From: Aquabacterium sp. A3
GTDB lineage: Bacteria > Pseudomonadota > Gammaproteobacteria > Burkholderiales > Burkholderiaceae_C
Assembly: GCF_038069945.1 (NCBI RefSeq)
Contig: NZ_JBBPEV010000006.1
Coordinates: 1-64,000 of the forward strand
DNA length: 64,000 nt
Direction of reading: 5' to 3'
The first letter of the stretch is position 1. Each line of letters starts with the position of its first letter. Shown here piece after piece: positions 1-64,000 of this stretch. The position numbers and the translations under genes were made by a program. The notes below the pieces were generated by a model that worked only from the letters and a program-made list of their open reading frames with translations, was not told the DNA's origin and made no database searches.

Positions 1-27
1 CCAGGATCAAACTCTTCAGTTCAATCT
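1..27 (-). rRNA. rrs: 16S ribosomal RNA, 5' end only (partial)
   Basis: Read on the minus strand, the first bases of the window give AGAGTTTGATCCTGG, the universal 5' end of 16S rRNA (27F primer site). It is preceded by AGATTGAACTGA as in many Burkholderiales. The gene runs out of the window to the left, so only about 27 bases are present and the exact mature 5' end is approximate. An rRNA-type leader and promoter lie to its right. Confidence 0.93.
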
Positions 28-161
28 CTGTTTAAAAACTCACTCACATTCGGAATTGATCAGAAAACTCACTCTTTCAAGCAATCTTTCTTTTCGTCTT
101 CCGTGAGTATTTGAGTCGCTTTGTCGCCACCCAAACACCCACGCTTATCGGCTGTTAATTT

Positions 162-171
162 TTAAAGAACG
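162..171 (-). promoter_or_regulatory. boxA antitermination element in the rRNA leader
   Basis: On the minus strand the leader reads CGTTCTTTAAAAATTAACAG, close to the E. coli rrn boxA (TGCTCTTTAACA). By family knowledge, boxA RNA recruits NusB–S10 for rRNA antitermination. The leader between here and the 16S 5' end (about 28–160) holds AT-rich sequence expected to form the 5' half of the RNase III processing stem; the pairing partner lies outside the window. Confidence 0.75.
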
Positions 172-269
172 TTGCCAACCTTGGCTGGCTGCTGATCCGT
201 CATTGACGCTGCACTCGGCGACTTGGCGTTTGCTTTGTCGTTGCTGCGTTGTGATCAGCGAAGACCGCA

Positions 270-299
270 ATTATGGCACCGTTTTTGAGGTGCGCGCAA
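270..299 (-). promoter_or_regulatory. probable sigma-70 promoter of the rRNA operon
   Basis: On the minus strand there is a -35 candidate TTGCGC (294–299) and a -10 candidate CATAAT (270–275), separated by 18 bases. It lies about 245 bases upstream of the 16S 5' end, a normal distance for an rrn promoter. Further minus-strand promoters are possible. The rest of 28–467 contains no supported gene. Confidence 0.55.
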
Positions 300-467
300 G
301 TGGTTGTTGGAAAAAGACACAAATGACGTCATGCGCACGGCCCTCCGCAGCGGAGGCGGAAGCACGGGGCTGCGCTAGGCTTGCGTGGTGCAACAGCAGG
401 TGGGCCTGCTGAATGGTGTGGTTGGCGGGTGCGCGCAGGGCATCGGCCGTGCGTTGAGGAGTGGTGT

Positions 468-1244
468 GTGGCGGGTCGTTTGTGTGTGGGGGACTGGGCA
501 GGACTGTCGGCCTGGGCAGAGGGCGTGACGGCACCATTGCCAGAGGGCGCTGCGCGCCACGTGCAGGTGTGGCGGCTGCAACCCGGCGACGTGGTGGAGG
601 TGTTTGATGGGCAGGGGCAGTGCTGGACGGCCGAGGTGGTCAGCATGGGGCGGCGCGAGGTGTCGGTGTCGCTTCGTGCGCCATGCGTGGTGAACAGTGA
701 GTTGCCCGTGTCAGTGACCTTGGCGGTGGGGATGCCCGCCAATGACCGGATGGATTTTTTGGTGGAGAAGGCGTCCGAATTGGGGGTGACCCACATTCAG
801 CCGCTGATGTGTGCCCGATCGGTGCTGCGGTTGGACGCTGAGCGTGCGCTGAAGAAGGTGGCGCACTGGCAAGGCGTTGCAGCGGCGGCATGCGAGCAGT
901 CGGGACGCGTGTGCGTACCCACGGTGGCACCGGTGCGCACATTGACGCAGTACCTGCAGGCCGCAGCGTGCGAGGCAGGCGACGGTGTGCAGCGGGCGGT
1001 GTTGAGCCCTCGCGCCAGCGAGTCACTGGCGGGCTGGGCCGCCCGCGCGAAGGATGGGTCCAAGGGGGCGTCCAGCCTGGCCTGGGTGTTCTTGAGCGGG
1101 CCCGAGGGTGGGCTGTCGGCGGAAGAAGAACAGGCCGCCCTGGCGCAAGGCTGGACCGGTGTGCGCCTGGGACCTCGGGTGTTGCGCGCCGACACGGCAC
1201 CGTTGGCCGCGCTGGCGGTGCTGGGCAGCCTGCACGAGGGCTGA
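468..1244 (+). CDS. rsmE: 16S rRNA (uracil(1498)-N(3))-methyltransferase RsmE
   Basis: A SPOUT-fold methyltransferase that methylates U1498 of 16S rRNA in the assembled 30S subunit, using S-adenosylmethionine. The N-terminal PUA-like part contains GAARHVQVWRLQPGD, followed by a conserved VEKASELGV and the C-terminal knot motifs SGPEGG and LGPRVLRADTA (family consensus LRTETA). An ATG in frame at 381 would add 29 unconserved residues. I chose the GTG at 468 because GAGGAG lies 6 bases upstream and the resulting 258 residues fit the family (about 245). It converges with rlmL, leaving 4 bases between the stops. It sits next to an rRNA operon and another rRNA methyltransferase. Confidence 0.9.
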   Translation: MAGRLCVGDWAGLSAWAEGVTAPLPEGAARHVQVWRLQPGDVVEVFDGQGQCWTAEVVSMGRREVSVSLRAPCVVNSELPVSVTLAVGMPANDRMDFLVEKASELGVTHIQPLMCARSVLRLDAERALKKVAHWQGVAAAACEQSGRVCVPTVAPVRTLTQYLQAAACEAGDGVQRAVLSPRASESLAGWAARAKDGSKGASSLAWVFLSGPEGGLSAEEEQAALAQGWTGVRLGPRVLRADTAPLAALAVLGSLHEG

Positions 1245-1248
1245 GGGC

Positions 1249-2673
1249 TCAAGCCTCGTCGGCTGGAGCGGCCGGGCTTGGCGCGGGACGGACGTCATGG
1301 GCGCCGGCCACGATGTCGAAGCGGAAGAGGCGGCATTCGATGGGGCCGTTGAACATGACGACGCGGCGGCTTTCCTTGAGCCGCATGGCCGAAGGCAGCT
1401 TCATGTCGGGGCTGAGCACCCACGCCGTCCACCCCGCGTACTGCTGTTTCCACTGGCGCGCCAGTTGCTGGAAGAAGGTGTCGGCGCCAGCGTCGTCGAA
1501 ACCCTCACGGCCTGTGCGTTCATCGGCGTTGCGTGAGCGGTAGGCATCGCGTGCGCTGCCTTTGGTGTCGATGCGCTCGCCATAGGGCGGGTTGAACATC
1601 ATGACACCCTGGGCGCATGGGGCCGGTCGCTGGAGGGCATCGGCCGTCTTGAAAGCGATGGCGTGGCGCACGCCAGCCCGCTCCGCGTTGCGGGTGGCGA
1701 AGTCGGTCATTCGGAATGCGACGTCGCCCGCGTAGATGGCGACCTGTGGCGCACGCTGTCGCGCACGCGCGGCCTGCCGGAGTTGCTGCCAGGCGCCGAG
1801 ATGGGGTTTGAACGGCAGGAGCTTCTCGAAGGCAAACTGACGTTGCAGCCCGGGCGCGATGTCGCAAGCGATTTGCGCGGCCTCGATGGGGATGGTGCCC
1901 GCGCCGCAGCAGGGGTCCAGCAGGGGGCCATCTTCGGGGCGCCCTTGCCAGCCGGCAGCGGCGAGCATGGCGGCAGCGAGTGTCTCTTTCAGCGGCGCTT
2001 CACCAGTGTCATCGCGCCAGCCGCGCTTGAAGAGCGCCTCGCCGGAGGTGTCGATGTACAGCAGCGCGCGGGCCTCGTCCAGGAACAGCTGCACACCCAG
2101 GTCAGGGTGTCGGGTGTCCACGCTGGGGCGCTCGCCGGTGCGTTCGCGCAGGTGGTCGCACACGGCGTCCTTGATGCGCAGGCCCGCGAACTGCAGGCTT
2201 CGCAGCGGGCTGCGGCGTGCCGCGACGTCCACGCGCAGGGTGTGACGGGGGGTGATCCACTGCGCCCAGTCGACGAGACGGCCCAGGCGGTAGAGGTCGT
2301 CTTCATGACGGTAGGTGGATTCGGCCACGCGCCACAAGACGCGCTGGGCCAGGCGGCTTTCGAGGTTCAGGCGCATGGCCTGCTCCAGCCCCGCCTGCTG
2401 CCGGGGGGCACCTTCGGGCAGATCGACGGGCGGACGCACCTCGATGCCGCCTCGGCCCTCGGACAGGCGCGCCGATGCCCCCAGGATGCGACGGGCCTCG
2501 TCGAGCAAGAGTGGCTCGACACCGCTGGCGCAAGACAGGAAAAGCACAGGCTCATGAAGCACACGGGGAGCCACATGGCCACCCCCGGGCATGGCGGCGG
2601 GCGCCGGGCGCGAAGGGCCTGGGCGCGAGGCAGGCGCCGGGACACGGCGGGGACGGGGGGCGGAGGTGGTCAT
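1249..2673 (-). CDS. rlmL: THUMP-domain class I SAM-dependent RNA methyltransferase (RlmL-type, 23S rRNA m2G2445)
   Basis: An RNA guanine-N2 methyltransferase of the UPF0020/THUMP group, equivalent to the N-terminal half of E. coli RlmL (YcbY). After a Pro/Arg/Ala-rich, probably disordered N-terminus (first ~35 residues) comes a THUMP region, then a Rossmann-fold methyltransferase domain with LLDPCCGAGTIPIEAA (SAM loop) and the catalytic MMFNPPYGERI. The ATG at 2673 (474 residues) is preferred to a TTG two codons upstream; a start at a later Met near the THUMP domain cannot be excluded. E. coli RlmL carries a second RlmK methyltransferase half that is absent here, as is usual in Burkholderiales. 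The substrate position is inferred from family. Confidence 0.85.
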   Translation of the reverse strand: MTTSAPRPRRVPAPASRPGPSRPAPAAMPGGGHVAPRVLHEPVLFLSCASGVEPLLLDEARRILGASARLSEGRGGIEVRPPVDLPEGAPRQQAGLEQAMRLNLESRLAQRVLWRVAESTYRHEDDLYRLGRLVDWAQWITPRHTLRVDVAARRSPLRSLQFAGLRIKDAVCDHLRERTGERPSVDTRHPDLGVQLFLDEARALLYIDTSGEALFKRGWRDDTGEAPLKETLAAAMLAAAGWQGRPEDGPLLDPCCGAGTIPIEAAQIACDIAPGLQRQFAFEKLLPFKPHLGAWQQLRQAARARQRAPQVAIYAGDVAFRMTDFATRNAERAGVRHAIAFKTADALQRPAPCAQGVMMFNPPYGERIDTKGSARDAYRSRNADERTGREGFDDAGADTFFQQLARQWKQQYAGWTAWVLSPDMKLPSAMRLKESRRVVMFNGPIECRLFRFDIVAGAHDVRPAPSPAAPADEA

Positions 2674-2717
2674 GGGCAAGCGAGAGGCAAACGATCGGCG
2701 CGGCGACAGGGGCGGGC

Positions 2718-3428
2718 TCAGGCGTTGAGCACGGCAAGCACGTCCGAGAGGAATTCACGTCGGTAGAGGATCCAGAGCACCGCGAGGGTGGCCAGGGCAA
2801 AGAAGATCGGGGACACGAACCAGGCGATCACCGCGAACGACATGTAGTAGGCGCGCAAGCCATCGGCAAAGCTCTCGGCGGCCATGCCCATGAGCTTGCC
2901 CGCGCGCCGGATGAATTCGTCGCGATCGGCCTGGCCACGGTCGAACACGTCGACATTGGGCGCGGCCCCCACCAGGATGGCACCGAAGGAGTACACGCGC
3001 ATGGACCAGGTGAAGCGAAAGAAAGCGTAAATGAACACGGACAGCAAGATGAGCAGCTTGATGTCGAAGACGAGCAGCGTGGTGCGGGCGGCGAACGGGA
3101 TGTCCTTGACGAGTTCACTGGCGCGGTCGTGGGTGCCCAGCACCGCCAGCAAGCCCCCGAGGATCAGGATGGTGGTGGACGCCCAGAAGCTGGGGCTGCT
3201 GGCCAGGTTCTGGGTGATGGCGGCGTCCACGATGCGCTGGTCGCGGTGGGTGACCTGGGCCATCCAGTGCATGCGGTAGTGGTTGGTGCTGGCCAGCAAG
3301 GTGCGCTGCACCCGGGCTCGGCGCGAGGCGAACTGGGCATAAGCAACCCAGCCAAAGAAGAACAGGCTCAGGGCCGCCCAGTCCTGCCAGGGGAGGATGG
3401 CGATGGCTCGCTCAAATGGCAACAGCAT
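2718..3428 (-). CDS. DUF599 family integral membrane protein
   Basis: A 236-residue protein with about four hydrophobic segments (near residues 12–28, 82–100, 122–142 and 195–220), fitting the DUF599 family of uncharacterised inner-membrane proteins. No catalytic motif is visible. It lies on the same strand between rpoN (84 bases upstream) and rlmL (44 bases downstream), so it may be co-transcribed with rpoN. No clear Shine–Dalgarno is seen ahead of the ATG. The function is unknown. Confidence 0.75.
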   Translation of the reverse strand: MLLPFERAIAILPWQDWAALSLFFFGWVAYAQFASRRARVQRTLLASTNHYRMHWMAQVTHRDQRIVDAAITQNLASSPSFWASTTILILGGLLAVLGTHDRASELVKDIPFAARTTLLVFDIKLLILLSVFIYAFFRFTWSMRVYSFGAILVGAAPNVDVFDRGQADRDEFIRRAGKLMGMAAESFADGLRAYYMSFAVIAWFVSPIFFALATLAVLWILYRREFLSDVLAVLNA

Positions 3429-3512
3429 GGGGCAGGGAGATGGAGGTGTTCACAAAAAGAAACGGTGACGAGAAGCGATGACGGCACCCCCGGCGGCCGC
3501 CAGCGGGGGCCG

Positions 3513-5057
3513 TCAGAGCGACTTGCGCAGGTTCGCGGGCGCGATCTTGAGGGCCTCGCGGTACTTGGCCACGGTGCGGCGCGCCACCTGGATGCCCTGC
3601 TCTTCCAGCATGGACGAGAGTTGGCTGTCTGACAAGGGCTTGGCCGGGTCTTCGGCGGCGACGAGCTGCTTGATCAGGGCGCGCACGGCGGTGCTGGAGG
3701 CGTTGCCGCCGGCTTCGGTGTTGAGCGATGAGCCGAAGAAGTACTTGAGCTCGAACGTGCCGAAGGGCGTGTTCATGTACTTGGCGGTGGTGACCCGCGA
3801 GATGGTGGACTCGTGCAGACCGAGTTCGTCGGCGATTTCGCGCAGCACCAGCGGTTTCATCGCGATCTCGCCATGGGTGAAGAAATTCTTCTGGCGATCG
3901 ACGATGGCCTGCGAGACCCGCAGGATGGTGTCGAAGCGCTGCTGGATGTTCTTGACGAACCAACGGGCCTCCTGCAAGCGGGAGCTGAGCGAGGCGTGCG
4001 CGCCCTCGCCACCGCCGCGGGGGCCCCGGCTGGCACGCAGGGCCTGGGCGTAGAGGTCGTTGATGCGCAGCTTGGGCATGACGTCGGGGTTGAGCACCAC
4101 CTTCCAGCCACGCCCCGACTTTTGCACGATGACGTCGGGCACGATGATGTTGGCCTCAGCCCGCGTGAAAGCCCGGCCGGGCTTGGGCTCCAGGCTGACG
4201 ATGAGGGACTGTGCGGCCTTGAGCTGCGACTCATCGGCACCGGTGGCCGCCATGAGCTTGCGCATGTCGCGGCGGGCCAGCAGTTCGAGGTGATCGCGGC
4301 AGATGGCCCGGGCCACGTCGCAGGCCGGGTGATCGTCCTGGTCGCGCAACTGCAGCAAGAGACACTCGGAAAGGTTGCGGGCGCCGACGCCGACGGGCTC
4401 CAGGCTCTGCAGCCAGCCCAGCGCGCAGCGCAGGCGCGACAGGAGTTCGTCGCGCGAGTCCTCGTCGACATCGTCGTCCTCACCACCCAGCAGGCTGTTG
4501 GCAACGTCCTCCAGGGCGTCGGCCAGGTAGCCGTCTTCGTTGAGCGACTCGATCAGGACATCGACGGCCGCCTTGTCGGCGGGCGACAGGCGCATGCCAT
4601 TGAGCTGGTGGCGCAGGTGCTCTTGCAGGCTGATGGACTCGCTGTTGCGCTCCAGCGGGTCGTGGTCGTCGTCGTCGCTGTTGTTGCGCGAAGGCGTTTC
4701 GCGGATGCCGTCAAAGTCATCGCGCTCGGTGCCGTTTTCCCAATCATCACGCTCGGTGGCGCCCGCTTCAAGCCCATCCAGGCCGGCAGGTTCGGCCTCA
4801 CCGCCGGGGCCATCGGTGTCGGTGGCGCGGTCATCACGGCTGAGTTGCTCTTGCCGCTGCCGCTCGAACTCTTGCGAGGCGGCGGTTTCCAGCGAAGCAA
4901 ATTCGTCGTCGGGCTCGAGGAAGGGGTTTTGTTCGAGCATTTGCTCGACTTCCTGATGCAACTCCAGCGTGGACAGCTGCAACAGACGGATGGACTGCTG
5001 CAACTGAGGGGTGAGCGCCAGGTGCTGAGAAAGCCGGAACTGCAGTGAAGGCTTCAT
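3513..5057 (-). CDS. rpoN: RNA polymerase sigma-54 factor RpoN
   Basis: The alternative sigma factor that directs RNA polymerase to -24/-12 promoters and needs an AAA+ activator. All three regions are visible. The Gln/Leu-rich region I (MKPSLQFRLSQHLALTPQLQ…) binds activator. An acidic region II rich in Asp/Glu spans about residues 50–140. The core-binding region and HTH end in the RpoN box ARRTVAKYRE at about residues 492–501. Length 514 is normal. It follows lptA and lptB on the same strand, 12 bases after lptB, as in many proteobacteria. The usual downstream genes (hpf, ptsN) are missing; a DUF599 gene follows instead. Confidence 0.97.
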   Translation of the reverse strand: MKPSLQFRLSQHLALTPQLQQSIRLLQLSTLELHQEVEQMLEQNPFLEPDDEFASLETAASQEFERQRQEQLSRDDRATDTDGPGGEAEPAGLDGLEAGATERDDWENGTERDDFDGIRETPSRNNSDDDDHDPLERNSESISLQEHLRHQLNGMRLSPADKAAVDVLIESLNEDGYLADALEDVANSLLGGEDDDVDEDSRDELLSRLRCALGWLQSLEPVGVGARNLSECLLLQLRDQDDHPACDVARAICRDHLELLARRDMRKLMAATGADESQLKAAQSLIVSLEPKPGRAFTRAEANIIVPDVIVQKSGRGWKVVLNPDVMPKLRINDLYAQALRASRGPRGGGEGAHASLSSRLQEARWFVKNIQQRFDTILRVSQAIVDRQKNFFTHGEIAMKPLVLREIADELGLHESTISRVTTAKYMNTPFGTFELKYFFGSSLNTEAGGNASSTAVRALIKQLVAAEDPAKPLSDSQLSSMLEEQGIQVARRTVAKYREALKIAPANLRKSL

Positions 5058-5069
5058 GGCGCGGCTGCC

Positions 5070-5849
5070 TCACATGCGGAAGTGCTCGCCGAGGTAGACC
5101 TTGCGGACGTCGGCGTTGTCGATGATCTCGGCAGGGGCGCCTTCGGCCAGCACGCGGCCCTCGCTGATGATGTAGGCGCGATCACAGATCCCCAAGGTTT
5201 CACGCACGTTGTGGTCGGTGATGAGCACACCGATGTCGCGGGCCTTGAGGAAACGGATGATGCGCTGGATCTCCATGACGGCGATGGGATCGACCCCGGC
5301 AAAGGGCTCGTCCAGCAGGATGAAGCGCGGCTGGGTGGCCAAGGCACGCGCGATCTCGACACGGCGACGCTCGCCGCCCGACAAGGCCATGGCGGGGCTG
5401 GAGCGCAGCTTCTCGATGCTGAGGTCTTGCAAGAGGGTGTCGAGCCGTTGGCGCAGCTCGGCCTCGGACAGCCGTCGGCCTTGCGCGTCGTGCTGCAACT
5501 CCAGCACCGCGCGGATGTTTTCTTCGACCGTGAGGGCTCGAAAGATCGAGGCCTCCTGGGGCAGGTAGCTCAGGCCGCGACGTGCGCGTTGGTGGATGGG
5601 CAGGCGCTCGACCCGTTCACCGTCGATGTCGATGGTGCCGGCGTCAGCCCGAACCAGCCCCACGATCATGTAAAACGAGGTGGTTTTGCCTGCGCCGTTG
5701 GGGCCCAGCAGGCCCACCACTTCGCCGGCGCCCACCGACACGTGCACGTCGTGCACCACCGTGCGGGCACCGTAACGTTTGCGCAAGCCCTGAGCGTGAA
5801 GACGGGCCGTGGTGGCGTCGCCGGGAGTGGGGGGGCGAGGATCGCTCAT
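5070..5849 (-). CDS. lptB: LPS export ABC transporter ATP-binding protein LptB
   Basis: The cytoplasmic ATPase of the LptB2FGC complex, which extracts lipopolysaccharide from the inner membrane and pushes it along the LptA bridge. It has the Walker [10 protein letters not shown] (residues 49–57), Q-loop LPQEASIF, signature [15 protein letters not shown], Walker [11 protein letters not shown] and the H-loop His in ITDHNV. I chose the ATG at 5849 (259 residues), which lies 4 bases after the lptA stop. An in-frame ATG at 5879 would overlap lptA by 26 bases and add a non-conserved leader. It is followed by rpoN after 12 bases. Confidence 0.95.
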
Positions 5850-5853
5850 GTGC

Positions 5854-6492
5854 TCAACGCCCGGCTGGCCCGGCTGCATTGGGGGCGTCGCTGCGAGGCG
5901 TGATCACGCCCTGCACGCGGCCACGGCTGGCGCCACTGTTGGCAGCAGGTGCACCGGCCACCTGGAAGACACCTGTTTTGTTGTCGTAGGTGATGGTGTC
6001 GCCCGAGACCCGGTCAGCGGCCTGCCCACCAGAGAGCCGACGCATGACGGCGCGCCCGGAAAACACGACCAGATCCTGCACGCCGTCGTAGGTGATGCGC
6101 AGGGCCTCGCCTTCGATGAACTCATTGAGACCTTCACGCTTTTGCCGGAAGTAGGCCCGCCCCTCTTGCCCACCAGAGGCCACGGCCGTCTGGGTGCCAC
6201 CGGGGTTTTGCCGCACTTCGACGCGATCGGCCCGAACCACCATGGTGCCTTTGGTGATCTCCACCCGCCCCGTGAGGATGTTGACCCGGCTGGCCTCGTC
6301 CACACGAGCGGCATCCGCAGCGAAGACCAGGGGCTGTGCCCGGTCGGCCTTTTCGGCGTGCGCGACCGCAGCCAGCGCGGCGCCAGCCATCAAGGCTGAG
6401 CGCATCACCAGGCGCCAGCCAGGCCATGACAGGGGAAAACCAGTGGACATCAACAAAATCTTCGGCATGTTTCTTGCAGAAGATTCTGCCAT
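5854..6492 (-). CDS. lptA: LPS transport periplasmic protein LptA
   Basis: The periplasmic bridge protein of the Lpt system. An N-terminal signal-like segment ([17 protein letters not shown], near residues 30–46 of the longest form) is followed by an OstA/LptA beta-jellyroll domain with a repeated pattern (…[25 protein letters not shown]…). The C-terminus is a short Pro/Ala/Ser tail. The start is uncertain: ATGs at 6492, 6468 and 6450 and an internal Met at the signal peptide are all possible, and none has a strong Shine–Dalgarno. lptB follows 4 bases after the stop. The usual upstream lptC is absent; dsbA ends 49 bases upstream of the longest start. Confidence 0.9.
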
Positions 6493-6541
6493 GAAGCGCG
6501 GCCCAGCGCCAGTGCACCAGGCCCGTGAACAACAGCCTGAT

Positions 6542-7195
6542 TCAGGCAGGGCGGCGCGATCGGGCGATCAGGGCGTTGGTGGTGTCCAGTGTACGCGCCG
6601 GCGTGCCATTGAGCGAAATGGACGTGTAGTAGCGTCCGGCAATGCCCAGCGCGGGCACGCCGTCGATGCGGTACGCATCGGTCAGCGAGCGGGCCTGGCG
6701 GCACTTGGTTTGCACCGCGAATGACTTGAACACGGCCATGAACTTGGCGCTGTCCACCCCGTTGCGGCCCACGAATTCGGCGATGGCCTCCGGCGTGTCC
6801 AGGCGCTGTTGCTGCTCGTGCATGGCCTTGAACACCCGGGGATGCAGGCTGTCGATCAGGCCCATGGATTCGATGGCGAAGTACAGCTGCTGGTGAACGC
6901 CGAAGGGGCGCTCACGGAACGCCACCGGCACGCGGCGAAAGGCGACATCGGCGGGCAACTTGCTTGACCAGCCCTCGACGAAGGGCTCGAAATGGAAGCA
7001 ATGCGGGCAGCCATACCAGAAGAACTCGACCACCTCCACCTTGCCGGCGGGGGCAGACACGGGGGCCGGCTCGTTGAGGCGCACGTAGTGCGTGCCTTCG
7101 ACGGGCCCGCCTTGAGCACCCGCAGGCGCAGACCACAACAGGCTGCCGGCGCCGAGGGTGGCGGCCGTCTGGATGGAAAACTCACGTCGATTCAT
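6542..7195 (-). CDS. dsbA: thiol:disulfide interchange protein DsbA
   Basis: A periplasmic oxidoreductase that introduces disulfide bonds into exported proteins; it would be reoxidised by DsbB, which is not in the window. It has a thioredoxin fold with active site C63-P-H-C66 in EFFWYGCPHCFHFEPF and a conserved cis-proline segment DGVPALGIAG. The signal peptide begins MNRREFSI, which resembles a twin-arginine motif, followed by a short hydrophobic stretch ending near APAGAQ. At 217 residues it has the family length. It belongs to an argS–SPOR–dsbA string on one strand that is common in Burkholderiales. Confidence 0.93.
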   Translation of the reverse strand: MNRREFSIQTAATLGAGSLLWSAPAGAQGGPVEGTHYVRLNEPAPVSAPAGKVEVVEFFWYGCPHCFHFEPFVEGWSSKLPADVAFRRVPVAFRERPFGVHQQLYFAIESMGLIDSLHPRVFKAMHEQQQRLDTPEAIAEFVGRNGVDSAKFMAVFKSFAVQTKCRQARSLTDAYRIDGVPALGIAGRYYTSISLNGTPARTLDTTNALIARSRRPA

Positions 7196-7218
7196 GCAGA
7201 ACTTCCTTTCTTGATCGC

Positions 7219-7881
7219 TCAGGGCTGCATCCGCACCAGGGCCGACTCGATGCCAGCGTCTTGAAGCTTGACGCGCACGGCATCGGCCTGCGCGCGCTCG
7301 GCATAGGGCCCCAGCCGCACGCGGTACATGGTGCGCCCATTGACCTCGCGCGCCTGGATGCGGGACTCCAGCCCCATCAGTGCCAGCCTGGCCTTTTGCT
7401 GTTCGGCTTCAGACTGGCTGCCATAGGCGCCCGCCTGTACCTGGTAGTTCAACGCATCAGCGGCGGGCGCGGTGGACACGGGTTGTCCCGACAGGATGGC
7501 GGCGGGGTCGCGGGCCACGGGGGCGGCCGCCCCTGACGCGGGCTTGGCGGGTGCGACCGGGGCGCTGGCGATCGGTGCGGCGGCGCTGGCGGCCGACTCG
7601 GCGGGCGCGATGCCCACGACCGGCTCAACGGGGGCCATGGGGCCATCGCGCGGCACGGCGGGGTTCTTGCCGTACAAGGGGCTGTTGGGATCCCAGTTCT
7701 TGTTGCGCTCGGCTTCCAGCGCATCGTCTTCTGCCGTGCGCTGAGGCACCTTGTCGATGAAGGGCAAGGGCACCTTGGTGACATAGACCGCCACGGCCAG
7801 CGACAGGGCCAGCCCCACCAGCACGCCAACGATCATCCCCAGGATGAATCCGCCACGCTGGGCCTTGGGTTGTGCAGACAT
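7219..7881 (-). CDS. SPOR domain-containing membrane protein
   Basis: An inner-membrane protein with a single N-terminal transmembrane helix (residues ~10–33, FILGMIVGVLVGLALSLAVA), a long Ala/Pro-rich periplasmic linker (~70–140) and a C-terminal SPOR domain (about 145–220, YQVQAGAYGS … YRVRLGPYAERAQAD). SPOR domains bind septal peptidoglycan lacking stem peptides, so a cell-division or cell-wall role is likely but not proven. The ATG at 7881 has AAAGGA 7 bases upstream; an open frame extends to 8001 but would overlap argS. It sits between argS and dsbA. Confidence 0.88.
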   Translation of the reverse strand: MSAQPKAQRGGFILGMIVGVLVGLALSLAVAVYVTKVPLPFIDKVPQRTAEDDALEAERNKNWDPNSPLYGKNPAVPRDGPMAPVEPVVGIAPAESAASAAAPIASAPVAPAKPASGAAAPVARDPAAILSGQPVSTAPAADALNYQVQAGAYGSQSEAEQQKARLALMGLESRIQAREVNGRTMYRVRLGPYAERAQADAVRVKLQDAGIESALVRMQP

Positions 7882-7907
7882 CGTCGTCCTTTCTTGATTC
7901 ACGGGGC

Positions 7908-9602
7908 TCACATCGACGCTGGCGCCGACACACCCAGAAGGGCCAGGCCGTTGCGCAGCACCTGGGCGGTGGCGGCCAGCAAGGCCATGCGCGCCGCGCA
8001 CAGCTCGGCGTCGTCCACCAGGAAGCGCTCGGCTGCATAGTAGCTGTGGAAGGCGCCGGCCAGGTCACGCAGGTAAAACGCGACGTCATGCGGCGCCAGA
8101 CCCTGGGTGGCCTCGGTGAGCATGTCGGGGTAGGCGGCGAGCTTGGCCATCAGGGCCAACTCGGTGGGGGCGTCCAGGCGCGCCAGGACGGCCTGTGGCA
8201 AGGCCTCCATGGCGCCACCATGCTCGGCACACCAGTCGCGCAGCACCTTGCTGATGCGGGCATGGGCATATTGGACGTAGAACACGGGGTTCTCGTCGTT
8301 CTGCTTCAAGGCCAGGTCAACGTCGAAGACGAACTCGGTGTCGGCCTTGCGGCTGATCAGGAAGAAGCGCACCGCGTCCTTGCTGGTCCACTCGATGAGG
8401 TCGCGCAGGGTGACGTAGCTGCCTGCGCGCTTGGAGATCTTCACCTCTTCGCCGTTCTTCATCACGGTGACCATCTTGTGCAGCACGTAGTCGGGCCAGC
8501 CCTGGGGGATGCCGACGCCGGCCGCCTGCAGGCCGGCGCGCACGCGGGCGATGGTGCCGTGGTGGTCGGAGCCCTGGATGTTGACGCACTGCTCGAAGCC
8601 GCGCTCCCACTTGGCGATGTGATAAGCCACGTCGGGCACGAAGTAGGTGTAGCCGCCGTCCGACTTCTTCATGACGCGGTCTTTGTCGTCACCGTAGTCG
8701 GTGGAGCGCAACCACAGCGCGCCGCCTTCTTCGAAGGTCTTGCCGGCGTCTTTGAGCTTTTGCACGGCAGACTCGACTCGGCCCGAGGTGTAGAGGCTGG
8801 ATTCGAGGTAGTAGTTGTCGAAACGAACGCCGAAGGCCTTGAGGTCCAGGTCTTGTTCGTGGCGCAGGTAGGCCACCGCGAACTGGCGGATGCCGTCGAG
8901 GTCATTCACATCGCCCGAGGCGGTGAACTCGCGGTCGTCGGCCTTGACAGTGGCCTTGGCCAGGAAGGCCTCGGCGATGTCGGCGATGTAGTCGCCGTTG
9001 TAGGCCGATTCGGGCCAGTCGGCGTCACCGGGCTTCAAGCCCTTCAGGCGAGCCTGGGTGGACGCCGCCAGGGTGGCGATCTGCACACCGGCGTCGTTGT
9101 AATAGAACTCGCGGGTGACCTGCTGGCCTTGGGTTTCGAACAGATTGCACAGCGCGTCGCCCAGGGCGCCCTGGCGGCCGTGGCCCACGTGCAGCGGGCC
9201 GGTGGGGTTGGCCGAGACGAACTCCACCAGCACCTTCTTGCCGTTGGCCGGCTGCCAGCCGAACTTGTCACCACCGCCGAGCACGTCAGCCACGATGCTT
9301 TGCTTGGCCTCGGGTTTGAGGCGCAGGTTGATGAAGCCGGGGCCGGCGATCTCGATGGGCAGCTGCACCCATTGCTGAACGGCGGGCTGGGATTCGAGCG
9401 CGGCCACCAGGGCCGTGGCGAGTTCGCGGGGGTTTTTCTTGAGGGGCTTGGCCAGTTGCATGGCGGCGGTCACCGCCAGGTCACCGTGCGCGGCCTGTTT
9501 GGGCGCCTCGAACGCGGGCGCGAAAGTGTCGGGGGCCTCTGGCGCCACCTGCTTGAGGGCGTCGCCCAGCGCGGCCAGAAGGGCTCGTTTGGCTTGGATC
9601 AT
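7908..9602 (-). CDS. argS: arginyl-tRNA synthetase
   Basis: A class I aminoacyl-tRNA synthetase charging tRNA-Arg. The HIGH-type motif is HVGHGRQ (within [18 protein letters not shown]), preceded by the ArgRS N-terminal Add-1 domain. The C-terminal DALR anticodon-binding domain holds [13 protein letters not shown] and ends in [15 protein letters not shown]. Length 564 is typical. It is the first gene of the argS–SPOR–dsbA–lptA–lptB–rpoN string and is divergent from the Ser/Thr kinase gene, with 140 bases between the two start codons. Confidence 0.97.
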
Positions 9603-9742
9603 GGGGCGATTCTACGGGCGAGGGGCATCACCCACGGCGGCCACCTGAATCTGCGAAGAAATGCACAGTCTGGCGCGGTCTATTCCGCCCGCCATCCCTC
9701 ACCACGACATGAAAAGATCGATGGCATGAACAGGAACCTCGC

Positions 9743-11080
9743 ATGGGTGAACTCGACATCGACCTTGAATCCGGTGTGATTGGCAAGTACCGGATCCTCA
9801 AAAAGCTGGGCGAAGGCGCCACCAGCGAGGTCTTCCTGTGCCAGGACGATTTCCACAATCGCCAGGTGGCGATCAAGCGGGTGCGGGCCTCTGCCCTGGT
9901 GGACGCGGTGGACGGGCCGGTGTACGCGCGTTTTTTCGCAGCCGAAGCGGCGCTGGTGGGCCGCCTGCAACACCCCAACGTGGTTCAGATCTACGACGCG
10001 GTGCCCGACCCCGTGGCGCCGTATGTGGTGATGGAGTACGTGCCCGGCACCACCTTGCGCACCTACTGTCGCGCCGACCAGCTGCTGCCGCTGGAGTTGA
10101 TCGTCGAGCTGGGCTTCAAGTGCGCTATGGCCCTGGGCTACGTGTACCGCCAGGGCCTGATCCACCGCGACGTCAAGCCGGCCAACATCCTGGCCATGAC
10201 CCACGGCGCCGGCGAGGTGACCGACGTGAAGCTGACGGACTTCGGATCGGTGCTGAATATGACGGCCGAGTCGACCCAGGTGCATCAGGTGGGCTCGCTG
10301 GCCTACATGGCACCAGAACAGCTGGATGGGCAGGTGCTGGACTGCCGGGCCGACATCTATTCGCTGGGGGCGGTGCTGTACCACCTGGTGGCTGGCAAAC
10401 CTCCGTTCGACGCGAACTCTCAGGCGGTGCTCATGAACCAGATTTACAACCAGCCGCCGGCGCCCTTGTCAGGCATGCGCGCTGGCGTGAACAGCGCGGT
10501 GGACGAGGTCATCCAGAAGGCCCTGGCCAAGAAACCTGATGACCGCTACCCCAATTGGGATGCCTTTGCACAGGCCTTATCGGGCTTGATCTCCGAGCAC
10601 AAGGTGCCACGCGGGCACCTGCAAGGCGTGCTGGACTCGGAGCGCTTCAACCTGCTGCGCTCTCTGGACTTCTTCTGCAGCTTTGGCGATGTGGAACTCT
10701 GGGAGGTGGTGCACCGCGCCAAGTGGCAACGCTTTTCGTTCGGCCACGCCCTGTACCGGCGCGGCGAGGAGGGCCGCACCTTCCACATCATTGCGCAGGG
10801 CAGCGTGGAGGTCTACCGCAACAGCAAGCGGGTGGCCCTGCTGGGCGCAGGCACCTCGGTGGGCGAAATGGCCTACCTGGCCCCCAGCCCCGAGCTGCGT
10901 CGCCACAGCACCGACGTGGTCGTGACCGAACCTGCCACGACCATCTCGTTCACACCCGAAGCCATGCAGCAACTCAGCCCGGCGTGCCGGCACCTGTTTG
11001 ACGAAGCCTTCATCCGGGTGCTGGTGCGACGCCTGCACGCCGCGCACGAGGCCCTGGCCCACCCCCGACGGATCATGTAA
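9743..11080 (+). CDS. serine/threonine protein kinase with C-terminal cyclic-nucleotide-binding-like domain
   Basis: A Hanks-type kinase (residues ~15–275) with an intact active site: Gly loop LGEGATSEV, Lys45 in VAIK, HRDVKPAN (141–148), DFG (166–168) and APE (190–192). From about residue 305 to 430 follows a cNMP-binding/CRP-like beta roll with YRRGEEG, GSVEVYRNSKRVALLG and a phosphate-cassette-like VGEMAYL…RRHST. There is no transmembrane segment, so it should be a soluble kinase. AGGAA precedes the ATG. It converges with a LysR gene and overlaps its 3' end by 8 bases. Both substrate and ligand are unknown. Confidence 0.88.
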   Translation: MGELDIDLESGVIGKYRILKKLGEGATSEVFLCQDDFHNRQVAIKRVRASALVDAVDGPVYARFFAAEAALVGRLQHPNVVQIYDAVPDPVAPYVVMEYVPGTTLRTYCRADQLLPLELIVELGFKCAMALGYVYRQGLIHRDVKPANILAMTHGAGEVTDVKLTDFGSVLNMTAESTQVHQVGSLAYMAPEQLDGQVLDCRADIYSLGAVLYHLVAGKPPFDANSQAVLMNQIYNQPPAPLSGMRAGVNSAVDEVIQKALAKKPDDRYPNWDAFAQALSGLISEHKVPRGHLQGVLDSERFNLLRSLDFFCSFGDVELWEVVHRAKWQRFSFGHALYRRGEEGRTFHIIAQGSVEVYRNSKRVALLGAGTSVGEMAYLAPSPELRRHSTDVVVTEPATTISFTPEAMQQLSPACRHLFDEAFIRVLVRRLHAAHEALAHPRRIM

Positions 11081-11984
11081 GCCCCTGCCAGTAGGCGGGG
11101 CTGGCGTAGTGATCCTTGAGAAAGTCGATCCACAAGCGCAGCCGCAAGGGCTGGTGCTTGCGCTGCGCGAACACCGCGTAGATGCCATTGGGGGGCGCCG
11201 CAAACTCTTCCAGCACACTGACCAGCCGGCCCGCTCGCACGTCAGACGCCACCTCCCACCACGAGCGCCAGGCCAAGCCCAGGCCCGCCTGGCACCAGGC
11301 GTGCAGCACCTGCCCGTCCGAGCAGTCCAGCCGCGCGCTCGGACGCACGTGCACCACCTGCCCATCCACCGAGAAGGCCCACCCCCGGGTCTGGCTGGCT
11401 TCGGAACTGAGTGTCAGGCAGGCGTGACGAGCCACATCGCTCGGGTGCAAGGGATGGCCCCGCTCTGCCAGGTAGGCCGGGCTGGCCACGCACAGGCGGC
11501 GATTCTCGGCCAGGCGAACGCTGACCAGGCTGGAATCTGGCAGATCGCCCACACGCACGGCGCAGTCGAACCCCTCGTTGACCAGGTCCACCAGGTGGTC
11601 AGACAGGTTGAGCGACAAGGAGACCTCGGGGTGCTCCCCCACGAACCGAGGCACCAGAGGGGCCACGTGGCGGCGACCGAACCCCCCCGGGGCCGTGATG
11701 CGCAGGTGCCCGCTGGCCTTGATGCCGCCGGCGCTGACGCTGGCTTCGGCGCTGGACAAATCGGCCAGGATGCGCTGAGCGTCCTCCAGGAACGCGCTGC
11801 CTTCATGGGTGAGGCTGATGCGGCGCGTGGTGCGCACCAGCAACTTCACGCCCAGCCGCTCTTCCAGGCCATCGATGCGGCGCCCGATGACCGCCGGCGC
11901 CACCCCCTCGGCCGCCGCGGCCGCCGTCAGGCTGCCCTTGAGGGCCACCGCGACAAAGGATTCAAGTTGCTTGAGACGGTCCAT
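11073..11984 (-). CDS. LysR family transcriptional regulator (divergent from malate synthase)
   Basis: 303 residues. An N-terminal winged helix-turn-helix (residues 1–60, MDRLKQLESFVAVALKGSLT) is followed by a LysR substrate-binding domain (~90–295). The ATG at 11984 is preferred because the conserved LysR N-terminus begins there; an open frame continues upstream to 12086 without homology. It is divergent from glcB, and a perfect 7-bp palindrome with LysR T-N11-A geometry lies between them, so control of glcB (and of itself) is likely. The inducer is unknown. Confidence 0.9.
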   Translation of the reverse strand: MDRLKQLESFVAVALKGSLTAAAAAEGVAPAVIGRRIDGLEERLGVKLLVRTTRRISLTHEGSAFLEDAQRILADLSSAEASVSAGGIKASGHLRITAPGGFGRRHVAPLVPRFVGEHPEVSLSLNLSDHLVDLVNEGFDCAVRVGDLPDSSLVSVRLAENRRLCVASPAYLAERGHPLHPSDVARHACLTLSSEASQTRGWAFSVDGQVVHVRPSARLDCSDGQVLHAWCQAGLGLAWRSWWEVASDVRAGRLVSVLEEFAAPPNGIYAVFAQRKHQPLRLRLWIDFLKDHYASPAYWQGLT

Positions 11985-12080
11985 GGGCAGCCGTGCTGAG
12001 GTGGGGGATTGATCTTGCGCAGCCCGGCGCCGGGGCACAAGCTGGGGCTGCCCCGAGGGACCGGCCAGTTCCGAGGCGCA

Positions 12081-12103
12081 ATTCATGCAAAAAAGTCATG
12101 AAT
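12081..12103. promoter_or_regulatory. probable LysR-type operator upstream of malate synthase
   Basis: The inverted repeat ATTCATG (12081–12087) and CATGAAT (12097–12103) is perfect over 7 bp with a 9-bp spacer, and contains a T-N11-A pair (12086/12098). A third half-site-like AATGAAT follows at 12105–12111. Its place between the divergent LysR and glcB genes fits LysR-type regulation. Confidence 0.6.
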
Positions 12104-12215
12104 CAATGAATTTTTGAGCCAGTAATGTCTTGATAAGTATCGAATAAACTGGCGGGCCGCCTGGGTTCGCCCTGGGCCACGGAATTTTTCTTTGCTCCAT
12201 TCGACGAGGTTCATG

Positions 12216-14408
12216 ATGACCGCACGCACCCAAATTCACGGCCTGCAAGTGGCCACCGAGCTGTACCGTTTCGTTGAAGATAAGGTGCTGCCCGGCACCG
12301 GCATCGACAGCGCCAAGTTCTGGGCCGGCTTTGACGCCATCGTCAACGACCTGGCGCCCAAGAACGCCGCCCTGCTGGCCGAGCGTGACCGCATCCAGAC
12401 CGAGATGGACGCCTGGCACGCCGCCAACCCCGGCCCGATCTCTGACATGGCCGCCTACAAGGCCCACCTGGAAAAGATCGGCTACCTGGTGCCCGTGCCC
12501 GGTGATGTGAAGGCCACCACCGCCAACGTGGACGCCGAGCTGGCCCTGCAAGCCGGCCCGCAGTTGGTCGTGCCCATCCTGAACGCGCGCTACGCCCTGA
12601 ACGCCGCCAACGCCCGCTGGGGCAGCCTGTACGACGCGCTGTACGGCACCGACGCCATCCCTGAGACCGATGGCGCCGACAAGGGCAAGGGCTACAACCC
12701 GGTGCGTGGCGCCAAGGTGATCGCCTGGGCCCGCAACTTCCTGGACCAGGCCGCCCCGCTGGAAGGCGCTTCGCACAAGGAAGCCACCGGCTACAGCATC
12801 GCCGGCGGCAAGTTGGTCGTGGCGCTGAACGGTGGCAAGAGCACCGGCCTGCAAAACCCCGAGCAACTGGTCGGCTTCCAGGGTGACGCCGCCGCACCGT
12901 CGAGCGTGCTGTTGGTCAACAACGGCATGCACGTCGACATCCAGATCAACCGCTCCACCCCGATCGGCCAGACCGACCCGGCTGGTGTGTCGGACCTGGT
13001 GCTGGAATCGGCCGTGTCCACCATCCTGGACCTGGAAGACTCGGTGGCCGCCGTGGACGCCGAAGACAAGGTGCTGGGCTACAGCAACTGGCTGGGCATC
13101 CAGCTGGGCACGCTGACCGAAGAAGTGGCCAAGGGCGGCAAGACCTTCACCCGCAAGCTCAATGGCGACCGCGTGTACACCGGCCCCAACGGCGGTGAAG
13201 TCAAGCTGCATGGCCGCTCGCTCATGTTCGTGCGCAACGTGGGTCACTTGATGACCAACCCCGCCATCCTGTGGGGTGCGGAAGGCAAAGAGATCCCCGA
13301 AGGCATCATGGACGCGGTCATCACCACGACCATCGCCCTGCACGACCTGCAAGGCCGCGGCCAGCTCGATGGCAAGGCCATCCGCAACTCGCGCACCGGC
13401 TCGGTCTACATCGTGAAGCCCAAGATGCATGGCCCCGCCGAAGTGGCGTTTGCTGCCGAACTGTTCAGCCGTGTCGAGCAGCTGCTGGGCCTGGCCGACA
13501 GCACCGTCAAGCTGGGCATCATGGACGAAGAGCGCCGCACCTCGGTGAACCTCAAGGCCTGTATTGCTGCCGCTTCGAGCCGCGTGGCCTTCATCAACAC
13601 CGGCTTCCTGGACCGCACCGGCGACGAGATGCACACCGCCATGCTGGCCGGCCCGATGATGCGCAAGGGCGACATCAAGAACAGCGCCTGGATCGCCGCC
13701 TACGAGCGCCGCAACGTGCTGATCGGCCTGCAAATGGGCCTGCGCGGCCGCGCCCAGATCGGCAAGGGCATGTGGGCCATGCCCGACCTGATGGCCGGCA
13801 TGCTCGAGCAGAAGATCGCCCACCCCAAGGCCGGTGCCAACACCGCCTGGACGCCCTCGCCCACCGCCGCCACGCTGCACGCCACCCACTACCACCAGGT
13901 CAATGTGGCCGCCATCCAGCAAGACATCGAGAAGACCGGCGAAGACCCCCAATCGCTGCTCGACAAGCTGCTGACCATCCCCGTGGTGGCCCAGGCCAAC
14001 TGGTCGGATGCCGACAAGCAGCAAGAGCTGGACAACAACGTGCAAGGCATCCTGGGTTATGTGGTGCGCTGGATCGACCAGGGCGTGGGCTGCTCGAAGG
14101 TGCCCGACATCCACAACGTGGGCCTGATGGAAGACCGCGCCACGCTGCGCATCTCCAGCCAGCACGTGGCCAACTGGCTGCACCATGGCGTGATCACCGA
14201 AGCGCAAGTGCGTGACAGCTTCAACCGCATGGCTGCGGTGGTGGATGGCCAAAACGCCGGCGACGCTGCTTACGAAAGCTTGGTGGCCAACCCCAACGGC
14301 GCTGCCTTCCAGGCCGCGCTGGACCTGGTCTTCAAGGGCAAGGAACAGCCGAGCGGTTACACCGAGCCGCTGCTGCATGCATGGCGGCTGAAGAAGAAGG
14401 CGCAGTGA
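12216..14408 (+). CDS. glcB: malate synthase G
   Basis: Condenses glyoxylate with acetyl-CoA to malate (glyoxylate shunt and glycolate use), in the cytoplasm. 730 residues, the usual size of the monomeric G isoform (A isoforms are about 530). Conserved segments include [38 protein letters not shown] and [15 protein letters not shown]. The second of two adjacent ATGs (12216) is chosen because GAGG lies 6 bases upstream; the first (12213) is too close. It is transcribed divergently from a LysR regulator and followed by a strong terminator. Confidence 0.96.
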
Positions 14409-14437
14409 ACGGCCAACCAGGCCGCTCCGGTCTGATC

Positions 14438-14465
14438 AAGAAGCCCCGCCCTGGCGGGGCTTCTT
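14438..14465 (+). terminator. intrinsic terminator after malate synthase gene
   Basis: A perfect 13-base inverted repeat, AAGAAGCCCCGCC / GGCGGGGCTTCTT, separated by CT, lies 30 bases after the glcB stop. The T run is short and interrupted (TTCTTC). Confidence 0.8.
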
Positions 14466-14740
14466 CATGAGGGCAACGGGGGCAGCAAGTCGCGCAGTGG
14501 GCCGATTACCACACCAAGTAGAAAGACGCATGCATCTTTGCAATTTGATTCGTATCATCCACCCTAGATGGTTGTGCTTGCGCAAAGCACAGGGAGGAAC
14601 CACACAAGAGGTCGCACCGCGACCGACATCTGCGCGGCCATGAGGTGGCCGCGCGTTCAAGTTGTGACGTCATCTCTGAACAGGTTCATTTGTGCAGCGC
14701 GGTACTGGCCGTCTGCTCACTTTCAACCTCAGAGATTTTC
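14466..14740. other. intergenic region upstream of the lipoprotein gene
   Basis: No supported gene. It contains an 8-bp perfect hairpin GCGCGGCC/GGCCGCGC (632–639 and 647–654 of the 14,000 block) about 90 bases ahead of the lipoprotein start, and an AT-rich patch near 14540–14560 that could hold a promoter. No convincing -35/-10 pair could be assigned by eye. Open frames here overlap the terminator or lack homology. Confidence 0.5.
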
Positions 14741-15106
14741 ATGAAGACAATCACCACCTCGCTTCTGATCGTTGCTGCTGCCCTGACGAGCGGCTGTGCT
14801 TCGATCCTGAATGAAGACACCCAGGCCATCAACGTGTCGGCATCGAATGGCAAGTCCATCGCAGGCACCATCGATGGTGTTCCGTTCCAAGGTCCCGGCG
14901 TGGTCAATGTGAAACGCACCAAAGCCAGCAAGATCGTGAACGTGGACACCGCTGGGTGCACCAAAACCACCTCGCTGGAAAGCAATGTCGATCCGAAGTT
15001 CTTCGTGAACATCCTGTCGGGTGGCGCTTTTGGTTCGACCACCGACTATGCGACGGAGAAAATGTGGAAGTACTCCGAGAACGTCGTCATCACTTGCGCA
15101 CAGTGA
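14741..15106 (+). CDS. small outer-membrane-type lipoprotein of unknown function
   Basis: 121 residues. A lipoprotein signal peptide MKTITTSLLIVAAALTSGC carries a clear lipobox (L-T-S-G-C, Cys19), and Ala at +2 predicts outer-membrane sorting. The mature part is Ser/Thr/Val-rich, with two further cysteines (in VDTAGCTKT and VITCAQ) that could form a disulfide, and the motif ILSGGAFGSTTDYATEKMWKY typical of a family of uncharacterised proteobacterial lipoproteins. It begins with the ATG at the signal peptide; a longer frame to 14645 is unsupported. Its TGA stop overlaps the GTG start of the DUF4105 gene by 4 bases, which suggests coupled translation. Confidence 0.8.
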   Translation: MKTITTSLLIVAAALTSGCASILNEDTQAINVSASNGKSIAGTIDGVPFQGPGVVNVKRTKASKIVNVDTAGCTKTTSLESNVDPKFFVNILSGGAFGSTTDYATEKMWKYSENVVITCAQ

Positions 15107-16950
15107 TTGCCCGGTCTCAGTTCAAGGGCGGCCTCATGGCCGCCCTTTTTGCCGTCTGTGTTTTGCTGAGCATCGCACCAGCCAAAAGTACAGCGGCTGA
15201 AAGCAGTACACCATGGGTCCTGCAGCCACATGAACGAGCGCTGGCGCATGACCCGCATTGGGCGGCCTTGCTACACCACGACGGACGACAGCCAAACATT
15301 CAAGACCCGGCATTTCTTCTGAGTGGACAAGCGTTCACACTGGAGACTGAACTCCAGGCGACCCTGTCTCTGCTGTATCAGGGCGGACCTGATGCAGTAT
15401 GCAGATTCCCCGCACGCTACCTTTGGATTCGCGCCAAGACAGGCAGACCAGCCCTGCCCATCGAACAATGCGCCGAGTTGAGCGAGTTTGCGACCAAGGC
15501 CCCCATGGAAGACGTATCGCTCGTCTTTGCCTCTGAAGTACTGAGCATGCCTTCCAGCATGATGGGGCATCTGTTTTTGAAGGTGAGCGGCCGACACGCC
15601 GATGGACGCCCCCGAGAACACGCGGTTTCATTTTTCACCGAGCCGGTGTCATGGAATTTACCCAAGCTGTTCTACGACAGCTTGATTGGCGGCATGCAGG
15701 GCTACTTCTCCCTGACACCATTTCAGCAAGAAGCCGAGCTCTACATTGGCAAAGAAGGTCGCAATCTGTGGATCTACCCTCTGCGGCTCAATGCAGCCGA
15801 GCTCGGCCTGCTCCAGGCCCACATCATCGAGCTGAAGCACGTCAGATTCACCTATTTCTTTCAACGCTATAACTGCGCCACCTTGGTCAAACATCTGTTG
15901 GCCATCAACAGGCCCAGCGTCTTGTCAGATCCCGAATGGTGGACCAGTCCAAAGGATGTCGTGCGCTCAGCCGTCCGTCATGACCTTGTCGACAACCCCA
16001 CAGCGTTAACCGCTGCACGCTGGACACTGCGGATCATCCAAGAAGACCTGACGGCCACGGAAGTGGCGCATGTAGCGCAGCAAGTGGCCGCCGCCAAAGC
16101 GCCCGAAGCCAATGCACCGGCCACAGAGAAAGGCTTCCTTCAACTCAAGGCAGCCCAGGCCTTGAACCTGTACCTGTACGAAACAGATCAGCGCACTCGC
16201 ACAGTGTGGGCACCCTACGCAAGGGCGCTTCAGCAGACCGAAAAGACGACGTACCGTGACTGGACACTGGAGTCGAACCAACGTCGAGACCCTGTCAACG
16301 CGCCACCAGACACGCAGTGGTCAGTGGGGGTGATGCAGCGTCAAGGAGACGCACGAGTATTCGCGGAGATCCTGCCCGCCTCCCACAAGCTGGAAGACGA
16401 CAACAGCTTGTACTTTGCCGAAAGCTCGCTGGCATTGCTCAACGTGGCGATATCGACCTCCTTGGACAAGCGAGACATCAAACTGGAGCGCGCCACGATT
16501 TACGGCGTGGAGTCCCTGCTGCCGCGAGACGCCTTGACCGGAGGCTGGTCCGGGCGTTTCCGCATGGGGTGGGATCAACTGAGAGACAGCCAGCTACAAG
16601 AGCGTGGCGCATGGCTGGTGGAGGGAGGTTTGGGCGTCACGTCCCGGATGCACCCAGATGTAGACCTGTACGGCTTGGCGGTGGCTGGGGCCAGCACTGC
16701 AAGACGTGGGCACGTCTACGCGCGCCCGGAACTTGGCGTGATCGTCAGGCAGGTGTACGGCATGAAAACCATCGCACGCCTGGTCGTGAGCCACAACGAA
16801 CTGAAGACTGGTCGAACCTTCTTGAGCAGCGAACTGCTTCAGACCAAACGATTCACGGGCGGCGTGACCGTGATGTTGCATCTTCGACATGCTCAAGGGC
16901 ATGGACAACATCAGCGAGAGACCGGCGTCAGACTCAAGTATCAGTTCTGA
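15103..16950 (+). CDS. DUF4105 (Lnb N-terminal periplasmic domain) protein
   Basis: A secreted or envelope protein. A signal peptide (hydrophobic AALFAVCVLLSIAPA, cleavage near STAAE) is followed by a DUF4105 domain (~residues 110–320). That domain has the paired motifs SSMMGHLFLKVSG and FFQRYNCATLVKHLL, whose His and Cys are the likely catalytic pair of this permuted papain-like fold. The C-terminal half looks like beta-strand-rich membrane-barrel sequence ending in VRLKYQF (C-terminal Phe). Two starts are possible. The GTG at 15103 overlaps the lipoprotein stop (GTGA) and gives a basic n-region. The ATG at 15136 has AAGGG upstream but lies in the loop of a terminator hairpin and gives an uncharged n-region. 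I prefer 15103. Gram-positive Lnb acylates lipoproteins; transfer of that role here is inference. Confidence 0.8.
   Translation: MIARSQFKGGLMAALFAVCVLLSIAPAKSTAAESSTPWVLQPHERALAHDPHWAALLHHDGRQPNIQDPAFLLSGQAFTLETELQATLSLLYQGGPDAVCRFPARYLWIRAKTGRPALPIEQCAELSEFATKAPMEDVSLVFASEVLSMPSSMMGHLFLKVSGRHADGRPREHAVSFFTEPVSWNLPKLFYDSLIGGMQGYFSLTPFQQEAELYIGKEGRNLWIYPLRLNAAELGLLQAHIIELKHVRFTYFFQRYNCATLVKHLLAINRPSVLSDPEWWTSPKDVVRSAVRHDLVDNPTALTAARWTLRIIQEDLTATEVAHVAQQVAAAKAPEANAPATEKGFLQLKAAQALNLYLYETDQRTRTVWAPYARALQQTEKTTYRDWTLESNQRRDPVNAPPDTQWSVGVMQRQGDARVFAEILPASHKLEDDNSLYFAESSLALLNVAISTSLDKRDIKLERATIYGVESLLPRDALTGGWSGRFRMGWDQLRDSQLQERGAWLVEGGLGVTSRMHPDVDLYGLAVAGASTARRGHVYARPELGVIVRQVYGMKTIARLVVSHNELKTGRTFLSSELLQTKRFTGGVTVMLHLRHAQGHGQHQRETGVRLKYQF
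15124..15150 (+). terminator. intrinsic terminator inside the 5' coding part of the DUF4105 gene
   Basis: A perfect 10-bp stem AAGGGCGGCC (15124–15133) and GGCCGCCCTT (15138–15147), loop TCAT, followed by T5. It lies 18 bases after the lipoprotein stop, as a normal terminator would, yet falls within the reading frame of the next gene; the alternative start ATG (15136) straddles the loop. Confidence 0.75.
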
Positions 16951-17025
16951 GGGCTTGAGGGCTGATCTCCCGATCTGGGCAGGGGCCGTTTCGTTGTGCG
17001 AAGCAGCCCCTGTCTCCATGCTCGA

Positions 17026-17586
17026 TCAGAACTTGTACATCAACCCAACGTTGAGGGCACGCACATTGCCCGTCTCACCATCGAGCTTGACATCGGTGAA
17101 ATCCAGGTCAGCCGTCACTTTGACTTCGGGGGTCACGGCGTATGCGACACCCACCCCGAGGTAAACACGGGCGTTCGTGTCGGACTCAGAGACACTCAGC
17201 GAACCCAGAGACTCGGTCAGTTCAGCTTTCACCATGGCCAAGCCAATGCGGCCCACAGCACTGAACTTAGGCGTCATGTCCCCGTGCACTGCGACACCCA
17301 CGGTGAAGGCACTGGCGCTGAGCTTGCCCTGCACGGCGTCACCGGCGAAGGCATAGGAATACTTGGTCTCACCGAAGTTGACGTAACCGGCTTCAACCGC
17401 CACCCCAGGATTGATCTTGTAGCCGCCGTAGAGCTTCCAGACGGTGTCCGACGTGTCACATGACAGCGTCTCGGCACAATCAAAATCCAGTTTGCTGACA
17501 CCAAAGGCGCCGCCCACATAACCTTCGGCAGATGCGCTGGCAGCGATGACGGTTGCTGCTGCGGCAACCATGAACTTCTTGAACAT
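17026..17586 (-). CDS. outer-membrane beta-barrel protein, OmpA/OmpW-like small porin family (paralog 1)
   Basis: 186 residues. Signal peptide MFKKFMVAAAATVIAASASA, then alternating beta-strand sequence ending in GLMYKF, the aromatic C-terminus expected of a barrel assembled by BAM. The first loop contains DCAETLSCDTSDTVWKLYGG, whose two Cys are shared with the neighbouring paralog. AAGGG lies about 9 bases upstream of the ATG. The barrel fold is inferred from sequence pattern; ligand and role are unknown. It is on the same strand as, and 152 bases downstream of, paralog 2 (17739–18338). Confidence 0.8.
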   Translation of the reverse strand: MFKKFMVAAAATVIAASASAEGYVGGAFGVSKLDFDCAETLSCDTSDTVWKLYGGYKINPGVAVEAGYVNFGETKYSYAFAGDAVQGKLSASAFTVGVAVHGDMTPKFSAVGRIGLAMVKAELTESLGSLSVSESDTNARVYLGVGVAYAVTPEVKVTADLDFTDVKLDGETGNVRALNVGLMYKF

Positions 17587-17691
17587 GTGTTTCCCTTTAT
17601 GTAATGACGACCGTTCGTCGGGGCGCAGATTAACCACTGGCCACACAAAGAGAAACACTTGATTGAGGGTGGGATTGACCACATCAACCAT

Positions 17692-17721
17692 TTGGCCGAT
17701 GCATGTGTAGGCATCGGCCAA
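17692..17721. repeat. 11-bp perfect inverted repeat between the two barrel genes
   Basis: TTGGCCGATGC (17692–17702) and GCATCGGCCAA (17711–17721) with an 8-base loop. It follows the stop of the upstream paralog on the minus strand but has no U-tract, so it may be a rho-independent-like 3' stabilising hairpin or a protein-binding site rather than a true terminator. Confidence 0.55.
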
Positions 17722-17738
17722 CAAGGTTCATGGGGCGA

Positions 17739-20667
<2,929 letters not shown>

Positions 20668-20832
20668 CCAAATTTTTCATGCTGAAAAGCAAGGACGCTT
20701 GCTTACATCTTCGCCAATTTGGGGGCTAGACCGTGTGCAGAGGTTCACGATAACCTGCGGCTGCGTATACGTTTAATCCTTGGGGTGTCGGCGTCATGCC
20801 CCAAGTCTGCACATTCTCCACGCTGCTGCACC

Positions 20833-21942
20833 ATGAGACTTGCCCATATCGATGTGGCCCGTGGTCTGTGCATCCTGCTGGTTGTGGTGGGGCACAACCA
20901 AACCCTCACCGCCCCTGATTCACTCGTGAACACACTGCTGGCGGCATTTCGCATGCCGCTGCTGTTTTTCATTGCGGGCACTTTTTTCAAACCCGATGCG
21001 CCCCTGCCTGCGCTGGCACTTGAAAAAGCGCATGCATTGCTCAAGCCTTTTCTGGTGATGGCCCTGCTCCATGCGCCTTTTCGCATCCTTTGGTGGAATG
21101 CCGATCCCGGCGAATACGCACTGGGCATCTTGAGTGGCAGCGGCAGTTACCTGCCCTGGATCTATGCGTTGTGGTTCCTGCCCCACCTGTGGCTGGTGTT
21201 CATTGCGGCCTGGGGAATTGACAAGCTGTTCCAACGGCACCGGCTCAAACAAGCCGAAAAACTCCTGGTGCTCGGAGCGCTGCTGATGGGCGGCAGTTTG
21301 ATGTTGCCCGTGTTCTGGATGCGGCCAATTCAGATCCTGGACATGCCGCTGATGCTCAAAGGTCTACCGCTGTCCGCCGACCTTCTGCCAATCTCGCTGT
21401 TCTATTTTTTTGCGGGGCATCTGTTCCGAGATCTGTTTCACCGCGCAGCTTGGCGCTGGCCCACACTGGCGTTGGCCGGCGTGGTGTTTGCTGGCATTTT
21501 TGCCCTGTATAACCCTCGAACAGGACTGTTCTCGCGGCTGTACACGGATCTGCTTGCCTGCACCGCAACGGCTTTTGCGGGCATCGTGCTCATCACCCAA
21601 CTGTCTTGTCTGTTGAGCACCTGGCGCCCCGCTCGCCTGTACCTCGCACGCTGCGGCGTCGACAGCCTGTTCATCTTGCTGTTTCACTCGCCGATTCAAA
21701 GCATGACGCAAAAGATTCTGATCTGGTCAGGATGGCCCGCGTCCGCCATGTCGGGCTGGGCCGCTTTCTGCGTCAGCGTGATGGCATCTCTCGCGTTGGC
21801 ACGCGCCATCCGTCGCACGCATCTCCTGGCGTGGGTGTTCTTGCCACCCCGCCAGATCAAGCCCCGCATGCGACCAGCGCAACCTGACATCGGTTCAGAC
21901 GCCCCACCTCAGGTGTCCGAACAGACCAAGCGAGTGGCCTGA
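20833..21942 (+). CDS. acyltransferase 3 family membrane protein
   Basis: 369 residues with about ten hydrophobic segments. The N-terminus IDVARGLCILLVVVGHNQT is the signature of acyltransferase 3 (O-acetylase) proteins, which move acyl groups across the inner membrane onto sugars or glycans. It most resembles the fucose 4-O-acetylase-like branch. Base composition is visibly lower in GC and richer in TTG, TTT and AAA codons than the flanking genes, a sign of possible transfer. The C-terminal ~30 residues form a polar tail. It converges on an alpha/beta hydrolase with a 16-base gap. The acceptor is unknown. Confidence 0.82.
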   Translation: MRLAHIDVARGLCILLVVVGHNQTLTAPDSLVNTLLAAFRMPLLFFIAGTFFKPDAPLPALALEKAHALLKPFLVMALLHAPFRILWWNADPGEYALGILSGSGSYLPWIYALWFLPHLWLVFIAAWGIDKLFQRHRLKQAEKLLVLGALLMGGSLMLPVFWMRPIQILDMPLMLKGLPLSADLLPISLFYFFAGHLFRDLFHRAAWRWPTLALAGVVFAGIFALYNPRTGLFSRLYTDLLACTATAFAGIVLITQLSCLLSTWRPARLYLARCGVDSLFILLFHSPIQSMTQKILIWSGWPASAMSGWAAFCVSVMASLALARAIRRTHLLAWVFLPPRQIKPRMRPAQPDIGSDAPPQVSEQTKRVA

Positions 21943-21958
21943 CGGCGAGCAATGGCGT

Positions 21959-22906
21959 TCAACGCCCCAAAAACGCCTGCACCGCCGCCACCGTGGCGGC
22001 CGGGTCTTCTTCATGCGGCACGTGGCCCAGGCCATCAAACACCACCAGGTGGCTGCCCTGGATGTCTTGCTTGAACTGCTCGGCGTTGTTCGGTGGGATC
22101 AAGCGGTCTTGCCCGCCCCACAAGATCAACGTGGGCTGGGTGATCGACGGGATCTGTTGGGCAAACTCACCGCCCGGGCTCTGGCGGAAGCGCTCGCCCA
22201 GGGCACCACGGTTACCGGCCCGCAGGGTCAGTTCGTAGTAACGGTCGATCAGCTCGGGGGTGACCTTGGACGGGTCGCCATACACATTGCGCACGCTGGA
22301 TTCGATCATGCTGTGCGGCAAGGTGTTTTGCATGAGTGGCTTGAGCGCCGGGATCTGTGCGATCTTGAAGCCAATCGGGACCGACTGCGCGTCATACGGG
22401 TAGCCCGCTGCGTCCACCAGCACCAGCTTGCTGACGCGCTGTGGGTGGTCCACCGCCACCTTCCAGGCCAGGTTGCCACCGAAGGAATTGCCCGCCACCA
22501 CGGCCTGCTGCACGCCAAGTTGGTCCATCAGCGCGACCACGAACTCGACGTAATGGGGGAGCCGGTAGTTGCCATCGGGCATGGGGCCCGTGAGGCCAAA
22601 GCCCGGCAGGTCCATGCGGATGACGCGGCGCTGGCCCTTGAGGGCGTCCGCCCAGCCATCCCAGGTGTGCAGGCTGGCCGAGGTGCCGTGCAGCAGCACG
22701 ATGGGCTCTACATCATCGCGCGGCCCCTCGTCGCGGTAGTGCACCGACATGCCCATGATCTCGGCGAACTGCGAGGGCGGGGGGGCCCACTTGGCCTTCA
22801 GGCTGTCCACGTCACGGTCGGGGGCCCAAGAGGCAGCCACACCACCGACCACGACCAACAACAGCACGAGCAACAGCCCGCCCAAGACCTTCAGCATCGT
22901 CTTCAT
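21959..22906 (-). CDS. alpha/beta hydrolase, membrane-anchored or exported
   Basis: 315 residues. An N-terminal hydrophobic segment (residues ~5–27, VLGGLLLVLLLVVVGGVAAS) acts as anchor or signal. The hydrolase core shows oxyanion HGTSASLHTWDGW, nucleophile elbow G-N-S-F-G-G, acid Asp in WGGQDRLIP and catalytic His in GLGHVPHEE, a complete triad. The substrate cannot be told from sequence. It begins a minus-strand group downstream of histidine phosphatase (69 bases between). Confidence 0.85.
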   Translation of the reverse strand: MKTMLKVLGGLLLVLLLVVVGGVAASWAPDRDVDSLKAKWAPPPSQFAEIMGMSVHYRDEGPRDDVEPIVLLHGTSASLHTWDGWADALKGQRRVIRMDLPGFGLTGPMPDGNYRLPHYVEFVVALMDQLGVQQAVVAGNSFGGNLAWKVAVDHPQRVSKLVLVDAAGYPYDAQSVPIGFKIAQIPALKPLMQNTLPHSMIESSVRNVYGDPSKVTPELIDRYYELTLRAGNRGALGERFRQSPGGEFAQQIPSITQPTLILWGGQDRLIPPNNAEQFKQDIQGSHLVVFDGLGHVPHEEDPAATVAAVQAFLGR

Positions 22907-22975
22907 CGCAAAAACCCTTGTTTGTGGAGGCAGGACACCCGCTGTGCCCGCTGGCCCATTGTGCGGGAAGTTGGC

Positions 22976-23668
22976 TCAGCGGTAACTCAGCAAAGAGGGA
23001 CTCCCCCCTTCCAGGTGGCCATGCTCGTTGACGGACAACAGGTGCAGGCCATCCCGGCCCACATTGACCTTGGTGATGCCTGCGTTGGCCAGCGTCCAGT
23101 TGATGGCAAAGGCCTGGCTGTCGTGCAGGCCCAGCAGGTGGGCACACACCACGCTGATGAAACCGCCGGAGGTGAACACCACGGCCTGCCCCTTGGCGGG
23201 GGTTTGCGACACCAGATCGCTCAAGGTGGCCACGCAGCGCAGCTTGAAGGCCGACCAGGGCTCGCTGTACTCCGCGTCGTGGTGGCCGTCCACCCAACGG
23301 CTCACGGCTTCGCGGAAGAAGGTCTGGAAGGCGCGTCGCGGGTCGCCGCTGGCGGCCATCTCGGCCATCATCACCGCCTTGTCGGCGTAACGCGGCTGGG
23401 CCACCTCGATCACGTTTTCATGGTCGAACTCGTTGACCCCGGCGTGGATGGCCATGGGCACGTCCAGCGCCATGGCCGACAGGGCCGCTCGGGCGGTTTC
23501 CTGGTGGCGCTGCATGGTGCCCGCCACCACGGCCTCAGGCGTCACGCCTCGGGCCTTCAGGGCCTGGCCAATCGCATAGCCCTGTTGGTGCCCCAGTGGC
23601 GACAAGGCATCGTAGTTCTGGCTGCCAAACGAGGCCTGGCCGTGGCGAATCAGGTAAAGCGCACCCAT
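22976..23668 (-). CDS. histidine phosphatase family protein (phosphoglycerate mutase-like)
   Basis: 230 residues with the LIRHGQASFG motif at residues 6–15, carrying the phospho-accepting His, and a second catalytic His in VFTSGGFISVV-type context near residue 155. Such enzymes hydrolyse phosphate esters; true mutase activity is not implied. It starts 18 bases after the acyl-CoA dehydrogenase stop and is probably co-transcribed with it. Confidence 0.85.
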   Translation of the reverse strand: MGALYLIRHGQASFGSQNYDALSPLGHQQGYAIGQALKARGVTPEAVVAGTMQRHQETARAALSAMALDVPMAIHAGVNEFDHENVIEVAQPRYADKAVMMAEMAASGDPRRAFQTFFREAVSRWVDGHHDAEYSEPWSAFKLRCVATLSDLVSQTPAKGQAVVFTSGGFISVVCAHLLGLHDSQAFAINWTLANAGITKVNVGRDGLHLLSVNEHGHLEGGSPSLLSYR

Positions 23669-23686
23669 GTCAAACCCCGTGCGCCC

Positions 23687-24916
23687 TCACTTGGCGCCGT
23701 ACTTCATCAGCTCCAGGCGGGCGATCATGCCCTTGTGGACCTCATCGGGGCCATCGGCCAGGCGCAATGAGCGGGCCTGGTTGAAGAAGGCCGTGAGCAT
23801 GGTGTCGTGCGACACGCCCATGCCACCGTGCATCTGGATGGCAAAGTCCACCACGTTCTGCAGCATGGAGGGCGCCACCACCTTGATGGCCGACACGTCG
23901 GTGAGCGCGCTCATCACGCCCAGGTTGTCGATCTTCCAGGCGGCCTGCAGGGTCAGCAAGCGGGCCTGGTCGATGGCCAGACGGCACTCGGCGATGCGCT
24001 CGCGGTTGCCGCCCAGGTTGATGATGGGCTTGCCAAAGGCCACACGCTTCAGGCCACGCTCGATGGCCAGCTCCAGCGACTTCTCGGCCGCGCCGATGCA
24101 GCGCATGCAGTGGTGGATGCGGCCCGGGCCCAGGCGGCCCTGAGCGATCTCGAAGCCACGACCCGGCCCGGCGATCACATTGCTCAGGGGCAGGCGCACA
24201 TTGGTGAAGTGCACCTCGCCGTGGCCGTGCGGCTCGTCGTACTCGCCGAACACCGGCAGCATGCGTTTGATCTCAACGCCCGGGGCATCGAGCGGCACCA
24301 GCACCATCGAGTGCTGACCATGGCGACCCGCTTCGGCATTGGGTGTGGCGGCCATGAAGATGCCGATCTTGCAGCGCGGATCGCCCACGCCGGAGGACCA
24401 CCACTTCTTGCCATTGAGCACGATCTCGTTGCCCTCGACCACGGCAGTGGCCGCCATGTTGGTGGCGTCGGACGAGGCCACGTCAGGCTCGGTCATGAAG
24501 AACACCGAGCGGATCTCGCCATTCAGCAAGGGCGTCAACCACTGGGCTTTCTGCTCGGCGCTGCCGTACTTCCACAGCACTTCCATGTTGCCGGTGTCGG
24601 GCGCGTTGCAGTTGAAGATCTCGGGCGCCATCATCGAGCGGCCGGTCTGCTCGGCGCTGAAGGCGTAGTCCAGCACGCTCAGGCCAGGGGCCAGATCGGC
24701 ATCGGGCAGGAACAGGTTCCACAGGCCTTCAGCCTTGGCCTGGGCCTTGAGTTCTTCCACACGGGCGGGGATCTTCCACTGCGTCCAGTCGCCGCCATGG
24801 CGGGCTTCGTGGATTTCTTTCCAGTGCTGGGCCTCGACCGGGGCGATGCGCTCGTCGATGAAGGCGCGCACGCGCTGGGCGTAGCTTTGGGCGCGTTCGC
24901 TGGGCTGGAAATCCAT
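23687..24916 (-). CDS. acyl-CoA dehydrogenase family protein
   Basis: A FAD-dependent dehydrogenase of 409 residues with the three-domain family layout. FAD/substrate segments include FFMTEPDVASSDATNM and KKWWSSG. The C-terminal helical domain has GRIHHCMRCIGAAEKSLELA, QMHGGMGVSHDTMLT and RSLRLADGPDEVH. The sequence resembles the ACAD10/11-like C-terminal-domain subgroup acting on medium or long chains; the substrate is not certain. AGGAG lies 6–7 bases upstream of the ATG. Downstream genes are a histidine phosphatase and a hydrolase; a LysR gene lies 100 bases upstream. Confidence 0.9.
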   Translation of the reverse strand: MDFQPSERAQSYAQRVRAFIDERIAPVEAQHWKEIHEARHGGDWTQWKIPARVEELKAQAKAEGLWNLFLPDADLAPGLSVLDYAFSAEQTGRSMMAPEIFNCNAPDTGNMEVLWKYGSAEQKAQWLTPLLNGEIRSVFFMTEPDVASSDATNMAATAVVEGNEIVLNGKKWWSSGVGDPRCKIGIFMAATPNAEAGRHGQHSMVLVPLDAPGVEIKRMLPVFGEYDEPHGHGEVHFTNVRLPLSNVIAGPGRGFEIAQGRLGPGRIHHCMRCIGAAEKSLELAIERGLKRVAFGKPIINLGGNRERIAECRLAIDQARLLTLQAAWKIDNLGVMSALTDVSAIKVVAPSMLQNVVDFAIQMHGGMGVSHDTMLTAFFNQARSLRLADGPDEVHKGMIARLELMKYGAK

Positions 24917-25016
24917 GGCTGTCTCCTGGTCTGGGGCAAATCGGTCGTGGCAGGTGCCTCGACAGCACCTCGTCTGATGCTACGACAGCCCTCCACCTGC
25001 ATCAAATGATGTTATT

Positions 25017-25955
25017 TCATCCCAAGCCATGCATTGCCTGCATGGCCTCGCGCGCGCCCTGGGCCACGCAGCCCCGCAGCCACTGGTGCACCGGGTCGGC
25101 CTCGCGGTCGGCATGCCAGTACATCCAGATGCCCATGGGCGGCAGCGCCACGGGCAGCTCGGCCACCACCAGAGGCAAGGCCCGCGTCAGTTGCTCGGCA
25201 TAGGTGTGGGGCAGGGTCAGCAGGGCCTCGCTGTGGGCCACCACCTTGGCGGCAGCGAAGTAGTGCTGACAGCGCAGGCTCACGCGCCGCTCACCCAGGC
25301 CCCGCCCGGCCCACACCGCCTGCAGGGGGTCGGGCTGCTCGGGCTGCAAGGTCACCATCACGTGCTGGCAGTCAAAGTAGTCGGCTACGGTCATGGCGCG
25401 CGCGGCCAGCGGGTGCCCCTGGCGCATCAGCACCGACAGGCGCTCATCGGCCAGGTGCTCGCCCCGGATGCGGCCACTCACGCGCCGCTGGCGGTCGATC
25501 ACCAGGTCCACTTCGCCCTGGCTCAGGCTGCGCTCCAGTGCTTCGCGAGGCACGCGCACGCTGGCCAGGCCCACCCGAGGCGCCAGCGTGGCCAGGCGGG
25601 TCATCAGCGGTGGCAGGGTGATGGCCTCCAGCACGTCACGCATGCCCAGGCGCACGGTCATGTCCAGGGTGGCAGGGTCAAAGCCGTCCGCCTGGGCCAA
25701 CACCGACTGCAGGCCTCGCAGGTGCAACTGCACGTCGGCGATGACGCGGCGCGTGAGTTCGGTGGGCACCATCTGGTTGCCCTGGCGCACGAACAGCGGG
25801 TCATCCCAGATGCGGCGCAGGCGTGCCAGGGCGTGGCTGACCGCCGGCTGGCTCAAGTGCAGGTGGCGGGCCGCCCCCGAAATGCCGCCATGCGCGTACA
25901 CGGCGTCCATGACGCGGAAGAGATTGAGGTCCAGACGAGAGAACGGCGTTGCCAT
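25017..25955 (-). CDS. LysR family transcriptional regulator
   Basis: 312 residues. The N-terminal HTH (RLDLNLFRVMDAVYAHGGIS, HLSQPAVSHALARLR) is of the NodD/LinR-like type with the L-x-x-D-P-L-F turn (WDDPLFVRQG), followed by a periplasmic-binding-like effector domain. It lies directly upstream of the acyl-CoA dehydrogenase gene on the same strand and may regulate it. The effector is unknown. Confidence 0.9.
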   Translation of the reverse strand: MATPFSRLDLNLFRVMDAVYAHGGISGAARHLHLSQPAVSHALARLRRIWDDPLFVRQGNQMVPTELTRRVIADVQLHLRGLQSVLAQADGFDPATLDMTVRLGMRDVLEAITLPPLMTRLATLAPRVGLASVRVPREALERSLSQGEVDLVIDRQRRVSGRIRGEHLADERLSVLMRQGHPLAARAMTVADYFDCQHVMVTLQPEQPDPLQAVWAGRGLGERRVSLRCQHYFAAAKVVAHSEALLTLPHTYAEQLTRALPLVVAELPVALPPMGIWMYWHADREADPVHQWLRGCVAQGAREAMQAMHGLG

Positions 25956-26262
25956 GGGCCATCACCTTACACCGCCTCACGCCCATTCAAGTGGCTTTGC
26001 GGGCGCTTTCCTCACACCATGTGGGCGCAGGCACGCCATAATCTCGGGATCGGCCTTCACGGGCCTTCATGGAGCCACCATCTTGGACAGTCACCCTTGG
26101 TGACCGCCCACTCCAGCCACGACGGCCCGGCTGTCGTGTCACCCCCGCCGCCCTGAGGGCCTGCGGGGCGCATGCGGGAGGGGGCGGCAACCACTCGACC
26201 CCTCACCCCACCCGCTGCCTGTGTGCCCGGCCAGACCGGGTTCCTGCTGTGCTGGAGACCGC
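25956..26262 (+). other. intergenic region and possible structured leader of corA
   Basis: No gene supported. On the plus strand, CATAAT at 26034–26039 could be a -10 but lacks a good -35. Downstream are a perfect hairpin GTCACC/GGTGAC (26090–26095 and 26099–26104) and a larger GC-rich hairpin pairing GCCGCCC (26147–26153) with GGGCGGC (26182–26188). If transcription starts near 26045 the corA mRNA leader is about 215 bases and strongly folded. I do not recognise a known riboswitch. Confidence 0.4.
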
Positions 26263-27222
26263 ATGCTCAACGTGTTCACGCTGGCCAATGGCCGGCTGTT
26301 TCAGGAAGAAGTCGCCCACCTGGATGCCGCCATCGCCACGCGGCCCATCTGGGTCGACCTGGAAGACCCCACTCCGGAAGAAAAGGGCTGGCTGGCCGTG
26401 CATTTCGGCCTGGTCATCCCGGGCGACATCATCGATGAAGACCTGGAAGAATCCGCCCGATTCTATGAAGACGAGGGCGCCATCCACATCCGATCCGACT
26501 TCCTGATCGATGACCACGACACGCCACGCAACGTGCGCGTGGCCTTCATCCTGCACGACAACATCCTGTTTTCGATCCACCGCGAAGACCTTCCGGTGTT
26601 CCGCCTGCTGCGCATGCGGGCGCGCCGCATCCCGGCCCTGATCGACGATGCCAAGGACGTGCTGCTCAAGCTGTACGACGCGGACGCCGAGTATTCGGCC
26701 GACACGCTCGAAGGCATCTACGACGAGCTGGAAACGGTCAGCCGGCGTGTGCTGAAGGACCAGATCAACGACGAGGCCGCCGCCGAGGCCCTGGCCGCCA
26801 TCGCCCGCCAGGAAGACTTGAACGGTCGCATCCGCCGCAACGCCATGGACACCCGCCGTGCCGTGAGCTTCATGATGCGCGCCCGCATGCTCAACGCCGA
26901 TCAGTTCGAAGAGGCGCGCCAGATCCTGCGCGACATCGACTCGCTGGACAGCCACACCGCCTTCCTCTTCGACAAGATCAACTTCCTGATGGACGCCACG
27001 GTGGGTTTCATCAACATCAACCAGAACAAGATCATCAAGATCTTCTCGGTGGCCTCGGTGGCCTTGCTGCCGCCCACGCTGATCGCCAGCATCTACGGCA
27101 TGAACTTCCAGCACATGCCCGAGCTGAGCCTGAAGTGGGGCTACCCGCTGGCGCTGGGCCTGATGCTGCTGTCGATCGTGACGCCGTTTTGGTACTTCCG
27201 TCGCAAGGGCTGGTTGAACTGA
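26263..27222 (+). CDS. corA: magnesium/cobalt transport protein CorA
   Basis: A pentameric inner-membrane channel for Mg2+ (and Co2+). 319 residues: a large cytoplasmic domain rich in acidic residues, then two C-terminal transmembrane helices with the family signature Y-G-M-N at the end of the first (FSVASVALLPPTLIASIYGMN). The basic C-terminus ends RRKGWLN. GGAG lies about 6 bases upstream of the ATG at 26263. It is followed with no gap by an MFS transporter gene whose GTG start is the codon after the stop. Confidence 0.93.
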   Translation: MLNVFTLANGRLFQEEVAHLDAAIATRPIWVDLEDPTPEEKGWLAVHFGLVIPGDIIDEDLEESARFYEDEGAIHIRSDFLIDDHDTPRNVRVAFILHDNILFSIHREDLPVFRLLRMRARRIPALIDDAKDVLLKLYDADAEYSADTLEGIYDELETVSRRVLKDQINDEAAAEALAAIARQEDLNGRIRRNAMDTRRAVSFMMRARMLNADQFEEARQILRDIDSLDSHTAFLFDKINFLMDATVGFININQNKIIKIFSVASVALLPPTLIASIYGMNFQHMPELSLKWGYPLALGLMLLSIVTPFWYFRRKGWLN

Positions 27223-28392
27223 GTGTCGTCTTCTGACTTGCGTTCGATGCTGACGGGCCTGCCCCCCGGCCTGGGGCGGGTGATGCTGGCCACCACCCTG
27301 GTGGTGCTGAGCTTCAGCCTGCTCAACCCGGTGCTGGCCGTGCGCCTGCAGCAAGCGGGCGCCAGCGCCACGGCCATTGGCCTGTTTGCCACCCTGCCCT
27401 TCCTGGCCGTGGCCTCGCTGGTGCCCTGGGTGCCCGCCGTGTTTAGGCGCCTGGGCGTGGGGCAGGCGTACCGGCTGGGCCTGGTGCTGGAGCTGATCGC
27501 CTGTTCTGGCTATTTGCTGACCGACCACTTCGGGCTGTGGTGTGCGCTGGGGCTGATGGCGGGGCTGGGTGCCGCCGCCGCCTGGAACGCCACGGAAGCG
27601 CTGATCGCCCACAACGTGCCAGCCAGCCACCGGGGGCGGCTGACAGGGCTGTACCAGACCTTGCTGGGCGCGGCCATGGCGGTGGGCCCGTTTCTGCCCG
27701 CAGTGCTGGGCCTGGATGCCCAGGCGGCCAACCTGATGGCAGGCGGCTGCCTGGTGCTGGGCCTGGCCCTGGTCATGCCTGGCCACATCCTGCAGCTCAG
27801 GGCCATGCACGAAGCCCATGCCGACATGGGCTTGTGGCAGGCCTGCCGGGTGGCCCCCGCGCTGGTGTGGGCCGCCATCGTGGGTGGGGTGTTCGAGGTG
27901 GGGCTGGGCTCGGTCACAGTGGCCCATGGCGCGGGCCTGGGGCTGACCCTGGCCGCCGCCGCGTCCATCGCCGGGGCGCTGGGGCTGGGCAGTTTCCTGC
28001 TTCAGTACCCCACCGGGTGGCTGGCCGATCACCTGCCAGCCCAGCGCCTGATCGGTCTGGCCGCCGGCATCCTGGTGGCCAGCGCGCTGGCACTGGCCAT
28101 GGCCCCGCAATGGCCGGCCCTGTTCTGGTTGTGTGCAGGCCTGTGGGGGGCCGTGGGCGGGGCGCTCTACACCCTGAGCATGATCCGTGTGGCCCACGAG
28201 TTTGCACACACCTCTGCGCTGGCGGGCACCTCGGCCATGATCGCGGGCTACACGGCGGGGGGAGCGATCGGTCCGCTGGTGAGCGGGTGGATGATCGACC
28301 ACCACGGGGTGACGGGCCAAAGCCTGTGGCTGGCTTTGCTGGCCTTCAGCCTGTGGTGGATGAGGCCTGTTGGCGCTCGCCCAGCCGTGTGA
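27223..28392 (+). CDS. major facilitator superfamily transporter
   Basis: 389 residues and about twelve hydrophobic helices in two halves. Family-like features include the first-helix LVVLSFSLLNPVLAVRLQQAG and the loop after helix 4, PASHRGRLTGLYQT, that resembles the MFS A/B motif region. The GTG at 27223 directly follows the corA stop; an ATG at 27247 is an alternative. Substrate unknown. Its 3' end overlaps the 3' end of the convergent histidine kinase gene by 47 bases. Confidence 0.85.
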   Translation: MSSSDLRSMLTGLPPGLGRVMLATTLVVLSFSLLNPVLAVRLQQAGASATAIGLFATLPFLAVASLVPWVPAVFRRLGVGQAYRLGLVLELIACSGYLLTDHFGLWCALGLMAGLGAAAAWNATEALIAHNVPASHRGRLTGLYQTLLGAAMAVGPFLPAVLGLDAQAANLMAGGCLVLGLALVMPGHILQLRAMHEAHADMGLWQACRVAPALVWAAIVGGVFEVGLGSVTVAHGAGLGLTLAAAASIAGALGLGSFLLQYPTGWLADHLPAQRLIGLAAGILVASALALAMAPQWPALFWLCAGLWGAVGGALYTLSMIRVAHEFAHTSALAGTSAMIAGYTAGGAIGPLVSGWMIDHHGVTGQSLWLALLAFSLWWMRPVGARPAV

Positions 28393-30187
28393 GCACCTCG
28401 TACAGCCGCGCCGCAGGCACCGGCTTGTGCAGCAACAACAGGCCCGAGGCATGCGCTTCGCGCAAGCGTTCATTGGCGGTGTCGGCCGTGACCAGCACCG
28501 ATGGCACACGCCGTTGCAGCCGCGACCACAGGTACTCGACCGCCTGAACACCCGAGCGGCCCTCGCGCAAGCGGTGATCGCACACGATGACGTCTGGCTC
28601 AAAGCGCTGCAGCAACCCGCAGGCAGATTCGGCCGACTCGGCCACCTCGCACCAGCATCCCCAGTCGCTCAAGAGCTCGCCCATGGCCTGGCGCACGCGC
28701 TCGTCGTCGTCAATGAGCAGCACCTTGAGCCCCTGCAGGCTGCTGGACGATGGCAGATCGGTCGTGCGCACGTCGGTGAGCGGCGCCGTGCTCAGGGGCA
28801 ATTGCAGCCGGAACACCGAGCCACGCCCCGGCACGGATGAGACGGTGAGCGCCACGTTCATGGCCCGCACCAGGCCACGCGCGATGGCCAGGCCCAGGCC
28901 CAGGCCCTTGCGCTGGTCGCGCTCCGGATTGCCCAGTTGATGGAACTCCTGGAAGATCGCCTCTTGCTGGTGGCGCGGAATGCCCACCCCCGTGTCCCAG
29001 ACCTCGATCCAGGCCTGACCGCTGCGGCGGCGACAGGCCAGCAGCACAGCGCCACGCTCGGTGTAGCGGATGGCATTGAGCAAAAGGTTGCGCACCACCA
29101 TCTCCACCAAGGCGGGGTCGGCGTGCACCACGCACAGGGTGTCGCGCAGGCGCAGGGCCAAGCCTTTTTCCTCGGCCCAGGGCGCCAGCTCCTGCACCAG
29201 GCGGTGCAAGACCGGCTGCAGGGCAAACGGCGTCATGCGGGCCTGCACGACGCCCGCATCCACCCGAGAAAAATCCATCAAGGTGTTGAGCATGTCGTTG
29301 GCGGCCGCCTGAGAGGCCTCAACCTGCCCCAGCAGGTAGGCCGCCCGTCCTTGCCATCCCATGCGCGTCAAGGCCGACAGGTACAGGCCAGCGGCATGCA
29401 AAGGCTGGCGCAGGTCGTGGCTGACCGACGCCAGAAAGACCGTTTTGGCCCGGTTCGCGGCATCGGCTTGCGCGCCTGCCTCTTCGGCCAGTTGACGCGC
29501 CTCGTGGGCGCGCCGGGTCTGATCGCGCAGCTGCCCGACGAGTCGCTCGTTCTCGCGGTGCAGGTCGATGCTGCGTTGTGCCATGCGCGCAGTGTGGTAC
29601 GAGAACACCGTCATGGCGCCCAGGTAGGTCAGCACGCCCAGCGCCAAGGTGGCGTGCACGGGGTCGTCCACCCGCAAGAGCCCACTGGCGGTCGTCAGGG
29701 TGCAACTCATCCAGAACGCCACCGACAAAGGCCACGAGGCCCCGAGCACGGCCAGCCCGGCCGAGGTCAGCCCACCCAGGGTGCCCAGCACCAGCACGGT
29801 CGACGCCGGCTGAGCGGGCTGGATGAACAGCCACGCCAGTGCGCCCCAGCTCACACCCTGCATGACCCACACGGCCCTCAACAGACGCGCATAACGCAGG
29901 GCGCCTTCCCGCAGAGGAATTTGGCCATTGAGGTGACGCCCACACCACCACCCCACCGCCGACACGCCCGACACCCACAAGGCCCACAGGTACGCCATGG
30001 GCTGCTGCAGCGGCCAGGCCAGGCAGGTGGCGCAGACCCAGGCGGTCAATGCGGTGCCCCACAGGGCCACCGGCATGTTGCGCTCCAGCAAGGCCATCTG
30101 GGCCGGTAAGGCGGCCTGCCGCTCGAACCTCAAGGCCTCCTGCCACAGGGCCCGCCAGGAGCGCCGCTCTGGCATCACGCCATTCAT
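28346..30187 (-). CDS. hybrid sensor histidine kinase/response regulator
   Basis: 613 residues. The N-terminal membrane region has about six helices (residues ~35–200). A short coiled coil is followed by HisKA with H-box SVSHDLRQPLHA and a HATPase domain with N-box NLLLNAIRY, G1 DTGVGIP and G2 GLGLGLAIA. The C-terminal receiver domain has DDD near its start, phospho-acceptor Asp in DVIVCDHRLREG and Lys in LLHKPVPAARL. The start at 30187 gives an ATGA overlap with the response-regulator gene upstream, so the two are translationally coupled. A frame continues upstream to 30265 without support. The signal sensed is unknown. Confidence 0.9.
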   Translation of the reverse strand: MNGVMPERRSWRALWQEALRFERQAALPAQMALLERNMPVALWGTALTAWVCATCLAWPLQQPMAYLWALWVSGVSAVGWWCGRHLNGQIPLREGALRYARLLRAVWVMQGVSWGALAWLFIQPAQPASTVLVLGTLGGLTSAGLAVLGASWPLSVAFWMSCTLTTASGLLRVDDPVHATLALGVLTYLGAMTVFSYHTARMAQRSIDLHRENERLVGQLRDQTRRAHEARQLAEEAGAQADAANRAKTVFLASVSHDLRQPLHAAGLYLSALTRMGWQGRAAYLLGQVEASQAAANDMLNTLMDFSRVDAGVVQARMTPFALQPVLHRLVQELAPWAEEKGLALRLRDTLCVVHADPALVEMVVRNLLLNAIRYTERGAVLLACRRRSGQAWIEVWDTGVGIPRHQQEAIFQEFHQLGNPERDQRKGLGLGLAIARGLVRAMNVALTVSSVPGRGSVFRLQLPLSTAPLTDVRTTDLPSSSSLQGLKVLLIDDDERVRQAMGELLSDWGCWCEVAESAESACGLLQRFEPDVIVCDHRLREGRSGVQAVEYLWSRLQRRVPSVLVTADTANERLREAHASGLLLLHKPVPAARLYEVLTRLGERQQASSTTG

Positions 30188-30840
30188 GGTGTGAGCACGC
30201 CACGCTCCAGGGCGCGCGCGTAAGCCTCGCGCCGGCTGCTGGCCTGCAGCATCTCGGTCAACCATGACACCTGCACACGCACCTCGGTCTCACTGAGCCC
30301 CAACTGACGGGCGATGGCCTTGTTGGGGATGTCATTGCCGAGCATCTGCAGTATCTGCCGCTGCAGATCAGACAAGACCTCAGGCTCGGCCGCCAGCGCG
30401 CGGACGTGGGGCAGGGGCGAGGTGTCATAGACCATGCCAGGGAACGAGCGTCCGCCTTCGATGACGGTGGTCACCGCTGAAATGATCACGTCCGGCTGGG
30501 CCGACTTCGAGACCCAGCCATGCACGCCGGACTCTCTGGCCTGCGCCACCCGTTCGGGCCGGCTGTCGGCCGACATCACCAGCACCGGCAAACCCGGTGC
30601 CAGCTCCTGGAGCTGACCCAGCAACGGCAAGGCATCGGCATCGGGCAGCCCCACGTCCAGCAGCAGCGCGTCGGGTCGGTCCTGACGCCACAAGGCTTTG
30701 AGTTGGGCCAAGGCGCCGGCCCAGGACACGGCCTCGTGAAAGCGGACCTGCGGCCAATGGGCGGCCAGCATCTGGCCCAGCCCCATGCGAAACAGGGCGT
30801 GATCATCGACCAGAACAAGGTGAGGGGCCGTCAACGACAT
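30184..30840 (-). CDS. LuxR/NarL-type response regulator
   Basis: 218 residues. The receiver domain (LVLVDDHALFRMG; phospho-acceptor Asp in ALLLDVGLPDADAL; switch Lys in WVSKSAQP) is joined to a C-terminal LuxR-like HTH (LSDLQRQILQMLGNDIPNKAIARQLGLSETEV). The HTH is recognisable. The ATG at 30840 marks the conserved start. It precedes and overlaps (ATGA) the hybrid kinase gene and lies 62 bases after an AbrB-family membrane gene, forming one likely transcription unit. Confidence 0.9.
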   Translation of the reverse strand: MSLTAPHLVLVDDHALFRMGLGQMLAAHWPQVRFHEAVSWAGALAQLKALWRQDRPDALLLDVGLPDADALPLLGQLQELAPGLPVLVMSADSRPERVAQARESGVHGWVSKSAQPDVIISAVTTVIEGGRSFPGMVYDTSPLPHVRALAAEPEVLSDLQRQILQMLGNDIPNKAIARQLGLSETEVRVQVSWLTEMLQASSRREAYARALERGVLTP

Positions 30841-30902
30841 GCCATGCGATTGATGTGAGATAGCACGCAGTATCCCACCGCCAGGCCAGGTTGATGTTGA
30901 CA

Positions 30903-32036
30903 TCACGCGCCAGGCTCGGCCCCCTCTGATGGGGGAGTGGCGTGCCGCCTGACCCAGCGCACCAGCCAGGGTGCCAGACACAGCACCAGGGCCAGGCGCA
31001 GGACATGGGTGGCGATGACTTCAGGCAACCAGGCGCCACTTTGGCGGGCCAACAGGGCCATCTCTGCCATGCCACCCGGCGCCATGGACAAGCCATGCGT
31101 CAACCAGGCCCGGGGCACCTGGGGGCCGCCCCACGCCAGACACACGGCCAGCGCCCCACACAGCACCAGGCTGCCCAACACCACACCGATGGCAACCATG
31201 GTCAGGCGGGGGGCCTCCTTCCAGGTGCGGCGGTCCAGACGCGCGGCCAGCGTCATGCCCAGGCACAACTGAGCGAACTCCAGCGCCCCCGGCGGCAACG
31301 TCATCAACCCGATGGTCTGCGGCCCGGCGGCCATCAACACCACCGTGGCCAGCAAAGGCCCCATCAGCCACACATTGGGCCACTGACGACGGTGCAGCCA
31401 GTGGGTGGGCAGGCACACAAGTCCGGTCCACAAGGCCCACATCACCCAGGGCATCCAGTGGGCCCAGCCCATGCGCTGCGTCCCCATGAAGGGCATGAGG
31501 GCACTGCCCCCATCGGCCTTCGTCAGCGTCCCAGCCCCCATCAAGCACCAGGGCACGACGGAGACGACGAGGGTCACCCTCAGTGCCTGCGTCCAGGCCA
31601 CTGCGGCGGTGTTGGCACCATGGCGGTCTGCCAGCATCGCCATTTCGGAGGCACCACCAGGCAAGGCACACAAACAGGCGGTCAGCGGCGTTTGCCGCGC
31701 CCACCGCCGGTAGGCCTGGTACACCAGCCATGCGGGCATCAGCGCCAAGAGGGCCGCCAGCAGGATGACGGGCCAGCGCGACCACAAGCCTTCAAATACC
31801 TCTTCGGTGAATCGCAAGCCCAAGGCCACCCCCAGCAAGCACTGCCCACAGGCACGGCCGTGCCGCCATTCGCGAAGCGGCCAGCCCAGCGCCTGTGCCA
31901 GGGCGAAGGTCGCCATGGGCGCCAGCAGGAAGGGCAAGGGCCCGCCACAGGCCCACCACACGGTGGCCGCCAGCGCGCACCAGGCCCAGCCAGCCAGCAC
32001 CGGCACGCTCAATGGCTGGGGCCCAGGTCGACTCAC
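30903..32036 (-). CDS. AbrB family integral membrane protein (PF05145 type)
   Basis: 377 residues and about ten transmembrane helices formed by an internal duplication. Each half carries the family signature, CALPGGASEMAMLADRHGA in the first and SMAPGGMAEMALLARQ in the second. Such proteins are called AbrB or 'putative ammonia monooxygenase' in databases, but their function is not established; they are not DNA-binding AbrB. It lies just downstream of the TctCBA–porin group (13 bases after the porin stop) and upstream of the RR/kinase pair. Confidence 0.82.
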   Translation of the reverse strand: MSRPGPQPLSVPVLAGWAWCALAATVWWACGGPLPFLLAPMATFALAQALGWPLREWRHGRACGQCLLGVALGLRFTEEVFEGLWSRWPVILLAALLALMPAWLVYQAYRRWARQTPLTACLCALPGGASEMAMLADRHGANTAAVAWTQALRVTLVVSVVPWCLMGAGTLTKADGGSALMPFMGTQRMGWAHWMPWVMWALWTGLVCLPTHWLHRRQWPNVWLMGPLLATVVLMAAGPQTIGLMTLPPGALEFAQLCLGMTLAARLDRRTWKEAPRLTMVAIGVVLGSLVLCGALAVCLAWGGPQVPRAWLTHGLSMAPGGMAEMALLARQSGAWLPEVIATHVLRLALVLCLAPWLVRWVRRHATPPSEGAEPGA

Positions 32037-32049
32037 GATCAGGGAGGCG

Positions 32050-33072
32050 TCAGAACGCCACCCGCAAGCCCAGCTCGAAGCCCGGTCCGGAGCGCCGGGT
32101 CAGCGTGGCGCCGGCGGCATCGAAGGTCTTGCGCTGGTCGTAGGCCATCGTGGCGTTCACGCTGGTTCGCTTGCTCAGGGGGTGGTGGTAGCCCAGCCCC
32201 AGATGACGCCACTCCACATCTTTGCTGCGATCGCCGGCCGCCTGGAGCTGATCATCGCGTGTGATGCGACCCGAGACACGCACCTGGCCCGACCCCAGCG
32301 GCACGCGCGCGCCCAGGCTCCAGCTGGTGCGTTGCCCGCTGTCGGTCAGCCCCACGTCGTCAGAGCGTGCGTAGGTGGCCAGCATGAGCAGGGCCGGCCA
32401 TTGGTAGGTGCCAGCGATCGTCAGCGTCGACTTGGTGTCATGAAGGCTTTCGCCATCGCGCTGCCAGGCCAGGGCCACGTCCAGCGGACCGCGGGTGTAC
32501 TCCACATGGGCCCCGCGAGAGGAGGCCACTGCGCCCTCACCGGCAGAAAATCCCACACCGGCCATCAGGCCCTCCCAGCTGGGGCTGATGTAGTAAACAC
32601 CGTTGTTCCAGGCGTCGGTGCCCAGGGCTGCGCGGCCGGTGCTGGCGCCCAGGGTGTGCCCCATGAAGGCTTCGAAGCGCGTGCCGTTGGTGTACTCGTC
32701 GGTGGGCGAGCGCAGGCGGCCCAGCATCACCTGTCCCAACGCCTTGCTGTCCAGTCCCACCCAGGCCTTGTCATCCCAGAAAACGCTCTCGCGCTGGGCG
32801 CCGGTGTCCATGCGCAGGCTGTGCTCCAGACGGAAGAAGGCCTTCACGCCGGGCGCCACCTCTTCCGTGCCCCGAAGACCGATGCGACTGCGCATGCCAT
32901 CGTCCACCTTGGTGATGGCGTCTTCGCTCACCGAGAGGTTGGGCGCGTGTCGCACCCCCACGTCAAGGATGCCGTAGACCTGCACGGTGGAGGCCTGGGC
33001 GGCACCAAACGCCGCAGACATGCACAGGCTCGCCACGGCCAGACGAACGCACGGATGGGAAATGGGGATCAT
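32050..33072 (-). CDS. outer-membrane porin (Gram-negative general porin family)
   Basis: 340 residues with a signal peptide ending near AAFGAAQA, a beta-strand pattern starting STVQVYGILDVGV (typical of betaproteobacterial porins), the constriction-loop region around ALGTDAWNN…YYISPSWEG, and the C-terminal FELGLRVAF with terminal Phe. GGAGA lies about 6 bases upstream of the ATG. It is downstream of tctCBA, 178 bases after tctA on the same strand, so it probably supplies the outer-membrane pore for the same carboxylate. The spacer holds an 8-bp hairpin (33169–33190). Confidence 0.9.
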   Translation of the reverse strand: MIPISHPCVRLAVASLCMSAAFGAAQASTVQVYGILDVGVRHAPNLSVSEDAITKVDDGMRSRIGLRGTEEVAPGVKAFFRLEHSLRMDTGAQRESVFWDDKAWVGLDSKALGQVMLGRLRSPTDEYTNGTRFEAFMGHTLGASTGRAALGTDAWNNGVYYISPSWEGLMAGVGFSAGEGAVASSRGAHVEYTRGPLDVALAWQRDGESLHDTKSTLTIAGTYQWPALLMLATYARSDDVGLTDSGQRTSWSLGARVPLGSGQVRVSGRITRDDQLQAAGDRSKDVEWRHLGLGYHHPLSKRTSVNATMAYDQRKTFDAAGATLTRRSGPGFELGLRVAF

Positions 33073-33168
33073 GTTGAGTCTCCGAATAGGGGAAAGGACG
33101 GATCGATGCAGGCGCGATCGGCAGGCTGGATCGCGCTCTGCGTCGAAACTGGGCACAGCGGCGCCCCA

Positions 33169-33190
33169 CCAGAGCCTTTCAGGGCTCTGG
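33169..33190. repeat. hairpin between tctA and porin genes
   Basis: CCAGAGCC (33169–33176) and GGCTCTGG (33183–33190) form a perfect 8-bp stem with a 6-base loop. There is no U-tract on the minus strand, so it is more likely an mRNA-stabilising or attenuating hairpin than a full terminator. Confidence 0.5.
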
Positions 33191-33249
33191 CCTGCCGGTG
33201 ATCAGGACATGGGAATGGCGCTGGCCAAGCCAGGCTGAAGCGAGGGGAC

Positions 33250-34791
33250 TCAGGCGCGCGAAGCGGATTCCCTGGGCAGGGACGAGGACTGCAGCGCCTG
33301 GCGGCGCCCGAGGTACCAGCGCACCGCCAGCGGCACCATGAGCATGACAGCGGTGCCCACCCAGAAGCCGCGCGAGATGCCGCTCTCGAACAGGATGGCC
33401 CAGTCGCCGTTGGTCATGGACAAGGCGCGCCGCAGGTTTTGCTCAATCAACTCTCCCAGCACAAAACCCAGGATGAGAGGCGCCATGGGCATGTCCAGCT
33501 TGCGCAACACGTAGCCGATCACGCCCAGGGCCGTCATCAGCATCAGGTCGAAGGTGGTGGCGTGGATGGCATACACCCCCACCGCACTGACGGCCACGAT
33601 GCCAGGCACCAGCGCCCAGTTGGGCACGGCCAGGATGCGGGTGAACAGCTTGATGAGTGGCAGGTTCATGGCCAGCAGCATGAAGTTGCCAATGAACATC
33701 GAGGCGATCAAGCCCCAGACCAGCGTGGGACGCTGCTCGAACAAGGCGGGCCCCGGCGTGATGTTGTACAGCGCCAGCGCGCCCACCATCACCGCCGTCG
33801 TGCCCGAGCCCGGCACCCCCAGCGTCAGCATGGGCACGAACGAGCCTGCAGCCGACGCATTGTTGGCCGCCTCGGGCGCTGCCACGCCACGGATATCGCC
33901 CTTGCCGAACGTGCCTTCAGCGTCGTTCAGCCGCTTCTCCATGGAGTAGGTCATGGCGCTGGCGATGGTGGCCCCCGCACCGGGCAGGATGCCCACGAAA
34001 AAGCCCACCACGGCCGATCGCAACATGGTCCAGCGGGTCAGGAGCAGCTCTTTGACGTTGAAGAGGTTGCGCCCGGTCTGGGTGATCAAGGCATTGCCGG
34101 CCACCACCTGCTCGACCAGCAGCAAGATCTCGCTGAGCGAGAAGACGCCCACCACCACGGCCACGAACTGAATGCCATCGGCCAGGTGGATCGAATCGAA
34201 GGTGAAACGGTACACGCCAGAGTTGGCATCGATCCCCACCGTGGCCAGCGACAGCCCCAGCACCGCTGCCAGGCCAGCCTTGGCGGGCTGATCGCCCATC
34301 AGCCCCGTCAGGCAGGCGAAGGCAAACACCATGAGCGCAAAGTACTCGGCCGGACCAAAGGCCAGGGCCCAGCTGGCCAACAAAGGCGCGGCGATCACCA
34401 GGCCGGTGATCGCCACCATCGACCCGACAAACGAGCTGACGGCCGAGATCGACAGCGCCACGCCACCCAGGCCTTTGCGTGCCATGGGGTAGCCATCAAC
34501 GGCCGTCATGATGGCGGCGGCATCGCCAGGCACGTTCAGCAAAATGGACGAAATGCGCCCGCCATATTCGCAGCCCAGGTACACCGCCACCAACAAGATG
34601 AGCGCCGACTCAGGCGGCAGATTCAGCGCGAACGCCAGCGGCATCAGAATGGCCACGCCATTGATCGGGCCCAGGCCCGGCAACATGCCCACGATGGTGC
34701 CGATGAAGCCCCCCAGGGCCGCCAGCATCAGGTTGAACGGCGCCAAGGCGACACCAAACCCGGTCATCAGATGTTCAAGGGTCGAACTCAT
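33250..34791 (-). CDS. tctA: tripartite tricarboxylate transporter permease TctA
   Basis: The large (513 residues, about twelve helices) permease subunit of a TTT-family importer. It has the signature GMLPGLGPINGVAILMPLAF in the first helices, a second conserved block VGFFVGILPGAGATIASAM and PEAANNASAAGSFVPMLTLG. It works with TctB in the inner membrane and receives substrate from TctC. GGAG lies upstream of the ATG. It follows tctB by 18 bases in an operon tctC–tctB–tctA–porin. Confidence 0.95.
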   Translation of the reverse strand: MSSTLEHLMTGFGVALAPFNLMLAALGGFIGTIVGMLPGLGPINGVAILMPLAFALNLPPESALILLVAVYLGCEYGGRISSILLNVPGDAAAIMTAVDGYPMARKGLGGVALSISAVSSFVGSMVAITGLVIAAPLLASWALAFGPAEYFALMVFAFACLTGLMGDQPAKAGLAAVLGLSLATVGIDANSGVYRFTFDSIHLADGIQFVAVVVGVFSLSEILLLVEQVVAGNALITQTGRNLFNVKELLLTRWTMLRSAVVGFFVGILPGAGATIASAMTYSMEKRLNDAEGTFGKGDIRGVAAPEAANNASAAGSFVPMLTLGVPGSGTTAVMVGALALYNITPGPALFEQRPTLVWGLIASMFIGNFMLLAMNLPLIKLFTRILAVPNWALVPGIVAVSAVGVYAIHATTFDLMLMTALGVIGYVLRKLDMPMAPLILGFVLGELIEQNLRRALSMTNGDWAILFESGISRGFWVGTAVMLMVPLAVRWYLGRRQALQSSSLPRESASRA

Positions 34792-34809
34792 GGAAAACTC
34801 CTCTTGGCC

Positions 34810-35274
34810 TCAGCCCATGAAGCTCAGCCAGCCGGCTGGCAAGATCACATCGAACAGCCGATCAAAAATCAGGAACAAGGCCACACCCAGGCCCAAGCCC
34901 GTGAGCGTGCTCTGGCGCCAGGTGCCGCCAAAGATGCGGGAGACGCCCACCGTCATCAACGCGGTGGCCACCACAAAACCCAGCCACTGGAAGGTGATGG
35001 CGTACACGGCCATGACTGCGGCCAGCTTGAGCACCTTGGGTGACGCTGGCCCCCACAACGCTGGCGCGTGAGTAGCGGGCCCTGAGGCGGTGTGCTGTGC
35101 GCCAGGTCGCAGCATCAACCACAGGCTGAGCACACCCATCATGGCCGCCAGCAGCAGCGGAAACGCCGCCGGCCCCACGGGCTCGTAAGAAATCGGAGCT
35201 TCATAGCCCCAGGCCATCCAGGCCATGCCCACAGACAGGATGAGGCACACCAGGCCCAACGCGCGATCAGCCAT
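34810..35274 (-). CDS. tctB: tripartite tricarboxylate transporter small membrane subunit TctB
   Basis: 154 residues and four hydrophobic helices (residues ~5–22, 38–54, 82–105 and 115–150), with the family-typical FPLLLAAMMGVLSLWL near the second helix. GAGG lies upstream of the ATG. It is located between tctC (12 bases before) and tctA (18 bases after). Confidence 0.9.
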   Translation of the reverse strand: MADRALGLVCLILSVGMAWMAWGYEAPISYEPVGPAAFPLLLAAMMGVLSLWLMLRPGAQHTASGPATHAPALWGPASPKVLKLAAVMAVYAITFQWLGFVVATALMTVGVSRIFGGTWRQSTLTGLGLGVALFLIFDRLFDVILPAGWLSFMG

Positions 35275-35286
35275 GAGTCACCTCGC

Positions 35287-36282
35287 TCACTTGCGAACCA
35301 GCAAACCCAACTCGGCCGCCAGTTCGGCGTACTGCTGGGTCTGGCGCTTGACATAGGCGTCCAGTTCGGGGCCCGTGAGCGTCAGGGGGAACAGTCCACG
35401 CTCTTCGCGCAAGGTGGCGTACGCGGGCTGCGCCATGGCCTTGCGGAAGGCCCCCTCCCAAGCCTTGAAATCGGCATCGCTGACCTTGGGGCCCATGTAG
35501 AAGCCCCGGATGATGGGCCAGGTGATGTCGTAGCCCTGCTCCTTGGCGGTGGGCACCTTGCTCATGGCGCCCGGCAGCCGTTGTTCGGCAAACACGGCCA
35601 GCACGCGGATCGGCGTGCCCGCGCTGATCTGCTGCGAGGCCTCGGCCGCATCGCCTGAGTACACCTGAATGTGCCCGCCTTGCAAGGCCGTCACGGCCTC
35701 CCCACCGCCTTCAAACGCCACAAACCGCATGGCGCGAGGATTCACCCCTGCAGCGCGAGCGGTCAGCGCGGCCTTCATCCAGTCCTGGCTGCCCACCGTG
35801 CCACCGGCACCGAACACCACCTTGGTCGGGTCTTTCTGCAAGGCCGCCACCACGTCCTTCAGGCTCTGGAATGGCGAGTCTTTCTTCACGATCACGGCGC
35901 CATAATCGGCGCCCAGCGCAGCCAGCCAGCGCACGTCGTCCACGGTGTAGCGACCAAACTTGCCCTGCGCCAGATTGAGCAGCGAGCCCCCTGAGAAAGC
36001 CACAATGGTGTTTGGCTCGCCCGGGCGTTGCGCCACCACGGCGTTGTACGCCACGGCCCCGATGCCGCCGGGCATGTAGGTCACCCGCAGGGGGCTGCTG
36101 CTCAACTGGTTGACCGACAGCATCGTTTGCGCCATCTTGCAGGTCAGGTCGAATCCACCGCCCGGCTTGGCGGGGGCAATGCACTCGGGCTTGTCCAGGG
36201 GGCCAGCCATGGCCACCGAAGCGGCCAGTGGCAGCCACGCCAGGCCGAACAAGGCAGCGCGAAGGTTGAGAGTTGATGGCAT
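35287..36282 (-). CDS. tctC: tripartite tricarboxylate transporter substrate-binding protein TctC (Bug family)
   Basis: A periplasmic binding protein, 331 residues. A signal peptide ends near AASVAMA, followed by the Bug fold with the N-terminal ligand loop CIAPAKPGGGFDLTCKMAQ and YMPGGIGAVAYN. By family, ligands are carboxylates such as citrate; the actual ligand is not determined by sequence. GAGGAG lies about 6–7 bases upstream of the ATG. It is the first gene of the transport operon; direct repeats upstream are candidate TctD sites. Confidence 0.92.
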   Translation of the reverse strand: MPSTLNLRAALFGLAWLPLAASVAMAGPLDKPECIAPAKPGGGFDLTCKMAQTMLSVNQLSSSPLRVTYMPGGIGAVAYNAVVAQRPGEPNTIVAFSGGSLLNLAQGKFGRYTVDDVRWLAALGADYGAVIVKKDSPFQSLKDVVAALQKDPTKVVFGAGGTVGSQDWMKAALTARAAGVNPRAMRFVAFEGGGEAVTALQGGHIQVYSGDAAEASQQISAGTPIRVLAVFAEQRLPGAMSKVPTAKEQGYDITWPIIRGFYMGPKVSDADFKAWEGAFRKAMAQPAYATLREERGLFPLTLTGPELDAYVKRQTQQYAELAAELGLLVRK

Positions 36283-36372
36283 CTGGGGCTCCTCAGCGAT
36301 CGGTCGGTTGAAAGATCCGGTGCGACCTGGCTCAGGCCACCCACACCGTTGAGCACGAACTGTAAAAAGCCG

Positions 36373-36393
36373 TGGCTTTCAACTGGCTTTCAA
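36373..36393 (-). promoter_or_regulatory. tandem direct repeat upstream of tctC, candidate TctD binding site
   Basis: On the minus strand, TTGAAAGCCA occurs twice (36384–36393 and 36373–36382), exactly one base apart and 11 bp in register. Tandem repeats one helical turn apart are typical of OmpR/PhoB-type response regulators, and tctD encodes one. It lies in the tctE–tctC spacer, 91 bases ahead of the tctC ATG. The assignment to TctD is inference. Confidence 0.5.
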
Positions 36394-36441
36394 TCTCGAC
36401 CGGGACAAACCCCAGGGAAGGCTCGCAGCCGCGCCGCCCAG

Positions 36442-37962
36442 TCAACCGGCCGCGCGGCGGTCGCCACAAGCCGGCCAGCGCATCGTGACCTCAAACGCTC
36501 CGCTGGCCCGCGCATCGATGTGCAAACGTCCCCCATGGCGCTGCGCAATGCGAGAGGCGATGTCCAGCCCCAGGCCCGCCCCGCCCTGCTGAGCGCCCAC
36601 ACCGCGCACGAACGCGCGCTCATGACGCGCCGAACGTGCCCACAGCGCCCGCAGCGCCTCGGGCGCCGGCTCGCCATGACTGGACACCTGGATCACCCAC
36701 ATGGCGCCATCATCCGATGACTCCAGGGCGGCACGTGCGGTGACCGCACTGCCCGGATGCGCATAGCGCAAGGCGTTGTCCAGCAAATTGCTCAACGCCT
36801 CGCGCCACAGCGTCTCGTCTCCTTGCACCATCAGCGTGTCGGGCACCTCCACCCCCAGGTCCAGGTCACGCTGCCGGGCGCGCCGCAACAACGGCGTCAC
36901 GGTCGCACGCATGGTTTCAGCCAGATCAAAACGGTGCCATTGCGGCTCCACCGTCTCTGATCTGGCCAGGCTGAGCAACTGATTGGTGCTGCGCGTGGCC
37001 ACGTCAATCTGATCGACCATGGCCTGCAGACTGTGGGTCACCTCGGGAGAGACCACGCCATCGGCGGCCACCCTCAGGGCGTAGTCGACCTGGGTGCGCA
37101 AGGTGGTCAACGGTGTGCGCAATTGGTGTGACGCATCGTCAAGAAACTGCCGCTGCTGGTCTGCCAGGGCCTGGCGCCTGTGCATCTGCAGGTTGACCGC
37201 CTGCACCAAGGGCCGCACATCGCGGGGCAAGGCCGTCGTGTCCAGCGGCGACAAATCAGACGCCCGACGACGCCGCACCTCGGCCTCCAGGCGCCGCAGT
37301 GGCGTCAAGCCCCAGGCCACCACCAGCACGCCCGAGGTCAACAAAATCCCCAGCACCACGCCCGCACGCAAGAGGCTGTTGCGCACAAACTGCTCCGCGA
37401 ATTGCTCGCGCGACCGGGCCTGCTCGGCCACCTGGATCAGCACCGGCGTGGACGGGCCGTCCGCCCCCTGCAAGCGCACCTGCGTGAGCAAAGCGCCCAT
37501 GCGCACACGCTCGCCCAGGTACACCGCATCACGAAACACAGGCGTGTCAGGACGCAGGCTGCCGAGGCCGGGGGCGGGCAAGTCCAGGTTGCCCACCTCG
37601 ACCAGGCCGTCCAAGGTGGCCACCCTGAAGTACACGTGGCCCGAAGCGGTCAACTCCAGCAGCTCGAACAAACGGTAGGGAAGCTCCACCGCCAGGCCGC
37701 CTGAGGCGGTGGAGATGTTGGCCTCGATCGCCTTGAGGGCGCCGCGGATGGAGCGGTCATAGGCGCTGTTGGCCGCCGCCAGCGCCTCTCGCTGGGTGGA
37801 CCACAACTCGACCGACATGGTCAGCAGCATCAGAGGCAACAAACACACCAGCAATCGACGACGCAGGCTCATGCCCTGCCACAGCCCTGGTCGGTCGGTG
37901 CATGGACCGGGGGCGGGCAAATCGGTCTCGTCGCTTGGCTCAGTCGGCGGCTTCAAGGGCAT
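36442..37962 (-). CDS. tctE: sensor histidine kinase, TctE-like
   Basis: 506 residues. Two transmembrane helices (~residues 38–50 and ~195–215) flank a periplasmic sensor region, followed by HAMP-like sequence, HisKA with H-box DDASHQLRTPLTTL, N-box EALSNLLDNALRYA and G2 GGAGLGLDIASRIA. The G1 box is degenerate: the expected D-x-G-x-G reads VSSHGEPA, so the adenine-binding Asp is missing. It overlaps the tctD stop by 23 bases. It is expected to sense the transported carboxylate and control tctCBA. Confidence 0.88.
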   Translation of the reverse strand: MPLKPPTEPSDETDLPAPGPCTDRPGLWQGMSLRRRLLVCLLPLMLLTMSVELWSTQREALAAANSAYDRSIRGALKAIEANISTASGGLAVELPYRLFELLELTASGHVYFRVATLDGLVEVGNLDLPAPGLGSLRPDTPVFRDAVYLGERVRMGALLTQVRLQGADGPSTPVLIQVAEQARSREQFAEQFVRNSLLRAGVVLGILLTSGVLVVAWGLTPLRRLEAEVRRRRASDLSPLDTTALPRDVRPLVQAVNLQMHRRQALADQQRQFLDDASHQLRTPLTTLRTQVDYALRVAADGVVSPEVTHSLQAMVDQIDVATRSTNQLLSLARSETVEPQWHRFDLAETMRATVTPLLRRARQRDLDLGVEVPDTLMVQGDETLWREALSNLLDNALRYAHPGSAVTARAALESSDDGAMWVIQVSSHGEPAPEALRALWARSARHERAFVRGVGAQQGGAGLGLDIASRIAQRHGGRLHIDARASGAFEVTMRWPACGDRRAAG

Positions 37963-38608
37963 AGCCCAGACCCCGGTAGGTCACGATGAGCAGGCCGCTG
38001 CCCTCCAGCCGCTTGCGCAGGCGGTGCACCAGCACCTCAATCACATCGGGCAGCACATCGTCCTGGTCGGAGAACACGCGCGCAATGATCTGGGCTTTGC
38101 TCATGGGTTCGCCCGCACGCTGGATCAGAGCGCGCAGCACGGCATGCTCGCGAGGCGACAAATGCAGGAGTTGATCGGCCAGGGTGAACTGCTTGCTATC
38201 GGTGTCGTACTGCAAACCACCGCACGCCAGGCGTGGATTGTCTGCACCGCGTGCGCGGCGCACCAGCGCCATCAGGCGCGCCTCCAGCTCTTCAAGTGCA
38301 AAGGGCTTGGCCAGGAAGTCGTCTGCCCCCTGGTTGAGCACCTGCACCCGCTCGGCCAACGAATCGCGCGCGGTCAAGATCAACACGGGCAGGCGCCGAT
38401 CACGGGCCCTCAGGCGCTGCAGCAACTGACGCCCGCCCAGACCGGGCAGGCCCAAGTCCAGGATCAGGGCGTCATAGTCGCCATCGTCCAGCGCCCGCTC
38501 GGCCAATTGACCATCGTCCACCCAGTCGACCTGCGTGCCTGAACGCGCCAGGGCCTTGGACAACCACTCGCCCAGTGCATGCTCGTCTTCGGCCAGCAAC
38601 ACCCTCAC
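37940..38608 (-). CDS. tctD: OmpR-family response regulator TctD
   Basis: 222 residues. The receiver domain (VLLAEDE; phospho-acceptor Asp in ALILDLGLPGLGG; Lys in FLAKPFALEEL) is followed by an OmpR winged helix (LSPREHAVLRALIQ … VLVHRLRKRLEGSG … TYRGLGYAL). It starts with GTG preceded by GGAGG. It sits 26 bases downstream of aroG and overlaps tctE. By analogy with Salmonella TctDE it activates the tricarboxylate uptake operon. Confidence 0.9.
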   Translation of the reverse strand: MRVLLAEDEHALGEWLSKALARSGTQVDWVDDGQLAERALDDGDYDALILDLGLPGLGGRQLLQRLRARDRRLPVLILTARDSLAERVQVLNQGADDFLAKPFALEELEARLMALVRRARGADNPRLACGGLQYDTDSKQFTLADQLLHLSPREHAVLRALIQRAGEPMSKAQIIARVFSDQDDVLPDVIEVLVHRLRKRLEGSGLLIVTYRGLGYALEAAD

Positions 38609-38634
38609 GTGAGCCTCCCGGGTTGCGCGTCAGA

Positions 38635-39753
38635 TCAACGTGCGCGGCGCGCCTTGACCGCCTTGGACAGGATCTCCAGCACCTTCTCGGAGTCGTCCCA
38701 GCCAATGCAGGCATCGGTGATCGACTGCCCGTACGCCAGCTTGGCCGGATCGTCCTTGCCCGGCGTGAACTTCTGGGCGCCTGCGCACAGGTGGCTTTCC
38801 ACCATCACGCCAAACACCTTCTTCGATCCACCGCTGACCTGGGCGGCGATGTCTTCGGCCACCACCACCTGGCGCTCATGCTGCTTGGAGCTGTTGGCGT
38901 GGCTGAAGTCCACCATCAGCGACGGATGCAGCTTGGCGGCTTCCAGGTCTTTGCACGCCGCCGCCACACTGTCGGCATCGTAGTTCGGGGCCTTGCCACC
39001 GCGCAGGATGACGTGGCAATCGGGGTTGCCGGCCGTCTCCACGATGGCGACCTGACCGTTCTTGTGCACCGACAGAAAGTGGTGCGGGCGCGAGGCCGAC
39101 TGGATGGCGTCGGTGGCGATCTTGATGTTGCCGTCGGTGCCGTTCTTGAAGCCGATCGGCGCGCTGATGCCCGAGGCCAACTCACGGTGGATCTGGCTTT
39201 CCGTGGTGCGGGCCCCGATGGCGCCCCAGCTGATGAGGTCACCGATGTACTGCGGCGAGATCACGTCCAAGAATTCGCTGGCCGCCGGCACCCCCAGGCG
39301 GTTGATCTCCAGCAGCAGATGACGGGCCATGCGCAGGCCCTCGTCGATCTTGTAGGACTCATCGAGGTACGGGTCGTTGATCAGGCCCTTCCAGCCCACG
39401 GTGGTGCGGGGCTTCTCGAAGTACACGCGCATCACCACTTCCAGCGTGTCCTTGTGCTGCTCGCGCAGCGGCAGCAGGCGCTTGGCGTACTCGATGGCTG
39501 CGGCCGGATCGTGGATGGAGCAAGGACCGATGATGACCAGCAAGCGGTCGTCCTTGCCGTTGATGATCTTGCGGATGGACTTGCGCGTGCCCGCCACCAG
39601 GGTCTCGACCGCCGTGCCACGGATCGGGAAGAATCGGATCAAGTGCTCGGGCGGCGGCAAGGGCGTGACGTTCTTGATGCGCTCGTCATCGGTCTGCGAA
39701 GTCTTGTCGGCGGGCGGGACCCAGCCGGCGGCGGCGCTGGATTTGGCGGTCAT
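38635..39753 (-). CDS. aroG: 3-deoxy-7-phosphoheptulonate synthase (AroG-type)
   Basis: DAHP synthase joins phosphoenolpyruvate and erythrose 4-phosphate, the first step of the shikimate pathway to aromatic amino acids. 372 residues, class I-alpha, with a strong match along its length to E. coli AroG, including VIIGPCSIHDP, MRVYFEKPRTTVGWKGLINDP, SWGAIGARTTESQ and DFSHANSSKQ. The N-terminal DDERIKNV resembles the AroG (Phe-sensitive) N-terminus more than AroF, so Phe feedback is likely but not certain. AGGA lies upstream of the ATG. A leader peptide and attenuator precede it (39784–39912). Confidence 0.96.
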   Translation of the reverse strand: MTAKSSAAAGWVPPADKTSQTDDERIKNVTPLPPPEHLIRFFPIRGTAVETLVAGTRKSIRKIINGKDDRLLVIIGPCSIHDPAAAIEYAKRLLPLREQHKDTLEVVMRVYFEKPRTTVGWKGLINDPYLDESYKIDEGLRMARHLLLEINRLGVPAASEFLDVISPQYIGDLISWGAIGARTTESQIHRELASGISAPIGFKNGTDGNIKIATDAIQSASRPHHFLSVHKNGQVAIVETAGNPDCHVILRGGKAPNYDADSVAAACKDLEAAKLHPSLMVDFSHANSSKQHERQVVVAEDIAAQVSGGSKKVFGVMVESHLCAGAQKFTPGKDDPAKLAYGQSITDACIGWDDSEKVLEILSKAVKARRAR

Positions 39754-39783
39754 GGGGCTTGTTCCTGTTGCGGTGGTCGGTCG

Positions 39784-39815
39784 AAAAAAAACCGCCGGTG
39801 GGTACCGGCGGTTTT
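39784..39815 (-). terminator. attenuator terminator upstream of aroG
   Basis: On the minus strand a perfect 12-bp stem AAAACCGCCGGT / ACCGGCGGTTTT with loop ACCC is followed by eight T. It ends 30 bases before the aroG ATG. Its 5' arm (39804–39815) contains CGCCGGT, which can pair instead with ACCGGCG at leader codons 18–20 (39855–39861), so it has a built-in antiterminator. Confidence 0.88.
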
Positions 39816-39834
39816 CAGGGTTGACGTGGTTCGC

Positions 39835-39912
39835 TTAAAGGGCGTCCACTCCTGCGCCGGTGTGGGGCGGGAGATGAAAGAAACCAAAATAAAAGCGAAC
39901 GGTCGTGTCCAT
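39835..39912 (-). CDS. aroG leader peptide, Phe/Tyr-rich attenuation peptide
   Basis: A 25-codon ORF starting ATG and ending TAA. Residues 6–12 read R-F-Y-F-G-F-F: four Phe and one Tyr in seven residues, followed by HLPPHTGAG. Phe codons are mostly TTT (three TTT, one TTC). Rho-independent terminator and antiterminator pairing follow directly, as in pheA/pheS and trp attenuators. Low Phe- or Tyr-tRNA would stall the ribosome at codons 7–12, leave codons 18–20 free, and let them pair with the terminator arm. No strong Shine–Dalgarno precedes the ATG, and an in-frame GTG two codons upstream is an alternative start. Function is inferred from architecture. Confidence 0.75.
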   Translation of the reverse strand: MDTTVRFYFGFFHLPPHTGAGVDAL

Positions 39913-39946
39913 GCACACAAATGTAGCACGAGGAAGGGCTTGCCGC

Positions 39947-40453
39947 TCAAGCCTTGAGTTGCCCCAACAAGGTATCCGCGCTGCTCACCCCGTAGCCGCC
40001 CCCCTCTTCGTCGTTCAGCACCGACACCACGCCATCCTTGAGCAGCATCGAATAACGCCCAGAGCGCAGGCCCAGCCCCTTGGCCGTCAGGTCCAGCGTC
40101 AGCCCCGTGGCCTTGGCGAAATCGGCACTGCCGTCGGCCAGGAACCGCACCTTGCCTGCCGCCCCCAATTGGCGAGCCCACGCGCCCATCACGAACGCGT
40201 CGTTCACCGACACGCACCAGACCTCGTCCACACCGGCGGCCTTGAAGGCCTCGACCTGCTCGATGTAGCCAGGGGCATGGCGCTCGGAGCACGTGGGCGT
40301 GAACGCGCCCGGCACCCCGAACAGCGCGATGGTCTTGCCCGCGCTGGCCTGCGCGACCGCCACCGGGTTGGGCCCCAAGGCACAGCCCTCGGTGGGCACA
40401 TCGATGTACTCGAACAGGGTCACGGCAGGCACCGCGTCGCCAACTTTGATCAT
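39947..40453 (-). CDS. peroxiredoxin, Prx5/AhpC-like
   Basis: 168 residues and a thioredoxin fold of the Prx5 class, reducing hydrogen and organic peroxides. The peroxidatic Cys55 lies in VPGAFTPTCSERHAPGY and the partner Arg in GLRSGRYSML. No resolving Cys pair in a glutaredoxin domain is present, so an external reductant is needed. AGGAG lies 6–7 bases upstream of the ATG at 40453. It lies between the S10-cluster terminator and the aroG leader. Confidence 0.92.
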   Translation of the reverse strand: MIKVGDAVPAVTLFEYIDVPTEGCALGPNPVAVAQASAGKTIALFGVPGAFTPTCSERHAPGYIEQVEAFKAAGVDEVWCVSVNDAFVMGAWARQLGAAGKVRFLADGSADFAKATGLTLDLTAKGLGLRSGRYSMLLKDGVVSVLNDEEGGGYGVSSADTLLGQLKA

Positions 40454-40482
40454 GGTCACTCCTGATGAAAAACGCCGGACAC

Positions 40483-40520
40483 AAAAAAACCGGTTGCCAG
40501 TATCACTGGACAACCGGTTT
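40483..40520 (-). terminator. intrinsic terminator after rpsQ
   Basis: On the minus strand a long stem pairs AACCGGTTG with CAACCGGTT (outer arms 488–496 and 511–519 of the 40,000 block) plus inner CCAGT/ACTGG, followed by seven T. It lies about 55 bases after the rpsQ stop and ends the S10 transcript before the peroxiredoxin gene. Confidence 0.85.
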
Positions 40521-40574
40521 CAGCGCGGGGGGCGGGTCAAACCCACGCCCGCGTCAGGGCATCAACACCAACGA

Positions 40575-40850
40575 TCAGGCCGCGCGTGCCTTCTCGACCA
40601 GGCGGGCAACCACCCAGTTCTTGGTCTTCGACAGGGGACGGCTTTCAACGATTTCGACCAGGTCACCGATCTTGAATTCGTTGTTTTCGTCGTGGGCGTG
40701 GTACTTGGCCGAACGAGCCACGATCTTGCCGTAGAGCTCGTGCTTCACACGGCGCTCCACCAGCACGGTCACGGTCTTGTTGCGGGCGTCAGAGACGACC
40801 TTGCCGACCAGGCTGCGCACCACTTTGGCGCGAGTTTGAGCTTCCGTCAT
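40575..40850 (-). CDS. rpsQ: 30S ribosomal protein S17
   Basis: 91 residues, primary 16S rRNA-binding protein. It shows the family signatures [20 protein letters not shown] and the [20 protein letters not shown] block. Its ATG overlaps the rpmC stop by 4 bases (ATGA). It is the last gene of the S10 cluster here: rplN and rplX do not follow; a terminator, a peroxiredoxin and aroG do. Confidence 0.97.
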
Positions 40851-41050
40851 TTGGCGGCTCCTTGCTTCTTCTCGGTGAGGATGGTCCGAGCGCGAGCGAT
40901 GTCGCGACGGGTCTTCTTCAGAGCCGAGTGATCGTTGAGCTGCTGGGTCGCACGCTGCATGCGCAGGTTGAAATGCGACTTCAACAGGTCCTTGATTTCC
41001 GTTTCCAGCGCTGCCACATCCTTGGCGCGCAGTTCAGAGGCTTTAGCCAT
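40847..41050 (-). CDS. rpmC: 50S ribosomal protein L29
   Basis: 67 residues beginning [19 protein letters not shown], a two-helix protein near the exit tunnel. The ATG at 41050 is the conserved start; an open frame to 41071 adds seven residues and overlaps rplP. Coupled to rpsQ by an ATGA overlap. Confidence 0.95.
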
Positions 41051-41070
41051 GTCTTTCTCCTTGCGCGTCA

Positions 41071-41487
41071 TCAGATGCCAAACTCGCGGCCCACGAAGGT
41101 CGTGGACAGCGGCAGCTTGGCGGCGGCCAGTTTGAAGGCTTCGCGAGCGAGTTGCTCAGGAACACCCTGGATCTCGTACAGCACCTTGCCGGGGGTGATC
41201 TCGGCCACGTAGTACTCCACGTTACCCTTACCGTTGCCCATACGGACTTCGGCCGGCTTGTTGGAGATGGGCTTGTCCGGGAACACGCGGATGAAGATGC
41301 GGCCGCCACGCTTGACGTGACGCGAAATCGCACGACGGGCTGCTTCGATCTGGCGGGCGGTGATGCGACCGCGCTCGGTCGCCTTCAGGCCGAATTCGCC
41401 AAAAGACACATCGGCGCCACGGGTGGCGACACCGGTGTTGCGGCCCTTGTGCTCCTTGCGGAACTTGCGACGATTAGGTTGCAACAT
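41071..41487 (-). CDS. rplP: 50S ribosomal protein L16
   Basis: 138 residues, [17 protein letters not shown]…, near the peptidyl transferase centre and A-site. Conserved [19 protein letters not shown] and [10 protein letters not shown]. It lies 2 bases after rpsC and 20 before rpmC. Confidence 0.97.
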
Positions 41488-41489
41488 GT

Positions 41490-42341
41490 TTATTCTCCTT
41501 TCGCTTCGGCAGCAGGAGCTGCCTTGCGAACGCGCTTGGCGTCAGCGGCCACGGCCGGCTTGTCGCTGCCATCGGCAGGCGCACCGTCAGCACGGGGGGC
41601 GCCACGGCCACCACGGGGACCACGACGGTCACCAGGGCGGTCGCTGCGAGGACCACGGCGGTTACGACGATCGTCTTCACGGTCGTCACCCTTCAGCACG
41701 GGGGCTTCACCATTGGCCAGGCGGTCACCACGGTAGACCCACACCTTCACACCGATCACACCGTAGGTGGTGTGGGCTTCGGAGAAGCCGTAGTCGATGT
41801 CGGCGCGCAGGGTGTGCAGGGGCACACGGCCTTCACGGTACCACTCGGTACGGGCGATTTCGGCGCCGTTCAGACGGCCACCCGACATGATCTTGATGCC
41901 TTGGGCACCCAGACGCATGGCGTTTTGCATCGCACGCTTCATGGCGCGGCGGAACATGATGCGCTTTTCCAGCTGCTGCGTGATCGAATCGGCGATCAGC
42001 TGAGCATCGACTTCGGGCTTGCGCACTTCTTCGATGTTCACCGAGACCGGGCAATTCAGACGCTTGGCCAGTTCGAGCTTCAGGTTTTCGATGTCTTCGC
42101 CCTTCTTGCCGATCACCACGCCCGGACGAGCCGAGAAGATGGTGATGCGTGCGCTCTTGGCGGGACGCTCGATCAAGATGCGCGACACGGCCGCGTTCTT
42201 GAGCTTCTTTTTCAGGAATTCGCGGACTTCCAGGTCTTCAGCCAGCATCGAGGCGAAATTGCGATTGGTGGCGTACCAACGCGATGCCCAGTTGCGGGTG
42301 ACGGCCAGGCGGAAGCCGGTTGGGTGGATTTTTTGTCCCAT
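41490..42341 (-). CDS. rpsC: 30S ribosomal protein S3
   Basis: 283 residues, with the KH domain ([15 protein letters not shown]) and the mRNA entry-site C-terminal domain. Compared with about 233 residues in E. coli, it has a roughly 60-residue C-terminal extension rich in Arg, Gly, Asp and Pro ([20 protein letters not shown]) and then Ala/Lys, probably disordered; such tails are common in Burkholderiales. It lies 13 bases after rplV. Confidence 0.97.
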
Positions 42342-42354
42342 GATCAGCCTCTGC

Positions 42355-42684
42355 TTAGTTGCCCACGGTCACATAAATGTGGCAGGTTGGCTTGCTGATG
42401 CGGTTGCCGCGGCCCTTGGCACGTGCGGTGAAACGCTTCAGCGTGGCGCCTTGCTCCACATAAATGGTCTTGACCTTCAGTTCGTCGATGTCCGCGCCGT
42501 CATTGTGTTCGGCGTTGGCGATCGCAGATTCCAGTGCCTTCTTGATGATGCCGGCAGCCTTCTTCTGGGTGAACGTCAGGATGTTGAGGGCCTGATCGAC
42601 CTTTTTGCCACGGATGAGATCCGCCACCAGACGACCCTTGTCGACCGACAGGCGAACGCCGCGAACGATTGCTTTCGTTTCCAT
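42355..42684 (-). CDS. rplV: 50S ribosomal protein L22
   Basis: 109 residues, with the tunnel-lining beta hairpin around [18 protein letters not shown] and family start [13 protein letters not shown]. It is part of the S10 cluster between rpsS (12 bases) and rpsC (13 bases). Confidence 0.97.
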
Positions 42685-42696
42685 CGCAGCTGCTCC

Positions 42697-42972
42697 TTAT
42701 TTCTTGGCTTTCTTGTCGCCAGGGTGACCCTTGAACGTACGGGTCAGGGCGAACTCGCCGAGCTTGTGGCCAACCATCTGGTCCTGGATGTACACGGGCA
42801 CGTGCTGCTTGCCGTTGTGCACAGCAATGGTCAGGCCGATGAACTCAGGCAGGATGGTCGAACGACGCGACCAGGTCTTGACAGGCTTCTTGTCCTTGGT
42901 GGACACAGCCTTCTCAACCTTGGCCAAGAGATGATGGTCCACGAACGGACCTTTTTTCAGAGAACGAGCCAT
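42697..42972 (-). CDS. rpsS: 30S ribosomal protein S19
   Basis: 91 residues, [16 protein letters not shown], in the 30S head contacting the A-site finger. Conserved [20 protein letters not shown]. It lies 13 bases after rplB. Confidence 0.97.
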
Positions 42973-42985
42973 TTCAGCCTACCCC

Positions 42986-43810
42986 TTACTTCTTGCGACG
43001 CGAAACGATGAACGTCTGCGTGCGCTTGTTGTTGCGGGTGCGGTAGCCCTTCGTCAGCGTGTTCCACGGCGACACAGGGGCTTGACCTTCACCAGTACGG
43101 CCTTCACCACCACCGTGCGGGTGGTCAACCGGGTTCATGGCGGTACCACGGACGGTCGGACGGATGCCCTTCCAGCGGATGGCGCCGGCCTTGCCGTATT
43201 GACGCAGGCTGTGCTCTTCGTTGCTCACTTCACCCAGGGTGGCGCGGCATTCGATGTGGATCTTGCGAACCTCACCGGAGCGCAGGCGAACCTGAGCGTA
43301 GGTGCCTTCACGGGCCATCAACACAGCGGACGTACCGGCCGCACGAACGATCTGACCGCCCTTGCCAGGCAGCAGCTCGATGTTGTGGATGGTCGAACCC
43401 ACGGGGATGTTGCGGATGGGCAGCGTGTTGCCAGCCTTGATCGGGGCTTCAGAGCCGCTGATCACGACCGAGCCCACTTCCAGGCCACGGGGCGCGAGGA
43501 TGTAGCGACGCTCACCGTCGGCGTAACACACCAGAGCGATGTGGGCCGTGCGGTTGGGGTCGTACTCGATGCGTTCAACCTTGGCAGGAATGCCGTCCTT
43601 GGTGCGACGGAAGTCCACCACACGGTAGTGGTGCTTGTGACCACCGCCCTTGTGGCGCATCGTGATGTGACCGTTGTTGTTACGGCCAGACTTCTGCTTT
43701 TGAGGTTCCAGCAGGGGTGCGTAGCCTTCGCCCTTGTGCAGGTGCTTGTGCACCACCTTCACCACGGCACGTTGGCCGGGCGTGGTTGGTTTGAGTTTGA
43801 CGACAGCCAT
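42986..43810 (-). CDS. rplB: 50S ribosomal protein L2
   Basis: 274 residues, starting [20 protein letters not shown], with the conserved His-containing [15 protein letters not shown] near the peptidyl transferase centre. The ATG at 43810 is the conserved start; 17 further in-frame codons upstream overlap rplW and are not homologous. Confidence 0.97.
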
Positions 43811-43812
43811 GA

Positions 43813-44127
43813 TTACGCAGCCTCCCCAGAGAAGTTCAGCTCTTGACCGTCCTTCAGGCACACAAAGGCCTTCTTGGCGTGGTCACGACGGCCGACGCGG
43901 CCACCGAAGCGCTTGACTTTGCCCTTCTGATTCAGGACTTGCACCGACTTCACTTCGACCTTGAACAGCAGCTCAACGGCGGCCTTGATCTCGGGCTTGG
44001 TGGCGTCGCGCAGCACCTTGAACAGCACTTGACCGCGGTTCTCGGCAGCGTCGGTGGCCTTCTCCGAGATGATCGGAGCGACCAGCACCTGCAGCAGGCG
44101 GCCTTCATCAATTTTCAGAGTGCTCAT
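43813..44127 (-). CDS. rplW: 50S ribosomal protein L23
   Basis: 104 residues at the tunnel exit, docking SRP and trigger factor. Conserved [20 protein letters not shown] and [13 protein letters not shown]. Its ATG overlaps the rplD stop (ATGA). Confidence 0.96.
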
Positions 44128-44747
44128 GCGAACATCTCCTGGAGCTTGTCGATCGCAGCCTTGGTCACGAGCACCTTCTTGTAGTGCACCAGCGACAGCG
44201 GATCGGCGTAACGGGGCTCAACCACCAGCACGTTCGGCAGGTTGCGCGAAGCCAGGGCCAGGTTCTCGTCGACGTTGTCGGCGATCACCAGCACGTGGTC
44301 GAGGTTCATGGCCTTCAGCTTGGCAGCCAGCAGCTTGGTCTTCGGGGCTTCGACAGCGATCGAATCCACGACGGCCAGGCGGCCTTCACGGGCCAGTTGC
44401 GAGAAGATGGTGGCCATGGCGGCGCGGTACATCTTCTTGTTGACCTTCTGCGCGAAGTTTTCTTCAGGCAGGTTCGGGAAAATGCGACCACCCCCACGCC
44501 ACAGCGGCGAGGACGACATACCAGCACGAGCGCGGCCGGTGCCCTTTTGGCGCCAGGGCTTCTTGGTGGTGTGCTTGACCTGCTCACGGTCCTTCTGGGC
44601 GCGGGTGCCTTGACGGGCGTTGGCCTGGTAGGCCACCACGACCTGGTGAACCAGGGCTTCGTTGTAGTCACGGCCGAACACGGCGTCAGCGGCGTCCACC
44701 TTGGAGGCGGCCTGACCCTGTTCGTTCAGGAGTTCCAGCTGTGCCAT
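44124..44747 (-). CDS. rplD: 50S ribosomal protein L4
   Basis: 207 residues. It shows the conserved tunnel loop [25 protein letters not shown] and [15 protein letters not shown]. In E. coli L4 also represses its own S10 operon by attenuation in the leader; any equivalent here would act upstream of rplC, since rpsJ is on a separate transcript. It starts one base inside the rplC stop. Confidence 0.97.
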
Positions 44748-45421
44748 CAGTTGGCTCCTTTCTTGACTTTGACCTTCACGGCAGGACGAACGGTCACGAA
44801 ACCGCCCTTCGAGCCGGGAACAGCGCCCTTGACCAGCAGCAGTTGACGAGCTTCGTCAACGCGCACGATGTCCAGGTTCTGCGTGGTCACGGTGTCGACA
44901 CCCATGTGACCGGTCATCTTCTTGCCGGGGAACACGCGGCCAGGATCCTGGGCCATCGAGATCGAACCGGGCACGTTGTGCGAACGCGAGTTACCGTGCG
45001 AAGCACGTTGCGAACCGAAGTTGTGGCGCTTGATGGTGCCGGCAAAGCCCTTACCGATCGAAGTGCCCTGCACGTCGACCTTCTGACCAGGCTGGAACAG
45101 CGAGGCGGGGGCGATGGTGGCGCCGGCCTTCAATTCAGCAGCCACTTCAGGGGCCACGCGGAATTCGCGCGAGATTTCGCCGGCTTCAACGCCAGCCTTG
45201 GCCAGGTGACCCGCTTCGGGCTTGGTCACACGGGATGCCTTGCGGGCACCGAACACCACTTGCACAGCGGTGTAGCCGTCGGTCTCAACGGTTTTGACCT
45301 GGGACACGCGATTGTTGGACACATCCAGCACCGTCACAGGCACGGCATCGCCGTCGTCTGTGTAGATGCGCATCATGCCCACCTTGCGGCCCAGCAATCC
45401 GAGACGATTGCTAAGACTCAT
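44747..45421 (-). CDS. rplC: 50S ribosomal protein L3
   Basis: 224 residues starting [20 protein letters not shown], with the conserved loop [23 protein letters not shown] in two parts around the methylated Gln site (family knowledge). The ATG at 45421 is the conserved start; the frame continues upstream to 45520 without homology. It is the first gene after a terminator and promoter that separate it from rpsJ. Confidence 0.97.
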
Positions 45422-45562
45422 GATTTTTCTCCAGCCCCACCATGGAGGCCTTTTACACACACCCGACATCGATTGGCCGGGGGCTCGAACTTGCCCGCCT
45501 TCAAGCCAGCGGCCACACACTCACGCGCACGACCAACCAACCCAATGACGGGAAAGCCCGCG

Positions 45563-45591
45563 ATCATATCAGCGCAACGCCAGTCATGCAA
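45563..45591 (-). promoter_or_regulatory. sigma-70 promoter for the rplC–rpsQ operon
   Basis: On the minus strand TTGCAT (45586–45591) and TATGAT (45563–45568) are separated by 17 bases, a good match to the -35/-10 consensus. Transcription would begin near 45555, leaving a leader of about 135 bases before rplC. It lies immediately after an intrinsic terminator. Confidence 0.7.
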
Positions 45592-45621
45592 GCGCGGCGC
45601 ACACAAAATCCACCAGAAAGC

Positions 45622-45661
45622 AAAAAGCCGCCCCGGTGCCGCTTTCGCGACTTGGGCGGCT
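45622..45661 (-). terminator. intrinsic terminator between rpsJ and rplC
   Basis: On the minus strand AGCCGCCC (45654–45661) and GGGCGGCT (45626–45633) enclose a loop containing a small GC stem closed by GAAA, followed by a run of T. It starts about 29 bases after the rpsJ stop. Confidence 0.75.
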
Positions 45662-45689
45662 CGGCGATCAACGGCCCGAAGGCCCCGGA

Positions 45690-46001
45690 TCACTGCAGCT
45701 TGATCTCGACGTCCACGCCAGCAGGCAGGTCCAGCTTCATCAGGGCGTCAACCGTCTTGTCGGTCGGGTCGACGATGTCCATCAGGCGCTGGTGGGTGCG
45801 AATTTCGAACTGGTCGCGCGACGTCTTGTTGACGTGCGGCGAACGCAGGATGTCGAAACGCTGCAGGCGGGTCGGCAGGGGCACGGGACCCTTGACGATG
45901 GCGCCGGTACGCTTGGCGGTTTCCACGATTTCAGCCGACGATTGATCGATCAGCTTGTAATCGAAGGCCTTCAGGCGGATACGGATCTTTTGTTGTGCCA
46001 T
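45690..46001 (-). CDS. rpsJ: 30S ribosomal protein S10 (NusE)
   Basis: 103 residues, [19 protein letters not shown]…, a 30S head protein and also the NusE antitermination factor that binds boxA RNA with NusB. AAAGGAAG lies 6–7 bases upstream of the ATG. It follows tuf, as in the str operon, but is cut off from rplC by a terminator. A boxA-like sequence lies just upstream (46019–46027). Confidence 0.97.
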
Positions 46002-46018
46002 GACACACTTCCTTTGAA

Positions 46019-46027
46019 TTAAAGAGC
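46019..46027 (-). promoter_or_regulatory. boxA-like sequence immediately upstream of rpsJ
   Basis: The minus strand reads CGCTCTTTAATTC; GCTCTTTAA matches nine contiguous bases of the E. coli rrn boxA, better than this window's own 16S-leader boxA. It lies just 5' of the rpsJ Shine–Dalgarno. Function as a NusB–S10 target is inference. Confidence 0.4.
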
Positions 46028-46033
46028 GATGAC

Positions 46034-46064
46034 GCCTGCGCTGAACACGGGTTCAGGCGCAGGC
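46034..46064. repeat. hairpin between tuf and rpsJ
   Basis: GCCTGCGC-TGAAC and GTTCA-GGCGCAGGC pair over 13 bp with one bulged base and a short loop. It begins 17 bases after the tuf stop. It lacks a direct U-tract on the minus strand (next bases GTCATCGCTCTTT), so it may be a weak terminator, processing site or mRNA stabiliser. Confidence 0.5.
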
Positions 46065-46080
46065 CAGTGTCATGCGACGA

Positions 46081-47271
<1,191 letters not shown>

Positions 47272-47457
47272 GTGTTTTCTCCAAACAAAGAACAGTCGCC
47301 CGTGCGGGTTTAAGGTTTCCGGCAAAGGCTTGCCACGGGCAGCAAGCCAACCACATCAAGTGGCGCCGAAGACCATCCAAAAATTGAAGCGTCGGATCCT
47401 ACCATCACGCGCGCCCATTTCCAGTCAATGGGACGTGCGCGAGGAGGAAAAACCCGA
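47272..47457 (-). other. fusA–tuf spacer with hairpin
   Basis: No gene. A 7-bp stem GGCTTGC/GCAAGCC (47327–47333 and 47342–47348) lies in the tuf leader. TTGACT (minus strand) is present near 47425 but has no -10 at a proper distance, so a separate tuf promoter is possible but unproven. Confidence 0.35.
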
Positions 47458-49566
<2,109 letters not shown>

Positions 49567-49650
49567 GTGGTCACTCCAGATTGGGCAAAGCGCCGGATGC
49601 GACGAACGCAAACCGGACGCTTGAATTGAAGCTGCTGAGCAGCCGGTGGA

Positions 49651-50121
49651 TCAGAAACGGAAGTGCGAGAAGGCCTTGTTGGCTTCGGCCATGCGGTGAA
49701 CTTCGTCGCGCTTCTTCATGGCGCCGCCGCGGCCTTCAGCGGCCTCGAGCAGCTCGTTGGCCAAACGTTGGGCCATCGACTTCTCGGAGCGCTTGCGCGA
49801 CGATTCCTTGAGCCAGCGCATGGCCAGGGCCACGCGGCGAGAGGGGCGAACTTCAACGGGAACTTGGTAGTTCGCGCCACCCACGCGGCGAGACTTCACT
49901 TCGACCACGGGCTTGACGTTGTTCAAGGCAGTGTGGAACACCTCCAGCGGGTCCTTGCCGGCCTTGGTTTCGACCTGCTCCAGGGCGCCATAAATGATGC
50001 GCTCTGCAACGGCCTTCTTGCCGGATTCCATGATCACGTTCATGAACTTGGACAGCTCGACCGATCCGAACTTCGGATCGGGCAGGATTTCACGCTTGGG
50101 TACTTCGCGACGACGAGGCAT
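49651..50121 (-). CDS. rpsG: 30S ribosomal protein S7
   Basis: 156 residues, [20 protein letters not shown]…, a primary 16S-binding head protein and, in E. coli, autoregulator of the str operon. It starts at the conserved ATG (50121). It lies 213 bases after rpsL, an unusually long gap, with no ORF or terminator seen between. Confidence 0.97.
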
Positions 50122-50334
50122 TTCTATTCCTTTCAATGCTTCAGTTGATGCTGGCTGGGCTCGCAACCCATCGTTGCCGGCATCCGGAGCCTGATCAACA
50201 GACTCCACTTACTCAGTTCAGACCGGACCATTCCGGCAGAACCGCCACCTCGGCCTTCTCTTCTTGAGCGTGCCACCTTCAAGTGACAGGCCGATGAAGT
50301 CGAGCCGAATCTTGTTGTTTGCTCAGACGACCGA

Positions 50335-50712
50335 TCAGGCCTTCTTGGGGCGCTTGGCGCCGTACTTCGAGCGGGACTGCTTGCGGTCCTTGACGCCTTG
50401 CAGGTCAAGAGAGCCACGCACGATGTGGTAACGCACACCGGGCAAGTCCTTCACACGGCCGCCGCGCACCAGCACGACGCTGTGCTCTTGCAGGTTGTGG
50501 CCTTCACCGCCGATGTACGAGATGACCTCGAAACCGTTGGTCAGGCGAACCTTGGCGACTTTACGCAGCGCGGAGTTCGGCTTCTTGGGGGTGGTGGTGT
50601 ACACGCGGGTGCACACACCGCGGCGCTGCGGGCAGTTCTCCATCGCAGGCGACTTGGACTTCGTGATCTCGACCTGGCGGCCTTGACGCACGAGCTGGTT
50701 GATCGTAGGCAT
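50335..50712 (-). CDS. rpsL: 30S ribosomal protein S12
   Basis: 125 residues at the decoding centre. Both streptomycin-resistance positions are wild-type: Lys43 in [11 protein letters not shown] and Lys88 in [12 protein letters not shown]. The conserved start [13 protein letters not shown] is at 50712. It is the first gene of the str operon here and has its own promoter candidate, separated from rpoC by four accessory genes. Confidence 0.98.
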
Positions 50713-50865
50713 TATTTGCTTCCGTAGTTCCCGTTGACATGAGCAGGCGACGGATCTCGCCTGCCATCCAGTTCTTCGCAGCCCGCTGGACGCCGCGCCC
50801 ACACACCCCAACCAAAGGAGCGCGCGGCCACAACAGCACCCGCAAGACAATGCGAAAAGCTTTCC

Positions 50866-50895
50866 ATTCTATCGTCAAGCGCACTCACCCCGCAA
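50866..50895 (-). promoter_or_regulatory. candidate promoter of the str operon (rpsL–rpsG–fusA–tuf–rpsJ)
   Basis: On the minus strand TTGCGG (50890–50895) and TAGAAT (50866–50871) are 18 bases apart, about 150 bases upstream of rpsL. The remaining 50713–51081 intergenic sequence has no supported gene. A plus-strand pair TTGCGC (50997–51002) and TAGAGT (51019–51024), spacing 16, may serve the PEP-CTERM gene. Confidence 0.55.
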
Positions 50896-51081
50896 GAGGG
50901 GACTCGCCCTGGGCCTGCACATGCGATTTCTGCGCACAAAGCGGCCAGACATTCACCTTTTTGCCCCAGGGTTTTCCTGTCCTGCATTCCAGGTGATTGC
51001 GCTGCGGTTTGAAGTCGATAGAGTGTGAACAATTGCCGGTGAAACTTCACGCCGCAAGCCTAAACTGCTAAGGAGACAACT

Positions 51082-51675
51082 GTGTCCAAATACATTCGTC
51101 ATGCGCTGATGCTCGCCGCATTCAGTGCTCCGCTGGTTGCCCATGCAACCAACACCACCGAGTTCGACTTTGGCCAGCTCCTGACCAGCACGAACACGGC
51201 CCCCACCTTCACCGAGGGCGGCATCACGCTGACCGCACGCGGCTACAACAGCAGCAACCAGCAAAAGAGCGTGTCGGAAGGGCTGGGCGGCCTGGGCGTC
51301 ACCAGCTCCTTCCTGGACAGCAGCGCCATCTCTGGCGGTGAATACCTCACGCTCACCTTCAGCCAACAGGTCAACCTGACGTCGCTGGATTTTGGCGATT
51401 GGGCCAATGGCATCGACAAGGCCATTCTGAGCTGGGGCAACAACTCCCTGACGCTGACCAACAGCAACAATGGCCTGTTCAGCAGCGTGTTCGACCTGAC
51501 CAACGTGCTGGGAACCACATTCAAGCTGCAATCCAGCGGCTCGCTGACCTCGTTCAAGCTGGATGCCTTGACCGTGGGCGCGGTGCCCGCCATCCCTGAG
51601 CCCTCCACTTATGCACTGATGGGCCTGGGCCTGGTTGGCATGGCGCTCGCAGTTCGTCGTCGTCGTGCCGCCTGA
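51082..51675 (+). CDS. PEP-CTERM sorting domain-containing exported protein
   Basis: 197 residues. The signal peptide ends near APLVAHA. A Ser/Thr/Asn-rich beta-type middle follows, and the C-terminus is IPEPSTYALMGLGLVGMALA then RRRR: the PEP-CTERM tripartite signal (Pro-Glu-Pro, transmembrane helix, basic tail) cleaved and anchored by exosortase EpsH/XrtA in exopolysaccharide producers (family knowledge). GTG start preceded by AAGGAG at a 6-base distance. No exosortase is in this window. A terminator follows. Confidence 0.9.
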   Translation: MSKYIRHALMLAAFSAPLVAHATNTTEFDFGQLLTSTNTAPTFTEGGITLTARGYNSSNQQKSVSEGLGGLGVTSSFLDSSAISGGEYLTLTFSQQVNLTSLDFGDWANGIDKAILSWGNNSLTLTNSNNGLFSSVFDLTNVLGTTFKLQSSGSLTSFKLDALTVGAVPAIPEPSTYALMGLGLVGMALAVRRRRAA

Positions 51676-51705
51676 GCAGGCGCAGCGCGTTCATCGTGCT
51701 CCAAA

Positions 51706-51731
51706 GAAAAAGGCCCCGCGGGGCCTTTTTT
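51706..51731. terminator. bidirectional intrinsic terminator
   Basis: AAAAAGGCCCCGCGGGGCCTTTTTT: a self-complementary GC core with A and T runs on both sides, serving the PEP-CTERM gene from the left and the small membrane protein gene from the right. Confidence 0.85.
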
Positions 51732-51754
51732 CATGGTGATTCAGCCAGACTGAA

Positions 51755-51982
51755 TCAGCGCAAGAGGCGCGTCAGCACCTGGGCACCCTTGAGGCCCAGC
51801 CAGGTAGACGCTGCCACCAAGGCGGCACCCAGGGCCATGGACGGCTCTTCGACACCATGCTGGTAAGCGAGCATGGCGATCAGACCCGCCAGGAAACCCA
51901 GGATCACACCCGCCTTGTCCAACTCCAGCAGTGTAGAGTCGGAGGCGGCACGTTCGATTCGTTGCGACATCACGTTGGCCAT
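51755..51982 (-). CDS. small hypothetical membrane protein
   Basis: 75 residues. Two hydrophobic segments (about residues 26–42, GVILGFLAGLIAMLAYQ, and 50–68) and a charged N-terminal helix (SQRIERAASDSTLLELDK). AGAAGGAG lies 6 bases upstream of the ATG, so translation is credible. No family is recognised. Divergent from the next gene by 127 bases, convergent with the PEP-CTERM gene. Confidence 0.65.
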   Translation of the reverse strand: MANVMSQRIERAASDSTLLELDKAGVILGFLAGLIAMLAYQHGVEEPSMALGAALVAASTWLGLKGAQVLTRLLR

Positions 51983-52109
51983 GTCAATCTCCTTCTGAGG
52001 GTTGGCAATGAACCAATGATAAGGGAAAACCCGACAGATAGGTGAAAACCCTTGTAACGAGGTGTGTTTATCTGCGCATCAGCCACCCGCACCACCCAGC
52101 ACCTGCCCC

Positions 52110-52403
52110 ATGGATGATCAACGCCTGATTCCCGATGCTTTCCTGGCGGTGTACCGCGACGCACGAGGACGTCTGCTGATTCGACACGAGGAACTGCTGG
52201 CTCGGCACGAATGCTGCGAGGACTTGTGTCAAGCCCTGCTGGAGCAAGTTCGCTGGCTGCCCTCAGAGCACGGCGTGCCGGCCGGCGAGTTGGCTGAAAG
52301 GGTGCTGGGCTCGGTTCAGAATCCATTGCTGCTGCGCGATGTGGAACGGCCCTGGGCCATCGGTCGTTTGACCGAGTTGTTGAATGGCCCCTCATTTGCG
52401 TGA
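52110..52403 (+). CDS. conserved hypothetical protein (acidic, helical, ~97 residues)
   Basis: 97 residues from the ATG at 52110 (a frame to 52062 adds a Pro-rich stretch). The central block FLAVYRDARGRLLIRHEELLARHECCEDLCQALLEQ, in two parts, resembles a small Burkholderiales protein family sometimes labelled 'ATPase with chaperone activity', though no ATPase motif is present. Ends WAIGRLTELLNG. Function unknown; it precedes a PEP-CTERM-like gene by 119 bases. Confidence 0.55.
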   Translation: MDDQRLIPDAFLAVYRDARGRLLIRHEELLARHECCEDLCQALLEQVRWLPSEHGVPAGELAERVLGSVQNPLLLRDVERPWAIGRLTELLNGPSFA

Positions 52404-52522
52404 TGCATTGCGCGCCGTTTCCGGGGTTCTGATCGACGTCAAAGTCGTGGGGCCTTGAAAAGTACACAGTTGGATACACCCCACCGTATCAAGACCTTGG
52501 GGGTTGTCCAAAGGAGTACAAG

Positions 52523-53167
52523 ATGGACCTGACTCAACACGTTCGACACGCCCTGGCCCGCACGGGAGGCCTCACCTTGCTCTGTGTTGCCCTGTCTGGC
52601 GCGGTGCACGCCAGCACGATCACGGTGCCGGTGCTGCCTGCGGATGATGTGGTCAATGGCCGGTATTGGGGCTATTTCGGCCAGGGTAGTTGGACCGACG
52701 CTGGCGCCAACCCAAACACGGTATCTCATCGCTACATGCCTGGCGATGGCGAGTGGATGCGCACTCGCCTGACCTTTCAGTTAGGAGAAGTGTCGCTCGA
52801 GCCGACCGAGATCACATCGGTGAAGCTTTTTCTGGACGTCTTGACGATCTGGAGCGATGGCAGCAACGAAGTCGGGCAGATCAGCGGCGTGGGGCCGGTT
52901 CTGGCCTCTCAAGGCACGGGCTGGAAGAGTTACGACGCCACGACACCGGTGCTGGCGGCCCTGACGCGAGGCGACGCCACCATCAGCCTCACGGTGGACT
53001 ACGTCGGCTACACCGGCTTCCAGTTCGGCAGCGCCGAGGGAGGTCAACCGGCTTATCTGCAGTTCGCCACCGCTGCGCCGGTCCCTGAGGCAGATGTCGT
53101 GGCCCTCGCGCTGGCTGGCCTTGGGGTGGTGGGTTTCATGTACCAGCGTCGCCGTCGAGCAGGCTGA
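52523..53167 (+). CDS. PEP-CTERM-like exported protein with variant sorting motif
   Basis: 214 residues. The signal peptide ends near SGAVHA. The middle resembles DNRLRE-type surface repeats (RTRLTFQLGEVSL … ITSVKLFLDV), a weak match. The C-terminus is VPEADVVALALAGLGVVGFM then YQRRRRAG, a PEP-CTERM-like tail with VPEA in place of PEP. AAGGAG lies upstream of the ATG. The 5' region holds a near-palindrome TTGGATAC/GTATCAAG (52470–52477 and 52486–52493). Confidence 0.78.
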   Translation: MDLTQHVRHALARTGGLTLLCVALSGAVHASTITVPVLPADDVVNGRYWGYFGQGSWTDAGANPNTVSHRYMPGDGEWMRTRLTFQLGEVSLEPTEITSVKLFLDVLTIWSDGSNEVGQISGVGPVLASQGTGWKSYDATTPVLAALTRGDATISLTVDYVGYTGFQFGSAEGGQPAYLQFATAAPVPEADVVALALAGLGVVGFMYQRRRRAG

Positions 53168-53184
53168 GTCCGCAAGACCCCATT

Positions 53185-53215
53185 AAAAAAGCGCCAGGCT
53201 CTCGCCTGGCGCTTT
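53185..53215. terminator. terminator after rpoC, also facing the PEP-CTERM-like gene
   Basis: AAAGCGCCAGGC and GCCTGGCGCTTT (53188–53199 and 53204–53215), loop TCTC. On the minus strand it is followed by a six-T run, so it ends the rpoBC transcript; on the plus strand the T run is short. Confidence 0.85.
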
Positions 53216-53263
53216 GCTTCTCTGGGTGCGCGGCGGTGGCCGCGGCCACCTCACACTCGGCAC

Positions 53264-56200
53264 TCACTCGGCAGTGGCGCCTCCTTCGGCGGACTCGGCC
53301 GCATCGGCACCGTCATCCAGGGCAGCCAGTTCGAGCGCAGCGCGCTCCTGAGCCTCCTGCATGGCGATGGCGCGACGCTCGGTGTCGTCCATCTCTTCCT
53401 TGGCCTTGCGGGCCTGGTGGTACGCCATGCCGGTACCGGCAGGGATCAGGCGGCCCACAATGACGTTTTCCTTCAGGCCACGCAGTTCGTCGCGCTTGCC
53501 CATGATGGCAGCCTCGGTGAGCACGCGGGTGGTTTCCTGGAAGGAAGCGGCCGAGATGAAGGAGTCGGTCGACAGCGAGGCCTTGGTGATGCCCAGCAGC
53601 ACATCGCTGTGCGTGGCGATCAGCTTGCCCTCGGCGCGCAGCTTGTCGTTGGTGTCCAGCAGTTCCGAACGCTCGACCTGTTCGCCAGCGATGTAGGACG
53701 AGTCGCCGGGGTTGACGATCTGAACGCGACGCAGCATCTGGCGAACGATCACCTGGATGTGCTTGTCGTTGATCTTCACGCCTTGCAAACGATAGACGTC
53801 CTGCACCTCGTCAACGATGTAACGAGCCAGCTCTTCGATGCCCAGCAGACGCAGGATGTCTTGCGGATCGGCTGCACCGTCAACGATCAATTCGCCGCGG
53901 TTGACCACCTGACCTTCGTGCACCAGGATGTTCTTTTCCTTGGGCACGAGCTCTTCCCAGATCTGACCTTCGGGGTCGGTGATCTGCAGGCGAACCTTAC
54001 CCTTGGTTTCCTTGCCGAAGGACACGGTACCCGTGATCTCGGCCAGCGCACCCTTGTCCTTGGGCGAACGGGCTTCGAACAGCTCAGCCACACGCGGCAG
54101 ACCGCCGGTGATGTCGCGGGTCTTCTGACCTTCGATGGGGATGCGCGCCAGCACTTCACCAGGCGACAGGTCTTGGCCATCGCGGATCTGGATGAGCGCG
54201 CCCACCTGGAAACCGATGGTCACGGCATGGTCGGTGCCCGGGATCTTCACTTCCGAGCCCGAAGCGTCCAGCAGCTTGACCTGCGGACGCACCACCTTGG
54301 CGGCGCCACGGCGCTTCGGATCGATCACGACCAGGGTCGACAGACCGGTCACTTCGTCCACCTGCTTGGCCACGGTCACGCCTTCTTCGACGTTCTCGAA
54401 CTTGGCCTGACCGGCGAACTCGGTGATGATCGGGCGGGTCAGCGGATCCCAGGTGGCGAGGACCAGGCCAGCCTTGATGGTCTGGTCGGCCTTGACGTTG
54501 AGCTGCGCACCGTACGGCACCTTGTGGCGCTCGCGCTCACGGCCGTGCTGGTCGGAGATGACGATTTCGCCGGAACGCGAAATCACCACCAGAACGCCCT
54601 TGCCGTTGGTCACGTAGCGCATCGTGGCGTTGAAGCCGATGATGCCGTCGGATTTGGCTTCGACGCTGGAGGCGATGGCGGCGCGCGATGCGGCACCACC
54701 GATGTGGAAGGTCCGCATGGTCAGCTGCGTGCCTGGCTCACCGATCGACTGAGCGGCGATCACGCCCACCGCTTCACCGGAGTTCACCAGACCACCGCGG
54801 CCGAGGTCGCGGCCGTAGCACTTGGCGCACAGGCCGTAACGGGTGGCGCAGGTCAGCGGGGTGCGCACCTTGACTTCGTCGACGCCAGCGGCTTCGAGCT
54901 CGTCCAGCACATCCTCGTCGAGCATGGTGCCGGCGGCCACCACCACTTGCTGTGTCTCGGGGTGCAGCACGTCGGTCGCGGGCACGCGGCCCAGGATGCG
55001 GTCGCGCAGCGACTCGATGACTTCACCGCCTTCAACGAGGGCGCGCGTCACGATGCCTTGATCGGTGCCGCAATCGTCGGTGGTGACCACCAAATCCTGC
55101 GTCACGTCCACCAGACGACGGGTCAGGTAACCCGAGTTCGCGGTCTTCAACGCCGTGTCCGCCAGGCCCTTACGGGCACCGTGGGTGGAGATGAAGTACT
55201 GCAACACGTTCAGACCTTCACGGAAGTTCGCCGTGATGGGGGTCTCGATGATGGAGCCGTCCGGCTTGGCCATCAGGCCGCGCATGCCGGCCAGCTGGCG
55301 GATCTGGGCCGCGCTACCGCGGGCACCCGAGTCGGCCATCATGTAGATCGAGTTGAACGATTCCTGGTCAACTTCGTTGCCGTGGCGGTCGATGGTCTTT
55401 TGCTTGGACAGCTGCGACATCATGACCTTGCCGACTTCGTCGCCGGTCTTGCCCCAGATGTCCACGACCTTGTTGTAGCGCTCGCCAGCGGTCACCAGAC
55501 CGGAGACGTACTGCTGTTCGATTTCCTTGACTTCCTTCTCGGCACGCTCGATCAGCTCGTACTTCTGCTTGGGCACCAGCATGTCGTCGATGGCGATCGA
55601 GATGCCTGCACGGGTGGCCAGACGGAAGCCGTTTTGCAGCAGCTTGTCGGCGAACACCACGGTGTCCTTCAGACCGCACTTGCGGAATGAGGTGTTGATC
55701 AGGCGCGAGATTTCCTTCTTCTTCAGCGCCTTGTTGATGTTGCTGAAGGGCAGGCCCTTGGGCAGGATCTCGGACAGCAGGGCGCGACCCACGGTGGTCT
55801 CGACCAGCTTGGTTTCGGGCACGAACTCGCCCGTGACCTTGTCCTTGACCCACTCGGTCAGGCGCACGTTGATCTTGGCGGTGATCTCGACCACACCGTT
55901 GTCCAGCGCGCGCTGAACTTCGGGAATGTCGGCAAAGATCATGCCTTCGCCCTTGCCATTGGTGCGCTCGCGGGTGGCGTAGTACAGGCCCAGCACCACG
56001 TCTTGCGACGGCACGATGGAGGGCTCGCCGTTGGCGGGGAACAGCACGTTGTTGGACGCCAGCATCAGGGTGCGGGCTTCCATCTGCGCTTCGATCGACA
56101 GCGGCACGTGAACGGCCATCTGGTCACCGTCGAAGTCGGCGTTGAAGGCCGCGCAAACCAGCGGGTGCAACTGGATGGCCTTGCCTTCGATCAGCACGGG

Positions 56201-57508
56201 CTCAAACGCCTGGATGCCCAGACGGTGCAGCGTGGGGGCGCGGTTCAGCAGAACCGGGTGCTCCTTGATGACCTCTTCCAGGATGTCCCACACCACCGGG
56301 GTGCCGGATTCGACTTCCTTCTTCGCCGCCTTGATGGTGGTGGCGATGCCCATGGCTTCCAGGCGCGAGAAGATGAAGGGCTTGAACAGCTCCAGCGCCA
56401 TCAGCTTGGGCAGGCCGCACTGGTGCAGCTTGAGGGTCGGGCCCACGGTGATCACGGAACGACCGGAGTAGTCGACGCGCTTGCCCAGCAGGTTCTGACG
56501 GAAGCGACCCGACTTGCCCTTGATCATGTCGGCCAGCGACTTCAGGGCGCGCTTGTTGGCGCCCGTCATGGCCTTGCCACGACGACCGTTGTCCAGCAGC
56601 GAGTCCACAGCCTCCTGCAGCATGCGCTTTTCGTTGCGCACGATGATCTCGGGGGCCTTCAACTCCAGCAGGCGAGCCAGACGGTTGTTGCGGTTGATGA
56701 CGCGACGATAGAGGTCGTTCAGGTCAGACGTGGCGAAGCGGCCACCGTCCAGCGGCACCAGCGGACGCAGATCGGGCGGCAGCACGGGCAGCACGTCCAT
56801 CACCATCCAGTTGGGCTTGATGCCGGACTTCTTGAACGCTTCCATCACCTTCAGGCGCTTGGCGTTCTTCTTGATCTTCAGCTCGGAGCCGGTCATGTCG
56901 TTGCGGATCTTGTCGATCTCAACGTCCAGGTCCATCTCTTCCAGCAGCTTCTTGACGCCTTCGGCGCCCATCAGGGCTTCGAACTCGTCACCGTACTCCA
57001 GGCGCTTGGCGTCGTAGTCGTCCTCGGACATGATGCTGAACTTCTTCAGCGGGGTCATGCCGGGGTCGGTCACCACATAGGCTTCAAAGTACAGCACACG
57101 CTCGATGTCGCGCAGGGTCATGTCCAGCACCAGGCCCAGACGCGACGGCAGCGACTTCAGGAACCAGATGTGGGCGCACGGCGCGGCCAGCTCGATGTGG
57201 CCCATGCGGTCACGACGAACCTTGGTCTGCGTGACTTCCACGCCGCACTTTTCGCAGATGACGCCGCGGTGCTTCAGGCGCTTGTACTTGCCGCACAGGC
57301 ACTCGTAGTCCTTGATCGGGCCAAAGATCTTGGCGCAGAACAGACCGTCACGCTCGGGCTTGAACGTGCGGTAGTTGATCGTTTCGGGCTTCTTCACCTC
57401 ACCGAACGACCAGCTGCGGATTTTCTCCGGCGACGCCAGGCCGATCTTGATGGCATCGAAATGCTCATCGGGGGTGAATTGCTTGAAGAGATCCAGCAAG
57501 CCTTTCAT
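53264..57508 (-). CDS. rpoC: DNA-directed RNA polymerase subunit beta'
   Basis: 1414 residues. The N-terminal zinc finger starts CLCGKYKR with a second pair in CEKCGVEVT; the catalytic Mg2+-binding triad is NADFDGD; the second Zn site is [13 protein letters not shown]. The trigger loop region and C-terminal omega-contact region are present. The C-terminus is an Ala/Asp/Glu-rich tail of about 30 residues ([15 protein letters not shown]), slightly longer than in E. coli (1407). It lies 159 bases after rpoB. Confidence 0.98.
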
Positions 57509-57560
57509 GGCTTTCTCCTAAATATTCAGTGCACGGTTGGAGATCGAAATTGAAGCGAAG

Positions 57561-57667
57561 GCATGAAGGGTCCATGGCATGCCAGGCAAGGCGAGAGGGA
57601 GGGCCGCATAGCAGCGCTATGCAACCGACCGATCAACGCCGCTTGGCGTGGCATGGGCGCTTCATGC
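57561..57667. repeat. 107-bp imperfect inverted repeat in the rpoB–rpoC spacer
   Basis: Outer arms GCATGAAG (57561–57568) and CTTCATGC (57660–57667) are perfect; further in, CCATG/CATGG and GCCAGGCAAGGCG/CGCCGCTTGGCGTGG pair imperfectly. The centre is a perfect GCATAGC/GCTATGC stem (57606–57612 and 57616–57622). The right end abuts the rpoB stop codon. It resembles REP/BIME-type elements; no second copy is seen in this window. Confidence 0.65.
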
Positions 57668-61792
<4,125 letters not shown>

Positions 61793-62191
61793 AAACTCTC
61801 CGTTTCGAAGCCTGGGCAGGCTTCGTTTCGAATACGGGCCGTTTCGCGGTCTGGCCGGACCAGGAAAGGCTGTGCGTTCGGCGACTGGCCATTCGGACCC
61901 ACCGAAGCCTGCAGGGTGCTGCAGACCTCAGAGGGCCCTCGAGGCTTGGTGGTTGGCCACTACCAACCGCTGGCTGACAACCCCCATGCGCCAAACGGAC
62001 CCCATGAAACCATGCAAGGCGTCCGCATCGGATGAAGGCTCGACCAAACCGGTTCTCCGCAGTCGGATCAGAGAACACTCGAACCGACCATATTAACACA
62101 TTCTTGTCAACACTGCATAAATACCCATTCAGTGCAGTCAGGGTGGCGCCGACCGCCAGGCCAGCGCCCGCCCTGAGTCCGTCACCAACGC
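61793..62191 (-). other. rpoB leader region
   Basis: No gene supported in about 400 bases between the rplL-distal terminator and rpoB. On the minus strand TTGACA and an extended-10-like TGTTAATAT lie near 62085–62115, but they overlap and are not properly spaced, so promoter position is uncertain. Readthrough past the terminator, or a promoter here, must supply rpoBC. Confidence 0.4.
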
Positions 62192-62218
62192 AAAAAAAAG
62201 CCGCCCGAAGGCGGCTTT
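62192..62218 (-). terminator. intrinsic terminator between rplL and rpoB
   Basis: On the minus strand AAAGCCGCC/GGCGGCTTT with a UUCG-type loop (TTCG), followed by eight T. UUCG tetraloops are very stable. It lies about 50 bases after the rplL stop and probably attenuates rpoBC relative to rplJL, as known in E. coli. Confidence 0.85.
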
Positions 62219-62268
62219 GGTGGTCAGGGCGCCCCCGGCACAAGGCCGGTGACGCCACCGAGGTCGAA

Positions 62269-62643
62269 TTACTTGAGTTCGGCCTTGGCGCCGGCTTCCA
62301 CCAGCTTCTTGACAGCGGCTTCGGCGTCGGCCTTGGCCACGCCTTCCTTGACGTTCTTGGGAGCGCCGTCGACCAGGTCCTTGGCTTCCTTCAGACCCAG
62401 GCCGGTGATTTCGCGCACGGCCTTGATGACGCCAACCTTGTTGGCGCCGGCTTCGGTCAGCACGACGTTGAATTCGGTCTTCTCTTCAGCGGCCGGGGCA
62501 GCAGCGCCACCGCCAGCAGCGGGAGCGGCCATGGCGGCAGCAGACACGCCGAACTTCTCTTCGATGGCCTTGACCAGCTCGTTGAGCTCCATCACGGACA
62601 TGCTGTCCAGGGCGGTCAGGAATGCGTCTTTATCGAATGCCAT
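62269..62643 (-). CDS. rplL: 50S ribosomal protein L7/L12
   Basis: 124 residues forming the stalk, present in several copies per ribosome. An N-terminal dimer domain ([20 protein letters not shown]), an Ala/Gly hinge and a C-terminal factor-binding domain ([20 protein letters not shown]). It lies 52 bases after rplJ. Confidence 0.98.
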
Positions 62644-62695
62644 TTTGGGTTCCTAAATATCGTTGAATTGAATGAATGCGGATGAGCGCGGTTGA

Positions 62696-63223
62696 TCAGG
62701 CGGCAGGGGCTTCGGCCTCTGCGGGAGCGGCTGCGCCACCACCCTTTTGTTCGCCGACGGCAGCCAGCACGCGAGCCAGGCCCGAGATCGGCGATTGCAG
62801 CAGGCCACAGATCTGGGCCAGCAGCACTTCCTTGCTCGGGATGGAGGCCAGGGACTTGACGCCATTGGCGTCCAGGGCCTTGCCTGCGTAGGCGCCGGCC
62901 TTGATGACCAGCTTGTCGTTGGTCTTGGCAAAGTCGGCGATCACCTTGGCAGCAGCCACGGCATCTTCCGAGAAACCATAGATCAACGGGCCGCTCATGC
63001 TCTCGGCAGCCACTTCGAAGGACGTACCGGCAACAGCGCGGCGGGCCAGGGTGTTCTTCAGCACGTGAAGATACACACCTTGCTCGCGAGCGTTCTTGCG
63101 CAGCTGGTCCAGCTGGGCCACCGTGAGTCCGCGGTACTCGGCCAGTGCAAGCGTCTGTGCCTTGCCCGCCTGGGCAGCCACTTCAGCGATGACGGCTTCT
63201 TTTTCGTTGCGATTGAGACTCAA
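62696..63223 (-). CDS. rplJ: 50S ribosomal protein L10
   Basis: 175 residues; anchors L7/L12 to 23S rRNA and, in E. coli, L10–L12 represses translation of its own leader. N-terminus [14 protein letters not shown]. The start codon is TTG (63221–63223), set 6 bases after a strong AAGGAG; no ATG or GTG is nearby. The C-terminus is Ala-rich. Confidence 0.96.
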
Positions 63224-63540
63224 GGTCTACTCCTTCAAACATGCCCATTGACACCACCCCACGGGGGATGACGCCGCCAGGCACACCCTTAATCAGCGAC
63301 CTTCTGTCTCCGGAACCCGCCCGACAGGACGTCGGGCACATACCAGCACAGCGGGTGCGCCATCTGCGTAGGCCTTGCGATTAAGCAACGCTGCGATACT
63401 GCCAACAGGCGTTGCGCCTACGGTCTTGGATGGCCTGCCCCTTTGCAGAGACAGCCCACCAATCTTGTCGGATCACCGCGCCAGACTCGCGCGGGATCCG
63501 GCCAGCCTCAGCGCACGCGCTGAAACCGGCAGATTCTTCA
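63224..63540 (-). other. rplA–rplJ intergenic region, probable L10 leader
   Basis: 317 bases without a gene. By position it should carry the rplJ mRNA leader, which in many bacteria folds into the L10–L12 binding site, and the rplJ promoter. A hairpin-like CCCGACGTCCTGTCGGGC is visible on the minus strand near 63322–63339. I could not confirm the L10-leader consensus by eye. Confidence 0.45.
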
Positions 63541-64000
63541 TCAAGGAGCGATGCTGCCCACGTCCACGCGGACGCCCACACCCATGGTGGACGACACGGC
63601 GACCTTGCGCAGGTACACGCCCTTGCTCGAGGCCGGCTTGGACTTGTTCAGAGCGTCCAGCAGCGCGGCCAGGTTGCCCTTGAGCTTGTCGGAGTCGAAC
63701 GAGCGCAGACCGATGGTGCCGTGGATGATGCCGGCCTTGTCGACACGGAACTGCACCTGACCGGCCTTGGCGTTCTTCACGGCGGTGGCGACGTCGGGGG
63801 TGACGGTGCCGACCTTGGGGTTGGGCATCAGGCCACGGGGACCCAGGATCTGGCCCAGGGTACCGACCACACGCATGGTGTCGGGCGAGGCGATGACCAC
63901 GTCGAAGGGCATGTCGCCAGCCTTCACGCGCTCAGCCAGGTCTTCCATGCCGACGACGTCGGCACCAGCGGCCTTGGCTTCTTCAGCCTTCGCGCCCTGG
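63541..64000 (-). CDS. rplA: 50S ribosomal protein L1 (partial, C-terminal part)
   Basis: The last 152 or so residues of about 230; the start lies beyond the right end of the window. Conserved [27 protein letters not shown] and the C-terminal [20 protein letters not shown], each shown in part. L1 binds the 23S stalk and represses rplKA in E. coli. The reading frame stays open to the edge, so it is truncated by the window, not broken. Confidence 0.97.

Follow-up and report, generated by a model that had tools for sequence, protein, structure and literature searches.

Aromatic control codons, a terminator and a likely antiterminator ahead of aroG: a probable ribosome-mediated attenuator in Burkholderiales

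What controls the DAHP synthase gene aroG of Aquabacterium sp. A3? The route to every aromatic amino acid opens with DAHP synthase, whose known control in Escherichia coli is by repressors. E. coli aroG is under TyrR. The DAHP synthase genes aroF and aroH are mentioned as being under TyrR and TrpR control (PMC11802643). An earlier note on the DNA analysed here (the whole 64-kb stretch, hereafter the window) proposed a different control for aroG, i.e. transcription attenuation by a short leader ORF rich in Phe and Tyr codons. We followed this proposal in the window, in close relatives of aroG and in genomes of the order and class.

The aroG locus

The aroG gene lies on the minus strand (39753–38635) and encodes a class I DAHP synthase of 372 aa, identified by its NCBIfam matches: the product scores 536 bits against TIGR00034 (cut-off 173) and 565.1 against the AroG model NF006723, slightly below the cut-off of 568. 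Its closest named relatives are the AroG proteins of Comamonadaceae bacterium 2PF (91% identity), an uncultured Burkholderiales bin and Aquabacterium commune (88%). Within the window's genome, PF00793 is matched by aroG and a KdsA only, and no class II DAHP synthase (PF01474) is found; aroG is the sole DAHP synthase found there.

Upstream of aroG on the same strand, the sequence and the ORF list give a leader ORF of 25 codons (MDTTVRFYFGFFHLPPHTGAGVDAL; 39912–39835, ATG starting at 39912, TAA at 39837–39835). Codons 7–12 (39894–39877) specify Phe-Tyr-Phe-Gly-Phe-Phe (FYFGFF), and the leader contains no Trp codon. The amino acids of these putative control codons belong to the pathway of the controlled gene, DAHP synthase, as in other members of the attenuator class. 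An intrinsic terminator follows (39815–39784, minus strand), evident from the sequence, the predicted fold and the relatives: its 12-bp stem consists of the arms AAAACCGCCGGT (39815–39804) and ACCGGCGGTTTT (39799–39788) around an ACCC loop, and ends in eight T (39791–39784), with the aroG ATG (39753) 30 bases further on. Leader codons 18–20 hold ACCGGCG (39861–39855, minus strand; hereafter region 2), which matching and modelling point to as the 5′ arm of an antiterminator. Its exact complement CGCCGGT (39810–39804, minus strand; region 3) would serve both as the antiterminator 3′ arm and as part of the terminator 5′ arm. The ORF, codon run and coordinates that the earlier note gave, its terminator (12-bp stem, eight T and 30 bases to aroG) and its ACCGGCG/CGCCGGT complementarity are each exact in the sequence.

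Among ORFs of 12–60 codons in the 64-kb window, the leader alone has at least five aromatic residues in six, and it has a terminator after it; 15 second-order Markov simulations of the window yield no such ORF. The 7-nt complementarity is weak when taken alone, with a mean chance of 0.13 (median 0.07; 71 leaders) that a base-shuffled leader contains an equally long match. The leader unit is nevertheless more than chance because it is conserved in relatives, as described below.

The RNA from 39912 to 39785 folds at −48.3 kcal/mol, compared with −31.9 ± 3.7 kcal/mol for 200 shuffles (z = −4.5; no shuffle as good). The lowest-energy fold contains a possible 1:2 (protector) hairpin around region 2 (39876–39845, minus strand), in which CTCC pairs with GGAG. 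In modelled folds of the relatives, at least three of the five region 2 core bases are paired upstream in 50/71 leaders, and the hairpin goes barely beyond shuffles (mean z −0.90, n = 70, and −0.74, n = 61), so that a protector hairpin is only suggested by the modelling. The same lowest-energy fold includes an 8-bp helix, GTTCGCTT/AAGCGAAC (39900–39893 with 39836–39829, minus strand), that spans leader codon 5 to beyond the end of the stop codon; by eye, no counterpart is seen in the nearest relatives, and the helix is perhaps specific to the window's genome. A simple consensus scan of 38500–40600 on both strands listed neither the leader terminator nor any promoter. It missed the terminator because its rules want T after the stem, and here A–T pairs run into the T tract; it missed a promoter because its rules want a −35/−10 pair.

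Conservation as codons and as RNA

We then searched 350 nt upstream of aroG in 80 relatives and the window (81 loci). A leader ORF, with an ATG start, a length of 18–28 codons and four or more aromatic residues within a stretch of eight, is present in 72 of the 81 loci and is followed by a GGCGG plus T run terminator in 71 of the 72, i.e. leader and terminator occur together in 71/81 aroG loci. The near-relative leaders have a consensus of roughly M...FYFxYFWFSxxxGGREAxA. The earlier note had proposed a Burkholderiales alignment as a check on whether codon run, region 2 and terminator vary together, and in most relatives the three do persist together. It had also named loss of the small ORF, or drift of its Phe codons, as evidence against attenuation: the bulk of relatives show neither, but no leader ORF is found in the 350 nt searched at 8 of the 80 nearest loci (five Polynucleobacter and three Cupriavidus). 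A ninth locus (L070) ends at a contig edge. The one leader without the terminator comes from a Ramlibacter metagenome bin (L032:2415–2560), where the leader ORF is kept and the stretch from mid-terminator to the aroG start is missing, possibly by an assembly error.

Codons were counted in 142 leaders, three of the 145 sequences having no leader ORF by the rule used. The reading frame of a leader holds 6.81 aromatic codons on average, and its two remaining frames hold 2.62 and 2.20. Phe codons occur in all 142 leaders, Tyr codons in 134, Trp codons in 96 (65/71 of the near relatives) and all three in 93. The best-kept Phe column is Phe in 69/69 (TTT 66, TTC 3), and TTT makes up 0.64 of the Phe codons in leaders compared with 0.23 in aroG genes. 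The Phe column adjoining Ser is TTC in 58/71 and TTT in 2, which suggests an RNA role for its C. Other columns of the aromatic run are partly Ala, Gly, Ser, Ile or Leu, and the first half also has Ala, Gly or Ser.

Because Trp codons are conserved as well, many relatives would read three aromatic amino acids. The proposal of sensing by Phe and perhaps Tyr codons thus holds in that both are conserved, and needs widening to Trp in many relatives. Several families, like the window, have a leader without a Trp codon. A class II DAHP synthase as an explanation for these Trp-less leaders was dropped, PF01474 being present in only 6/300 genomes.

Region 2 behaves differently from the run. Among the 71 leaders, in one of which (L076) the rule probably misplaces the core, it lies in frame 0 in 59 and in frame 2 in 12; its coding varies, for instance from PGGRE to PADGE, or the motif contains a stop codon. 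By these comparisons, region 2 is conserved as RNA and the aromatic run as codons, and both layers of constraint together are what an attenuator would need, not a plain peptide gene.

Distribution and linkage to aroG

A covariance model built on the 71 near leaders (R1) gives some match at E ≤0.01 in 112 of 300 genomes of the order, many of these covering the terminator part only. A second, broader model (R2) gives full-length matches at 1e-7 or better in 77 of the 300 genomes, in 14 families; its convincing full-length copies at E 1e-4 or better are the 77 that R1 also gives, and the remainder are weak. AroG itself is found in 233 of the 300 genomes, 156 of them without a full-length model match. 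The window's own genome has one convincing match. A class sample of 274 genomes, which takes in the window's own and two from its family, has convincing copies outside the order in a single family, f63; of the f63 genomes, 14/60 carry a full-length copy. AroG lies downstream on the same strand in all 89 loci checked (77 of the order and 12 of f63): in these loci the leader element is tied to aroG, not to the upstream gene.

Genomes that lie outside the order, or whose name places them there (L073 of Solimonas sp. SE-A11, and L200, L201 and L215–L224 of family f63), show the same leader before aroG, through either shared ancestry or transfer. Solimonas is a gammaproteobacterium. The run of the f63 leaders is often FYFWYYF, with the three aromatic amino acids adjoining.

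Putative promoter and leaderless start

A putative −10 box, TACATT (39925–39920, minus strand; extended form TGCTACATT, TG at 39928–39927), is seen in the window and in relatives. In the window it ends 7 nt upstream of the leader ATG. A TANNNT ending 5–9 nt before the leader start occurs in 70/71 near relatives (4.3 ± 2.0 expected by shuffling) and, at the same spot, in 31/68 leaders of other families (5.4 ± 2.0 expected). A TATCA box at about the same position was noted by eye in 12 upstream sequences of f63. The window's leader ORF lacks a Shine–Dalgarno, and Shine–Dalgarno-like pairing is found in 1% of 77 and 7% of 68 leaders, with 12% of 145 shuffled sequences; at the downstream aroG starts it is found in 71% of 73 and 79% of 61. 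As the −10-like box adjoins the start codon and a Shine–Dalgarno is missing, the transcript would begin at or near the AUG, and the leader ORF is probably translated from leaderless mRNA. This start is a point that we add to the earlier reading.

The five Polynucleobacter loci (L038, L041, L052, L057 and L081, bases 2485–2501) show no leader. In these, the ATG of aroG itself follows a TTAAAAT box at a distance of 6 nt, an arrangement that loss of the leader, with aroG becoming the leaderless gene, would explain.

Antiterminator pairing

When each leader is matched to the complement of the terminator 5′ arm, the longest exact match measures 4–9 nt, and 7 nt for the window. It is region 2 in 66/71 leaders and lies elsewhere in 5/71. 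Pairing was tested in 131 of the 145 sequences; of the 14 set aside, 12, including the window, lack an exact GG[C/T]GG core and two were excluded by the terminator rule. The core GGCGG/CCGCC is nearly invariant and yields no covariation. At the position just ahead of the core, the base and its partner form C–G in 57 sequences, T–A in 29, T–G in 8 and G–C in 1, and are unpaired in 36. Flank pairing is 0.402, compared with 0.333 ± 0.012 when partners are re-paired among sequences, and none of 2000 re-pairings is as high; with G–U allowed, 2 of 2000 reach the observed value.

A further alignment (A2) gives a covariation score of 0.081 versus 0.065, with 4/500 shuffles as high. The percentage paired is matched by 8/500 shuffles, and a slid partner pairs in 17 to 51% as against 73%. 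Two of the five covariation measures in A2 fail to exceed shuffles: there are three double-changed pairs (461/500 shuffles as high) and seven further pair types (497/500 as high). The covariation comes mainly from one pair and partly follows family lines, the two outermost antiterminator pairs form in only 19% and 10%, and as evidence the flank pairing test is only moderate. RNAalifold on another alignment (A1) returns the terminator only, with covariation absent within it.

The folding was also modelled. If the 3′ arm is kept out of the model, 70/71 leaders form the antiterminator with the ribosome stalled at one or more of the positions, and 68 do so at most of them; all 71 form the terminator once the ribosome is placed on the stop codon. 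When the full-length RNA is folded, the terminator beats the antiterminator in all 71, and the antiterminator would therefore depend on the order of synthesis. Taken together, regions 2 and 3 likely form an antiterminator.

Proposed mechanism and alternative explanations

We consider it very probable, on the strength of these sequence comparisons, that aroG is controlled by ribosome-mediated transcription attenuation that reads charged tRNA-Phe and tRNA-Tyr, with tRNA-Trp in addition in many relatives. RNA polymerase would start at or beside the leader AUG, and the RNA, probably leaderless, would be translated immediately. Where charged tRNA-Phe or tRNA-Tyr (in many relatives tRNA-Trp) is scarce, the ribosome would stall on the aromatic codons; region 2 would then be free to pair with nascent region 3, provided that the kinetics allow it, no terminator would form and aroG would be transcribed. 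Where aromatic amino acids are plentiful, the ribosome would reach the stop codon, region 2 would be occupied, hindered or refolded with RNA upstream, and the terminator would form; transcription would then stop at the T run and yield a short RNA of ∼130 nt. By this logic of regions 2 and 3, the first enzyme of the common pathway would be made to match the tRNA charging of its end products.

The geometry of stalling was judged with the usual ribosome footprint. Counted from the first base of the final aromatic codon, region 2 begins 9–19 nt downstream in 65/66 leaders, and because of this spacing a ribosome stalled on the run would leave region 2 largely or wholly unoccupied, in agreement with the stalling geometry of the earlier note. 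Its view that region 2 is covered once the ribosome arrives at the stop codon fares less well. Region 2 ends 15–17 nt from the stop codon in 38/66 leaders (17 nt in the window, a poor fit) and within 1 nt in only 5, near relatives that the covering would fit. Since region 2 of the window ends at about the trailing edge of the ribosome, the block in the fed state would be steric or by refolding: we infer that either a ribosome sitting in the loop leaves too little room, or region 2 refolds with RNA lying upstream once the ribosome is released. The attenuation reading of the earlier note as a whole gains support from the codons, region 2 and terminator of the relatives.

One competing explanation makes the hairpin the 3′ terminator of the upstream gene, which is peroxiredoxin-like, with the ORF a chance frame in T-rich DNA and aroG served by its own promoter. 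That gene is on the same strand and ends at 39947, about 130 nt before the hairpin. However, it is found ≤1500 nt upstream of aroG in only 3 of the 78 relatives tested (of 80), so the upstream gene changes while leader and terminator stay with aroG, and in-frame aromatic codons of a kind that the simulated windows never yield are kept. We regard this explanation as very improbable, and the AroG linkage (89/89) in effect refutes it. It is scarcely credible either that the ORF, co-transcribed with aroG, is a gene for a small hydrophobic protein that serves its own function. The hydrophobic aromatic stretch is kept across many families, as such a protein would have it, but the C-terminal half varies in frame and length (18–28 codons in near relatives) and the terminator after the ORF has a 5′ arm complementary to the ORF.

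An arrest peptide would act through the nascent leader peptide, which, from within the ribosome tunnel, would sense the free amino acids (Phe, Tyr or Trp) in the manner of TnaC, a nascent peptide described as sensing Trp. The strongly kept run F-Y-F-x-Y-F-W-F-S of the near relatives (one column F in 69/69, the next W in 57/71) speaks for it. The length, order and number of aromatic residues nevertheless vary among families, as for codons and unlike a fixed arrest sequence, the enrichment of TTT over TTC is a codon-level feature, and the direction required (on when scarce) matches uncharged tRNA; we hold an arrest peptide to be quite improbable. An additional role in trans is conceivable for the terminated short RNA or for the peptide that it encodes, as known for rnTrpL/peTrpL of Sinorhizobium meliloti, with attenuation maybe only part of what the leader does. 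The layout equals that of S. meliloti trpL, where the leader ORF is described as having its ATG at the very 5′ end of the RNA (PMC7298713). Our data give no hint of a trans target, however, and outside the aromatic run the peptides differ widely between families, which leaves such a role unlikely.

Comparison with known systems

Ribosome-mediated attenuation as proposed for aroG is of a known kind. The enteric pheL/pheA and trpL/trp systems combine a short ORF carrying control codons with a mutually exclusive antiterminator and terminator, and at the level of sequence the aroG leader resembles them in each of these respects; it differs in the gene controlled, which is aroG and not pheA or trp. 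The enteric pheL and trpL leaders have a Shine–Dalgarno, unlike the window's leader. The Rfam model Phe_leader (RF01859) scores 15.3 bits on the window (E = 5; gathering score 55), which does not make it a member. Rfam 15 gives nothing at gathering score on the window, and on 12 leader loci it gives only an SRP RNA elsewhere in one locus. Compared with the TyrR/TrpR control of E. coli, the enzyme family and the end-product control are the same; there a repressor acts at initiation, not attenuation. By analogy, the aroG leader comes closest to aroR, the leader of the aroF operon in Corynebacterium glutamicum, for which Neshat et al. 2014 is said to be the primary paper. The pheA and trp attenuators are named in PMC11802643. 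The mechanism itself is textbook, with pheA, trp and C. glutamicum aroF as known cases.

The aroR leader is described as carrying Phe-Tyr-Phe ahead of aroF, a DAHP synthase gene, whose transcription rises on Phe limitation via ribosome stalling; Tyr is without effect, as reviewed (PMC4046766, PMC11802643). The aroG leader shares with it a Phe-Tyr-Phe leader peptide ahead of a DAHP synthase gene. It is set apart, as far as that description goes, by another phylum, a longer run, frequent Trp codons and its occurrence in many families. As to the start, the S. meliloti trpL leader peptide (peTrpL) is described as made from an RNA (rnTrpL) starting at its ATG (PMC7298713), and the title of a reference in PMC4046766 tells of the C. 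glutamicum ilvB leader peptide being formed without a ribosome binding site. Both would resemble the aroG leader, with its probable leaderless start, in having a transcript that begins at the ATG or lacks a ribosome binding site; the genes and amino acids are different.

In the literature searched, which covers subscription journals thinly, we found no aroG leader or attenuator in Burkholderiales or Gammaproteobacteria, and the aroG leader is apparently a widely conserved but undescribed switch. A good part of the order, and some of the outside family, seem to use RNA and the ribosome for DAHP synthase control. We give about even chances to a broader statement, namely that this is an old and undescribed three-input attenuator, leaderless, reading tRNA-Phe, tRNA-Tyr and tRNA-Trp with lineage-specific inputs, present in many families and one outside the order. 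Its RNA of ∼130 nt acting in trans as well is a further, less likely possibility. A covariance model is ready for use, and the short transcript predicted before aroG can be sought by RNA-seq. The leader also offers a natural case of multi-amino-acid attenuation, probably on leaderless mRNA, in which lineage-specific codon choice makes the rule between codon and signal open to comparison.

Variant loci and weak matches

Some loci depart from the common pattern. One genome (G158; loci L090 and L127) has two aroG copies, of which the copy 78% identical to the window's has no model match and the 63% copy has one. In family f44, the aromatic run is down to one residue in eight in L182 (G291) and to three in L181 (G201), and region 2 and the terminator are retained, possibly through decay or a change of signal.

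Weaker matches were left uncounted. Partial matches of R1 and R2 (about positions 55–135) look like terminators with CCGCC/GGCGG stems, some of them matching on both strands of a single site. Weak full-length matches in G202, G117, G004, G185 and G172 were likewise set aside, those of G202, G004, G185 and G172 showing no leader by sight. In the class sample, L210 has no aromatic run, and L204 has a terminator and no clear aromatic run. The remaining weak match, L202 (G558, outside the order), shows no AroG-like gene by sight: the first downstream ORF of more than 120 codons is ∼1 kb on and is not AroG-like. It does hold a Phe-rich ORF, MCSFFRFSRFYFKRFF..., followed by a terminator (L202:1501–1631), which is either chance or another attenuator.
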